DNA from: Phorcus lineatus
Taxonomy: Eukaryota > Mollusca > Gastropoda > Trochida > Trochidae
Assembly: GCA_921293015.1 (NCBI GenBank)
Contig: OV121090.1
Coordinates: 39,118,533 to 39,182,532, forward strand
DNA length: 64,000 nt
Reading direction: 5' to 3'
The translations under genes were made by a program, and so were the position numbers. The notes beneath the pieces were generated by a model, which saw nothing but the letters and a program-made list of their open reading frames with translations, was not told where the DNA came from and searched no databases. Positions 1-64,000 of this stretch are shown here, in pieces (position 1 is the first letter of the stretch; each line of letters opens with the position of its first letter).

Positions 1-272
1 AGGCCTATACATTATATACATGTTCATGTTGAATTATTTCCATGCTTATAAAGGTGTCCATTGAAAAGTCTATTTGTCAATGGATTAATTAGGCACGTTA
101 ACGTCATTATAACACTTGCGGATATTTATCACTTACGGGGAAAGTGAGGAACTATGAATATCATTTATTCCCATTCCCACTCAATATTTCCCCCTCAATA
201 CCATGACATGCATCGTATAGTATCAAGATGTTTACGTAAAGAAACACCGAGGACTACTGTATCTACACTCAC

Positions 273-1207
273 GTATTGTGTAGTCATAGTAGACCGTGAT
301 GTGTCCCTCGGGGTTGATGACTTTAGGTTCCCACTTCAGGCTGAAGGGTGGCCCGGGGGTGCCCACTGGAATAATATCATAGGTATGTGAGGTTTGACAA
401 TAAACAGTCTATCTAATGCAACTTCGATAAGTTAACACTATTTTCTTTAATAGTAATAAACTTCCATTACAGTTTTGTCAGGCATCTTACTACAAACAGT
501 AATCTCTTGTAAAGCAGCAAGTCAGGAGTTATCGGTGCCATTACTTACGGAGAAGTACTGCCTGTTGCTGGAAATTTAATGCAATGTATTCAGAGATGTG
601 ACCAAAGAAAGAAGCACAGTTATTAATTTTTCCCCAAAACGGGATAATCAACCGTTCCTGGCGAGCACCAACAAGCGTAACAATTCTATTCAAATGCAAG
701 AGGCTTTATTATTAGTCCAGAAATTATCTGACTTGTTGATTTGAAAATCTCTCTGAATCAAGATAGGGCTGTTTGACCCTTGGTGTTGAATTTGTAACAG
801 GACTATCAAATGGAATATCAATTTCTAATTGTGAGTTATCATACCTCCATAATTCTTTAATCCTTAAAGTGCTTCACCTAAAGGTATCTCTCTGACTTAT
901 AAACCGATTGTCACAACAATTGTCAACATCAAGATTGATTCATTTGCTTAAACTGATTACCTAGCGCTATTCGTTTACTAGTATTGAATCTAAACTGAGA
1001 CTTGAGAAACATGAGGGAACACATACCGCAGTTCTTCACCACACCACAGTCTCCGCAGTCCTTGTCCTTGTCTTGTTCCATTGCCAATGTACCAAAAGAC
1101 TGCCTCAGAGCACTTCTCAAAGACTGAAACTTGTCGAAGTATTGCACTGCGGTAGAGGTGGCAACCACCGTCAGAATAAGGACAATCGGCAGGACGTTAA
1201 GGGCCAT
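273..1207 (-). CDS. GM2-activator-like (ML-domain) secreted lipid-binding protein, 5' part only
   Basis: First two coding exons of a gene that runs off the left edge. Exon 1 (1207-1027) starts MALNVLPIVLILTVV, a signal peptide, and ends in the codons VVKNC plus one base before a GT donor. Exon 2 (365-273) follows a 'ttattccag' acceptor and encodes GPPFSLKWEPKVINPEG and TVYYDY. This matches exon 2 of the plus-strand paralogue at 14339 (GPPNANFSMVWEPEILNPEG), with the same phase-1 junctions at both ends. Sequences of this type open the mature ML domain of ganglioside GM2 activator and related proteins, which bind lipids in lysosomes or outside the cell. An acceptor-like 'ttcacag' ends one base before the ATG, so a non-coding leader exon is likely. 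Exons 3-5 should lie left of position 1. The family call is firm because of the paralogue; the ligand is unknown. Confidence 0.83.
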
Positions 1208-1516
1208 CCTGTGAACACGAAGCGTCAGACATGTGGACGATGGCCTTTAAGCTATTCTTAATCAATCATTACAAATATGTCTCATACTGTACTAATTTAT
1301 ACTAATACACGTTAATCGTAATTCCTACAGATATGTCACATTCTGTACATATAGTTAATCCTCAATATGAATACCGTTATTTCATGGTATAATGAATGAT
1401 ATGTTATAAGGAAGAACATTTCTTTTACATATCTTAATCAAGTAATCCAAGTCTGGTATTTATAGCATAGCCGTCCATAAGAAAAAGGTGTTTGGAAGTT
1501 ATGATAAACAAGGGTA

Positions 1517-1987
1517 TTGCATTATAAGGACGTTTATAAGGATGCTGTTAGAATACCAGTGCAAATGCTTGTTCATTCTAGACTTGATTATAGTAACAGT
1601 TTGCTGATAGGAATCAGTAAACGTCAACTATACAAACTTCAGAAGGTTCAGAACACTGGAGCCCCTCGACTTTGGAATCAACTTCCTCATGTCATCAAGA
1701 TATCTTGTTACTATAATCAAGTCTAGAATGAATGTACACTGACTGTTTTAAATCAAAACTCAAAACTTATTTTTTTTCAAGCTATTATTCATAGACATTT
1801 CTTCATGATATTTTGCCACTGACTGAATTATCTGACTTTGTGGACCATATTTATTCATATGCTATAATTCATACTCTTCTCTTAGATTTTATTCATGCCA
1901 ATACTTCACACCATTACCTTTTATTCTAACATGTATATGCGCTTTGAGCATACACCTTGTGTATGGATATAGCGCTTTATAAATACA

Positions 1988-2048
<61 letters not shown>

Positions 2049-2095
2049 TTTTTATTATTATTATTATTATCATTATTATTATTATTATATCGCAG
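1517..2095 (+). mobile_element. 3' fragment of a CR1/L2-like LINE with (ATT)n tail
   Basis: The reading frame at 1570-1710 contains HSRLDYSNSLLIGISKRQL and KLQKVQNT, the late reverse-transcriptase motif of CR1/L2-type non-LTR elements, joined directly to APRLWNQLPHVIK, which normally lies further downstream. The copy is therefore internally deleted. Its 3' end reads 'gatatagcgctttataaata' and then runs into about 100 bp of ATT repeats (1988-2090), as expected for a LINE tail. It is a dead 5'-truncated copy. Confidence 0.75.
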
Positions 2096-2099
2096 AATA

Positions 2100-3570
2100 A
2101 ATGTTGTCGAATTCTTCCCTTTAACGAGGAAGTTATATTCACAATGTAAACAGGAATACGTTGACTCATGTAGTCACGAGAAAACATCGAGGTCAGCGTG
2201 CAATTATATTATTGAAAAATCAAGCAAATAAATTTCGATCGAGAGTTATGCATGAATGATTGGTTAAAAAATGGTTATTAGAATAAGCAAAGAATCATGA
2301 CTTCTCTTCTCTGCATTGCAAGTTCATGGGGTGTGACCGTAGCTTCAGCAGACACGAGGTGGACATCTATATTTTATCAAACTTTGTCATCATGGCGTGA
2401 TGTTGCTCGGTTAATTGTCCGCGGAGATAGATTAAGGAACTAAATAACTTATATGTACTTGGTTCAAACTCCTGCATGACCACGCCTCACCAAAGATTAA
2501 AAAAGCTGTCAAAACCACCGCTAACACATAGTGTCGTCAATAATAGATGTCAATACCACCTGTATCAGGTCAATGTCAGCTCTTCACGTCGCTTGAGAAG
2601 GGAATTCCCTTCTCTAAATACTAAGAAGAACGGCAGCGAATATAGGAGGAGTTTTCATGGAGTTTACTTTGCTGAAAGCTTGCGGTCCATGCGTCCTTAC
2701 TGCGACCGCAATTGTTGACACATTGCTGCGACGATGTATGCGATTTGTCACCCAACTCAAACACTAGTATGGTCTGATGAAAGAGCAAACGTAACCTTGC
2801 TTCTTTTCTTTATGTACATCATCCATAGAAAGACACGCTATATTACACTGCTGTAGCAACAAGGAACAAAATGGGATAAGGAAGAATCTATCCATGTACA
2901 GATGTATTGTACAGTATAAACACCAGGTGCACTTGGTACTTTTCTCTCGCTGAAAACATCGGGATTTCTTACCTTAAAAAATTGCATTTATCTTATTTTG
3001 TAAATGGCCGTGTTTGCAACTAAGTAGAATATTTTCAGCTAAAATCAATAACGTAATATCACGAATGAGGATGTTGATTGACGCTATACAAATTTGTTAA
3101 GGGTGGAAAAAGCATTAAGCTTTGCACTCGTTAAATGTTTCCTATAAGCATGAACTAGCATAATAAACCTTTTGATAACAACTCACTGAGTAATGCGTCA
3201 AATGAAGTGACATTACCTTATATACAGTACTACAACTTATGAAGACACAGGCTTACCAACAGGTAGTGATATTTGTGTATACCCGGTAGTGTACGTCACG
3301 CCAAGGACACATGTTGGCAGCAAAGGACTGTGCCACTTATACTTTTTGTATCAATAAATCAAGGCCGGAAAAAATATGTGCCGGAGTACAACACTACATG
3401 AGAGGGGAAATATAGCCTGTCTCATGGTCTCTTTATTATTGTTTTGCTTCAATTTCAACTTTAGATGAAACACGATCCCCTATATGGTAAATTTCAATGA
3501 GTAAAATAAATATAGTAGCTAATTTAGAAAACAGTCCATGTTTTTTCAGAGACTGGGTTAGTGTAAGTCT
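2100..3570. other. Intergenic, nothing recognised
   Basis: Only short unsupported open frames are present, with no splice-bounded homology and no clear repeat structure that I can see by eye. Confidence 0.5.
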
Positions 3571-3571
3571 A

Positions 3572-3930
3572 CTTAAAGGGCCACAGAGTATGTTAAATTG
3601 TTGGAGTCAAATATGCCGAACTTCATAAATGGTGTTATTCTACCAAGAAGTGGACTCTGTTTCCAAAAATTATCATCTAAGTGCTTATCAGTTCAGTATA
3701 GTGACAGTGAACAGGTTAAAGTTTTGATTAGTGATCGAAAACCGGTCAATGACCGGCGTCAATGACTCAAACTACTTTGGGAAACTTATTTACAGACACA
3801 AATGTAAATAAGGATTGGTAGAATTAATAAGTACTTTAAACTGATATACATATAAAATGTACGCAGAATTTCGAGGTCCTAACATATATATATATATAAA
3901 GCCGATTTTCATTAATCATTGATTTTAAAG
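3572..3930 (+). mobile_element. MITE family A, diverged copy
   Basis: Begins 'ttaaagggccacagagtatg', the same start as the copies at 27301 and 51853. The interior is shared with those copies and with 23130-23520, including 'tcagttcagtat' and 'gatcgaaaaccgg'. The right end is not clear. It has no coding capacity. Confidence 0.65.
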
Positions 3931-4771
3931 CGACCGGTGTCACGCAGTAAACCGCAATGTTTGAGAAACACGTTTGCTACTTTCTAAAGCTATTCCTTTG
4001 AATGTTAACTTCCCAACAGAAATCTTAGTTTCCCTTTCTATTCTGATGTTATCTTAATTCGATATCATAACTGACAAAGATATGCTACGTTTACAACGTA
4101 GCTCTTTTAACACGAGACATAGACAATATACACATTCTACGATATACAACAAATATAATCAATGGTAGCCTTGATAAGCTGCGTACGTTAACAATATCGT
4201 GTGCAACAAGAGTGGCCGGATGTTCATAGACTAAGTATTATATCTTAAATGATATACTGTAGATATGGTAAGTTTACAGTATCGCGTATTCAACACGAGA
4301 GGTCGGTGTCAAAAACCTCCAGTATATTCCTATACAAGTGATGCAGTCTGATACTTACTGGACACAGTGGAGGCAGACAATCGGTCAGTTTAGCACAGCT
4401 CGTCCCGGTTCGTTAACCTGTGTCTGGGCTTGCACACTAAGAACTTTCCTAGAAACACTCAGTATATATTTATGCTCAACAAGGAAGGAAAATAAGCTGG
4501 GGTAACCCGCGCTGGGGAAAAGAATTTACTTCCGGGTACAAGTAATTTTTCGTTTCGCTTTACAAAACAGTGTGCATTACATGTAGCCTTCATGCACATA
4601 AACAAACTGCACAGTAGCTCGCTGGGAGAACTTAAATTTAAACCTGTGTGTCCTTTTTAATTATCAACTGGAGCTGAGGCAACATGCCCACTTATTCTAG
4701 CCTTGAACAGCCTCCTATCAAATTTTCTCAGGGGTGACATTTTTTAGTATTTTGAAGTATCTATTTTGTTT

Positions 4772-5223
4772 TTAAAGGATGCAGTCAGATTTGCAACAGT
4801 GTGAAATTTACTTAAAATTGAAACTTAATTTCTTAAGTAAAGTTTTCTGATTGTCATTAATTATTTCACCATTTACAGATTGTTTTTATGATATGTAAGC
4901 AACTGTAACGACTTAATGCACCTACTTATCATTCAGTGTCATATGTCCAAGAAGAGGGTTTTCCAGTCTTTTTTCCTTCCTTTCTTTCTTTGAATTCTTA
5001 TGTATACGTCCGTCCTCGTTGTTATCAGCCACACTACTCCAACTTTGTACATTTTTCGCGTTCCTCACAGTAGCCTGTCATTGACCTCACCTTTTAATGA
5101 ATTGTTGATTCAGAAATATGGATTTAACTTAAATAATGAATATGGTGATAGCATTCATGCACAGGAGGGTATTCAGTTTTAAGTAAATCTGCGAACACTG
5201 TTGCAAATCTGACTGCGTCCTTT
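4772..5223. mobile_element. MITE family C with about 50-bp terminal inverted repeats
   Basis: The left end is TTAA followed by 'aggatgcagtcagatttgca'. The right end (5165-5223) is nearly its reverse complement, over roughly 50 bp including the inner 'atttacttaaaa' part. The element is about 450 bp and non-coding; the small frame at 5000 is not convincing. Confidence 0.75.
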
Positions 5224-5259
5224 CACAGTAAAAATAGTTAATTCAAAATAATAAGAGCT

Positions 5260-5670
5260 TTAAATACCACCCAGCTTCGATTGTAACACCTGGTCTCGAA
5301 AACCATCCAGTCTCTGAATAACATCTTATCTCGAATAACATCCAGCCCTTGAATAACACCTGGTCTCGAATACCTATCCATGAATACTATGCTATCTTTG
5401 AATAACATCGAGCCCTCGAATACCACCCAGCTCTTGAATACCATCCTAACTTTTAAACACCCAGCTTCGAATAACATCGAGTCCTCGAATACAACCCTGT
5501 CCCCGATAACACCATGACCTCGTATAGAATCATAGTTCTCTACCGAGCCTCGAATAATACCTGGTCTCGAACAGCAACCGGGTCTCGTAAAAACAGGCAT
5601 TAGGCCTCAATTTACATTACAGGTATCAAATACCATCCGAGCCTCAGATAAAAACTGACCTCAATAAACG
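5260..5670. repeat. Degenerate short tandem repeat, unit about 20-25 bp
   Basis: About 18-20 imperfect units around the theme 'ctcgaataacacctggtc'. It directly adjoins the 31-bp minisatellite on its right. The 120-residue open frame on the minus strand is a by-product of the repeat. Confidence 0.7.
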
Positions 5671-5687
5671 CCGGGTATCAAAGCATT

Positions 5688-7516
5688 GGATAGCATGGAC
5701 GCTCTTTACAGTGACTGTGGACGCTATGGACGCTCTTTACAGTGACTGTGAATGCTATGGACGCTCTTTACAGTGACTGTGAATGCTATGGACACTCTTT
5801 ACAGTGTCTGTGGGCGCTATGGACGCTCTTTGATGTGACTGTGAACGCTATGGACACTCTTTACAGTGACTGTGAACGCTATGGACGCTCTTTGATGCGA
5901 CTGTGAACGCTATGGACACTCTTTACAGTGACTGTGAACGTTATGGACACTCTTTACAGTGACTGTGAACGCTATGGACACTCTTTACAGTGACTGTGGA
6001 GGCTATGAACACTCTTTACAGTGACTGTGAACGCTATGGACACTCTTTACAGTGACTATGGACGCTATGGACACTCTTTACAGTGACTGTGAACGCTATG
6101 GACAATCTTTACAGTGACTGTGAACGCTATAGACACTCTTTACAGTGACTGTGAATGCTATGGACACTCTTTACAGTGACTGTGGACGCTATGGACGCTC
6201 TTTGATGTGACTGTGGACGCTATGGACACTCTATGATGTGAGCGTGGAGGCTATGAACACTATTTACAGTGACTGTGAACGCTATGGACACTCTTTACAG
6301 TGTCTGTAGACGCTATGGACGCTCTTTACAGTGACTGTGGACGCTATGGACGCTCTTTACAGTGACTGTGAACGCTATGGACGCTCTTTACAGTGACTGT
6401 GGAGGCTATGGACACTCTTTAAAGTGACAGTGGAGGCTATGGACGCTCTTTGATGTGACTGTGGAGGCTATGGACACTCTTTGAAGTGACTGTGGAGGCT
6501 ATGGACGCTCTTTACAGTGACTGTGGAGGCTATGGACGCTCTTTGATGTGACTGTGGAGGCTATGGACACTCTTTGATGTGATTTTGGAGGCTATGGACG
6601 CTCTTTACAGTGACTGTGGAGGCTATGGACGCTCTTTGATGTGACCGTGGAGGCTATGGACGCTCTTTGATGTGACTGTGGAGGCTATGGACGCTCTTTG
6701 ATGTGACCGTTGAGGCTATGGACACTCTTTGATGTGACCGTGGAGGCTATGGACACTCTTTGAAGTGACTGTGGAGGCTATGGACGCTCTTTACAGTGAC
6801 TGTGGAGGCTATGGACACTCTTTGATGTGACTGTGGAGGCTATGGACACTCTTTGATGTGACTGTGGAGGCTATGGACACTCTTTGATGTGATTGTGGAG
6901 GCTATGGACGCTCTTTGATGTGACCGTTGAGGCTATGGACGCTCTTTGATGTGACCGTGGAGGCTATGGACACTCTTTGAAGTGACTGTGGAGGCTATGG
7001 ACGCTCTTTACAGTGACTGTGGAGGCTATGGACACTATTTGATGTGACTGTGGGGGCTATGGACACTCTTTGAAGTGACTGTGGAGGCTATGGACACTCT
7101 TTGATGTGACCGTGGAGGCTATGGACACTCTTTGATGTGATTGTGGTGTCTATGGACACTCTTTGATGTGACCGTGGAGGCTATGGACACTCTTTGATGT
7201 GATTGTGGAGGCTATGGACACTCTTTGATGTGACCGTGGAGGCTATGGACACTCTTTGATGTGACCGTGGAGGCTATGGACACTCTTTGATGTGACCGTG
7301 GAGGCTATGGACGCTCTTTGATGTGACCGTGGAGGCTATGGACACTCTTTGATGTGACCGTGGAGGCTATGGACACTCTTTGATGTGACCGTGGAGGCTA
7401 TGGACACTATTTGATGTGATTGTGGAGGCTATGGACACTATTTGATGTGACCGTGGAGGCTATGGACACTCTTTGATGTGACCGTGGAGGCTATGGACAC
7501 TCTTTGAAGTGACCTT
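5688..7516. repeat. 31-bp minisatellite, about 59 units
   Basis: The unit begins 'ggctatggacactctttgat' and is 31 bp long. The left part is dominated by variants with 'ctttacagtgactgtgaac' and the right part by variants with 'ctttgatgtgaccgtggag', with mixed units between, as expected for arrays that grow by local duplication. The unit length is not a multiple of three and no long frame is kept. It is not a CRISPR array, since there are no unique spacers. Confidence 0.95.
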
Positions 7517-7519
7517 GGG

Positions 7520-8840
7520 CGTTTTGCACATGCTGGTCACATTTAAGTATTTATTGTGTCAATTTATTGTTTTCAAATTTGAATATATTAAACAAAACTA
7601 GAAAGAGTACAAATGGTTTAAGAAGTATTGACTGTGTTTAGAATCTGTTACCGATTTGGTCATTGAAATACACTTCAGGAAACAGGAACATTCCATGGAA
7701 ACTTTCCACACCGGAAAGTCGAAGGAAGTGTTACAGTTTCTATTCCGCTTTCTGTCCCAGTGTAACGCTGTGTCAACAGGACTTTCGAGATTCACAATGA
7801 GTCTGTAAGAAGAGTTCGGTGTGTGGCCTCACTGATCATTAGCACCAATAGGGTCACCGACTGTACAATTACTGCTGAGGCCTTCGTTAGGTAAAATACA
7901 GTGTTTGTGAATTGGTTCAGTTATGTGTTTGAAAAAAACAGAGCATTAATAAAGTTAGCAAATGCTTTAAATCTAATAAGATGTTAATTAATGCATTTAA
8001 AGACAAGGGGTATATTCTATCAAATGAAGAGTATGAGAACATCAAGCCCCGGGTGACCGAGGATGCGTTCAGGCCTGGTGAGCTGAAAGGGAAACAATGT
8101 CAAGTTCACGGAAAACATGAACGCCTGAGTCCCGAGTCTTCTTTCTAGTGTATATATCACCGAGAGTATTCAATGAAGTATCTTTTATTCATAGCACTGA
8201 AAGACATCACTTGTGTCGCCCCGACAATCACAAATAACGTTAAAGAGGTCCTGCTTCTGTCGTTGACCGGTAGAGGCTTATTTAACACATGAAGGACTTA
8301 TATATATTCTATATACGTCTTTGAAAACATGGGGTAATTCCAGTATAAGCATATCTGAAAGGAACATCGAATATTATTAGGAAATTTCCCTGTCGGCATC
8401 ATGACTGACTTAGAAAAAATCTTATGATGCTAGAATGTATGTATGTATGTATGTATAAATAATGAATGATGTATACAGGTTTCTTATCTATACAACATGG
8501 AGAACCATCAGATGCTCCTTTTTCCTATAATGATTACATGTTTTCTTCCACTATTTTAAGCGATATCAGACTTGATTGTGTTAGTTTAATTTTTATACTG
8601 CAATTTAATAATATTTGTGATTAAAAAACTACCAGGACGTAATTTCTGATAACCTTTAAGCAAACACAACCCAAGCTATAAACATTGTAAATTCCTTCGT
8701 TGTTGGATCCGCGTCTGCTAAGGGGAAAACAACAGTGGGAAAATCAAGTGATATGTTAGAAAACAGATATTTTAGTGGCCTGTTGTGGATCAGTTATTGG
8801 CGTAAATAAAATAAGTAAGTAGGTAGACCAGAAGCAGTTC
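7520..8840. other. Intergenic, nothing recognised
   Basis: No exon-like segment is supported. A (gtat)n run lies at about 8436-8455. Confidence 0.5.
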
Positions 8841-8844
8841 GACT

Positions 8845-8971
8845 TTATGAACCTGAATACGTATATTTGATAAATAACTTACGAGGTAGATTGTCTGAGT
8901 GTGTATCGTTAGTAATAGCAAGAGATATGTAGTATTTGTGCAATTGTTTTTGGTGTGCGCTAGTGCCTTTT
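8845..8971 (+). mobile_element. MITE family B, 3' end only
   Basis: Matches the right third of the complete copy at 63177-63527, including 'ataacttacgaggtagatt' and the terminal 'gtgtgcgctagtgcc'. The left end is missing. Confidence 0.65.
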
Positions 8972-9144
8972 ACTTCGTATATTTTCCTATTCGTTATAAC
9001 ATTTCAGGCTACCGGGGTTGCCTCATAAATAGGTAGCCTTTTTTTATGTTTGTCCAATGAATAAACAATTGTATCTCTTAAAGGACTCATTAGCAAAGTC
9101 ACAACAAATAGTTTTACTCATCAGGTTAAGAAGCTCTTTGATTA

Positions 9145-9444
9145 GGTGAGGTCAGTTGGTGTTTAACGCCGCTTTCAGGATTATTTCACTTATATCGCGG
9201 CTGCTAGTATTAGTGCCGGGAGAAAGCCCGCAACACCATTGTGGCTATGCATTGCGGTGAAACCTGCGAGCATCGGCTTGAACTAGCGAACCATGCGTGG
9301 TACTGCGCTGAATTTGCACCCAAATCTGACTGCTTGTAGAACAGTTCTCTGCTGCAGACTCAGTTGCCTAGCCCCTGGCGGGATTCGAACCACGGACCTC
9401 CTGATCCGAAGCCGAACGCGCTAACCACTGCGCTATCCCGCCCC
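9145..9444 (-). mobile_element. tRNA-derived SINE with 11-bp target-site duplication
   Basis: On the minus strand it starts 'gggcgggatagcgcagtgg' (A-box region) with 'ggttcgaatcccgcc' (B box) further on. A core follows, and the tail is 'gcggcgttaaacaccaact'. The 11-bp direct repeat 'ctctttgatta' flanks it at 9134-9144 and 9445-9455, a clean retroposition mark. It shares its core and tail with the copies at 23785 and 46348. Confidence 0.9.
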
Positions 9445-9834
9445 CTCTTTGATTAAGTTGTCATCCTCATACACTGTAGCATAATATCTGTTAAAATTAC
9501 CATAAATTTAATTATCATTTCAAATCATAATATTTTGTTCCTTTTTATCGTATAATGTTATCCCCCCTACGCCTTGCAGTTTTATCAGTTAAAACGTAAT
9601 CATAGAATCATGGTATGATTTCAAGTTACAATCAAAAATCAAATATTGAATAGATTGAGATTATGAAGGGCACACCTAATTTACTCTTAAAAAATCATTG
9701 AGTTAGACATTCCGAGTTTAATTTTTTATGCTATTTTGAGAACTGAGACCTGTGAGACAAGTGAGAATTGATTGTGCACTTCTGCCTTCCTGATAACATT
9801 TCAGCGAAATCCATATGAAATAACAATATGATAT

Positions 9835-10272
9835 AATAAATGCATATTCATAACGCGCCTCTTCCAGGCCCTAAGGCATGCTCAAAACGCTACAGGATAT
9901 TTACAGCTCGTGTATTATTTACAGTTCATGATAATATTATTAGAAATAGGCTAAAAAGAGATGGGTTTTAAGTCTTGATTTAAAAATGTTAATTGTATCA
10001 GAGTTTTTGACACCACTTTGGAGTGAGTTCCAGAGGACAGCTGCTGAGTGGGAGAATGATCGATAGCCAAAGGATATGAGTTTGAAGGATGGCACCGCTA
10101 GAAGGTTTTGTGAGTTAGAACGCAAGCTGCGTACAGGCACATAGAGATGAATGATGTCCTGCAAGTAAGATGGAGCCAAGCCGTTGAGACACTTGTACGT
10201 TAGGCAACTAATGATCATAAACAAACTTGTTATTACCTGGCGTTTGAGAATATATGCGTTCTCCTTTATCAA
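9835..10272 (-). mobile_element. CR1/L2-like LINE, 3' end with C-terminal reverse-transcriptase frame
   Basis: A 110-residue open frame (10272-9940) contains TYKCLNGLAPSYLQDII, RSNSQNLLAVP and AAVLWNSLQSGVKNSDTI, ending in FKSRLKTHLF. This is the typical C-terminus of CR1/L2-class reverse transcriptases. It is followed by a short 3' UTR. The frame is intact to its stop, so the copy may be fairly young, but it is heavily 5'-truncated. Confidence 0.85.
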
Positions 10273-10559
10273 ATGGAAATCTGGAAAAGAAAGTTTATAA
10301 TACTAAACGTCATTAATTACAAAATAAAGGAGCATTTATTACAAAACAAAGAAGTTGTCTTCCAGAAAATGTTACTTTTTTCATGTTTGTCACTTTTGAA
10401 TGCCTTTTAAAGCTCTCTGAAAGGTTATTATAAGAAAACAACACCTCTTTGATTGTGGGTGCTTGAACCAGATACAAGAATTTCTTTTTGACCCTTACCC
10501 GCCATTTGAATGACATATGATAACATCTCTCATTCCTTATCTCATCCCATTTCTCATTC

Positions 10560-12660
10560 AATATCTCATCCCGTCAGTCGGCCTAATCGTACGTCAACTG
10601 TACATGTCCTATACATCTTACAATAATCAATAGCTACGGTTGACAATGTACGAACGTACCCTCTTAATTACTACATCGATGCTCGGGGACATTCTGACAT
10701 CACGTGGTTAGCTGTATCTTATTGACCCACTTGAGTGAATAACTTGCGATTGTCCGGAAACTTAAGTCCACAATGATTGCATGGCAGCAAACAGACAACG
10801 ATAAACGACGTTGAGGCAACGCAGTGGTATGGTTACGTTTTTTCGTAGTGATAACGTTGATACAACGTCAGAATAATAAAATCATTAACTAACTTTCAGT
10901 AAACGTTACAAAACGATGTTAAGGATGTTGTTATTTAGTTGGATTAAAAAAAACAACGGTCTCATAGCGTTGAAGAGACACTCTAAACAAAGTGTTAACA
11001 GAACGTCACTTCAACGTTAGGAATGGTTAGGTTAAAAAGAAACGTTCCCACAACGAAAAGTCGTTGTTTTTCAACGCCCAACATTTTCTCTGGACAGTTA
11101 AAAATGCGATTTTGAAAGTGACCACTGACCCTGGCGTTGGCATTATTCTCCTCTAACAACGGATTCAGTCAAAACTACTGATGCAAATTCGACCAAATTT
11201 GGCAAGCTGATAGCCCTTACTGAGGAATAGACATGCGAAGCTTTTCAGCTTGATCGGATCATGCGTTAAAGGCACAGTACCACTCAAACTTTCAAAAATT
11301 AACATTGAAAATTTTTTCAAAATGCACTTAGAGACTTGCAACTTTTTTTAAAAGATGCGCAATTTCATTTGCAGCAAAAAAGTAAATCATGGCGAATTCG
11401 TAGCTTGCATACTTGCGCCGCCATATTGCTTTATTTGACTTTTTTCAATTTCCGGACCCCATGCATCTTTGACAATCTTCTCCTCTGAAGATACACGCAT
11501 CTAAGAGCTGAAACTCACATATATCATACCTGAAGGAGTGGCGAAAAAAGTAATAGAGCAACATTTGCAAATTTGTTAATACTTTTTTTTCTGCAACCCT
11601 TCAAAGTCGGGCGACTTAGCTCGTGTGACCATGTTCAAGGGCCGATAACTCAAAAAGTTAGACTCACAATTGCACCATTATTTCAGGAATGTAAGACCTA
11701 TATGTGGACTTGATGAAACTATCAAAACATTGATCGCGAACATGGTCTTCTTTTCACAATTAACGATCGAAATCGGGAAAAATCTTTTGACAAAATTTAA
11801 CATGGGGTAATTTTTCAAAATGCACCTAGAGACTTGAAACTTGTTTTGAATGAAGCGTCATCTTAGTCCAAACGAAAAAGTCAATCATGACGAATTCGTA
11901 ACTAGCATACTTTTTGCGCATTATCAACTTCTTTGCAATAATCACAGTTTGCTTATGAGATTTTGCCCCATTATAACTAACCATTTACCACTAAGACACA
12001 GAAAAGCATGCGAAGGTCAAACACTGTGTGCAGTTCAAGCAGGAAGTCTTGAAGACCTAAGTACTGCCTTGGCAAATACCAGAAAGCCTTCTTATCATTT
12101 CATTATTTGAAAATAACAATAAATATTGCAAACGTGTAGCTTAAATTATTTTTGGAAATAACGTCCAAACAGTGATTGGAGCGCCTGATTCTATATGTGT
12201 GGGAGATTCACCTTAACAGAGCATGCAGTCAAACAACAAGGAAGTTATATCTCTCTAAGGTGTGGATACTTATTTTTAGGAATGTCATAGAAGCGATGAA
12301 CAAGTTTAAACATAACAGAAATAATAGACAATTTGATCGCCTCTTTATACATTTATCGTACTGTGCAAACATGACCCAAAGATATTTTAAACATATTGCA
12401 GAAATCACCTTAATGTTCGGACCTGTAAACAAACGTTTTAAAAGAATTGATTCTCTCTCTACACGGATGGCTGCTCGTGTAAATGTTTGGCTGCTCAAGT
12501 TAAAGTAAATAGAATACTGCTGTTGGGTTTCCCGGAAAGTTTTCCTCATTTTTAAATTTCATTACGTCATCTCATTGTCAGTAGGTTGTGAAGCTGATCA
12601 TTCCTACTCAAAGGTAAGAAAGATTATCAACTAACATAACATATATTGACATAATGATTT
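10560..12660. other. Intergenic; AACGTT-rich stretch and a diverged direct repeat
   Basis: Between about 10800 and 11090 the words 'caacgtt', 'aacgttga' and 'aaacgtt' recur many times. Copies of an approximately 120-bp sequence containing 'tcaaaatgcac' and 'gacgaattcgtaac' lie at about 11301-11420 and 11799-11925 in direct orientation. The 110-residue frame at 12176-12508 has no recognisable features. Confidence 0.5.
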
Positions 12661-12681
12661 ATAAATGATTAATCCTCCTTT

Positions 12682-12683
<2 letters not shown>

Positions 12684-12754
<71 letters not shown>

Positions 12755-12840
12755 GAGAGACAGAGAGACAGAGAGACAGAGACAGAGAGACAGAGAGACA
12801 GACAGGGAGCGAGAGACAGAGACAGACAGGGAGCGAGAGA
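12684..12840. repeat. (GT)n-(GA)n microsatellite
   Basis: A short GT run is followed by a long GA/GACA run. Open frames on both strands here are low-complexity by-products. Confidence 0.97.
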
Positions 12841-13593
12841 GAGTGTATTGTACACGTCACAGTTAGAGCATATGATATCACTTAGTGAAATGATATAATA
12901 AGTTGCATTTATTCATCATCAAACGTGGCCTGTTACGTTTGTGAAACACTAACGTTTAGATTTATGGTTCTGTTCTACGAAAACTGAAGTAATGGATTGT
13001 TAATTTACACTAGTCCACCAGCAGGTATCAGTGGTCTATAAAATGAAAAGTCGGATTATTACTTTGAGAAATGTTTGGAGTATAATGATAAGGAAAATTG
13101 GAAATTTTATATTTTAAAAACTTTCTAATCTGTTTTTAGACGTGCTGACGTATCTTATTTCAGTGTCCCACTGGCAGGCTGTATACTTAGTTCATAGATA
13201 TAATAGAGTGCAGAAGCCAGCAAAGCACTCATTGCCCCGTTTCCAAATTCCAACAAGGAAAATTTAATGAGGAAAATGCACAAAAATGTAACTAGTTAGA
13301 ATTGGTTTGTTGTTGGATGAAAGTGAAGAAAAAAAGTGTCATAGCTCTTTTAACTTTTGTTCACATTAAAAATCTTACTTTAAATTAAACTGTCAAAACT
13401 TCATGATATAATTCGACTTTATATTGATGTTGGTTTTATATAAGTTTCATAAGCATACCGCCAATCTAAATAAATTTAGATCAAGGCTCAAGTTTTTAAA
13501 TATTTGGTCATTTATAATTGTTTTTATAACAGAAATGGATTAAATAGATCTTCATGTATGTTGATTACAGCTCCTGACACTGCTGTTGTAAGG

Positions 13594-16500
13594 ATGAATG
13601 CCAGACTCCGAACGACGTTACCCCTGTTGTTGGTGCTAACCATAGCAAGCACATGTGGGAAGGAACAGTTTGACAAAGGTGCACTGGATTCGCTGTACAG
13701 ATCTCTGAAAACGCCTACTGCACATGTCATACCTGCACACGAGAGCAGCAGGGGAGTTGTCAGAAGTTGCGGTACGACATACATATATGTTTATATGGGA
13801 AGATTCTATTTTATGTTTGCAGTGAGAAGTTTATAACATATCGACTCAGGAATATAATCCGGAAGTGTACACAATCTTTTTCAACTGAAAATAACAAAAA
13901 AGATTTCGTTATATTTCATTAAAAACTAGAATGGTTATTGATTGTAAAGAATTCACCCTCACGTACCCTCTTGATCGATTGATCGATCGATCGATTGATA
14001 TAAGTATATCGATAGACCAAGACGAAGAACTTTATGATAGAATGAATGTTAGTCATATCCATTTCCAAGCGTAAGTCAAACGTGAAAATTTATCGCAAAC
14101 GTTATTTTCCAACCCTGAGTTTTGGAAGCTCTAAACAAAGACAAAACGGCAATAAAAATTTATCATGAAGACTCGCAGAAAGCTTACTAAATAACACTAT
14201 TATAACCTCATAGCAATAAAAGTGAGGCAACCTATATACATATGGAAAAGGGAGATTATGATTTCTAAATTCGTAATTTTCATAATGGCCCTGTCAATGA
14301 GGAAGAAGGCATCAATAACACGCATGATTGTTTTTCAGGCCCTCCCAACGCTAATTTCTCTATGGTGTGGGAACCGGAAATCCTTAATCCAGAGGGAAAT
14401 GCGACGGTTTACTTCGACTTCAAACCACGTGGGTATCCCAGCATGTCTTACCTGTCCGAAGACATAAATTATCATTGTCTTTAGTAATTTTTAATCTATT
14501 GATGTTTTGAACAATCAAATTAAAACTAGGTGTAATGCTCCATGGACAGCGGGACGTCTAGTTTTAACTAGATTGAAGGATTGAGCAGTATCGATAAGTT
14601 ATTATTATAAAGTCATTTTTGATCATGAAAAAGTCCTTCCCAGTTCACCCTAGATCACCAAGGGCCTTATGTTTCTATTCTCTTTACAACCACCCCTGGG
14701 AAACTTCAGCTGGAAAATATGTACTAAAGTTGTTCCCATTGCGATGCACACAATAACCAAAATTTGATAGATATTTATCATTATTAAGAATGCATGAATG
14801 GCAATTTGTTAAGTGCGAATGAATGATATGCGCATATATATTTTGAAGACGAAACGTGAGTTTAAGGAACTATTCGTGATGTCACGTCACCATGACAAAG
14901 ACATGTTTTGACCTTGGGCATCGCATGGTATGAAACCTGCAACTCCCTATATCTATCCTGAACAATTAACAAAAATTAATGTAATCAACAGAGTTATAAC
15001 TTCCACTGCTAAGGATGTCCTGTTGAATTTCCAGCCTACGACATCGATAGAGCCATTCTGAGAGTTTCGGTGTCTTACGGGTCCGGCGCCTTAATCTTTG
15101 AAGATACTGAACAAGTGGACTGTAATGACATTGAGAAATTTATGCCTTGTCCTATTAAGGCTGGAAGTGAGTGATATCTTCTCTATTTTTTTGGGAAAGT
15201 ACAATATATTGGCAAGTGTGCGCAATATGTGACTTTGTGCTGCCTATAATTCAAATCGTTTGGATCATCTTCATCAGCTTTAGACATACCATACCTGTAC
15301 TATCTCTTGACGACGTTCTATCGATACTTGGCGTCATTATATAAAGGTCTCAATATGTGATTGACAGTGCTTTTTAATGTTTTCATTTTCACTCAATAAA
15401 AACGTTTTTGTTGGTTGTAAAAAATGGAATCGTCCTCGTACGTCTTCAGATATAAAATATTTCAACACGATGATTAAAGTACAAATTATCGAATATATTT
15501 TACTATAATCTATGAGTGTTTATATCAAATATTTTGATGTCAAACGAGACAAAGGTAAGATTTTATTATTTATCAAGTTCATATGGTAATTTACCCATTA
15601 TAGATGTCAATACATTTAGACCAGCGATGTTCCAGCTTCGTTGTACAATTCTTTCTTCTCTGCATCGTGGATCTCTCTGTACAAAGCAGCAGTCAGGCTG
15701 TTTCATCATCAAAATCACCTTTCTTCAGATTGGGAAAGAGGAAGAAGTCCGATTGTGCCAAATGTAATGAGTAGGGTGGATGTGAAAGAATTGTAGAGTC
15801 ACAATCGGTCACGGCAGTGACAGCAACATGTGCTGTGTGGACAGGAGCATTGTACTGAAGGAGCAGCACTTCTGCACTGAGCTCTCCTTTGCCCTAATGG
15901 CTGCCCTTCATTGCCTCAATTCATTAGCATGGTATGCCTCGTCGATAGTTTGGCCCTTCTCTAGGTAATCTATCATGATGATACCCTGGCTAGTGGCTAT
16001 ACAAAAGAAACGAGGCCATAAGAAGCTGTTGAATCTTTGAAGGGGGGTTAACTGTTTGCTTTGGAGCCACATGTCAGGGCGTTTCTGTTTCTGGTTACCA
16101 GTTAACATTCTTGGCAACTTTCTTCCAGAGAGTTTGCTCATGTGAATAAAAATTTTTCGTTATTGTGTATACCGGCACAAAACTAATGCCCAGTGTCTCA
16201 GCTCTGTGCTGAATGATCACAAGTCATCACTGGTGGAGGTTCTTGGCCGACCACACCTAGCATCATCTTCAACATTTTGCCGGCCACATTCAAAATGAGG
16301 AAACCTATTGGCAACTATTGAGTATCCAAGGGAGTCATCACAAAGTGTATCAACCATGTCCTCATCGATTGCCTGTGCAGTCATTCATTCCTGAACAAAT
16401 ACTTGATGACCGCACGCTTCAACGTCATTTATTTCCTCAATTTCTTCACCTCTATGCACTTTGGGATGTAACATCTCGAAATGTGCTCTACGTATGGTTG

Positions 16501-18065
16501 CAATATTTTGTCACTAGCTTCAGAAAAGATTCTTTCCAGATAATTTGGAAGTAGTGGATTGTTACATCATTTTTTATTTGCCCTTTTACCTAATATTTGT
16601 CTTCTGAAGAGCTATAGAAAAATAAAATAGAAAATTCCCTGTACAGCTACCTTGGCTGGTTAAGGATTATAAATGATAGATTTGGCGCATCTGTGGCCTG
16701 AAAAAACCAAGACCCTAAAACATACAACCACCTTCCTCCCAGGAAATTAAAGCCCCAAACTATTGTTAAAATACAATTGTCATATGGGGTCACATCCTTA
16801 AATCAATTTCCGTTATTTCTTCTCAAGTAAAACCTCGAGTAATACAAAAGTTTGTATACATATTTGCCTTAGAAATAAGTGATTATATATTGCATCATCG
16901 ATTGATTATTCCGACTGAGTGTCAAGGGAGTAACACTATTAAATTGTTTTTACAATTTTGTTTTCCTCTCCAGGATACAAAGTTTCTTAAAAGCTTAAAC
17001 CTAGTGTACAGGTTCGTTTGCAGTTAATGGATACAACATTCAAACAGTTCATTAGTAAATGATATTTAGATATTTATTATAAACCTCCCTTTTTTGCAGC
17101 TCACTTCAAAAGCACATATACCGACCAAAATCTCCTGAAGCTGAAAGGTTTCGAGGTGAGTCAACTAAGTGAATAACAGTGCGAAATATGTTCTCAATAT
17201 CTCCGTAGTCGGTCATTCATGGAGATTATCAACCGAGGAAATGTCGCTTGACTTTAAAAAAACGAGTATGAAATTTGTTTGATGACTCGCTGCATTGATG
17301 TCACGCACAATTGCTCAAGACGTGACAGACGACGAACTAGGGAATCACGCTGATACAAAAGGAAAAGTCACATGTGCACATATGGAAACAAGTCACAGTC
17401 TATGTCTAACCATTTAGGTACAAAATAGAGATTATTACCCGAGGAAGTATGTCATATGACCATTACAAAACAAGTGGGATTTTTATTACCCGAATGAGAG
17501 CCATAGCTACTTATTGTCACTGTGTAAATTAGGAGACCAACAAATAATGTTTGCAAATCATAATAAATTATACTAGGTTAAAGGGAATTTCAAACTGAAA
17601 CCAAACGCTTTGCCAAACTTAAGGTCTACAATAGACACCCTTGCTTTGGTATAGAATGCAAATACACGTGAGAATATATGAAAGACAAACAATATCGATT
17701 CAACTTCTTTGTAAATCCGATGTGACTACTCTTTGGAAGAAAACGTTGGCTAAGCTTATACCCGAGACATCTTAAGCTACAGAACATTTGAAGTGTAGAT
17801 ATTGTATTGCACTGAACTCCGACAATGTCCTTATGGCTGTAAAACACAAAATGTAAAGATTCCTTTATCCTAATTGTTTATTAATGCGTTATTTCTAATG
17901 ATGGAATGAAAAATGCGATTTGAACGCATTTTTGTACCCATGAATATGAAAACAGCACAGAGCATATTTCTATTTCAGGACACCTACGACGTCAAAGCAA
18001 AAATGACGACGCGTGACGGGAAGATCATTATTTGTGCTGAAGCCACCATCACCATCAGAACTTAA
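13594..18065 (+). CDS. GM2-activator-like (ML-domain) secreted lipid-binding protein, complete
   Basis: Five exons: 13594-13771, 14339-14428, 15035-15166, 17100-17155 and 17979-18065, total 543 nt and 180 residues. The phases agree at every junction (1, 1, 1, 0). Residues 1-20 (MNARLRTTLPLLLVLTIAS) are a signal peptide. The mature part has GPPNANFSMVWEPEILNPEG, VDCNDIEKFMPCPI, GFEDTYDVKAKM and a C-terminal strand pair with IICAEATITI. This order of strands and cysteines is that of the GM2 activator branch of the ML family, which lifts lipids out of membranes. NFS and NAT are possible N-glycosylation sites. The first donor (GTACGA) is weak. A mariner relic sits in intron 3. The frame is open upstream to 13504, but the signal peptide and a 'gattacag' acceptor at 13570 favour the ATG at 13594. 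Candidate AATAAA signals lie near 18903 and 19225. Confidence 0.9.
15560..16600 (-). mobile_element. mariner (Tc1/mariner superfamily, DD34D-like) transposon relic in intron 3
   Basis: On the minus strand, pieces of transposase occur in order: CGRQNVEDDARCGRP and an RPRTSTSDD-like linker near 16290-16240, then KLPRMLTGNQKQ, TSQGIIMIDYLEKGQTIDEA (about 15985), APVHTAHVAVTAVTD and HPPYS..LA.SDFFLFPNL (about 15740). The last block carries the final catalytic Asp region of mariner. The copy has several frame breaks and stops, and I cannot see terminal inverted repeats. It is a dead plain DNA transposon inside the GM2-activator-like gene, in opposite orientation to it. Confidence 0.85.
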
Positions 18066-18240
18066 CTTCGAGGTTCAACTCGTCCCCAATATTCATTAAC
18101 ACTGAAGCCACCATCACTATCAGAAATTAACTTCGAAATTGAAATCGTCCCCAATATTCACTAACACTAAAGCCACCGTCACCATCAGAAACTGACTTCG
18201 AAGTTGAAATCGTCCCCAATATTCACTAACACTAAAGCCA
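18039..18240 (+). repeat. 65-bp tandem triplication covering the last codons and stop of the GM2-activator-like gene
   Basis: Three full units start at 18039, 18104 and 18169, and a fourth begins at 18234. The first unit contains the final nine codons and the stop. The later units lie in the 3' UTR and contain altered versions of the same codons. Confidence 0.93.
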
Positions 18241-19338
18241 CGTCGTATTACTAAATGAACAATTAGGACAATTCTTATGGATTAGCAACTTCTTTATTTT
18301 GTGAAAGCGATGCTTCGAAATAGATTCTAATGTCGTTGTTCAGTGTTATATACAATACTGACTGCAACTATCCTACGGAGAAGAAATTCCACGGCCCCCA
18401 CCCACAGAAACAAGGCATCTGTCAGGATGAACGACTCGAAATCCTCACTTGGAGACCATATGAAAGAGTATCCAGACAAAATCATCAACAGTACTGACGG
18501 CATGAACATCATTGAAAGAAATATGCCTGATTACAAAATTCGCAAAGACAGGTCCCTCGCTCAACAGAGTTGAGGGATACTTCATTCCTAGAGCATATCA
18601 CCTCAAGATAGTGTTATCTTTCTTTCTTCAATTTGGGTAAAATTTTGATTTAATTTTAGAGTTTGTAATTCATAAATTATTTTCTAATATTATTCTTTAC
18701 TTCATCTTTGCAATGTATTCTACTGTGTACATCAACCTAATTAATTATTATATGTTTGCTCATTATCACGTTATCGCCCATATAGTTACTCTATCTGTTG
18801 TCATGGTGACGACATTTGAGACATATTCAGTACTTTTAATTTGGTTTTCATCATTGAAGACTTTGAATATTGGTATGATCTTAACTACTAGTAAGTATTC
18901 GCAAATAAAGTAAAAATAAACTTTGTGCGTAGTAACAAATACATTATCAATGGAAATTAGTTGACATAGGCCTTTGTGACAACCAACAAGCTTTCCAACA
19001 AAAAAGTGTTTTTTCATTTGTTGAATGATCAGACAGCTCGTGTTTCAATTTTCGCATCCCGTGCCACCAGCGTATTTGAATACCCAGACCTCTTTCAGGC
19101 CTAACGACGTCGTTACATATATGTATGTGTATATATATTTTTTTGTAATCAACTTTTTATTTTAGAAACCCTTTATATATATGTATAGATATTGCATGTT
19201 ATCAAGATTTGAGTGTGTGATTCAATAAATGTTTTTAAAATATGCTCCTCTATCTATGAGCTTTGTGCTCTTTTTTTAAATCAAAACAGTTACAAACTAA
19301 TATTCGAAGTGTTTAATGGATAGAAGGGGTGTAGCTTG

Positions 19339-22300
19339 TCAAGGGAAGTAGAGGGTGAGAGGGCCGTTGATGACGCTACTGTAGGAATCGTGTTGTGTCC
19401 TGACGCAGATATCGATTCTGCTGTGACCCTTGTGGGCGAAGGCACTGCCGGTGTCCACCACCTAAAGTCAAATAAACATGTTCTTGAAGAGACAATCTGT
19501 GATTTTTCATTGACTGTATTAGGACATTCATTCAAAACATTTTGCATATGTACTATTTATTATGAAAATGTACCTCTTGCTAGCCAATAAGCAAGTCCCC
19601 AACCAAACCAAAAATCGTGACACTACTTCGCGATTAAATGAAACAATATAAAAATGTATAACAATGATTCCTTTCACAAGTAAGTGGGTTTTTTAAGAGT
19701 TGCACGAACCCCGTTGCCGTAAAAAGTTAAAGAGATTTCTGAGATATTGTTTTAATGGATACACGAGACAAGCTCAACCTTCTCACGCAGTTTTATCTCT
19801 ATACACTTCATGATGGTAAACTTTGAAGAAACGGTGACATTTTGGGGCAACAGAAGCTTTCTGAATTGTACATATGCGTGAAATTAGATGTGGTTGTCAA
19901 AATTTACATGCCAATGGATGTTTAAGAAGCTGTGACTATAGCTTCATGTACCAGAGAATGGTTGGTTACTATCAAGAACATTTATTCTATTGGACTCAAT
20001 AGTGATTATATACAATATATATAATATATTGATTAAAAGTATTGCCTTCTATGACGATAATCAGAATTTGCTAAATAACCTTAAATTCAAAACCTTAGAG
20101 TTTCTGAATAAAAAGCAATCTAGTATCGCAATTAAGCAAATGGCAGCCACAGACCACTTGACGTTCTTTGATAAAAGGAACAATAATGACAACATTGTAA
20201 CCTGTACCTTAAACACGATGTTTCTGCCATAATGATCGTTCATTTCTTGGATGCATATCGCAGTTCCGTATCTGATGCCTGCGTGGCTGTCCATGGCAAC
20301 GCTCACATACGACACTTTGTCATTCAAGTAGTCCTATAAGAAAAAGTGACACGAATCATCCACAACTTTGTAAATAATCTTCACCTTGAAACCATAAGGG
20401 ATACTAAGAGGATATTTGTATTTTTATTCACGAATAAGCCATCCGTATCTATTCTATCAAAGATAAAGGTAGATAGTTTCTTTATATAGACAATAACTAA
20501 CTTTTCCTGAGTTATATTAATTTCGTAATTCTCGAGCGTTGGCGAGAGAATTACACAATTAATATATCGAGGGAAAGATAAAGCACGAATGGCTCAGCAA
20601 CAAATTAAAATTCCTTCCTCAAGAGATTACGTCAACGTTATATATGTGTTAAGAAAACAGTTAATGACGCAATCGTTTGAGTTTTTACCTCAATATCATT
20701 TCATTTGTGTTGAGACGGCTCAAAATAGAGCCTGTCGTTTCAGCATCAACTTGAACTGCACGCTCACACCTTGAGTGCATATACAGAGCTACTGGCCACG
20801 CATACCCGATAAGCCATATCTTAATATCACCGTTACCGTTTGTAACTTAGCTTTTCAAGAAATGATGGCTCTCACCTGAAGCGTATAGAGCCGGTGGTCA
20901 CGCATATCCACGAATCCTCCCTCCAGGGGACTGTTGTCTGGGTAGTACCCGGTCCCTCGTGCGTGGTACACGTGGCTCCCGCGGCATTGGGGGCCTCCTG
21001 CGTGGTTTTGAAGGAACGGTTAATGCCAATTGTTATCATAAAGTCGAGCCACGTTAGTAATTGATTGATAAGAAAGAAAGGCAAATATTTTCAGTGACTT
21101 TTAGTTAAGTAATAGGTGAAATTTGCTATGTCAGTGACCTAGCTGGGACTTACAGATTGTTTAAGCCCTAGTAATACTTCTACTTTCTCTACTTCATTCT
21201 TACAATTTCTTCAATGTCTCGAAGAGGTCACGTCATTTCACACCGTGTCAATGTCAAAGGTCAAATTCGATGAGGTTCCGTTTCCGGTTTTCTTAAGAAA
21301 ATATTACTTGCCACGATTTTCATATCATTCAATAAACTCCCTTCACAACTGAATTTGAAAAGATCGCTTGAGCAGAAACTTTCCACGGGTCGTCTCCCAT
21401 AATCCCTACTTTCTTGTTTCCCCTAAATGAGTATGAGTTAGAGAGGAACCAGCCTTCATACATCATCACTTGTAACCATTTAATCAACCGTTTAAAGTTT
21501 TGATTTTCAAATTAATGATTCAATAGTATGTGGATCAATTAACTATCTGATAAGAAACTTAGCTCAAGATACTATATTTGTTTACAAAATAGATGATGGT
21601 TATGAATAATATCGGTTATTTAGGTTTTCATATAATAAAAACGACTTAAGCTGAATCTTATTTTTTTATTTGAAAGTATAACATATAAAACTAGAGCTGG
21701 ATCAACTAAATAGATGTGCTCTAATTTCTGTCGTTACTTTTCGTGTAGCCCTTCATCATGACTGGGATTAAGGACCTTTATCAATGTAGAATGTTTCTTT
21801 TGAAAATGAAGCTATGCCTATCTGAAAACGTAATTAAGTTAAGACATGCCTTTGTAAATAATAGGACAAATTTGTAGAGTCAAGAGATAGAATGAAATGG
21901 AATATTTTACTGATATTCTAGGCTACCAACTTCGTATAGATCCACAGGGGCGTGTATCGCTTAGAAAGAGCTTTAGAATGACATATATACCCATAGACCC
22001 TACCCTACTACTATATAAAAGGATTCCTTTTATATAGTAGTAGGGTATTCCTTTTATATAGTAGTAGGGTAGGGTCTATGGGTATATATGTCATTCTAAA
22101 GCTCTTTCTAAGCGATACACGCCCCTGTGTATAGATCGACAAACAGTGGCGGATCCAAGGGTGGGGGTTCAGAGGTTTCAAAATTCAAGAGACTCGAAGT
22201 CCATGTCTTTTTTAAAAAAAAGTTTATATTTACAACTTTTATTTTCAAACAGATAATCTACCTTCATTCTCTCCTAACAGAGGTAGCTCCTTAATACACT

Positions 22301-22391
22301 GCTATACAACGAGCCGCCTCTGCTGGGAGAGAGTGAACTTACCATATGCCGTAGAGAAGCAAGCGAGGACAACAATCACAAGGCACAACAT
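19339..22391 (-). CDS. Secreted 3D (Asp-Asp-Asp) domain protein, double-psi beta-barrel type
   Basis: Four exons on the minus strand: 22391-22343, 20997-20876, 20333-20208 and 19461-19339 (420 nt, 139 residues), with matching phases 1, 0, 0. Residues 1-16 (MLCLVIVVLACFSTAY) are a signal peptide. The mature part has GTGYYPDNSPLEGGFVDMR and LYTLQDYL, then VSVAMD (D72), VVDTGSAFAHKG (D102) and SRIDICV (D116). These are the three aspartates and the glycine pattern of the 3D domain known from bacterial cell-wall proteins (MltA C-terminus, YuiC), so a carbohydrate- or wall-related role is possible but unproven. In bacteria such domains bind or cleave peptidoglycan. An acceptor-like 'cttgcag' ends two bases before the ATG, suggesting an upstream leader exon. 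A possible AATAAA on the minus strand lies at 19161-19156. Intron 1 carries a long palindrome. I recognise the fold signature, not a named animal protein. Confidence 0.83.
21935..22133. repeat. Near-perfect palindrome with arms of about 80-90 bp
   Basis: The left arm (about 21941-22022, from 'acaggggcgtgtatcgctta') is repeated as an apparently exact reverse complement to about 22126. A 24-bp duplicate of the inner arm ('tccttttatatagtagtagg' plus 'gtat') makes the hinge. It lies in intron 1 of the 3D-domain gene and could be a fresh foldback insertion or a template-switch or assembly artefact. Confidence 0.9.
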
Positions 22392-23129
22392 TCCTGCAAG
22401 ATCTCAGAGAAGGTTCTGACCCAAGTCTTATTTCGAGTTCAGAAGAAGAGATAAGGAACAAAATCTACTTTATCTAGAACATTCACAATGACGTAGCGAA
22501 TCGTCTGATGACACCTGTTGTATATACAATAAATTCTTGATAAAACACTTGCATGTTTTGAATAAACACTTCGTTTTAATAATTAATACCTTGGTTTTAT
22601 ATATTTTCGCTAAGCATTATTCAGTAAAGTTTCCTTTACCCTTCGTAAAAGCACTATAGCACGCAGTTTCGCGATCTAATTGGCTATTTTATTATAAAGG
22701 CATCTGCACTCAATTTCACTCAGCTTTCATTTTATGCATTACATTATTCATTATGTATCAGTTACTTCATCCATTTCAAATACACACTATAAGTATTGCT
22801 ATTGTATAAACCTTTGCTGTTGCCGTTTGTCTCCATGCAAAATCATAATATCGTAGTTCTTACGTATTTGATGCAACGCTGCATTAATGAAAAGAATGCC
22901 CGGGTCATGTTTTTTCAAACTTAAAAACCGACATAACCAGCGGGAATTTTTTTTACTAAAATGTTTAATGGTCGACACTGTGACGAAAAGTCATTGAGAG
23001 TCGACCAATATGTTTTCGGTTTTGAAATATATACATCGCGCGAACGCAGTCGCGTAAGTCTTGGTATGCGTTGCACGTGCGACCAGCATTTATCTGCAGC
23101 GTTACGTTGACTCGCGTGATTTTCACTTT

Positions 23130-23520
23130 AAAATCGAGATAAAAATCCCAAATTATTTTTAAGAATGATTAAGAAATATTCGTAGCCGGACAATGACTCA
23201 AACGTAATTTTGGAAACTAATTTACTGCAAACACAAAGGCAAATATTGATTGGCAGTATTATGTAGGTCTTTTTACTAATATCCATGTAAATTGGACGCA
23301 GAAGTTCGACTTCCTTCCATTTATATCGCTGTCTTTCATTTATCATTGAAAACAGGAAAATCTTACAACTTTGATATTTTAGAGACTAAAATGAAAGTTT
23401 GGAGGATCGATTTGATCTAAACTCAGGTCATATATGGTATTTTGACTCTTATTTAACCGACATGAAAAATCATAAAACATACTGTGTCACTTTATGCTGC
23501 CATAGACAAGTCATGTGACT
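23130..23520 (+). mobile_element. MITE family A, copy without clear left end
   Basis: Shares 'ccggacaatgactcaaacgt', 'aattggacgcagaa' and the terminal 'catactgtgtcac' with the copies at 3572 and 27301. It lies in the 2.5-kb interval between the divergently oriented 3D-domain and ankyrin-KEN genes. Confidence 0.6.
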
Positions 23521-23784
23521 GACATTGAGATTTAAGGTAAAACACGTGCAAATCAGTCAAAGGGTTTGCGAACATAGCAAAGGAGATGCCACGCGAATTA
23601 CTTCTATTTGGGATATTTAGAATTTACCAAAAGAAAAACCTTATACAATAACAGTATAAAGGATGAGTGTTTATAAACATCTTAAAGAGTGTTACAGTGT
23701 AAATTAATAATACTGTAACACCACAAAAAATGACTGAAATCAGAACTTCATTCAATAGATTCTTACACATGCTACACTCTGGTT

Positions 23785-24115
23785 GGCCCAAGTGGTTAAG
23801 TGTTTGCATACAGGCCAAAGAGTTTTGGGTTCGATTAATAACTTTTGGGGTTAAGTCTTACATCTGTGCCTTCATCAAGCGGTCAGGGGTTCGAATCCCG
23901 CAAGGGGCTCGGCAACTATGTCTGCAAGTTTGGGTGCAATGCTCCACTGAATTTCAGCGCAGTGCCACCCATGGTTCGCTAGTTCCAGCCGATGCTCGCA
24001 GGTTTCATCGCAATGCATAGCAATAGAGTTGCGGGATTTCTACCTGCAGGAATACCGCCATCCGCCATATTTATGGAATACTCTTGAAAGCGGCGTTAAA
24101 CCACAATTCTCATCA
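23785..24115 (+). mobile_element. tRNA-derived SINE with a double tRNA-like head
   Basis: The 5' end reads 'ttggcccaagtggttaagtg' with a B-box-like 'gggttcgatta'. About 55 bp later comes a second and better B box, 'ggggttcgaatcccgc'. The core and tail ('gcggcgttaaacc') are those of the SINEs at 9145 and 46348. Confidence 0.8.
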
Positions 24116-24767
24116 CCTCTCTGTATACAATTACCTTCTAACTTTGTAAGAAATAGCTATAGGTCTTGCATTTGATTATAATGACCTAACTAGATGCCTC
24201 ATAAACAATAGACAGTAGGTTTCTAATGATGGTGAACATTGTTTGGAGATCGATGTTTTGTGTTATGTCTTACAACAGAAGAAGATAAAAGATTTATTAC
24301 CCTTTAGCCAAATTGTTAAACCCTTACTATACTAACGTGATTTTACTCCCAGAATTTTTTTTATAACATTACTTCTAACATTCTCCAAGTGTAAAAACAC
24401 GCTGCTGTCTTTATTGTTATTATTTTTTATGCACCGAAACGTCAACAAATGTCCAAAAAATCTTTGATATTGTTCAATCATTTTTATTTCGACTCTTGAA
24501 ATGACGTTGTGTCAATAGTGGATCATTTCAACCACTCAAAAATCACTTTCCTATTCCATTTATTTACACCGTAGAAAGGAATTAAATAACACACGAGTGT
24601 CAATGAATAGATAGACTGTTTAAGTATTCGGATCTCAAACCATGATATTCCATCATATACCATCTCACTGTGAACACAATCTGTATTTTATCGGGAGGTA
24701 ATGGCACGTCACTTTGTAGTCAGGTACTATGTAGTCGCCAGCACTGACTGTGCGCCTCCGCCAATTG

Positions 24768-24792
24768 TGACGTCATTCGCATTTTGACGTCA
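24768..24792. promoter_or_regulatory. Two CRE/ATF-type sites (TGACGTCA) upstream of the ankyrin-KEN gene
   Basis: Full palindromes TGACGTCA at 24768-24775 and 24785-24792, starts 17 bp apart and 130-154 bp before the ATG at 24922. TGACGTCA is the classical CREB/ATF site. A role as promoter is inferred from position only. Confidence 0.55.
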
Positions 24793-24921
24793 CGATAGAA
24801 CATCTCCTTTGTTATGATGAAACCTATGACAACACCGAAGCCGTTTCAGTCTTTTGACAACCATGGGACACGCTTGGTGCAAATAGATTTCTCACTGAAT
24901 GTAAAATAACAGAACTAACCA

Positions 24922-26309
24922 ATGGCGAATCAAGGTACAACAAACATAAAGAATGTCATGTTTAAAGGCACAGACAAGAAAAAATCGAAAAACGATGGAA
25001 AGGAAAAGGGAATGAACACAAACAACTTGCAGAAAAAGCAGCAACCTGATCTATCCCCAGAAATAAATGACACGGAAGGATATCGGATAATTACCGATCT
25101 TTTCAGAGCTAAAGATGCAAAAACAATCGTCAAGATGGGATCCAAAGCAGACGTAGTAAGTAGAGCGATTCAAACATTTCATTCGTAGAAATCATAAAAC
25201 ATAAGGAAAGTAGTTTTAAAATGTTTTCCCGTTTACAAATTTTATAAAGCAAACTGGGGAAACTGGGGGAAATTGGATTGTCGGGTAAAATGTGATATCG
25301 CTAAATGAAATGAAAATACGTACTAGCAGCTCACAAACGATGTAAAATGACGCAATGTCAAGTGGCTCTAGCTGCCACACAAAAATTAAGCAAGATGCGT
25401 AAAAGACATTTTATAGTTTTTGGATTGATCTTATTTTGGTTGGTTGAGCATTGCGGATACTTATCTTCAGTTATAAGAAATGATAACAAGATATGTTAAA
25501 ATAATATGAAGATAATTTATATATTCAAATTATAATAAAGTTTATTTTTCTATATGTTCTTGCAACAAGTCTAATAGGAATGGTGTCAAAATGCGAAATG
25601 TAGGCCTTAAAAGAGTACACAATTGTTCATTTACCTTTTTTCACATCACGGTTAGCAGTGAAGCAATTTCACACTGAGAACTCCGTTTTAAAACAAGTTG
25701 AATCGACATAAGATGTATTTTATAATGATTGTTATATTTACACTAAACTGCATTTGGTCCCATGCCAAACGTTGAAATGCTAAAATCAGGTAAGTAAGGG
25801 AAAAAGATTATTCATATATACGTTATTAAAATTGAAATTCCATGACGTTTATCCCTATAACCGTTAATTTGATATCTCCAGCTGGGGATGACAGTCCTAG
25901 CTTTGGCGTCGAGCGTCGGGCACAAGGATGCCGTTACGTGTCTTCTAGAGGCCAAAGCTGAAGTCAACAAACAGTCAAAGGTATTACTATCAATAAAAAC
26001 AATCAAGTAATTATCAAGGTTCTAATAAACAGCAATATGAATTTTTGTCTGTGACCTTCTACCAATACGACAATTTGTTGCATTTTTATGAATATGATAC
26101 ATGTATCGTCACATGATGTTGTTGAATAAACTTTTTATTTTTTAAATCTCACTTTTGTATTTAGATTTAAATACATGGTTTGACCATGAGTTTATATTCA
26201 TCGAGCTCGTTACTCATACCATAAAATTAACCTCTATATCGTTTTTGTTTTTTTTGTTAAGACAGTTTGTTAAGGAAATATAATATAAAAGAATTTAAAA
26301 ACGATAAAC

Positions 26310-26376
<67 letters not shown>

Positions 26377-29300
26377 AATAATATGTATTAGGCTACAGTC
26401 AGTTTGAAATGCTTTGTTAAAGTAGAAAGTTTTAACTTTTAAAGACACACTGACATGCAGAAGGTGGGTGCTTGTTAATTATAATATTGTTATTCGTCAA
26501 AATGTTAAACATTAAAACCGCAGGACGGCAACTACCCTCTGATCCAAGCCGTGCGAGGAAAGTTCAGTGACATTGTCGATCTACTTCTGAAAAATGGAGC
26601 CAAAGTGACCCTGACCAACTACGTGAGTTGATTCAAGAAACTTTTAAGCAGTAACTTGTTCGTAATTTCGTCACTGGCAAAATGAGAACACGATAGACAA
26701 GCGAAATAAAAAGATAAAGCAAATGACGTTTAATTCAGAACGTGAAATAACGTTAGTCAAAAGTTTAAAAACTCTGTTCTACATTTCTAATTTATAAGAT
26801 GAAGCGCTCGTAAAATACACGCGAATGACCGGGATATGTGATCAAATCCCAATGCATATTTCAGGAAGGGGACAACGCTTTCATGATATCGGTGACGACA
26901 GGGGACGCCACCATCATTAACGCTATCTGGCGCTACAGGGGGGACCTCGACATCGATCACGCGAACAAGGTGAGTATGCATATGTGTGCATTTGGCTCAG
27001 GATGTCATGAAAGCAGAGATAAAAGGGTATGTTGTTGGGTTCAAATATATGTCAAACTTCATTAATGGTGTCATTTGATAGAGAAGTAGTGGTTGTTTCT
27101 GAAAATTAACATCTCATTACTTATAAGTTCAGTATACGGATAATAAGCAGGTTTAAGTCGTGAATTGTGATCGAAACCCGGACAATGGATCATTTAATTA
27201 ATATGTATGTAAATGGGACGCAGAATTTCGACTTATTAACATTTATTGTCGTTTCATTTACAACTGGAAACAAGAAAATATCATAATTTTGGCATTTAAT
27301 TAAAGGGACAGAGAGTATGTTGTTTGAGCCAAATATGCCAAAATTTATAAATGGCTTTATTTGATTGAGAAGTAGTGGTTGTCTCTGAAAATCACCATCA
27401 TATTGCTGATCAGTTCAGTGTGGATACAATAGACAGGTTTTAATTGTAATTAATGATAGAAAACCGGACAATGGCGCGCGCTAATGACTAAAACGTAATT
27501 CTGGAAACTTATTTACAGCGGATACAAGGAAAACTATACGTTTAATAATGAACGATAATAATGAACTTGAGTAAGGACATATGATACTTTTGCTCTTATT
27601 TAAGCCACATTCAAATTTTATGAATCATACTCTGTGCTACTTTGACGATCCTTATCACAAAAAAGCCACAACGGGTCTAGGCACAAATCTTAATACTCAT
27701 TCTTGTTCTGTCCCTCTTCCGGTAGTACGACAAGACGGCGTTGCATCTGGCTACAGAACGCCGCTGGGAGGGGTGTGTCGAGTTCCTCCTCCTCAACGGA
27801 GCCAAGGCAAACATCAGGAATGTCGTGAGTGCAATCTCATTTGAATAAGACCAGGGCCGGTATTCACAAAACTTCTTGTTATGTAAACTAAGAATTTTTA
27901 GTGGATTTAAGAATTCTTAATGCTTAAGAATTTTCTAAGAAGCTACATGAATACGGGCCTAGAACTTAACTTATTTGTTTTATTTACCCCGCTATATCGT
28001 TCTTTTAACGCTATCCGCGATTTATTTTAAATTAGCACATGTAAAGTTGTGTCAGAAGAGCACGAAATGTGAGGGAACGGCTAGATCTTATGTCGTGCGA
28101 GAAGGGTAATTCTTAACGTTTGAAAAAAAGAGTGTGTGTACCAAAATTTTGTTTGCCGTCAACGAGTGTTAATGTTTAATTCGTGAGTATAATTTAAGTT
28201 AAGATCAACCCTGTCTTCTTTTTTTGGTTGCGAACTCCTTTGGATGTTTTTCTCGGAGAGTTCGTATCCCAGTAGAGCTATATTTTGTAACTTTCATCCC
28301 TCAGAACATATCTTTAAAGAAATCAGACTTGAAAATATTGATTATAAAATCCTCTATTTTATTGCTAAAGGAAATGTGTTTTTTTATCTATTATCTTTCC
28401 AACTCCACGTTTTGGAGAACTTCTCGGTATGTGACACGTTTCAATGCCATGCAAAGGGTTTTACAACTACTCTGCTTTGGTATTCCACAGTATGGCTGCA
28501 CTCCTCTGTTTGTCTCAGTCACTCTCGGGGATCAGAAAATCACAGAGAAACTCATCGCCAAGGGAACGGATATACTCATAGAAGACAAGGTATGGTACTT
28601 TTTGCGAGGTCTTCCGAAGAAGAAAAACCCCAGTACCGAACCGATATATCGCTCTTGATTTGTATAGGCGTACGTTCTGTACTCCCAAGGGCGTGTAATA
28701 TGGTAAAATAATTGCCACTATATTTATAAAAGGGCCTTTACAAATTTATAATCGTAACCTTTCGATAAATAACAGAAATAAAGGGCAAACTGACCGAGGT
28801 TCGGACAGTGTATCGATTCAAATATTTTGAATGACTGTGGAGTGTATATCTTATGACTTACATGTATGGGAAGTTAGAGTACAGTAATATTATATTTGTT
28901 CGGAATCATAAATTATTTTTTCATTGTTACTAGACATTTATTCCGATAGATTCTCGAGCACTGCCTCATGCGTCGTAAGCGAATAGTGTCGTCACAGTCA
29001 GATTTGTAGGCATTCGAAGGAAAAACGCTTTTAGCGCAGAATTTTTCATTTTGTCCTATAAGTGTTATTCACATGTTTATTAATATTTCCTTAGCTTTTG
29101 TCTGTTCAATTAAAACATTACATGTCCTTAAAATGAAAATTTTAGAAGTGTCCGAACCATGGTCAAAACTGTCCGAACCAAGGTCATTTTGACATATTAT
29201 TTCGATCTCAATATTTACTTGTGTATTCATTTTAAATGTACCTATATTCAGAAAACATGGACTATTTGGCTGTTTCTCGTTTTGTATGAATACATTGTAA

Positions 29301-32300
29301 AATATTTTGGCGCATCCCACATTTCCTGACCCGAGAGTCAACATTACAATAAAACTGGTAATTTTCTTTCTTGAATCCGTTAATTGTATCTCCCACAGGA
29401 AACATCGCAAACAATCAAAAGTTGATTAAAAGAGATAAATGAAATAACATACTGAAAAGGAACATTTTAAAACGAACATATTGCCGACGTTGCACGTATT
29501 ATTGAGTCAGCTCCTAGTCAAAAGTGTCCGAAGTTCGGGCGACTTCGGGTTGGCATCATTTTCTATGAATATGGGTGTGATTTGTTTAAACAATGATATT
29601 GACCGGGACATCTGTCAGAATCGGTTGTTCATTAATCAAAAGGGGTTGTAAAGATTCAAATTTGTATCAAAGAAGCAAAGAAATGTAACACATAGCTTCA
29701 TAAAAATGTGATAGGGCTATGTAAAATCTAAATTTGACTTCAACAGATGCATGTATAAACTACGAGGTGAATCATATATATGTTTTTATAAATACTCATT
29801 ATTAATATAATGCATTTAGATAAAAGTGCATTAGTATCTGTAAACATTTGTGAAGGAAATGTTTTTATCGATTCATTTACTTATGTTTATACTCATTATT
29901 ATTATCATGTTTTCTTATTTCCTCTCCTGTCTCATGACATCGAGAAACAAAACTACAATTATGTTTGTTTCCAAGTTAAAAACTCGTGTTAAAGAATGCG
30001 TATTCGCTCTCTCACTGGAAATACTGTCATAAAGTCTGTCGTGTCGTTTTGATAGTATGTCACAGGAATTATGTCGTATCTTCTATGTCTGGCCTGCAGG
30101 AGGGGTTCTCTGCGATCTGTCGGGGCGTGGAAGCGGAACAACACGACGTGGTCGCCTATCTACTGACCAAACTGACCAACGCGCAAAAGGACCTTTATGC
30201 GAAGGTTCGAGACCATTCTTACTATTGTAATGATTATGGTTTATAAAATACCTTTGTTCATTGTACATTTAGATAAAAGTGCGTTAGTATTCGTATACAT
30301 TTGTGAAAGAAATGTTTTAATCGATTCATCTACTGATGTTTATTTCAGAGTCGACTGGAGAGGTTGAAGAACTACACCACGAATGACCAGAACACGGAAA
30401 ACGATCGGATCTTCTTTGATGTCCTGTACACCATCTTCTCGTCTGAGTCGTTCAAGGACACCCTGTACAGGGTCAAGGCCATCCCGAGCGTGCTGCAGTA
30501 CTCTCGGCAGCAAATGGAGTTGCCAGAGGTCATGTCCACATTGTTCATCATGTGCGCCATGCTGATGACCGACTTTGGGACGATCGTAGACGAGCGCTTC
30601 ACCCTTCAGTTTCTGCGAGCACAGGGGCAGGACCTTGTGATTAAGACACTGAAGTTGAACTCGGACTTCGAGAAACTGGACATGAAGTCAAATACGGAAG
30701 CTGCAGAGCCGTGCCTTGTGGCGGGACTGGCCTTGCCTATCGTCTGCCTGTGTGGTTTGGAGGAGGGTAGAGAGTGGTTGCAGAAGAACGTCGGCTGCGT
30801 GGACCTTGTTCGTGTGACAGACTACCTCAGGACCGGCTCGGCCATCGAGAATTTCTTCAACTGCAACACCTGTCCTCCAAAGTTCAGGAAGGTCTGGCAG
30901 GCTTACCTGGAGTTCTTTGACACCACAATGTCGTCGTTGAGAAACATCAACGAGGCTGATCTCCTTAGAGATGAGGAGAGGTCAAAACTTAAGGCCCAAA
31001 AGAAAAGGGAACGGAAGAAGTTGCAAAGGCAGAAAAACAGGGAGACAAAAGATGGGAATGTGAACAAGAATGCCAACGGCAAGGTGAATACAGACCGGGA
31101 AAGTAACATGGCGGCCGATACTGAGATTTCCTCTGGAAAACATGCAGAGGACAATGTGAGATACGACCAGCATGTTCTCATGCCCGACTGGAATATTTGC
31201 ATCGAAAACGTCAGAGAAAACGATGGAAACATCATACAAACGAAGCGAGATCCGATGCAGTTCCGATATAACTACGTGGAACCTACCCACAGCAAGAAAC
31301 CGAACGGTTACCACATGCCTCAGACAGCTGCGCCAGTGTGGGTCGACCACAGTGGAGGGAAGTCCGAGTGGCAGAAAGTAGAGCACAAGAAGGTTGCAGG
31401 ACTGAAATCAGCGATACATCCAAAGCAGCTGCAGGTAAACCAGAACGCTGGAGATTTCAAACGGCAGACCAAACGCAGAGAAGTTAAACAAAAAGAGAAA
31501 AAAAAGCAGGAGGCCACAACTCGGGCTCCAAGACCAGTTGGTGGGATTTGTTGGGCGGACGTTGCCAAGGGACATACCCAGGTCCAAGTACCATCACAGC
31601 AACAACGTCAGCACGACAAAGAACAATCTTGCCAGCAATATCAACAGTCAACGAATCAAAATCAGATAGCTGAACAACAAAGCTTTGTCTATCAGCAATG
31701 TCAACCTTATCTAGAGCAGAGAAATGCTGCTGTGAGCCCGCCAAAAAAGGTATTTACGGAGGAAGACTTCCCAACTCTGCATGAAGACGCTGACAGGACT
31801 GGCGCCTATGACACAGATGTTTCTGAAGCGCAGTCCACGTCCACTATTTCAATGTATGGTGAGGAGCAAATTGATCACATCCCAGACCCTATGACGGAGT
31901 CTGATGTGGTGGGCACAATGCCGGTACAGCAAAGGGAAGTTGAAAGTGAGTTGAACAATGGTTACCCAAATTCATACATGCCAACCCAAAATCAACCTCC
32001 GTTGCCTCAGTTAGTACCAAACTTTCATCTCATGGGGCAGATTCGTTACCCACCTCCTAATGTGATGTATAGATACGGGCTTGAACATCAAAATCCGCCA
32101 CCGGGTTTTCAGGAACAGATGATGCAAATGCAAAACATTGCCAAATTGGCCCAGTTACAACAGAGCTACGGGTTTAGCTTTCCATTTCTTCAAGGTCAGA
32201 TTCCTCCACCAATGACGATTGCAAACATTGCCCAGTCCTTACTCCAGTCACAGAACCCTGTCTTACCCCACGACGAGTATCAGTTTGAAGCTCAAAAAGG

Positions 32301-35300
32301 TACGCATAACAATACACAGGTTCAGCATGAAAACTGTGCTGTTAATACAAATGACGTCGTTCAAACCGTTACCCCTGTTGTGAATGAAAAAGACACAGAG
32401 AGGTGTGACATCTGGAGTAGCAACCAAAAACTGGATGCACTTACCGATCCTCCACAGCTTGATGACGAGTCTGTGTGGACCAGCTACAGGCAGGAAGATG
32501 AGAGCATTGAAGAGCAGAGTGAAGGGGCAGAACGGGATATGCCTGATCAGTGCCCTCAAGATCAACCCTCACCTGATGTTGTTACAGAAGCGTCTCAAAG
32601 CTCTCAAAATGAACTAGTGGATGATTTCTCCAAGATTTTGACGAGTTTGGCTAAACGTCTTTCTAAGTCGTCATCCGAGTCAGTTCTGTTTCCCGAGACC
32701 CTGCGAGATGAAGGTTCCAAATATCCAATAACAACTGTAGCAGAAAACCAGAACCTTTTTCCTGGATTCCACGAGATGGAGAGCACGGTGGCTGCTAACA
32801 GCACACTGAACCCATTTCTGCTGGAGAACCTCGCGAAGGAGCAGGTCAAGCGACAGTACAGGACCATTTCAGGCAAACCATTACTGGAGAACTCGGCACA
32901 CTTCCATGATTTCGACTACTATGCCTCTTTGTACGGTCTGACAACCGAGGAACTCAAGGCCAGTGCTGCTCAGGATGCCCTTGAGAAGAAAGGGCAAAAT
33001 GTTGGCAACTCTAAGATTGACGGTGATGTGTTTAAGGTGAGCTCTACAACTGTCATGCCTTCAGATACAACCGAGCACCAGCCGAATCTTGACATCAAAG
33101 GTGAATATAAAAGTGTGTATCCTGAAAGGCAGGCTAACAGCACGGCAATGAACATCTCGGGTACATCAACCGAACACGGCCAACGCCCTGGAATCTCCCT
33201 TGTTTTGGAACAGACACAACACCTTTCTCCAATCAACCACAAGGACGCCATGCCTCCAAACCTTACATCAGATGGCAATTATGCTCAAGATTACAACAGA
33301 AAAGCATGCTTTGTGTCACCTGTAGTGGTGTCTCCCAAGCAATGTGGCTCGATGTCTCCCACCAAGCAGGTTGCGACGTCTTCACCTTTGACCCACAATG
33401 ACGTTTCTTCACCAAGCAGGTTCTGCTCCAGTCCTCAGGCACCTCACACAAACAGTAAGGAATCCACCGAACAGCCTGAGGCCAACTGGGTTCCTCAGAG
33501 TCGACGCTGGAAAGACAAGCTGGCACAGATAATAGAAATGCCCTTCAACAAGAGGCAGCAACTCGGCAAGATTGTTGTCCCGATCAATGTCAACGGCTTC
33601 AAGATCAACAAGTCGTAAGTGTAACACTGAACTTTTCATTATTTTATATACCTACTGGTAGAACTGATGGATGACACGGAATTGCAATTTCAATGATAAA
33701 CCCCTATTTAATATACATTGCAAGATTTGAGAGACATTCAATGAATCCATCTATATTTATTCATGAGGAATTATGCATTTGTGGTGATACGTTGACGATA
33801 CACCTAATTATATTCACCTTAAAGTTTGTTGTTATCCTGATTTTCAATATCAAAGTGATAAGTACATAGAGGATACTAAACGACCTTCCATCCGATATTT
33901 TTTTTATATAAAACGAGTTAATGATTAGGTATATAACGAGCGAAAGCAAGTTTGATACAAAATCAAGAAGTAGTTTAATTAAAAAAAGAGATAGTATTAA
34001 ATCAATCTATTGAGTCCTATCTGCTGCAGGGGTGGCCCGGTGGTGCTTGGTTTCCTTACTGACGGGTGCGAGGTTGCGGTGCACGAGTTGGAATCGGATC
34101 GGGAACTGGTTGACAAGGACCTTATCAAAAAGCTCGCCTCGTCAGACACAAAGTACAACTTCCTCCTCAGATACAAGGTACGGACAGTACAGCCAAGGAA
34201 GATTATAAAGATTATAATCTGAGGCAGGGTGTCATATTATTTTCACGAAACAAGTGTAAAATTTTGTATCGAGAGCTTGGGCTAAAGACAAAATCATGGT
34301 TTTTTTAAATCTCACAGACGTCCACAGCACAGCCACGGGTGAAATATAACCTTTTTGCATTATTTAGTATTGCATTCATTTATACCAATGAATACCATGT
34401 ATATCTCATCTCGTGAAGTAGAAGTTTATAAATATACAATCGTGAAAATACTAAATCATAATAAATCACCGTCCGTGCCTAGCATGTACGACGTCATATT
34501 TACGACAGGTCTAAGGGTTTGACCTACCTACTTTAATTTTTTAATCTTAGTTACGGTTACCTTAGTGTATGGGAGCCTTGGGAAAGTGGATGCGTCCTTA
34601 ACGTAGCGCGAAGGGTGAAGTAACGATCGCCTCAGACTAAGGGGGCTCTGTCAAAGCGGGACCAGAAATCTAAGTGACGTCATACCATTCACTCACGTAA
34701 ACCTTATCGCTACTCAGCAGAGGATTTATTTCACTGAAAGAACAGGGTATCCCACTCTCAAACATGTTATAAATCCCAGTAATTCATTGCTCATGAAATT
34801 ATAAAATGTTTGAAAATATACTCTCTGTCAGTGGTGTGTATGACTGGTCATTCTCCTCTCTCTCCTTCAGGCGCTGGCTGAGATGGGAAGCCACCACTAC
34901 TTGGCCACGGAGCTGTGCGACTACACCCTGGAGGAGTATGTGAGCATAACCCGGCTGGACCACAACCACGATCCTCTCGCTACCAACAGGCTCGCCTGGC
35001 AGCTCCTCAAGGGCGTCAGATACCTGCACGAGGATCTCGGCATCGTGCACGGCAACCTCAGGGTCAGTATCTGAACAGTGAACATGCCCTTGTCCTTGCA
35101 TGTTACTTATCCTTGCTGCTACAACCAAACTGTGTTCAGGAATAGAAAATCAAAGATAGACGTCTTACCAGAGGTTGTTGAATCATTTTGACAGGGGAAA
35201 CTCTATAAGTGCTGATAAAACCTGCAGTCTTAAATAGAAAGTGCTTTCAGTAGCTACGAGGCATTCAATTCCTTTTTCAAATTCCATTGCCCTTAGTTAA

Positions 35301-38300
35301 CCCATCACGTTCATTAGAAATTTAAGATGGAGAGACATTATTTGCATGTACTTAAATGTATTAAAAATCTTGCCCCCAGCCCGACAATATCTACGTCGAC
35401 GGCGATGCCAAGCTGAGAGTCGGCGGGTATGGCATTGTTAAGATGGACAAGTTCGGGCAGTTCTCCAGAAAACCTGCAGGTACTCAGAATGGTTGACATA
35501 TGGAACTCTTTGGTTTGGTTACAGGATGAAACTAACACTGACATTATCTTTACTAAAATCTCATGTTACCGCTATCCGTCTGAAAATAATTTGAGGATAG
35601 CTTAACGAAGCCCTGGATTAACAACTGGACTAACAACAATATTTTGAGAAAGGTCATTGTTTGATGTATTTAGGAATGAAAATACATCAGCTTTAACGAA
35701 ATAATAATGTAAACCAAGAAATGAGCAAATGTTGAAAATGATCGAGGTTCAGATATACATGTAGAGGATATCTAATGAGTGTCCATGACGTACTATGTTT
35801 ACGACACGAGTGACTAAATATAAGTATTTCCCGAGCGAAAGCGTACTAAGGCACATGTGTTGTGAACATAGTATGTCATGGGCACGAATATGATATATAG
35901 AGGATACTAAACGACCTTCCATTTAATACTATTTTTATTAAACAAGTTAATGATTAAGTATAAAACGAGCGAAAGCGAGTTTGATACCAATGTTTAACGA
36001 GTTTAATAAAAATAATATTAAATGGAAGGAAGTTTAGTATTCTGTTTATTACTTGACCTCAGTAATCAAGCATTATTACCGAAAGTGTACTGAACGAAGC
36101 ATTTCCGCGACTAAGCCGCCATTGAGACGTCGGTGCCAAGATTGTGACGTCACAACCACACAAAATTATGACGTCATACGGGGAGCGGTATTACACTAGT
36201 TTAATATCGCCGTATAAATATTACACTGCGGTATCTTACACGGGCGAGTAATAATCTGTTATATTATTGTTTATGACGTGACGTCACAATGAAAATGGGT
36301 GTTTTCCCATAGTGCAAAAATTATTGACCTCAATATGATTGCCCTCGTAGGTAATGATACTCTCACTCAAGAAATACTAATATTAAGCACTCGTGTCGTA
36401 AACATAGTATGCCATGGACACCTATATAATATCCTCTATTTATTGCGACAAATCATACTGTTCCAGTAAACTCATGCTGGCGAGCCACTGAGACATTCGC
36501 CGAGGACGAGAGCTCGACCCCGACGGCCAGTTCGGACGTTCAGGTGGTGGGCATGTTGCTGTATTACATCCTGACAGGTGGGCGGCACCCGTACGGGGGC
36601 AGCAGCTTCGAGATCGAACTCAACCTGTGTCAGAACTCAACCAAACTCACCTTCATCAGCGAGGAGGCAAACCATCTCATCTCCGCCATGTTGTTTTCGG
36701 AGGTGGAGGAACGGCCCTCCATCGACACCTGTCTCAGGTACTCACCATTATCTCCCCATAGAGGTACCTTAAGTCATTGCTTTCCTGCTGGCCTCTTTTA
36801 CATGTAGAACACTGTTTCCGCTAAAGATGTTACACGACATTTGATTGTTTGTAGAAAACACGACATCAGTATTACAAATTTGCACCGCTTGGGGATTTTG
36901 AAAAAATCCAGGAATATGGTCTACCTGTGGCAGATGTTCCTAAGAAAGTACTTCGGTAATCTCTGTGGGTAGAGAATGCCAGCAAGGCTGTTCTGTTTGT
37001 TTCTTTATAGATGTCGTTATTTCGTATCTATACCATAGTCGACCTTTGATTGGATGAAAATTTTAATGTGGGGGCGTTTACAAAATTTGGATCTTATCTT
37101 CTTTGAAATACAGTGTCCAATTATCACAAGTGTGAACAATTGATAACATAACCTATCCTCTCTGAAGAAGGCCGGTGAATTCTATGGTATTCCCAATTCA
37201 GTCTATCATAAAACCGTATATATATGTTTTGTGATCCACACAGACACCCGTTCTTCTGGTCGGAAGAGAAGCGGTTCCGGATGGTGCTGATAGCGGGCTC
37301 GGACATACTCAAGGAGATGAAGACTGGGTGAGACACCATTTGGATACTTTGTGTCTAGAAATACCTTCGTGCTGAGGATGTATTATTCTATGACTTTAAC
37401 CTCGAACATTTGATTGATTTTATCAGTGCACGTCCTCATGCCCGAAGTTAATGTTATAATGATGGATCGTGAATTCATCTCTGCTCCTTTCACAAAATAC
37501 GTCCCTAACTAACGTGTTGCTCTTATGTATGTGTATAGGAATTTGGTCTTTTCTTGACACATGTTATCGAGAGAGTATGATTTTTTGCGATTTTCACTAC
37601 AGGCGCAAAGTAAATGTATTATTCAATATAAGTTGAACTTTTAAGAGTGGCCCTCACTGGTACCGGCAGCACCACGATGACTGACTTCTTGAATGTTTCC
37701 GAGCAACAGACAATCAGCGACGGATGGGTGAGTATTCAACTTTTAAATCAACATTACGACCTGATTCGTATCTATACAGCACTGAGTGATAAATAGAGAA
37801 TCTTATCCAAGTGTCTTCTGATATCAATTATATCAAAACGAGTTGATGAAAGTTACAAATATCCGAGGCTTGCCGAATGAATGACAAATTAACATTACTG
37901 AACACAGTGCTGCCCTAAGACTCCAAGTGCAGCGATGTTATAGCATTGTGATGTCATTACTTGATGATGTAAAACAACTGTGATGTCATATACTTGACGT
38001 CAGAGGGGCATTGTGATCTTCCACAAGCGATATCTCCTGTGGAACAGAGTTTTGGATGATAAAACGTTAATACGCTCATTTTGTAAATTGCGAATTGCTT
38101 TACACTCGTTTAAAATAAATCTTCTGAGACAACAAAGACATGACAATGTAAATATTGGTGTGTGTACAAACTGTAATTCTGGAAATATTGAAGATGGGTA
38201 TCATGTACTGTATATGACAGACAGACAGTTTATTCAGTAAAAGGCCACTGGCCCATAATACAGTCATTAGCAGGTAAATATTGCATGAGCGTTATAGAAA

Positions 38301-40366
38301 AGCACTAGAATTTCTTATTTTCCTAACTTGACGTAAAAATAGACATAAATTGTTAATCACATCTTTATGTTGATGACATAAGATTAACAAAAGTGTACTG
38401 TGAAATTGGATGTTTAAGATATTTATCAAGAAATATTTTCCTTATATCCGAATAGACTTTACAGTAGAGTATCACATGTATTTCATCTTCAATTAAATTA
38501 AGATTAGACTTTTTACAAATAGGGCAAAATCTTAAATCTTAGGGGACATTGTTATATCTACCAGTCACCGAGACAAGCTTAAATTTTCCACACCTAAAAT
38601 TTGACAAACAATTTCTTAAATGAAAAGGGATATCTAATCTTAGATATGTTTCAACATTAAGGAGAGACTTGAAAAGTTTATAATTAACACACATAGTTGA
38701 ATTATGGAGAGATGAATGCCAATCCTGTGAGAGATTATCAGACAACCTTTGTTTAAAGACAGAAATAAACCCATTAATATCTCCAACATCCTGGGATATC
38801 CAAACAAAACCAAACCCAAATTTAAATAAAACACTTTTGATATGAGATGCCCATGTAATGCGACCAGATTCATCCAGAGACTTTATAACATTAAATGAAA
38901 CTGATGAGAAAATCTATGACTTGGAAGAGTTAAAAGTCTACACCAAAATTTGATTGCCCTTGTCATATAATTTAGTTGAAGAGGTAATCTGCCACATTCA
39001 CATGTGTGAACGATATAAAAACCTCAGAAATAAGTATTTGGGAAATGTAAATCACAGAAACTTGTATGCTCTTGTTACTTCATCAAATATTGAATTGATA
39101 AAATCTGTTGCAGTCTTTATGATACATGTATTTGCATTAAAAACTAATTATATAACAATATTTTGTCCTGTCACGTGACATATGTACGTGGTCACATTCA
39201 ATTGTTCTCTAGCCACATGGCCGAAATATTGAATAAACTGATCTGATTTGATTTGGATGGGTGAGTGTTTTACACTGTGTCTTTTAATATCACGAGACGT
39301 AAATGCTGGAGTGGTTTACGGTAGCTGCACTCATGAATGTCTTCGTATTGACCTTTTGAACCTAACAAAGTGCCACCAGGCTTACCATTACCTATCACAG
39401 TGATGGCTGGGTTATGTTTGGTCTTAGGGATACTGAGGAAGACGTGCAAATGAACATATTAGGGGATGTGGTACCTGTATACACATATGATATCAATGAC
39501 ACTGGCCATGTTTGCCCGTCTTTGTTGGTGCAGATGAACATAGTTGGGGATGTGTACTTTTATACACCTATGATATCAGTGACACTAGTGTTTGCCCCTG
39601 TGTGTGTTGGTGCAGATGAACATGGTACTACAGTGCACATATATGGTATCAATGACAACAGTCACGTTTGCCCTTTTTGTGCGCAGATGAACATGATAGA
39701 TGGCGCGGTGCTGAAGGAGATGCGAGCCTTCAGACAGTACAAGAACACGCTGGCCGAGATGGTGCTCTTCATCTACAACTGCTGCCTCCACTTCGACAAG
39801 ATGTAAGTGTGGCGAGGGCTTAAGTCGCGTGTAATTTTAGAGTTGGTTTATTGCGCAAAAAATACCGTTTCATTGCATTTCTTCATCGGAGAAGTTATCT
39901 CTTATGATTTGGGATTTCTGATAGAAGCGCAAAGTTAAGGTACAGTAGACTGAAGAACTAGTACGGGCCAATCGACGATATGCAGCAAGGCTTTAATTAG
40001 CCACTGGTTTGGACTGTTGCGAGTAATTGCTTGTGGGGGAGGTTTGAAAATGTCTTTTTTGTGTCTGTTACAAGATGCTCAAAAGTTCAGTTCTGATGTC
40101 ATGAATGTAATGATCGGGATGGGTCAGGATGAACTTCGAATCTTCTTATAATCTTCGGATTTTCTTATCCTTTTTGTAGTTTTAATGAAGACTTTTGAGT
40201 CAGCACTTTTTAATTTTCTTCTCATAGGTCGTACGCAGCACGCGAAGCATTGGACGACCCTTGCCGCTACTTCCTCCAGCGGTTCCCTCCCTTGTTCATG
40301 GCCGTGTACAGAGCCATCAAGGAGTCGGACCGAACAGACCGTACCTGCTACAGGCCCTTCTTCTGA
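24922..40366 (+). CDS. RNase L-like protein: ankyrin repeats, long insert, pseudokinase, KEN RNase domain
   Basis: Sixteen exons: 24922-25155, 25882-25980, 26524-26622, 26865-26969, 27726-27824, 28491-28589, 30100-30204, 30349-33614, 34030-34177, 34871-35062, 35380-35479, 36467-36737, 37244-37327, 37646-37727, 39687-39802 and 40228-40366. They sum to 5,238 nt, about 1,745 residues, with agreeing phases throughout. The start ATG has an in-frame TAA two codons upstream. Six ankyrin-repeat exons cover residues 79-280, then a helical and disordered insert to about 1355, a kinase-like domain to about 1605, and a KEN domain (HPFFWSEEKRFRMVL to the end). IRE1 and RNase L share kinase-KEN; adding N-terminal ankyrin repeats is the RNase L order (741 residues in human). 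In vertebrates RNase L is switched on by 2-5A during viral infection and cuts RNA. Whether this protein senses 2-5A is unknown. The weakest junction is the acceptor at 37646. A polyadenylation signal AATAAA lies at 40784. Confidence 0.9.
25882..30204 (+). CDS. Ankyrin-repeat exon block of the RNase L-like gene
   Basis: Six consecutive exons of 99, 99, 105, 99, 99 and 105 nt, every one phase 0-0, each coding for one ankyrin repeat. Recognisable cores are VLALASSVGHKDAVTCLLEA, YPLIQAVRGKFSDIVDLLLK, TALHLATERRWEGCVEFLLL and TPLFVSVTLGDQKITEKLIA. The fourth and last repeats are diverged. The donor of the last exon (GTTCGA) is weak. Human RNase L binds 2-5A with its repeats 2 and 4; I could not align the binding residues with confidence. 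Confidence 0.9.
26312..26374. repeat. (AT)n microsatellite
   Basis: About 30 AT repeats in intron 2 of the RNase L-like gene. Confidence 0.98.
27005..27650 (+). mobile_element. Two adjacent MITE family A copies in intron 4
   Basis: The first copy covers about 27005-27297 and the second 27301-27650. The second has terminal inverted repeats: 'aaagggacagagagtatg' at the left, and 'catactctgtgctacttt' at the right, whose reverse complement matches. The first copy is internally deleted. The right end of the pair is about 75 bp before the exon at 27726. Confidence 0.75.
27850..27962. mobile_element. Short foldback element in intron 5
   Basis: Begins 'agggccggtattcac' and ends 'gaatacgggccta'. The ends are near inverted repeats, with AAGAATT-rich inverted inner parts. 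About 110 bp, non-coding. Confidence 0.6.
28790..29545. mobile_element. Possible non-autonomous DNA transposon in intron 6
   Basis: The left end has 'gaggttcggacagtg' and the right end 'gtgtccgaagttcgg', imperfect inverted repeats, with further 'gtccgaaccatggtc' and 'gtccgaaccaaggtc' inside. No transposase is seen. The 113-residue minus-strand frame is not recognisable. Confidence 0.4.
29817..30348. repeat. Direct repeat in intron 7 ending at the acceptor of the large exon
   Basis: About 75 bp at 29817-29890 ('tagataaaagtgcattagta' and on) recurs at 30270-30345 with a few changes. The second copy runs into the acceptor 'tatttcag' of the 3.3-kb exon. Exon 7 lies between the copies. Confidence 0.75.
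30349..33614 (+). CDS. Single 3,266-nt exon of the RNase L-like gene: helical domain plus long disordered region
   Basis: Adds about 1,089 residues (281-1369) between ankyrin repeats and pseudokinase. The first roughly 230 residues look helical and repeat-like (FFDVLYTIFSSESFKDTLY, EVMSTLFIMCAMLMTDFG, LVAGLALPIVCLCGLEEGRE). A basic stretch KAQKKRERKKLQRQKNRE follows. The rest is rich in Q, N, S, P and T and is probably disordered. It carries two short conserved-looking motifs, GGICWADVAKG and FTEEDFPTLHED, and a later ordered-looking piece HFHDFDYYASLYGLTTEEL. The end (KIVVPINVNGFKINKSGG) leads into the kinase N-lobe. Antisense frames inside it are shadows. Vertebrate RNase L has nothing comparable here. 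I do not recognise the helical domain. Confidence 0.9.
33868..34012. mobile_element. Foldback-element arm in intron 8
   Basis: Contains 'gaggatactaaacgacctt' and 'cgagcgaaagcaagtttgat', the words that define the foldback family seen complete at 35893-36055 and 45360-45530. Only part of the element is present. Confidence 0.55.
34030..36737 (+). CDS. Pseudokinase exons of the RNase L-like gene
   Basis: Four exons. The N-lobe reads VVLGFLTDGCEVAVHEL: the VAIK lysine is His (H1387) and the glycine loop is reduced. The C-lobe has LLKGVRYLHEDLGIVHGNLR with PDNIYV: the HRD aspartate is Asn (N1480). In place of DFG it has GYG (G1498). An APE-like CWRATET and then VVGMLLYYILTGGRHPYGG follow, close to IRE1 and RNase L. 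All three hallmark residues are therefore replaced, so phosphotransfer is unlikely. RNase L itself uses its pseudokinase to bind nucleotide and dimerise. Confidence 0.88.
35762..36441. mobile_element. Nested foldback elements in intron 11, ending 25 bp before an acceptor
   Basis: The outer arms (about 35762-35815 and 36385-36441) are inverted copies of roughly 50 bp sharing 'actatgtttacgacacgagt'. Inside lies a second foldback (35893-36055) of the 'gatactaaacgac' family. Beside it is a segment with three TGACGTCA words (36145, 36169, 36279) that also occurs near 60 kb. Confidence 0.75.
37244..40366 (+). CDS. KEN RNase-domain exons of the RNase L-like gene
   Basis: Four exons give HPFFWSEEKRFRMVL, TGTGSTTMTDFLNV, AVLKEMRAFRQYKNTLAEMV, FIYNCCLHFDK and the C-terminal CRYFLQRFPPLFMAVYRAI. 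Against human IRE1 (FRTYKGG.., MRNKKHHY) and RNase L (FIRNLGEH), the active-site Tyr (Y1679), Asn (N1692) and His (H1696) are kept. The Arg before the Asn is Tyr (Y1691), and the IRE1 Lys after it is Cys. RNA cleavage may be kept, weakened or changed in specificity. The alignment was made by eye. Confidence 0.87.
38013..39255. mobile_element. LINE fragment interrupted by an inverted copy of the same kind of LINE
   Basis: A plus-strand piece (38013-38215) encodes INLLRQQRHDNVNIGVCTNC and NSGNIEDGYHVL. The frame resumes at about 38990 with CERYKNLRNKYLGNVNHRN and VFMIHVFALK and ends in a LINE-like tail 'attgaataaactgatctg' near 39225. Between them, on the minus strand (about 38880-38270), sits another C-terminal fragment with LSQDWHSSLHNSTMCVNYKL and LRFCPICKKSNLNLIEDEI. 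All lie in intron 14 of the RNase L-like gene, and both are broken. Confidence 0.75.
39445..39700 (+). repeat. Tandem duplication (about 70-84-bp units) of the acceptor of exon 15
   Basis: The acceptor plus first codons of exon 15 ('gcgcagatgaacatga', 39681-39696) is repeated upstream: 'gtgcagatgaacat' near 39611 and 39529, and a form with CAA instead of CAG near 39445. Each copy is followed by 'tatgatatcaatgacac' or a close variant. The copy with acceptor at 39532-39533 is in frame with exon 15 and open throughout. Confidence 0.85.
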
Positions 40367-40783
40367 GAGTTGTTCGGGGAATCGTGCATGAACTATGGCA
40401 GCAATATAACTAAAAATGACTTTGAAATCACGGATCAATTCAAATTATGATATATAAAGAAACAACAAAGTTAATTTTTTTAAAGATGTGTAGCACGTGA
40501 TATGATAAGAGAGTAGTCATAACACAACTTAATGAAGAAATTTTTTAAGAGGAGGTATGTTTTATATGATAGGATGTATTTGCAAAATATATTTTTCTAA
40601 AAAGATGTTTATGCTTTAAAAGAATTTTAGGGAATGTTTAATATGATGTCTTTCAATTTTGACATTAAGAATTTTTACCTAGGTGCATATAATTTACAAA
40701 AACAATTTTATAAGTCATTTTGAATTATCGATATATGTTATATATATTATATACAATTCGTTTTATACTCATTTGTTGGCTGA

Positions 40784-40789
40784 AATAAA
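40784..40789 (+). terminator. Polyadenylation signal AATAAA of the RNase L-like gene
   Basis: AATAAA lies 418 bp after the stop at 40366 and is followed by a T-rich stretch. It is the first canonical signal I see. Confidence 0.55.
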
Positions 40790-40869
40790 GATACAACTTT
40801 ACGAAATTCAATTTCAATCTTTATTTGCTCAAAGATGGACAGTCCTACTAGTGTATTTTGATATTTAAA

Positions 40870-43430
40870 ACTCCGAATTGCAATTCGAGGGAACATGGTG
40901 TTAATACATTTATGTTATTAAAACATGATTATAAAATAACACAGTTGTAACATTTCGCTGATGGAAATATAAGTTATAGCGGGACACTGGCTGTTACAAT
41001 GACAATTTTGTTGGGCCTTGATACGTGGAAAAAACACCATAGATGCTGACTCACATATGCCCCTGATAACTAAATAAAATGTGCATTATGTATATCGGAT
41101 AATTTTTTGTTCTTGAAATTACATTGAATTTGCAGGAGGCTGAGCTAGGTCATCCTTTTAATCAAACAGTAACTCTTATAGATAAACCCAATCTTGAATT
41201 AAGACGCCTCTTCGTATAAAGCCACTCACTTGCCTAGCAAGTTTGCAAAGGCTATATATTCCAGTATTATATCTAGGAATTTAGATTAAGATGATAAAGG
41301 AATACGTTGTAGTTTTTTTAATTTTCATAAACAACCATCGAAAGCATTGAAATTCAGTACAATATCACGCATAGTTCTCCTTTTTAAACCAACGATTGCA
41401 AGTTTCACCGCAAAAAAACCCTTTTAGAGTCAATTTAAACTTTCTCCTATCATTCACTAGCTGTTATCAAAGTTGTATATCTTGAATAAGGCTTGAAAAC
41501 AGATTTAAACCGTTACATTAACACGTTAACTCCTCTAATTCTTCAATGCGTCTTTAAATGATCGAAGGGTAGAATAATGGGGTATTATTTTCAAAACGAC
41601 GTATGCTTGACATTTCAAAACGTGGTAGTTGACCACAAAAGCCTAGTTTTTTACAAAACTCGTTTTGAACCAAATTATTCCTTCTCAATACAATATTTTG
41701 TGTGTAAAATGACACATGTTTCTAAAAACAACTTACATAAATAAGTTATGAAGATTCATCTCCGATATTCTAACGCCCGATTAATCACATTTCGCCAACG
41801 TACAAAACATATTTCAAAATGAACAGATCGAAAATATTCGCAACCTTGGAGAAATAGAACAAGAAAACATGTTCATATTTATTACCAAAAAAATCGATGT
41901 ACAAGAGCGTTGTAATTTAGCGTTGAATTCTATTAGAGATGAAGGCGTGAATCATACCAGTAAACGTAACAACAAAAGAAACGTTACACCTCTTTTTAAA
42001 TTGCAATATCATAGTTATGATAATGATATAAAGTTATAAGCTCAGAGAAACATGGTTGCTCATGTTTTAACATCCCACAAGTTTAGTCTTTTGAGCTAAG
42101 ATAACAGGCTTATGAATTCACTCATTAGATAATAAAATAATGGAAGGGGAAATTGTGAAAAAAGTTTGGTATCATCAAATCATATGATTTCTAAAGTTCT
42201 TACACATTTCACTAAATACTTCATGTAGATCTTTACAGACATCTTTTTAATCGCTTTTAAATTACAGAACAACCCCAAATTTGAATATTTTGAAAATCAT
42301 ATATTAAAAGGTATAAGAAGGGTGCGATCCACACTGACGACATCACTCGTTATCTTTAAATCTGTTACTAAAGATTTAAAGTATAATACAAGGAGCAGGA
42401 TCATTAACCAAAACCAGGACAGGATAAATGAAGTCTCGTATATATGCAGGCGATCCAAGAAATTGTTAAAAAATGTGAATGGACCGTAAATATATAGAGG
42501 ATATTTGACATTTCTCGTCGAATACCATGGATATCTCATCGAGTGAAGTAGAAATTTATATTTTCACGAATATATGACTTTCTACTTCACGAGTAAAGTA
42601 GAAATTGTTAAAAAATGTGAATGTTAATGTTAAGAAATTGTTAAAAATGTGAATGGTCCGTAAATATCACAAAGATATTACATCATAAATGGCCCTATTA
42701 GTGAAGCTACAAACTAAAAATCAACACAGCTAAGTATGAAAACATTCATAATATCATAAGAGTTAGACAATTCAGTTGGAAGCGAAGTTGGCAAGATAGG
42801 CCTACAGACATTGTTATCTGGCTCGTTTTGATCAGAGATTCAAGTAACAAATCGTTTATATAACAAGTAGAAGCCCCGATTATCGGATAAAGTTCTTATT
42901 AAATCCAGAGACGCTTCAAGACATCAGTCAAAGCGTATTTGCCATAAAAAATATCCATTAATGCTATTGCATCGTGTTGATTTCAACAGAAATGTTAATC
43001 GGCTCTAGAGTGAGGGGTCACTTATAATTAAAAAAATCCATGCTATAATGAGATTTTAATCGTTACAACAAAATTGAAAATTAAAAATTGAAAGTGACTT
43101 TGAAAGCTTGACATCAAAAAGGTATAAACCAATACCATCCAAACAGAATATCTTGGGTTTAAACATAGGAGATACCTCCAATCTACAGAAAGTCCTGATA
43201 AGTTTCCTCATCAGGGCATTTTATCTCCTAGGCTCTTGTACATGTGTACACGAGGAACCTCGAGGATGGTATGTTATAGATATATATGTTATGGAGAAGG
43301 ATAAAGTTTCTTCATCTTTGCAACGTCATGTTCGAAACGAAACGAACTATTTTCGCTCCGATAATGGACTTGCCGTGGTAAGATAGGCTCTCCTAATTGT
43401 TTCGCTTTACACAAGAAATCCCCGAGGCCA
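40870..43430. other. Intergenic between convergent genes; one foldback arm
   Basis: No exon is supported. A partial foldback at about 42497-42610 contains 'gaggatatttgacatttctc' and 'gtgaagtagaaattta', shared with 59823-59995. Confidence 0.5.
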
Positions 43431-43431
43431 A

Positions 43432-45966
43432 TCAATAGAAGAGGTTAAGATCATCAAATCTCGTATTCCAGTGAGACGAGTTGTTGTTGAAAAGTTCCTT
43501 CCGCAACTTGGTGCTGGACACGCCCTCTGTGTAAGGGAGGAACTTGATGGGCATCAGGCGCTCACACAGCTCTCTGGCAGGAAAGTTCTGCATGTCGTCT
43601 CCCCGGATGTAGAGGGCGCTCTCTCCTACCTTGACGTCATACATTGCCCGGATGTAAGTAGTTGGATCGGTACCAGCCACACAAAATACCTGAAAGCAAT
43701 TATAGTGCTTCTATTGACTAACTTAAATACAATAATTGTGCAATAAGCGCCATAGAATTATACCTTCAACGGAAGGTAATACAAGTATGTCATGAAACAT
43801 AGAATAACTAACCTTTTCTTCTAATTTCATATATGTAAAACACGGTTGTTTGATTAATTTTGTATATATTCGAGTAACATACACAGAACATTATACTTGA
43901 ATATCCATAAGTGCAATTCTGAAGAAACTCTCGATATGACTCTCAATGTTGAATACCGAATGGTATTATTCTTATGTTTGAGTAGCATTTTCAGGTAGTA
44001 ATTAAAAGAATCTCTATTGTCAAGTTGTTAGCAAAATAACTAAACTATTTCCCAAAGAATTATGAAACATTTGTCCAAACAAATGTTTGACTTACAACGT
44101 CAGCATATTGTTTGACATTCATCATCCGCTTCATGGTGGAGTCGATCGGCACTCGCTTCTTGAGCATGTAGATACTGCGACTGTCGTGTACGCCCACTAT
44201 CACCTGTAGAGGACTACATCGTACATACTGTGTGACAGTGAACACTGTTAACATCCAATATCTTCTCTTCGTTAAGTTTTATGGGATTACAGCACTGCTT
44301 TAAGAGAATCACGTTAATAGACGTGGAACCTGCGAACAGGACTGTAAGTTCAGTTACCATATCCTACTGCACTTGATTCCATGTAGCGTTGTACCAACCA
44401 AAAGCTGAAGAACTCTCTACTTTATGCAAATATGTCATAAACAAAGGGTAGATTCTAACCTGACCCTGTCCGTTCATCGGTTATACATTATTGTTATTGA
44501 AAACCACCCATCATTTCATAGACAAAGCTTGAATTCTTCCGTATCTTGCTAATTTGGGTAGATCTTATTTACGTTGGAAAATATCCTCATAAACATTATC
44601 ATTAAACTAAAAAAACCAAGATACGCCTTTCATGTTCAAAAGCAAATTTTAGTCAACGAATAGTGTAACTGTGTGTCGGGGTTAAAGCAAATCTATATAA
44701 TAAAAGCGCCTGACCGACTTTAACGGTAGGAACAATCTAATTAAGATCTTACTTAGATGTTTCCAGGTAAAAGGAATTTTATGCATTCTGTAACAAGTAC
44801 CGTTTTTCCTAAGGCTTTCATTCGCTGCATGAGTATCACATGACCAGAGTGGAAGAGGTCGAAGCAGCCCACGGTGTAGACCTTGTCCACTCTGAGGTCC
44901 ATCTGAGGTCGGGGGACGGACAGCTGTATCGTCTCGTTGTCGAGGCAATCGTAAAGCTCCCTGGATACAGACATATATCATGGTTCATTATAATGTATAA
45001 TTTTCCTATATTCGATATATACACGTAGAACAAAGAGTATAACATTGTGACATCTTATCTGAATTGAAGTTTATGAGGCAACGGTAGGTTTCAATCAAAT
45101 CAGCACCAAATAAAGAGGGTTTTCTTTTATTTTAACATTCGTTATTATTTGAATCAGAAAAGACGGTCTTTTTCCCCCAATTGTTTGACATGTCTGACGT
45201 CCACCTGGGGACGAAGTAGAACAACGCCCTTTTGTTCGTTACTGGATCACTGAACTTGATAAATATATTGTGTCGACTATCAAATGAGGAAGAAACATCG
45301 AAAAAGAGTGAAAAGATAACCGTTTAATCCTATGTATGAGAGTAATCATTCTTGGTTCCAATATAGAGAATACTAAACGACGTCCCGTTTAATAACATAT
45401 TTATGAAACGAGTGTGTGGTTTGGTATTTAACGAGCGAAAGCGAGTTGAATACCGATACCATTCACGAGTTGCATAAAAATGTTATTATACGGGACTGAG
45501 TTTAGTGTTTTATTTATTACTCGCTGAATTATATCAAAGAAAAATCATGAAAATCGCTCGTTTTTGTTTGTTGCTTTTACCATTGTTATGTGATAATATT
45601 TCCTTAATGAAATGAACTTATGTTGATGGAGATTTTTAAAAAAGTATTGTGGCAACGTTCTTACTGGTTTTATATTCTTGTAATATTATTAGTGAAGACA
45701 TACGTACACAAACAATTCAACTTAACAATAAAATACTATATGTCAGAAAAGTAAGTTATTTTTGCGCGTATATAAGTCAAAAAGTGTTCGTAAAATTGTT
45801 GTGTCGTGAAAATTGTAGTGTCCGTTCTAACATAACATCATGTCAAGTTAAAACCAACCAAATGAAGCACTTACTCTTTCATGTTGTATTTATTTTCCTT
45901 GCCCATACTGTCGAACATCGCCTCGTCGATGATTGGCTGCACCTGAGTTCCGGTTGACCTTCGACC
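43432..45966 (-). CDS. TagD-like single-domain cytidylyltransferase (CDP-alcohol or CMP-phosphonate synthesis)
   Basis: Four exons on the minus strand: 45966-45875, 44960-44801, 44203-44096 and 43689-43432, with consistent phases. From the ATG at 45918 the product is 189 residues. If the exon is joined to an upstream one, 16 more residues precede it. Motifs are VYTVGCFDLFHSGHV (HxGH, residues 52-55), IVGVHDSR, KKRVPIDSTMKRMMNVKQYA, YIRGDDMQNF and FLPYTEGVSSTKLRKEL. The last two match bacterial glycerol-3-phosphate cytidylyltransferase TagD (MGDDW, LPRTEGISTTKI). The family joins CTP to a phosphorylated alcohol. Animal PCYT2 is longer, with two such domains, so this is not an ordinary PCYT2. 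The substrate is unknown; phosphoethanolamine or 2-aminoethylphosphonate would fit the neighbour. It lies 2.6 kb downstream of the CPES-like gene on the same strand. Confidence 0.85.
45358..45530. mobile_element. Foldback element in intron 1 of the cytidylyltransferase gene
   Basis: Starts 'atagagaatactaaacgacg' and ends 'gtttagtgttttatttatta', with inverted arms and a middle 'cgagcgaaagcgagttgaat'. Same family as 35893-36055 and 58705-58798. Confidence 0.75.
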
Positions 45967-46347
45967 CTACAAATTATCACCTTCATCTTTAATTGATTTG
46001 TCGTGTTACGTTCGTTCTATAAAAGTAGAATGAGGCAGATATAAACTTTTTATTTGAAAAAGGTATATCATTCTACCAGACTGGCACCTTTTCCTTTTTA
46101 GATATAAAATATTTGATATTTTACATTCCGTAAAATTTGGAGTTGAGTTTTTTCATATATTTCATTCATTTGATTTTCGATTAATTTAATGTTTGTCAAA
46201 GCAACTGCAATTCTGGCCATCATTCTGAAAATTTCTTGAAAAGCTTTCGTTATAATTGTAGTAATTGATAACATATCAGCAGTTGGGTTATTCTCTCTAA
46301 CTGTTTGTTACTACCACGTTTGATAAAAAAATTAGACCTCCTTATTT

Positions 46348-46592
46348 CGAGGTGAGGTGAGGTGATCTCGGGTTTAACGCCGCTTTCAAGAGTATTTCAC
46401 TTTTGTCGGGGCTGTTATGGTATTATTGCGGGGAGAAAGCCCGCATCAACATAGTGGAACTAGCGAACCATTGTAGGTACCGCGCTGAAATTCAGTGTAG
46501 TATCGCACCCAAACCTTACTGCGTGTAGAACAGTTCTCACTACCGACCTCTTGATCTGAAACCGAACGTGCTAACCACTGCGCTATCCCGCC
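46348..46592 (-). mobile_element. tRNA-derived SINE with 11-bp target-site duplication
   Basis: Minus-strand head 'gggcgggatagcgcagtgg' and tail 'gcggcgttaaacccgagat'. Flanked by 'cctccttattt' at 46337-46347 and 46593-46603. The region around the B box is deleted. It lies between the CPES-like and cytidylyltransferase genes. Confidence 0.88.
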
Positions 46593-46604
46593 CCTCCTTA
46601 TTTG

Positions 46605-48540
46605 GAGATTCGTGAAATCACACACCTTAGCCAAATGCTCGCATAATGCAAATTCAATTCCTAATATATGATATCAATGAAACGGAAACACACTTGGTTT
46701 GTAATGTCTCTCTATTTTCTTCTGTTGATAATCATTTCATTTATTTCATTGTAAACTTCTTTCATATGGAGACCAGTATTGTAATGCGTTCTATAAGATA
46801 TTCATCGGGGTTATTTTGAGGCCAGTTATTTGGGTTTTCTCCATTCTTAATAGGATCAAACCTAGGTTAATTGAATTTATGGTATAGTTGTACTAAAATT
46901 GGTATTCGTAAATATCAATGACCTAAATTAACTGACGTGAAATTAATGTTTTCTATCAAAGGTATATAAATAACATCATCAAAGCCCAAAAAACCCATAA
47001 ACGTTACTTTTCAATTTAGGTAATCAAATGAACATATAAAGATTTTTTCTGAAATTTCTTGAATCGACAGAAAATATCTACAATCGTAATTTGTGCATGT
47101 TTAAACACTTTCAAAGGTCATATTTTCTATACGGATAGCGCTATAGAACATATCTGAAGCGTTTTTAAAAGCGTCATAATATTATTATTATACTTCCAGT
47201 AAGTCACTTCACAAAAAGTCTGAAACGTAATAAACTTGCAGTGATGGAACACAACTAAGTATATTATAAGCAAGTAGTGGTTTGTTTCCCAGTGCATTGC
47301 GAATTCTACCTTTACTATATATTTCCGTTAGAAGATTGATATCTGTCCAAGAATGCGGATATCTTACTACTTCCACTCGTGGTATCGTCTCGTGTGTTGC
47401 ATATGCTGCTAATTCAGGTCATGTGTCACGGGTCTAAGTGGGGTTGATCAAGTACTGAGTGATCATGGGTGTACTTCAGTGCAGGAACCCGGTGCTCTCT
47501 GCAGTACAATAGTGCATGGTGCTTGAAGTGATGATATGATTGATGTATTTTTATTGGCCAAATTTGAGGATCCATGGGCGGGGAAAGTCTCTAGGTTTCT
47601 ACCTCCTTCCCAAAAACATTTGACACAATTCCTTGAGACCAATTGAAGTTTGATTTAATTTTTTTTATTTAGTGTCAAAACTAGATTAGGTTTGATCTAT
47701 AACTTCGAAATTCGAAACTGCTTCAGTCATCCTCCATGGCTGTGTAACTTAAAACAAGTATTTAACATTGAGAAAATAGTTACAAAATGTTTCAAAACAT
47801 CTAAAGACAAATTTATTATCTTAATAAATTCCGCCACTCAAAGTGCGAGGATCTTTCAACATGTTATCTGAATGCACTGATGACTGTGCAGCCAAGTTGC
47901 TATGGTATCTGCCAACTTTGGCCTAAATCGAATATCAAGATCATCATGTGTGTCACGCACGCCCTTTTTTGTAATGTATCAGTGGATTGATGACAAAGCA
48001 AAATGCGATAGTGAATGACCTTGGCCTCATTTGAGTTGCCGTGGGGTCTAAACATCTTGTATTCTTCGTCTAACCGCTGCAGCGTCGTCTTCTAGTGGAG
48101 GCTGATAATATTTATTGTGTATGTTTTTGGACACATAGATATATGTTGACCCTAGACGTCTGGAATGAATGTTACGTACAGATTGGACCTTCTGTTTTGA
48201 AAGTTCTCTCAAAAGCTAAAGATACAAGCTACAATAAAATGATATTCTGCTCCTTATTCTCAAAGTTGCGAAAACGACATTTGCCATAACTGATAGTGTA
48301 TGATGGTTGAGATCCCCCTATTTAGCATTAATTGATAAAACTTATCCAATGGGTAAGGTTTCAAACCAAATCCACCTCCCGCCGCTCAAGTTGATCCGCC
48401 AATGGAATGAGAACAACGAAAATACTTCATAATATCTAAAAGTATGAGGATCATTATGAATAATATCTAGAAATGGATCCGGAATGGAAACAAATGCAAA
48501 CGCCAAGATATGATGAAACGATCTGATATGTGCTGTATGA
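46605..48540. other. Interval between the CPES-like and cytidylyltransferase genes, nothing recognised
   Basis: I looked for a minus-strand start exon with a phase-0 donor for the cytidylyltransferase gene and found none that is convincing. A short one cannot be excluded. Confidence 0.45.
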
Positions 48541-48542
48541 AA

Positions 48543-51500
48543 TCAAGTCTTTACATTTTCCTTGTCCTGTCCTTTCTCCTTTTCAAGCTCTTCTTCTTCG
48601 TCTTCCTTCATGCACACTTCCGGTCTGTAGCTTCCGGTTTGTCTCGCTTTCAGTTTGGACGCAAGACTTGCGTGAGCTAGTCTTATTGAAAGCGTTAGGC
48701 ATATGAGACCCGTGAGACCAGCTGAAATAAGAAATTGGTAACAAATCAAAGGTTTATTCAAAGGAATTCTTTTTCTCGAGATATAACGTTGACCAACTAC
48801 CTCGAAACAGTGCATTTTATCGGGGTTTTTTTCTGATACCAAAAAAAAACAAAACAAAAAACGATGGGCGGCTCTGTTATACATACATATCGTGTAGAAG
48901 GGAGACAATCCAGTCTGTGCGAGACACAGGAAGGCGATTCCCATTGATTCCAGTTTCTCCTTCAACTTGCCCTCCATAATAGCGGCGGTCGACGAAGTGG
49001 GAATATCATCACTCTTCTTTAACTCTCTTGGAAAAAAATAGAAAATCAGCATAGGAATAATTTTGGTTGCCAATACCAAAGAGTAATATCCCAAAGCTTT
49101 AAAGATCTCATAAATGCCGACTGATATTGTCAAAAATATGTTGAAACATTTAAGGAATAGAGGATTCTCACATTTAAATCGAAAAATTACTAAGCAATAT
49201 GATTTTTAATCATTCACAGTAGCCAGTTAGAGACGAATGTTCAATTCGTGAAGGTACAATGCGATGGAGTAATTGTCTTTGTGAATGCTATAAAGGAAAT
49301 AAAGGTAAAATATTTAACAATTATTTATATCGATGCCGTCAGCGGAGAGTATCTATAATCAAAGAGGCATCACCTGTAATAATAAGCGCGAAAGTAGTCC
49401 TGCACACGGACCACGCCCAGTGTAAACTCGTACACCATGATGGTGACACACGGAAGTAGGAACATCAGCGTTTGGACCCACGTCATGTTCGAGAAATCTG
49501 TTACCATGGTGATCGACCATAGCGCCAGTACGTTCACGATCTGAAACAAAATATTATTCGTTTATTAATTCCTTGACGAGTTAGTGGTTATATCTCCATG
49601 CAATGTAACATCATTAACAAAAACATGGTTTTCTTGACATTTAATTTGTGTTAAAACTGTTGGATTTAAGATTAAATACAGATAACAAAAACGATTGGAT
49701 GAAATTTGAATACCAGCCACTGCTATCAAGGTTCCTGTTGCACAAAGACCAAAGATTCGTATCTCACTTAACTACGCATAGTGCAGTTGTAACAGGATCA
49801 CAGTAAGATTATCCTTTGTTTAAGGTTAATTTGTTCAACGGCTTTGAAGAGTATCATCAGAGCAGTGAGTTCGCTTTTGATATAAGCTAATGTGTAATAA
49901 GTAGCGGGGTCCCCCACCTTATCACAAAAGGCGTCCATGAACCCTCCCAGAAGGGGGTCGTCCACCCTCCCCAGCGTCTGTCTGTGCACCTTAGCCACGA
50001 TACCGTCCAGATGATCCAGGAAGTCGTGAAGCAGGACCAACAGGAAGGCCGACCAGCAGCACTGGTATCTGAATAAGTTATTTAGTACCTTTAGGGAACT
50101 CGTATCTGAAAGGCATGGCAGCTTAACAACTCTTTATCTGCAAGTCATATTGTACCTTAGAAACCCCCCTCCTTGGCACCCGCAACTAATGGGGTGTTGA
50201 TCGATATGAAATAATAGTTTACAGATAATTGGACAGAGAACATGAACAGCTTAAATTTTGGTAGGAATCATGTTGCATTTGGTAACTTTATAAAATTGTA
50301 AACATGCTATTCTTATAGAAAGGTTTATGTTAGTTCTGAGTTGAGCAGCTATGCGGAAATGTATGGCGTGTTGTTCCAAGGTTATGACACGTTGTTGATA
50401 GGTGATTTTTTATTCAATGACATGAAAACGGGTCTGATATACAACCTTAAACAAAAACAATCGAAAAACTTTTGAAAGGACGTAAGGAAAAAAGAAAAGC
50501 GCTAAAAATGATAATGAATGAGAAAAATTACGCATACATATTTTGGTACTAAGAAATAAAAATCACACATGAAACTATGTATTTAGATTCCAGAATGACA
50601 ATGTCAAGAGAATACTCACTTGAGACAGGCGGCTATAGGTATGACGAGAAGTGTTCTTGACCAGGAGACGATGTTGGCGGAGAAGACGGTGTAGTCGTGA
50701 CCTCGGACCTGTACGCATCGGGGTACACGCTCCACGGCGGGCCACAGGGTCGCCTGTAGGGGACTGTACACGTAACTGTCGTACCAGCTCACCTGCAAGA
50801 AAAAAATGTCAAGATATAAATGGTTTTTACTTTACGATTCCTCATTTAGGAAATGGCTTTGAGAAACAATGACGAGAGGCAAATGGAGTCATTTAAGTCA
50901 AGTAGATTATTTTACAAAAATGTATTCAAGGATTCTGTCGAAATCGGATAGCAGAGAAACAATGACGTATTCCCTGTTTTTACTTTACGATTCCTCATTT
51001 AGGAAATGGCTGTAAGAAGCAATGACGCATTCCCTGTTTTTATTTACGACTCCTCATTTAGGAATAGCTTTGAGAAACAATGACTGACATATATGACGAT
51101 GAAGACTGACATATGTCGATGAAGACTGACATATGACGATGAAGACTGACATATGACAATGAAGACTGACATATGACGAGGAAAACTGACATATGTCGAT
51201 GAAGACTGACATATGACGATTAAGACTGATATATGACGAGGAAATCTAACATATGACGATTTAGACTGACATGTGTCGATGAAGACTGGCATATGACGAT
51301 GAAGAGTGACATATGACGAGGAAAACTGACATATGACGAGGAAAACTGACATATGACGTTGAAGACTGACATATGTCGATGAAGACTGACATATGACGAT
51401 GAAGACTGACATATGACAATGAAGACTGACATATGACGATGAAGACTGACATATGTCGATGAAGACTGACATATGACGATGAAGACTGACATATGACGAT

Positions 51501-54500
51501 GAAGACTGACATATGACAATGAAGACTGACATATGACGATGAAGACTGACATATGACGATGAAAACTGACATATGACGATGAAGACTGACATATGTCGAT
51601 GAAGACTGACATATGTCGATGAAGACTGACATATGACGATGAAGACTGACATATGACGAGAAAAACTGACATATGACAATGAAGACTGACATATGACGAT
51701 GAAGACTTACATATGACGAGGAAACCAATGACAGCTTAATCGCTTTGTACATTATTTGTACTGAATGTAGCATGCCACGCACTGCCCTAGTGAACTCTGT
51801 TAAGGCCAAACCACTGCACAATACCAGGATGCTTAAGATGCTCAAATGAATATTAAAGAGACACTCCGTGAGTTGTTGGAGTCATATATGCCAAACTTAA
51901 TCAATGGTGTCATTTGATCGCGAAGTATCGACTGTTACCAAAAAGACACATTTTAAAGCTTGTTGGGTATTTTTTACAGTGACAATATGAAGGTAGAACG
52001 TCGCAATTATGATCGAAAACCAGGCAGTGGCGCGTGTCAAATAGTCAAACGTAATTTTGGAGACTTATCTAAAACAGCCAGGAGGGCAGTTAGGAGTTGA
52101 TAGTGTTTGTTAGGTTACTAGTATATAACTAGTATCCATACATATTGGACGTGATATTTACACCTCTGTGCATTAATAAGGCTGTTTTCAGATTTTCATG
52201 GAAAACCAGTATTTGTCATATATATGTCTTTTGGACATGAAAGTTAAGATGTTTTGATTTTATATCGCCACACATGGCATTTAGGTTCGTAAATAATATG
52301 TTATGAAAATCACGGAGTGGCTGTTTAAGGCAAGAGGACTATAAGCTTTGTCGTGTTTCGAGAGTGTCTAAATAGAATAACTGTTATTGACTTAAACATA
52401 CTTGCATATGTGAATTGAAACAAAACAATTTTGAAATATGTCAAATAAGATGCATTAGTTTGTCAACAGTTTTGTTGATATGAAACGTTAAGAGTAAATA
52501 ATAAATACAAAGTTCAAATGAAGGGAACACTAATATCACCATGTGCTTAACCGTCCAATGATATCATGAATACTTCCACGTTCCTGTCCTCTGTTCATTT
52601 ATTAAACATAAATTAGGAATTTTCTTAACAAATACCATCTTTCAAAAAGAAAAAAATAATATGTTGCCTGAAAATCAGGATCAGTTGACTGCATGAATCA
52701 TTCTTGACCAACTAAATGGTTTATATACTGTATAATGTATCATCATATGGATGCTCAATGGAACGGTCCAAGAGATTGTGAAAATAGTTATGAATTTAAT
52801 TTACTTACTTAATACTTAATTTTTTGTGTATCAAAACAGCTTTTGTCCTTGTTCTTCATTCACATAACGACTATTTGGTGTAAGAAATCGCAACACTGAT
52901 TCCGTTGTAAGTTAAACCTTTCACACACAGTTAGTGGCATGTTCGAAACATTCACAAAGACAGCTTCCCTTTATCAACAGTTGTCAAAAGAAAGGCAAAG
53001 TCAGAAAATATCGTAATAAATATGTGATCATTTTGGGTTCAATTTGTTCACTTAGCATCTCTTCCTGTTTACTGTTACTCGTAATAGTGACTTCGTCGCT
53101 TAAAAATATCTTATTGTTTAGGCATCTTTACAATTTGGTGAGTTTTGAAGGTTCATGCATGTTTAAGTAGGAGATATCTCTTAACGTCCTGGAATGTCAT
53201 CCTCATAGTAACTAAATTACTCACATAATAATGGCGATTAAAACCTAAAAACAAACACAGATAATACCGGTATCTGTTTTCAATATGACTAATGTTGTTT
53301 TGGACAGAAAAGTAACAAGATTTTTTAAAAACCCACACAAACCTATTCAACAGTGATACGTTATTTCAGCTGTTCATTTTATTGTATCATACCATTCGTT
53401 ACCAGACATCATTTGCTGGTTAAAATCGATGATGCTAAAATAAGAATTTACGATATAAAGAAGTGTTCTTGTATTCAAACAAGCAGTAAATAAAAACGAT
53501 AAACCTAGATAAAAGATGATATATTATCAGTGTTCATACGACACGAGTCGTAGTTGATACTTCTCGCTCGAGAGCGCGGGATTGACCGATTGAAATCAGA
53601 TGAACGTATCGCGAGCTTCTAACATTTGTCCATTATCTATATAACTTGTAAAATTAAAACAAAACGAAACGGAAATAAAACGAAAAGAAATTAAACATGC
53701 GGAATCCAATCCCATTTTAATCAGATTGACCGATAGGCCTATGTATATTTTGAAAATTATGAACTAAGAAATAATTGCCCTCGTAGTCAATAAATGACAT
53801 TTCACTTTAACAAGGAGCTATAGTACAAAAGAGGCTGATGATATGCAACAAATATAATGGTACCATTAATTTCGTTAATTGAAATATCATTTTGCAATGT
53901 TACGTGGATAACAGCATGTCACCATAATTGCTTCACTGTATAAAATTCTTGGAACTAATCGATGGAGACATTCGGTGATATTGTTAACCAATCTGAAAAC
54001 ATTTATACCGACAGTTCTTTATAATGTTATAAAGTTTGACGATATATAAAATAGATATTAATCTATTTATTTTTTATTTAGATTGGACGTTGGCCATCAG
54101 CTTGGTCATCGTGTCAGACTAGCATTCACAATAATCAAGATCAAACGTAGACTTTATATCAGATCGACATCGAGATTTCATCGAATAAAGAAGCTGTAGA
54201 CAACATAAAATTCTAAGCTTGATATAACGTAATTAAACTGATTGTTAGTTTTAAACAAACAAAAGCAAATTTGAGTGCAAAGATAAAACTTACAACAATG
54301 TGTAAACCATGATGAACGCTATAAGAGTGTATCCATTTCCGGAAGTTAAACAGAATAGAGAATGTTAAGTTTTACGCATATGACTCGTGAATTATCATAA
54401 CACGATTTCTTATAGGAAAAAATCAACATGTTCATGAAGATCAATAAATCATAAACGTATAATATTGTTAACTACAGAGTTCTGGTTTAATTTGAAAAAA

Positions 54501-55057
54501 AAAGGAATCTCCCACTTCATCGAATCTGAAAACATTTATACCGATGTTATAAAGTATGACAATATATTAAAAAAAGATATTAATCTATTCATTTTTTATT
54601 TAGAATAACGGTGTACTCACAAAGACGAAAATCATTGCTTCCCTAGTCCTTCTATATATAATTCTAACACGTGTATTAACAGATATACAATTATGAAAAC
54701 CCCACCATCTATTTTCAATTTTATTTGAATAATGTACTCAAAAAGACGAAAAGCATCGCCTCTATTGCCCCTCCCTACCTCTAACTTGTATGAACAGATA
54801 CCCTTATAGAAAAAAGGGATTCTACCTTCAACTTTATTGAATAATGCTGTACTCACCAAGACGAAAAGCATCGGTTCCATTGCCCTTCCCTAACTCAAAC
54901 TTGTACGAACAGATACCATTATGGAAAAAAGGTAATCTATCTTCAACTTTATTGAATAATGCTGTACTCACCAAGACGAAAAGCATCGCCTCTATAGCCC
55001 TTGCACACATTCCTAGACACGGGAAGATGACACTGGTTAAACCCATGTTCATGGTAC
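48543..55057 (-). CDS. Ceramide phosphoethanolamine synthase-like CDP-alcohol phosphotransferase
   Basis: Six exons on the minus strand: 55057-54972 (ATG at 55052), 50792-50620, 50068-49918, 49540-49374, 49026-48887 and 48721-48543, giving 296 residues. Phases agree. The protein has several hydrophobic segments (TSVIFPCLGMCARAIEAML, SRTLLVIPIAACL, AFLLVLLHDFL, IVNVLALWSIT, LMFLLPCVTIMV, GLTGLICLTLSI). The CDP-alcohol phosphotransferase motif reads DHLDGIVAK, then after an extended spacer GGFMDAFCDK. All Asp residues are present, but 14 residues separate AK from the next Gly where 8 are usual. A long spacer and the sequence type recall Drosophila CPES, a Golgi enzyme that moves phosphoethanolamine from CDP-ethanolamine to ceramide. 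The C-terminus is acidic (EDEEEELEKEKGQDKEN). The first exon rests on one good donor and a fitting phase. Molluscs also carry ceramide aminoethylphosphonate, so the head group could be a phosphonate. Confidence 0.82.
51085..51725. repeat. 20-bp minisatellite, about 32 units, in intron 1 of the CPES-like gene
   Basis: The unit is 'gacatatgacgatgaagact', with common variants 'tcgat', 'acaat' and 'acgag' in one spot. CATATG recurs every 20 bp. Three overlapping minus-strand frames (150-211 residues) arise because the unit lacks stops there; they are not genes. Confidence 0.97.
51853..52328. mobile_element. MITE family A, complete copy with TTAA at both ends
   Basis: TTAA at 51853-51856 followed by 'agagacactccgtga'. 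The right end is 'tcacggagtggctgt' followed by TTAA (52325-52328). About 476 bp, non-coding, in intron 1 of the CPES-like gene. Confidence 0.85.
54605..55000. repeat. Four tandem units (about 115 bp) containing the first donor site of the CPES-like gene
   Basis: Units near 54605, 54730, 54845 and 54958 all carry 'gtactca..aagacgaaaa', which on the minus strand is the end of the first coding exon plus its GTGAGT donor. The donor word is kept in three units and lost in one. Using the next donor (54857) would add 115 nt and shift the frame. Confidence 0.88.
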
Positions 55058-55109
55058 CTGGGCGAATAAATATGATGTTTCGTTTACTTCAATCATGAAC
55101 AATAACTTT

Positions 55110-56500
55110 GTAAAGTCATTTCTTTAAAACACTTACAATTATATGCTAAGAAAATTTCACGAAGTTTCCAAACAGAATAGAATTTTCAAAGCTCTAGCCG
55201 CATAAAATATATGAGAAATATGAAATACTACACGCTTTAAATAACAATTTATGTATTCATGTAGCATGATTTTAAAAAATAGATATTCCATTTCTCTTCT
55301 TCTCGGTATGATTGATATTCTTTACGAATTGTCCTCTCAATTGAATAATATATAAAACTATGTCTCATAGACTACAAAAATATCACTGAAACATAAATAT
55401 GCAGAGAATGTCCGCATACAACACAGATTGTTATGTGTAGGTCAAAAATACATATCGCGTATTACAGACATCGCACTAGTAAAAGTCCATTTTTACGCTT
55501 CTTCTATATGTAGGGTATCTAATTGCTATGTTTTCAATTATAGGTTATGATGTTTAAATGATGTCTAAAAAACAATCTTTTTGATAATGAATATAAAAAC
55601 ATTTTTGTATCGGCAACATGGAGTTTGCACTGGTTGTACTTAAAATAATGTGTTCAAAGTGAAATTGCTTTACGTCTCATTAATCATTTATAATTGACAA
55701 CAGATGATAGAAACATTAAATTGATACAAATTTTGTGACATGGCCATTAAACTTGATTAATTCAAACCGTTTATGGACAATAGTGTTATATTAGTTTCAC
55801 TAAAATAACAACACCAGACAGTAAACATTTAAGTTTCTAATACAGAAATATTTGGACACAATGTGACTGTCATTCAGAATGATGTAAAAATAGTAAAAAA
55901 ATAATTCATTAAAAAATAACAGGCAAAGTATGGCATCATTACAATATCCACTTCCTGATTCCGTATAATTTGGTCAGTAATTCAGTATAAACTTGGAAGA
56001 ATCGGGCCAATACGAGATAAACTAGGGCAATACAACATTACTCACTAAACCCATTTATAACTCTTAATTAAAAATACAAATACGTATGGTGAAAATAAAA
56101 GATAGAAAATTTAAAACAAAACAAAATTGTCATTAAATACCAATAGGTAATAGGTTTCTTGTTTACCACCCGTTGCTAACAGATGTTAATGAAGTAGGAT
56201 TCTAATTGTTGCAATTGGCATTATTTGCCAGTTTATGAATCACCTTAGTGTCTCGCGTGTGAGTCAAAACAATCTACCTTCAAAGATATAGTTTTATGAA
56301 TCACCCCCTATAGCGTCCATGATAAACCTCGTAAGCATTATGTATAAATGAGTTGTAGTTTTTATAACTTTATAACCAGAGCTACAGTTTAAAAAAAAAA
56401 TTTCATTCAGAGACGATTTTCATACTTTTAATAAAGATCTGGAAAATAAATTGCTATGTGTGAATCTTCTGTACTGAAAAGGATTTTTCACATGACAGTC
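55110..56500. other. Upstream region of the CPES-like gene, nothing recognised
   Basis: AT-rich. No supported exon or repeat structure. Confidence 0.45.
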
Positions 56501-56654
56501 TATGGGAATTCGCTCACCTGGCTACCTTCATTATAATTATTATCAGTCATACGGGTTCTTATGGCCTGTCGTTATATTCAGGTGTTACGGAAAGACCTTG
56601 GAATTCTCAAGGGTATAAAGGAGGATAACGCCCCTAGACAACGGATAAACTTAC

Positions 56655-56740
56655 CGCTGAGGGTTGATATGAAGTTGATTTAAGTCCACTATATATTGAT
56701 GTCCTCTGACTCTAAACGTCCCTCTCGATCTGCCGGGCTC
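56655..56740 (-). other. Possible 5' leader exon of the CPES-like gene
   Basis: A strong minus-strand donor 'cagcg|gtaagttt' ends a candidate non-coding exon at 56655. A TATA-like 'tatatta' lies about 100 bp upstream. The first coding exon has an acceptor ('cgcccag') five bases before its ATG, so a leader exon is expected. Confidence 0.35.
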
Positions 56741-56999
56741 TATTCTCACGGGCTATAATATACCGATGGTGCATCCATTGCTTGAACCACGTGACATTAC
56801 GATGACGAAACTCATTATTTGTAAACAGTTCCATAGCAGTTTGTGATATACGTAGTGGTAATGGCCACGTGTAATGTCGTGTTGACCAACGTTATTGATA
56901 TATTAGTCTGGAAATGAGGGCAAGTGATAAATTCTGTCTGGTGATTTTACGTATCAGGAAGGTTTCTCCCAAGACGGACAACGTGTCAAAGGTCAAGTT

Positions 57000-58700
57000 T
57001 TGATCGTACCTTTACCATCTGGCCATTCAGATAATAACTGACTTACATTTAGTCAGTTATCTAGTTCATCTACGTATATGTATATTCTTAATCTAAGCCA
57101 AGGTTCTTACAACCATTTGAAACTAATATAAACATGTATATGTTCATATCGACCAATAAAACAATTTCTAACAATCATGGTATAGTCAAAATAATTTGTT
57201 ATTTACAAGCGAACCTACAAATTACCATTTAAAGATATCTTTTTGATTCGACACATGCACAATATCTCCGACATGAAAACATGATCTATATCTTCAGACT
57301 AAGATAGCAAAGTGAATTTTAAAGACACTAAAGTACATTTTTGGAAATTATATTGTTTACATTTATATTTTAATGTATATCTTAGTTTATGCAAAATGTA
57401 ATCTTCAGAGGGTTAAACAACTATACCTCAACCAATATTGTCCCCAACCGAAGATGAAATTAACATAGCGAAAACAGCCAACGGTCATTTTAGTTTGAAT
57501 TACTTGTAATCATTTGAGATAGGTTAAAATATCTATAAGAGAAAACGATTTCCCTAAGTTGATACTTTCGTTTCAGGTCTCCTTAGATTCCCATAAGATA
57601 ACGTGCCATGGTGCCTATAAGTAAATATGCAAAGAACTACACGAACATCTAGATGTAATTACTCAAGACTGTTAGTTTAATAATAATTTAGAAAAGCTTC
57701 AAATGGGTGATAGATTTTCGAATGTTTACCCAAAATTTGTTTTCAGAAGAAATTGAAAATTTTGTGCATGCTGTGAGAGTGACTATAGTTGTGAGAATGT
57801 CTCCAAAACATCCATTTTCTAGTATTTTCTAGTATTTCAAACAAAATAAGCTTCGATCCCATCATGAGACTATTAAAATAGAAGCCTTATTGATAGTCAG
57901 TTTGCATGATTTCTCACAACCAGAATGTTTTAAAATCGTTATCTAATTATATCTGAACACAACGTTTTTTCGAACTGTTCTATATATGATTTAAACAAAT
58001 TTTATTCATGAAAATTGAATTCGGATTGGTGAACAAGCTGGAGGGCTTATTTTAACACCGCTCCCCACCGCTGTTCTATATATACTGACAATATACTGAC
58101 AATATACTTACATCCTGTTTTGACGACAAAATGAGTAATTTTAAGTTGGTTACTTATAATCCATCAAAACATTGTGTGAATGAAATGTATTTCAGTCAGG
58201 GGAACGTATAGCTGAAATTTACACCAAACGCTTCAAGAAAAAAAAAATAAAGTTGACGGTTATGATGTCAACGTATGTGTTGAAAAATAGAAAAATGCTT
58301 ACATTGCCATTTCAAATGTTTGTACCATTTACGTAAATATTTAGTACATATTTTGACATGTTATTCAACCGACGTGCAAGTTTTAAAAAGGTCACCATAA
58401 ACGTTCAAGCGCAAGGGACATTACTTTAGAAACACATGCCATGAAGATGAAGATGTTTTGAAAACTTAAAGAGACAAAGAGTATGTTTCAAATTTTGTAT
58501 AAGGCTTAAATAAAACCAAAATGCTGTTTGTCCCGAGTCATGTTTATATCGCCCCCTTTACCTTCATCTGTATCTCACGTAAACAAAAATGATATGCTAT
58601 TTTCTTGTTTTAAATGATAATCAAAAAACGCCCTCATTCATATCTATTGACAAAATCGAGATGCCTTTGTAAGGGCACTTCCACTGAATTATTGGTTGGA
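57000..58700. other. Intergenic, nothing recognised except a MITE-like start
   Basis: A family A MITE start ('cttaaagagacaaagagtat') lies at about 58465-58490. No exons are supported. Confidence 0.45.
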
Positions 58701-58704
58701 AATA

Positions 58705-58798
58705 ATAAATAGAGAATACTAAACGACGTTCAGTTTAATAACATATTTATGAAACGATGTTATTAAACTGGACGAAGTTTAGTATTTTATTTATTACA
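58705..58798. mobile_element. Short foldback element
   Basis: Inverted arms 'aaatagagaatactaaacga' and 'gtttagtattttatttatta' close on each other with 'catatttatgaaacg' in the middle. This is the smallest form of the family at 45358. Confidence 0.75.
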
Positions 58799-59141
58799 CT
58801 CTTTAAATTAATAATATAAAAAGAAAATCATGTTTACTCTCAATTCTCGTAGTTGTGCGTAGGAATACAATTCTTACAATCGACGCATAACGTCATTAGA
58901 CTGCATTGGAGAAATAGGCCAAGAGTAAGTCCGTTTATAACAGCTTTAATTTTGATTAATTCAAATGGAAGACACTCATTCGTGTTTTGGTCACTACGAA
59001 CACAAATTGGCGAGTTAACAAAACATAACACCAGTCACTGAATTACTTGAATGAACGTTACTGACTTGTTTGAATGAATGTCACGTGATCGTGACGTCAT
59101 TGGAATGTGAGTTTTGAAGCGCGGTTCTTTTAGTTTGAGTG

Positions 59142-59354
59142 TCAGTGGGAGGAACTGTCCTTGTTGTTGCCGATGAAGTTAACATTGATGAGACAGTTGC
59201 TAACGGAACCACCGAAGATCGGCAGGGATGACTTTGCCCGATCTACTGACGAAAGCCCGCTTGACCCGGATTCGGAGGACATGTTAACATTTGAAGAAGA
59301 TGGATGTTGATTAATAATAATTGTGCTGATATTTCTGTGCTGTTTCTTGGACAA
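59142..59354 (-). CDS. Doubtful terminal exon with an amyloid-motif-like C-terminus
   Basis: Minus-strand frame of about 70 residues from a possible acceptor 'attaccctcag' (59356-59355) to a stop at 59142. It contains SSVDRAKSSLPIFGGSVSNC followed by LINVNFIGNNKD. The alternation of hydrophobic residues, N, G and C is like short amyloid-forming signalling motifs, but this is only resemblance. An internal ATG would give a 46-residue piece. No upstream exon was found in the window. Confidence 0.25.
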   Translation of the reverse strand: MSKKQHRNISTIIINQHPSSSNVNMSSESGSSGLSSVDRAKSSLPIFGGSVSNCLINVNFIGNNKDSSSH

Positions 59355-59559
59355 CTGAGGGTAATTATTTATGCTTTGGATATTTTTGTGACCACTAATT
59401 TGCATGATTTGATTGGAAGGAATCTTTATCGCTATTTTGATTTACATCATCACGTGATAACTTGTCATGTGACTACAGGAAAATAGTTCCGGATGCGATC
59501 GCTTTCACGTGCAATGTTTCACAACAGTGTTGAATAACATTTTATTGTTTCACAACTGT

Positions 59560-60290
59560 AGTATCTCCAACAAGGGTGTAATAAGATAATTTATTATATT
59601 TCGAATGGTGAAATATGCCATTCATCGGTGAAAATAAAACCTGTATTTTCACTGAGTGAAATAAAAATGGTATTCTACTGAGTGAAATGACGCAACAATC
59701 AAATGACGTCGTCTGTGACGTCATGATACAATTGAATTACGTCATGCAACAGCCGCGCTAGCGAAGCGTTTTAGCTTCTCCATTCATATAGTTAGGGTCA
59801 TTTACTTGGTTTTTGGAAACATAATAAATAGAACATTTGACATTGCTCGTCGAAAACCATGAATATCTCATGGAGTGAAGAAGAAAATCATGTATTTACA
59901 CTCGTGGCTACGCAATTCGTGAAAAAATGAATTTCTACTTCAGTCGATGAGATATTCATGGTATTCGACGAGAAATGTCAAATATCCTTTTTTAATTATA
60001 TTTCCAATGGTGCAATATGCCATTTATCGGGGAAATAAAATCCGTATTTTAAAAATGTTAAACTCGCCCTGTAACATACTGCAGTGTTATATTTATACGG
60101 CAATATTATACTAGTGTAATAACGCTGCACGTGTGACGTCATAATATTGTGTGGTTATCTCATACTGGTGGAGTAGAAAATCATATATTTACACTCGTAA
60201 CTGTGCCACTCGTTAAAATATAAATTTCTACTTCAGTCGATGAGATATACATGATAATCTGCGAGAATTGTCAAAATCAATCAATTAATT
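59560..60290. mobile_element. Cluster of foldback elements and fragments
   Basis: An inverted-repeat element at about 59823-59995 has arms 'aacatttgacattgctcgtc' and 'cgacgagaaatgtcaaatat'. A related partial copy lies at 60155-60280. Two copies of 'tggtgaaatatgccattcat' type sequence lie at 59607 and 60009. The segment 60060-60150 matches the reverse complement of 36140-36245 and carries TGACGTCA (60134). Confidence 0.7.
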
Positions 60291-60929
60291 TCAAAGTGTT
60301 TATATGGTGTGATGGTGATGTTTACAGTTAAAGATTTCAAGAAAAAATACGACATTTACATTTCAATATTTTGGCTAAGTTATTAAAGTTTATGAATGCA
60401 TGGTAGGGATCGTTTAATAATTGTCGTAGAATATCTCCTAACCCCAAAATGATACGATAATATAACAATTATCAACAAGAATTAAAGTTTATCTGTCCTG
60501 AGTGGATTATTATTATAGATTCCGAGCTTTAGGGAATTTATCACAATAATTCCGAGCTTCGAGTTGGTTATTCTTTTTCTTACCCAAGTCAAATCTAAGA
60601 ATATATACTGTACTTTTGGAAAATACCTTCGTGAAGGCGAGTTGCAAGTAAACTCGGTCATTGTATTCATGCGCGACTAACAACGATTATGTCATGGCGC
60701 AGTTAAATGTAGTCTCAGCAATTCATCACAAGTTTGTGGATCATATATCAAGCAAGACAATTCTAAATGAACGAAATAGTATCTAAAACCACATATAAAA
60801 CATCCTATTATTCCATACGAATTAAAAACAATGTTTATTTTGTCTTTTTGACAGGTGTACATTAGACTCACTGAAAGAATGAATAGAAATTGTTCTGTCA
60901 GACAATCAGATTATGTTTATAAAAATGGT

Positions 60930-61045
60930 AATCATCCTGCTAAATCAGCGTATATGAATCCGCTTTTAGCTTGAAAGAGATCAGGGTATTATGAAGGAGC
61001 GAGAGCGGAATCATATACGCTGATTTAGCAGGATGCCAGGGAATA
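60930..61045. mobile_element. Foldback element with about 33-bp arms
   Basis: The left arm 'catcctgctaaatcagcgta' and on, and the right arm 'tacgctgatttagcaggatg', are near-perfect inverted repeats around a roughly 40-bp middle. Confidence 0.85.
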
Positions 61046-61124
61046 TATCTTCTTGTCATAATTTCACCGACACTTTTTGTGACTTTGTCTTTATGGCCTT
61101 TGGAACGAATAGTAACTTCAATAA

Positions 61125-61200
61125 ATTTCTTGTACAGCGCTGGTGAGCAACACTTGTGATGGTACTAGGCGCCATATAAATGAATTCTTATTATTATCAT
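61125..61200 (+). mobile_element. CR1/L2-like LINE 3' tail
   Basis: 'cttgtacagcgctggtgagc' and 'ggcgccatataaatgaattc' followed by TTATTATTATC resembles the LINE tail at about 1940-1990. No coding part remains. Confidence 0.5.
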
Positions 61201-63176
61201 TGTTTAACTTATATAGAATGTTAATAGTGGTTATATACCAGACGATTGTGTAAATACATAGAGGAGGCATATTTCTCAGCATCAAATAAAATAACGTTGC
61301 AATTTGATTCAGTGAAAACGATTCAACAACTGTCCTTTTTTACCGTCAAGTGATTTATATTTCCTTGTGAACAAAAAGGAATACATTTCATCCCGGGAAA
61401 AACGTGTTAGAGTTTTACACGTGCTTTTCATGCTCGGTGAATCACGATGACACAGTGACGCACAAGAAATACAAGCGTTATCCCTCAGGTGACACGATAC
61501 CGGCAATTCAAACGGTTCATCAGTTCAAAACAAAAAGGGATAAAATAAGAGGACTTAATTTAAGATTAAGTTACATGACGACAGAAACATGGCCCAGTCT
61601 TATCCTTTGATATGTTGTGTTGTTTCTGAAACATATTTTCAATTTTAGAACCAAGTTCGTCTCCGCCATGCGATTTCCTTTACTGTGACAATGTCAAGGT
61701 CAATGAAATTCGTCTTGGACCTGCGTCTTCACTATGAAAATCATAGTTATATTGAATAGAAACTCCGTTCTTGTTGAAGTGACATATGCAGAACTTTATA
61801 AATGATGTCTGTTTATTTAAAAAGTAAAGACTTGATGAAAATTTACAGAAGAGTGACAACGATTCGAAATCAATTACCTAACGTTATTTTTTAAGTAAGA
61901 GATAATCTTTGTGTTCATAGAGCTTGAAATTTTATACGTCTAATACTTATGTAAATGGCTCGTGTACAATTTCGGCTTCAGCAAACACATATTTAAATGA
62001 TATTGTTCTATTTTCATTTTCATTTTCCTAGAAATTGTCATGTATTTTGTATTGTCTGCATGAATGCTTTTATGAGATGTGTTGAAATATTATCGAAATA
62101 AGTGGTGTTTTGCCACGGAAGTTAAATCTGAAGCCAATCTGAAAAAGACGCCAAACTGTCCGTGAGGTCCAAATTGTTTTGGCAATTGTTAGAACAGCCC
62201 TAAATATATATAACTAGGTAATCCTACTGTGTCCAGATAATTTGCAGAACATAGGAAAAAATCAAGAATTAATTACTTTTGTAATACTTAAGTTCCGGTG
62301 AATATACTAAATAATTATGGGTGCGCGGTATTATCGGTATGTCGGTATATTGCAATAGAGAAACAACATGATACGTACCGGTAGACTCTTCTGAAAATGT
62401 CAATTATATCGGATGTTATAACATTAACAATTTCCGTGTAAAATCGCAGAAAAACCTAACCTAAAAACGTGATTTTACTGAAGGTAATAGTGTGAACTCG
62501 CAAAGTGAAAATAGCACAGACATGTTAAAAGTCGGAAACCAGTCACTGAAGTATCTCTTTATAAACAACGAGCCAGTTGAACCTTCACCACTATTCTAAT
62601 ATTTGTATTAGTCAAGAGAGCATGAAAAGATTAAAATATGAAAAGTACCAATATATTCATTCAACATAGGGTAATTTTTTCAAATCAGCCAATCATAATC
62701 GAGAATACAACGAAGTCATGTTACAATATATTGTCATACGTATTGCAATACGCCCTCCTGTAACGGAAATGAAGAGCGATATCCATCCTTATGAATAATC
62801 AATGCTTCTCAATGTTATCAGTACTAGTGACTTCGTGGCACTTAAATCTAAATTAACCTTGACAAACTTGTGCTATGAAGAAACAGGTTTATTATCTTGC
62901 CTGATGATACAACGCTTCATCCCTCGAATTCAATATGATATAAACATGCGACTTCGACGTTGATTTCTTGATCATATGCAACTCAGACATACGTTTATCA
63001 AAGTGGACCAAAGATCACGAGAGTTATGGTGATTTGTACACTAGATTATCGGAAAGGACTCGTTGATTGACAAGTTGTAAGATAACAATGAGGGTGTACT
63101 TGGTTCAAATGTGACATAGGAAATGATCTAAATTCAGCAAGATATGTACACATGATCAATCAAATACATAGTTAAC

Positions 63177-63527
63177 TTAAAGGCACTAGTGCACGCTTTT
63201 ACGGTTTAAATTGGCTATTTTAAGGTTTACGAGGACTTATGCATTCACTTAAACTTTCTATCGATGCAATGAAATACTAAACATTCTTTACAATTTACCT
63301 GCAATCAACAATTGAAACGTTAAGCCAGCCGCTGTCGGCTTGGACATATAAAAATCTATGGTTAGCTGGCCTTTAAAAATCCACTTTACTACCTGAATAC
63401 GTAAATATTTGTTAAATAACTTACGAGGTAGATTACTTGAGTGAGGATAATGAGTAATATCGAGAGATATGCAGTATCTGTGCATCCGTTGTGTTCACGA
63501 AATATTGGCGTGCACTAGTGCGTTTAA
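63177..63527. mobile_element. MITE family B, complete copy with TTAA at both ends
   Basis: TTAA (63177-63180) then 'aggcactagtgcacgc'. The right end is 'gcgtgcactagtgcgt' then TTAA (63524-63527). 351 bp with 16-bp terminal inverted repeats. Confidence 0.88.
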
Positions 63528-64000
63528 GGTATGTTGTAGACACTAACACCTTTAACAAGCAGGTGATCGCTTCTCGATAGCGGTGTTAGTATCTACAGTG
63601 AAACGTCGCATCTCTTTGCGTTTAAGAAGTTGTAAATCCATGAAATTCATATTTCTTCATCATACCATCTTCTTAAATGCCACTCAAAGAAGTTAAAGTA
63701 CGTTGTCCCTCCCTCTGAAGGCATTGTGAATATCGCAAACAGGACTCAGTAAATGTAAATGTGTCACAATAGTGATCTATTGACTTTGATGAAATATTTT
63801 ATTCAATTTGGATTGAAAGTGGCATGGATATAAAGTAAAATTTCAAATGCTGTCAATGGTATTATTTTATCGATAACAACTGACCGTTGTTTCAGATTTA
63901 CATTTTATTATCAGTTCACTGTAGTAAAGGTCATTGGTTCTTGATCCAAAACCTGTCAATATAATTATGTTGGCGTGTTCCAATACGTCAAACGTAAGTA

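What the first reader, a model, noticed from the sequence alone, without database searches (positions are those of the whole stretch)
24922..40366. RNase L-like domain order (ankyrin, pseudokinase, KEN) in a probable mollusc
The sequence shows six ankyrin-repeat exons, a kinase-like domain and a C-terminal KEN domain spliced in one frame over 16 exons. Established knowledge: IRE1 is universal, whereas RNase L with N-terminal ankyrin repeats is described from vertebrates, while OAS-type 2-5A synthases occur in sponges and molluscs. An ankyrin-KEN protein here may be the missing effector of an invertebrate 2-5A or other nucleotide-sensing pathway, or an independent fusion.
Basis: partly seen in the sequence, partly recalled or inferred. 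Interest (0 to 1): 0.88.

Follow-up and report, generated by a model that had tools for sequence, protein, structure and literature searches.

The report
RNase L-like gene in a mollusc
A mollusc carries an intact gene built like the vertebrate antiviral enzyme RNase L, but its signal-binding pocket, kinase site and one key RNA-cutting residue are gone, which suggests the architecture is older than its known antiviral use.

Summary
One gene of 15 exons (not 16; 14 of 14 introns GT-AG, phases consistent) spans 24922-40366 and encodes 1710 aa: four clear ankyrin exons, a degenerate fifth and a partial repeat, a 3.3-kb exon, a kinase-like domain and a C-terminal KEN domain. The genome is molluscan (haemocyanin); no second copy was found; it has an intact IRE1 and OAS genes with catalytic Asp residues.

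It looks like an RNase L-lineage protein rather than a late ankyrin-IRE1 fusion: the giant exon ends in RNase L's inter-domain linker (W-x-PQS-x2-W), and trees prefer RNase L to IRE1 as its relative (moderate support; kinase alone unresolved; raw similarity is higher to IRE1).

The proposed role as active 2-5A effector is not supported. At most one of five 2-5A residues is kept in any register, the kinase has lost VAIK-Lys, HRD-Asp and DFG, and the catalytic Arg of KEN is Tyr. Best reading: a maintained, non-enzymatic or strongly impaired RNase L-type sensor or RNA-binding scaffold. The main prior paper on RNase L origin could not be read.

The parts
24922..25155 (+). exon 1: ATG, basic N-terminus and partial ankyrin repeat (aa 1-78)
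   Evidence: partial repeat by eye
25882..25980 (+). exon 2: ankyrin repeat, 33 aa
26524..26622 (+). exon 3: ankyrin repeat, 33 aa
27726..27824 (+). exon 4: ankyrin repeat, 33 aa
28491..28589 (+). exon 5: ankyrin repeat, 33 aa
30100..30204 (+). exon 6: degenerate ankyrin-like repeat, 35 aa
   Evidence: inside the ankyrin-chain alignments
30349..33614 (+). exon 7 (3266 nt): predicted helical region aa 246-480 (low-confidence model), long linker probably disordered, RNase L-type linker at its end
33487..33510 (+). W-V-PQS-RR-W motif (aa 1292-1299) matching RNase L W336-K-PQS-SH-W
34030..34177 (+). exon 8: kinase N-lobe; VAIK Lys replaced by His (34082-34084)
34871..35062 (+). exon 9: kinase; HRD replaced by HGN (Asn at 35054-35056)
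35380..35479 (+). exon 10: kinase; DFG position reads GGY (starts 35422)
36467..36737 (+). exon 11: kinase C-lobe
37244..37327 (+). exon 12: end of kinase (HPFFW) and start of KEN extension
37646..37727 (+). exon 13: KEN, with the W equivalent to RNase L W632 (37725-37727)
39687..39802 (+). exon 14: KEN active-site helix; catalytic Arg is Tyr (39774-39776), Asn (39777-39779) and His (39789-39791) kept
40228..40366 (+). exon 15: KEN C-terminus and stop TGA

Best explanation
A protein-coding molluscan gene of the RNase L lineage, found once in its genome: ankyrin repeats, a long linker, a pseudokinase without the nucleotide-site motifs, and a KEN domain. Shown by sequence: gene model, domains, loss of the 2-5A residues, of the kinase motifs and of the KEN Arg, OAS genes alongside. 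Moderately supported: common descent with vertebrate RNase L. Inferred: it works as an RNase L-type sensor whose ankyrin block binds a partner or a ligand other than 2-5A, and whose KEN dimer binds RNA, or pairs with another KEN protein such as IRE1, with little or no RNA cleavage of its own; the long linker would tether it to partners.
For: Intact 1710-codon frame over 15 exons with consistent codon usage, so it is maintained. Domains over Pfam cut-offs. Among the 60 best chains listed, the kinase-KEN part hits IRE1 and then RNase L ahead of other kinases; the full protein aligns to human RNase L over aa 1281-1698 as one stretch, which includes the end of exon 7 (table). Linker W-x-PQS-x2-W: local score 51, reached by 1 of 10000 shuffles; not found in six frames of 26 kb around and upstream of the own IRE1 kinase. 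Window+RNase L is the best tree in 18 of 18 alignment and column variants, both alternatives at AU<0.05 in 16 of 18; the gap of 9.98 log units was reached in 0 of 100 simulations under the window+IRE1 tree, largest 3.66. One-residue deletion after the conserved Tyr of KEN shared with RNase L. Losses. No second copy found. HEPN domains without the motif are proposed to bind RNA non-catalytically (PMC3710099, abstract and passages).
Against: Raw identity is higher to IRE1 (29.9% human, 29.6% own, 28.5% yeast) than to RNase L (24.1% human, 24.4% pig) over kinase-KEN, and phmmer gives 115.7 against 76.8 bits. The kinase part alone does not resolve the tree, and ungapped columns give AU 0.057-0.066 for the alternatives. 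Only six sequences, both RNase L mammalian; long branches could still attract each other in ways a homogeneous model does not capture, and the simulations had no gaps. The linker match was noticed by eye before it was tested. Catalytic loss is inferred from one position; His, Asn and Trp are kept. With the full protein, several ankyrin-only chains score above RNase L. No relative from another mollusc was available.
Confidence: 0.57

Rival explanations
1. Independent fusion: a mollusc-lineage copy of IRE1's kinase-KEN part acquired ankyrin repeats separately from vertebrate RNase L, converging on the same order.
For: Higher raw identity to IRE1 than to RNase L; IRE1 is the better phmmer hit; kinase part alone unresolved; ankyrin repeats join many proteins (general knowledge).
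Against: Linker motif shared with RNase L and not seen near the own IRE1 (a motif split by an intron would be missed); KEN columns and shared one-residue deletion favour RNase L. Of the own-IRE1 introns that I could place by eye, none sits exactly where the window gene has one, the nearest two codons off, so it is no recent copy.
Confidence: 0.26
2. Active effector: it is a working RNase switched on by an OAS product (2-5A or a variant), the invertebrate counterpart of RNase L.
For: OAS genes with the catalytic Asp residues in the same genome; same domain order; KEN keeps Trp, Tyr, Asn and His.
Against: At most 1 of 5 two-five-A residues in any of four registers; KEN Arg replaced by Tyr, a residue reported as necessary (PMC3710099, passage); kinase nucleotide motifs lost.
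Confidence: 0.07
3. Two neighbouring genes: an ankyrin-plus-linker protein ending at the TAA at 33616 and a separate kinase-KEN gene.
For: The exon 7 frame has a stop (TAA) directly behind the proposed donor site; no RNA evidence.
Against: The donor is GTAAGT and the phase matches exon 8; the last residues of exon 7 match the RNase L linker; the kinase half would lack the start of its N-lobe.
Confidence: 0.06

Closest known systems
Vertebrate RNase L (human 4oau, pig 4o1o)
   Same: N-terminal ankyrin repeats, W-x-PQS-x2-W linker, kinase-like domain, C-terminal KEN, one-residue deletion in KEN
   Different: four clear repeats plus degenerate ones against nine (nine recalled); an exon of 1088 codons between repeats and kinase; 2-5A residues not kept; no VAIK-Lys, HRD-Asp or DFG; KEN Arg667 is Tyr
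IRE1/ERN1 (human, yeast, and the one on contig C2 of this genome)
   Same: kinase-KEN module, 28.5-29.9% identity
   Different: own IRE1 keeps VAVK, HRD, DFG and RN...H; the window protein has ankyrin repeats, a hydrophilic N-terminus and no kinase motifs
Catalytically inactive HEPN/KEN domains
   Same: loss of the Arg of the Rx4-6H motif; HEPN domains lacking the motif are proposed as RNA-binding (PMC3710099, abstract and passages)
   Different: here the His and the Asn after the Arg position are kept

Membership tests
RNase L | N-terminal ankyrin repeats, then kinase-like domain, then C-terminal KEN | tested here: met
RNase L | 2-5A pocket residues W60, K89, F126, E131, R155 (mutated as such in PMC5927464, passages; there E131A and R155A lowered activity only partly) | tested here: not met
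   0, 0, 0 and 1 of 5 in four registers
RNase L | inter-domain linker W-x-PQS-x2-W before the kinase (noted here from the human and pig chains, not a published criterion) | tested here: met
RNase L | KEN catalytic Arg667 and His672 | tested here: not met
   Tyr and His
RNase L | groups with RNase L rather than IRE1 in a kinase-KEN tree | tested here: inconclusive
   favoured in 18 of 18 variants but kinase alone unresolved, six sequences only
RNase L | activation of RNA cleavage by 2-5A | not testable with these tools
   needs protein
IRE1 | active kinase motifs VAIK, HRD, DFG | tested here: not met
   His, HGN, GGY
IRE1 | lumenal domain behind a signal peptide | tested here: not met
   hydrophilic N-terminus and ankyrin repeats in its place
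IRE1 | transmembrane segment between sensor and kinase | tested here: inconclusive
   one hydrophobic stretch, aa 364-382, mean hydropathy 1.96 against 1.68 for the best stretch of human RNase L; could be a buried helix or a membrane segment
OAS-RNase L pathway | OAS genes with catalytic Asp triad in the same genome | tested here: met
   11 OAS1_C hits; motifs in 6 of 6 regions read, which hold 7 of the 11 hits; one unread hit has stops inside
OAS-RNase L pathway | functional coupling of an OAS product and this protein | not testable with these tools
   needs biochemistry

The most novel reading that the evidence does not exclude
RNase L-type ankyrin-pseudokinase-KEN proteins already existed in the common ancestor of molluscs and vertebrates, and their first job was not 2-5A-triggered RNA cutting but RNA binding or scaffolding under ankyrin control; the OAS link was built later, in the vertebrate line, on this older protein.
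Probability: 0.3. Interest if true: 0.82.

Novelty: new variant of a known kind. Interest (0 to 1): 0.6.

Why it matters
A 2018 survey found OAS but no RNase L in eight non-vertebrate animals, including oyster, limpet and Lingula (PMC6307210, passages), and a 2026 review says the coupling is thought to date to jawed vertebrates (PMC12922763, passages). A mollusc gene with RNase L's order and linker would push the architecture back before the protostome-deuterostome split and make two questions testable with one protein: what invertebrate OAS products bind, and what RNase L did first.

Tried and rejected
A 16th exon near 40075 was considered and dropped: exons 14 and 15 join in phase without it and the KEN alignment is continuous. 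A structure model of the exon-7 helical region alone was poor (mean pLDDT 45.4, one sequence), so no fold search was run; that region has no match among solved structures up to E 5 and only its own locus in the genome. A viral-contig scan found nothing. A genome search with pig RNase L gave 23 rows, all matching the kinase part only, and missed both the window gene and IRE1, so it is no evidence that a second RNase L is absent. The KEN family search found three IRE1 exons and, below cut-off, window exon 15 (at the default threshold showed two IRE1 exons only). Long-branch attraction was tested by simulation and not supported (100 of the 120 simulated alignments were scored; window+RNase L was best in 30 of 100, never by more than 3.66). 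The AU test carried a warning of too few replicates; searches used 10000. The paper most likely to bear on priority (Chu and others, PNAS 2023, seen only as a reference in PMC12922763) is not held, so I cannot say whether ankyrin-KEN proteins of invertebrates are in print; ten paper searches showed none among the titles and abstract starts listed, which were capped lists.

Full report
What is there. Reading the window with splice sites gives one plus-strand gene, 24922 (ATG) to 40366 (TGA), 15 exons, 5133 coding bases, 1710 residues; 14 of 14 introns are GT-AG and every phase fits. Exons 2-5 are each 99 nt, phase 0, one ankyrin repeat; exon 6 is a degenerate repeat; exon 1 ends in a partial one. 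Exon 7 is 3266 nt; its 1093-codon open frame is about five times the next longest in the window and has log10 P near -25 for chance openness under its own composition. Codon usage trained on exon 7 alone prefers the annotated frame in 12 of the other 14 exons (exons 4 and 15 miss), and all 14 score above the 95th percentile of 500 random 150-nt stretches from the first 24 kb of the window. Pfam calls ankyrin (2.1e-29), protein kinase (4.5e-20) and KEN (2e-11) in the spliced protein.

One transcript or two. The frame of exon 7 meets a TAA right behind the donor GTAAGT, so a separate ankyrin gene is conceivable. Three points speak for joining: the phase-2 donor fits exon 8; exon 7 is open for 55 codons before its first ATG, so it probably needs an upstream exon; and the last 50-odd residues of exon 7 belong to the stretch that aligns to human RNase L together with the kinase and KEN (aa 1281-1698). 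RNA would settle it.

The animal. The genome (958 Mb, 74 contigs) has 16 haemocyanin beta-sandwich units in two loci on contig C12, eight hits each; that Pfam family is recalled to be molluscan.

Relatives. Against solved structures the kinase-KEN part hits IRE1 (best 1.9e-32, 115.7 bits) and then RNase L (1.2e-20, 76.8 bits), ahead of the other kinases among the 60 rows shown of 1275. With the full protein, ankyrin-only chains come first and human RNase L is eighth (7.5e-36). Identity over kinase-KEN is 29.9% to human IRE1 and 24.1% to human RNase L; over KEN alone 30% and 31%. Yet the tree of six sequences (window, human and pig RNase L, human, yeast and own IRE1) joins window and RNase L: gap 9.98 log units, alternatives AU 0.025 (few replicates). 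Eighteen of 18 alignment and column variants agree, 16 of 18 with both alternatives below 0.05, the two others between 0.056 and 0.073. The signal sits in KEN; the kinase part alone is unresolved (alternatives AU 0.15 and 0.48). In 100 simulations under the window+IRE1 tree the gap never passed 3.66. Independent of branch length, the end of exon 7 reads NWVPQSRRWKDKL where human RNase L reads DWKPQSSHWGAAL; the local score of 51 was reached in 1 of 10000 shuffles of the two linkers and in 1 of 2000 shuffles of all of exon 7. The motif W-x-PQS is in no frame of the 26 kb that hold the own IRE1 kinase and about 16 kb before it (a motif split by an intron would be missed). RNase L and the window protein also share a one-residue deletion after the conserved Tyr of KEN. 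I take common descent with RNase L as more likely than not, and an independent fusion as the main rival.

What is lost. In the kinase, VAIK is VAVH, HRD is HGN and DFG is GGY; RNase L itself keeps the Lys and reads D-F-D. In KEN, Trp, Tyr, Asn and His of the active-site region are kept but the Arg (R667 in RNase L, R905 in IRE1; numbering of IRE1 recalled) is Tyr. A 2013 analysis states that both Arg and His are needed in KEN and that HEPN domains lacking the motif may bind RNA without cutting (PMC3710099, abstract and passages). Of W60, K89, F126, E131 and R155 (PMC5927464, passages) none is kept in three registers and one (F126) in the fourth. In that paper E131A and R155A lowered activity only in part, so not all five are absolute. 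The genome's own IRE1 keeps the kinase motifs and RN...H, so the losses are specific to this gene. The gene is nevertheless intact, which argues for a maintained function.

Topology. The protein starts hydrophilic; one stretch (aa 364-382, in the helical region of exon 7) has mean hydropathy 1.96, above the best of human RNase L (1.68). A membrane segment there is not excluded, though it would put ankyrin repeats and kinase on opposite sides.

The pathway. The same genome gave eleven OAS C-terminal hits, one with stops inside. Six regions holding seven of them were read, and in 6 of 6 the GS, D-x-D and third-Asp motifs are there. So a mollusc with OAS enzymes also has an RNase L-type protein, but one that should neither bind 2-5A in the known way nor cut RNA well. 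Only two KEN genes were found, IRE1 and this one, though that search is weak: it caught the window gene only below cut-off.

Mechanism. Most likely a sensor or scaffold: ankyrin repeats bind a protein or an unknown ligand; the pseudokinase is a fold for dimer contacts; KEN binds RNA or pairs with another KEN; the linker recruits partners. Everything after the domain anatomy is inference. An effector for a different OAS product with weak cleavage is possible.

What is known. A 2018 survey reports OAS but no RNase L in eight lower animals including oyster, limpet, Lingula and acorn worm (PMC6307210, passages). The Aplysia immunome paper reports neither OAS nor RNase L (PMC9334734, passages). A table in PMC3710099 notes KEN with kinase 'along with ankyrin repeats, CCCH in some', without naming such animals in the passages seen. 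A 2026 review says the coupling is thought to have arisen in jawed vertebrates, citing Chu and others 2023 (PMC12922763, passages), which I could not read. Protein databases of invertebrates may already show this order; none was at hand.

Change after checking: the transmembrane test went from 'not met' to inconclusive and the motif search near IRE1 was widened; confidence in the best explanation was lowered by 0.01 and the fusion rival raised by 0.01.

Noticed in passing
window 39444-39627: An 83-bp unit in 2.2 copies just upstream of exon 14 resembles the exon's acceptor and first codons (CAG ATGAACAT...), so possible decoy acceptors precede the exon that carries the KEN active-site helix.
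   Followed up: partly
G000 C5 54.93-54.98, 55.77-55.82 and 40.70 Mb; C13 42.81-42.83 Mb (L003-L010, L023-L028): OAS gene family, partly clustered, in this mollusc, with catalytic motifs in the regions read.
   Followed up: partly
G000 C12 7.646-7.661 and 16.558-16.572 Mb (L029, L030): Two haemocyanin loci with eight unit hits each.
   Followed up: no
window 31552-31569 and 31759-31779 (protein aa 647-652 and 716-722): WADVAK and EEDFPTL motifs in the long linker, reminiscent by recall of RNA-regulatory proteins; not tested.
   Followed up: no
window 31440-31446 region and aa 364-382 (window 30703-30759): Hydrophobic stretch AEPCLVAGLALPIVCLCGL at aa 364-382 in the helical region of exon 7, above the best stretch of human RNase L; buried helix or membrane segment.
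   Followed up: partly
window 49798-50133, minus strand: Open frame with a weak CDP-alcohol phosphatidyltransferase match below cut-off (E 0.0049).
   Followed up: no
window 51091-51723 and 5695-7513: Tandem arrays of a 20-bp unit (31.6 copies) and a 31-bp unit (58.7 copies); open frames over them are probably spurious.
   Followed up: no
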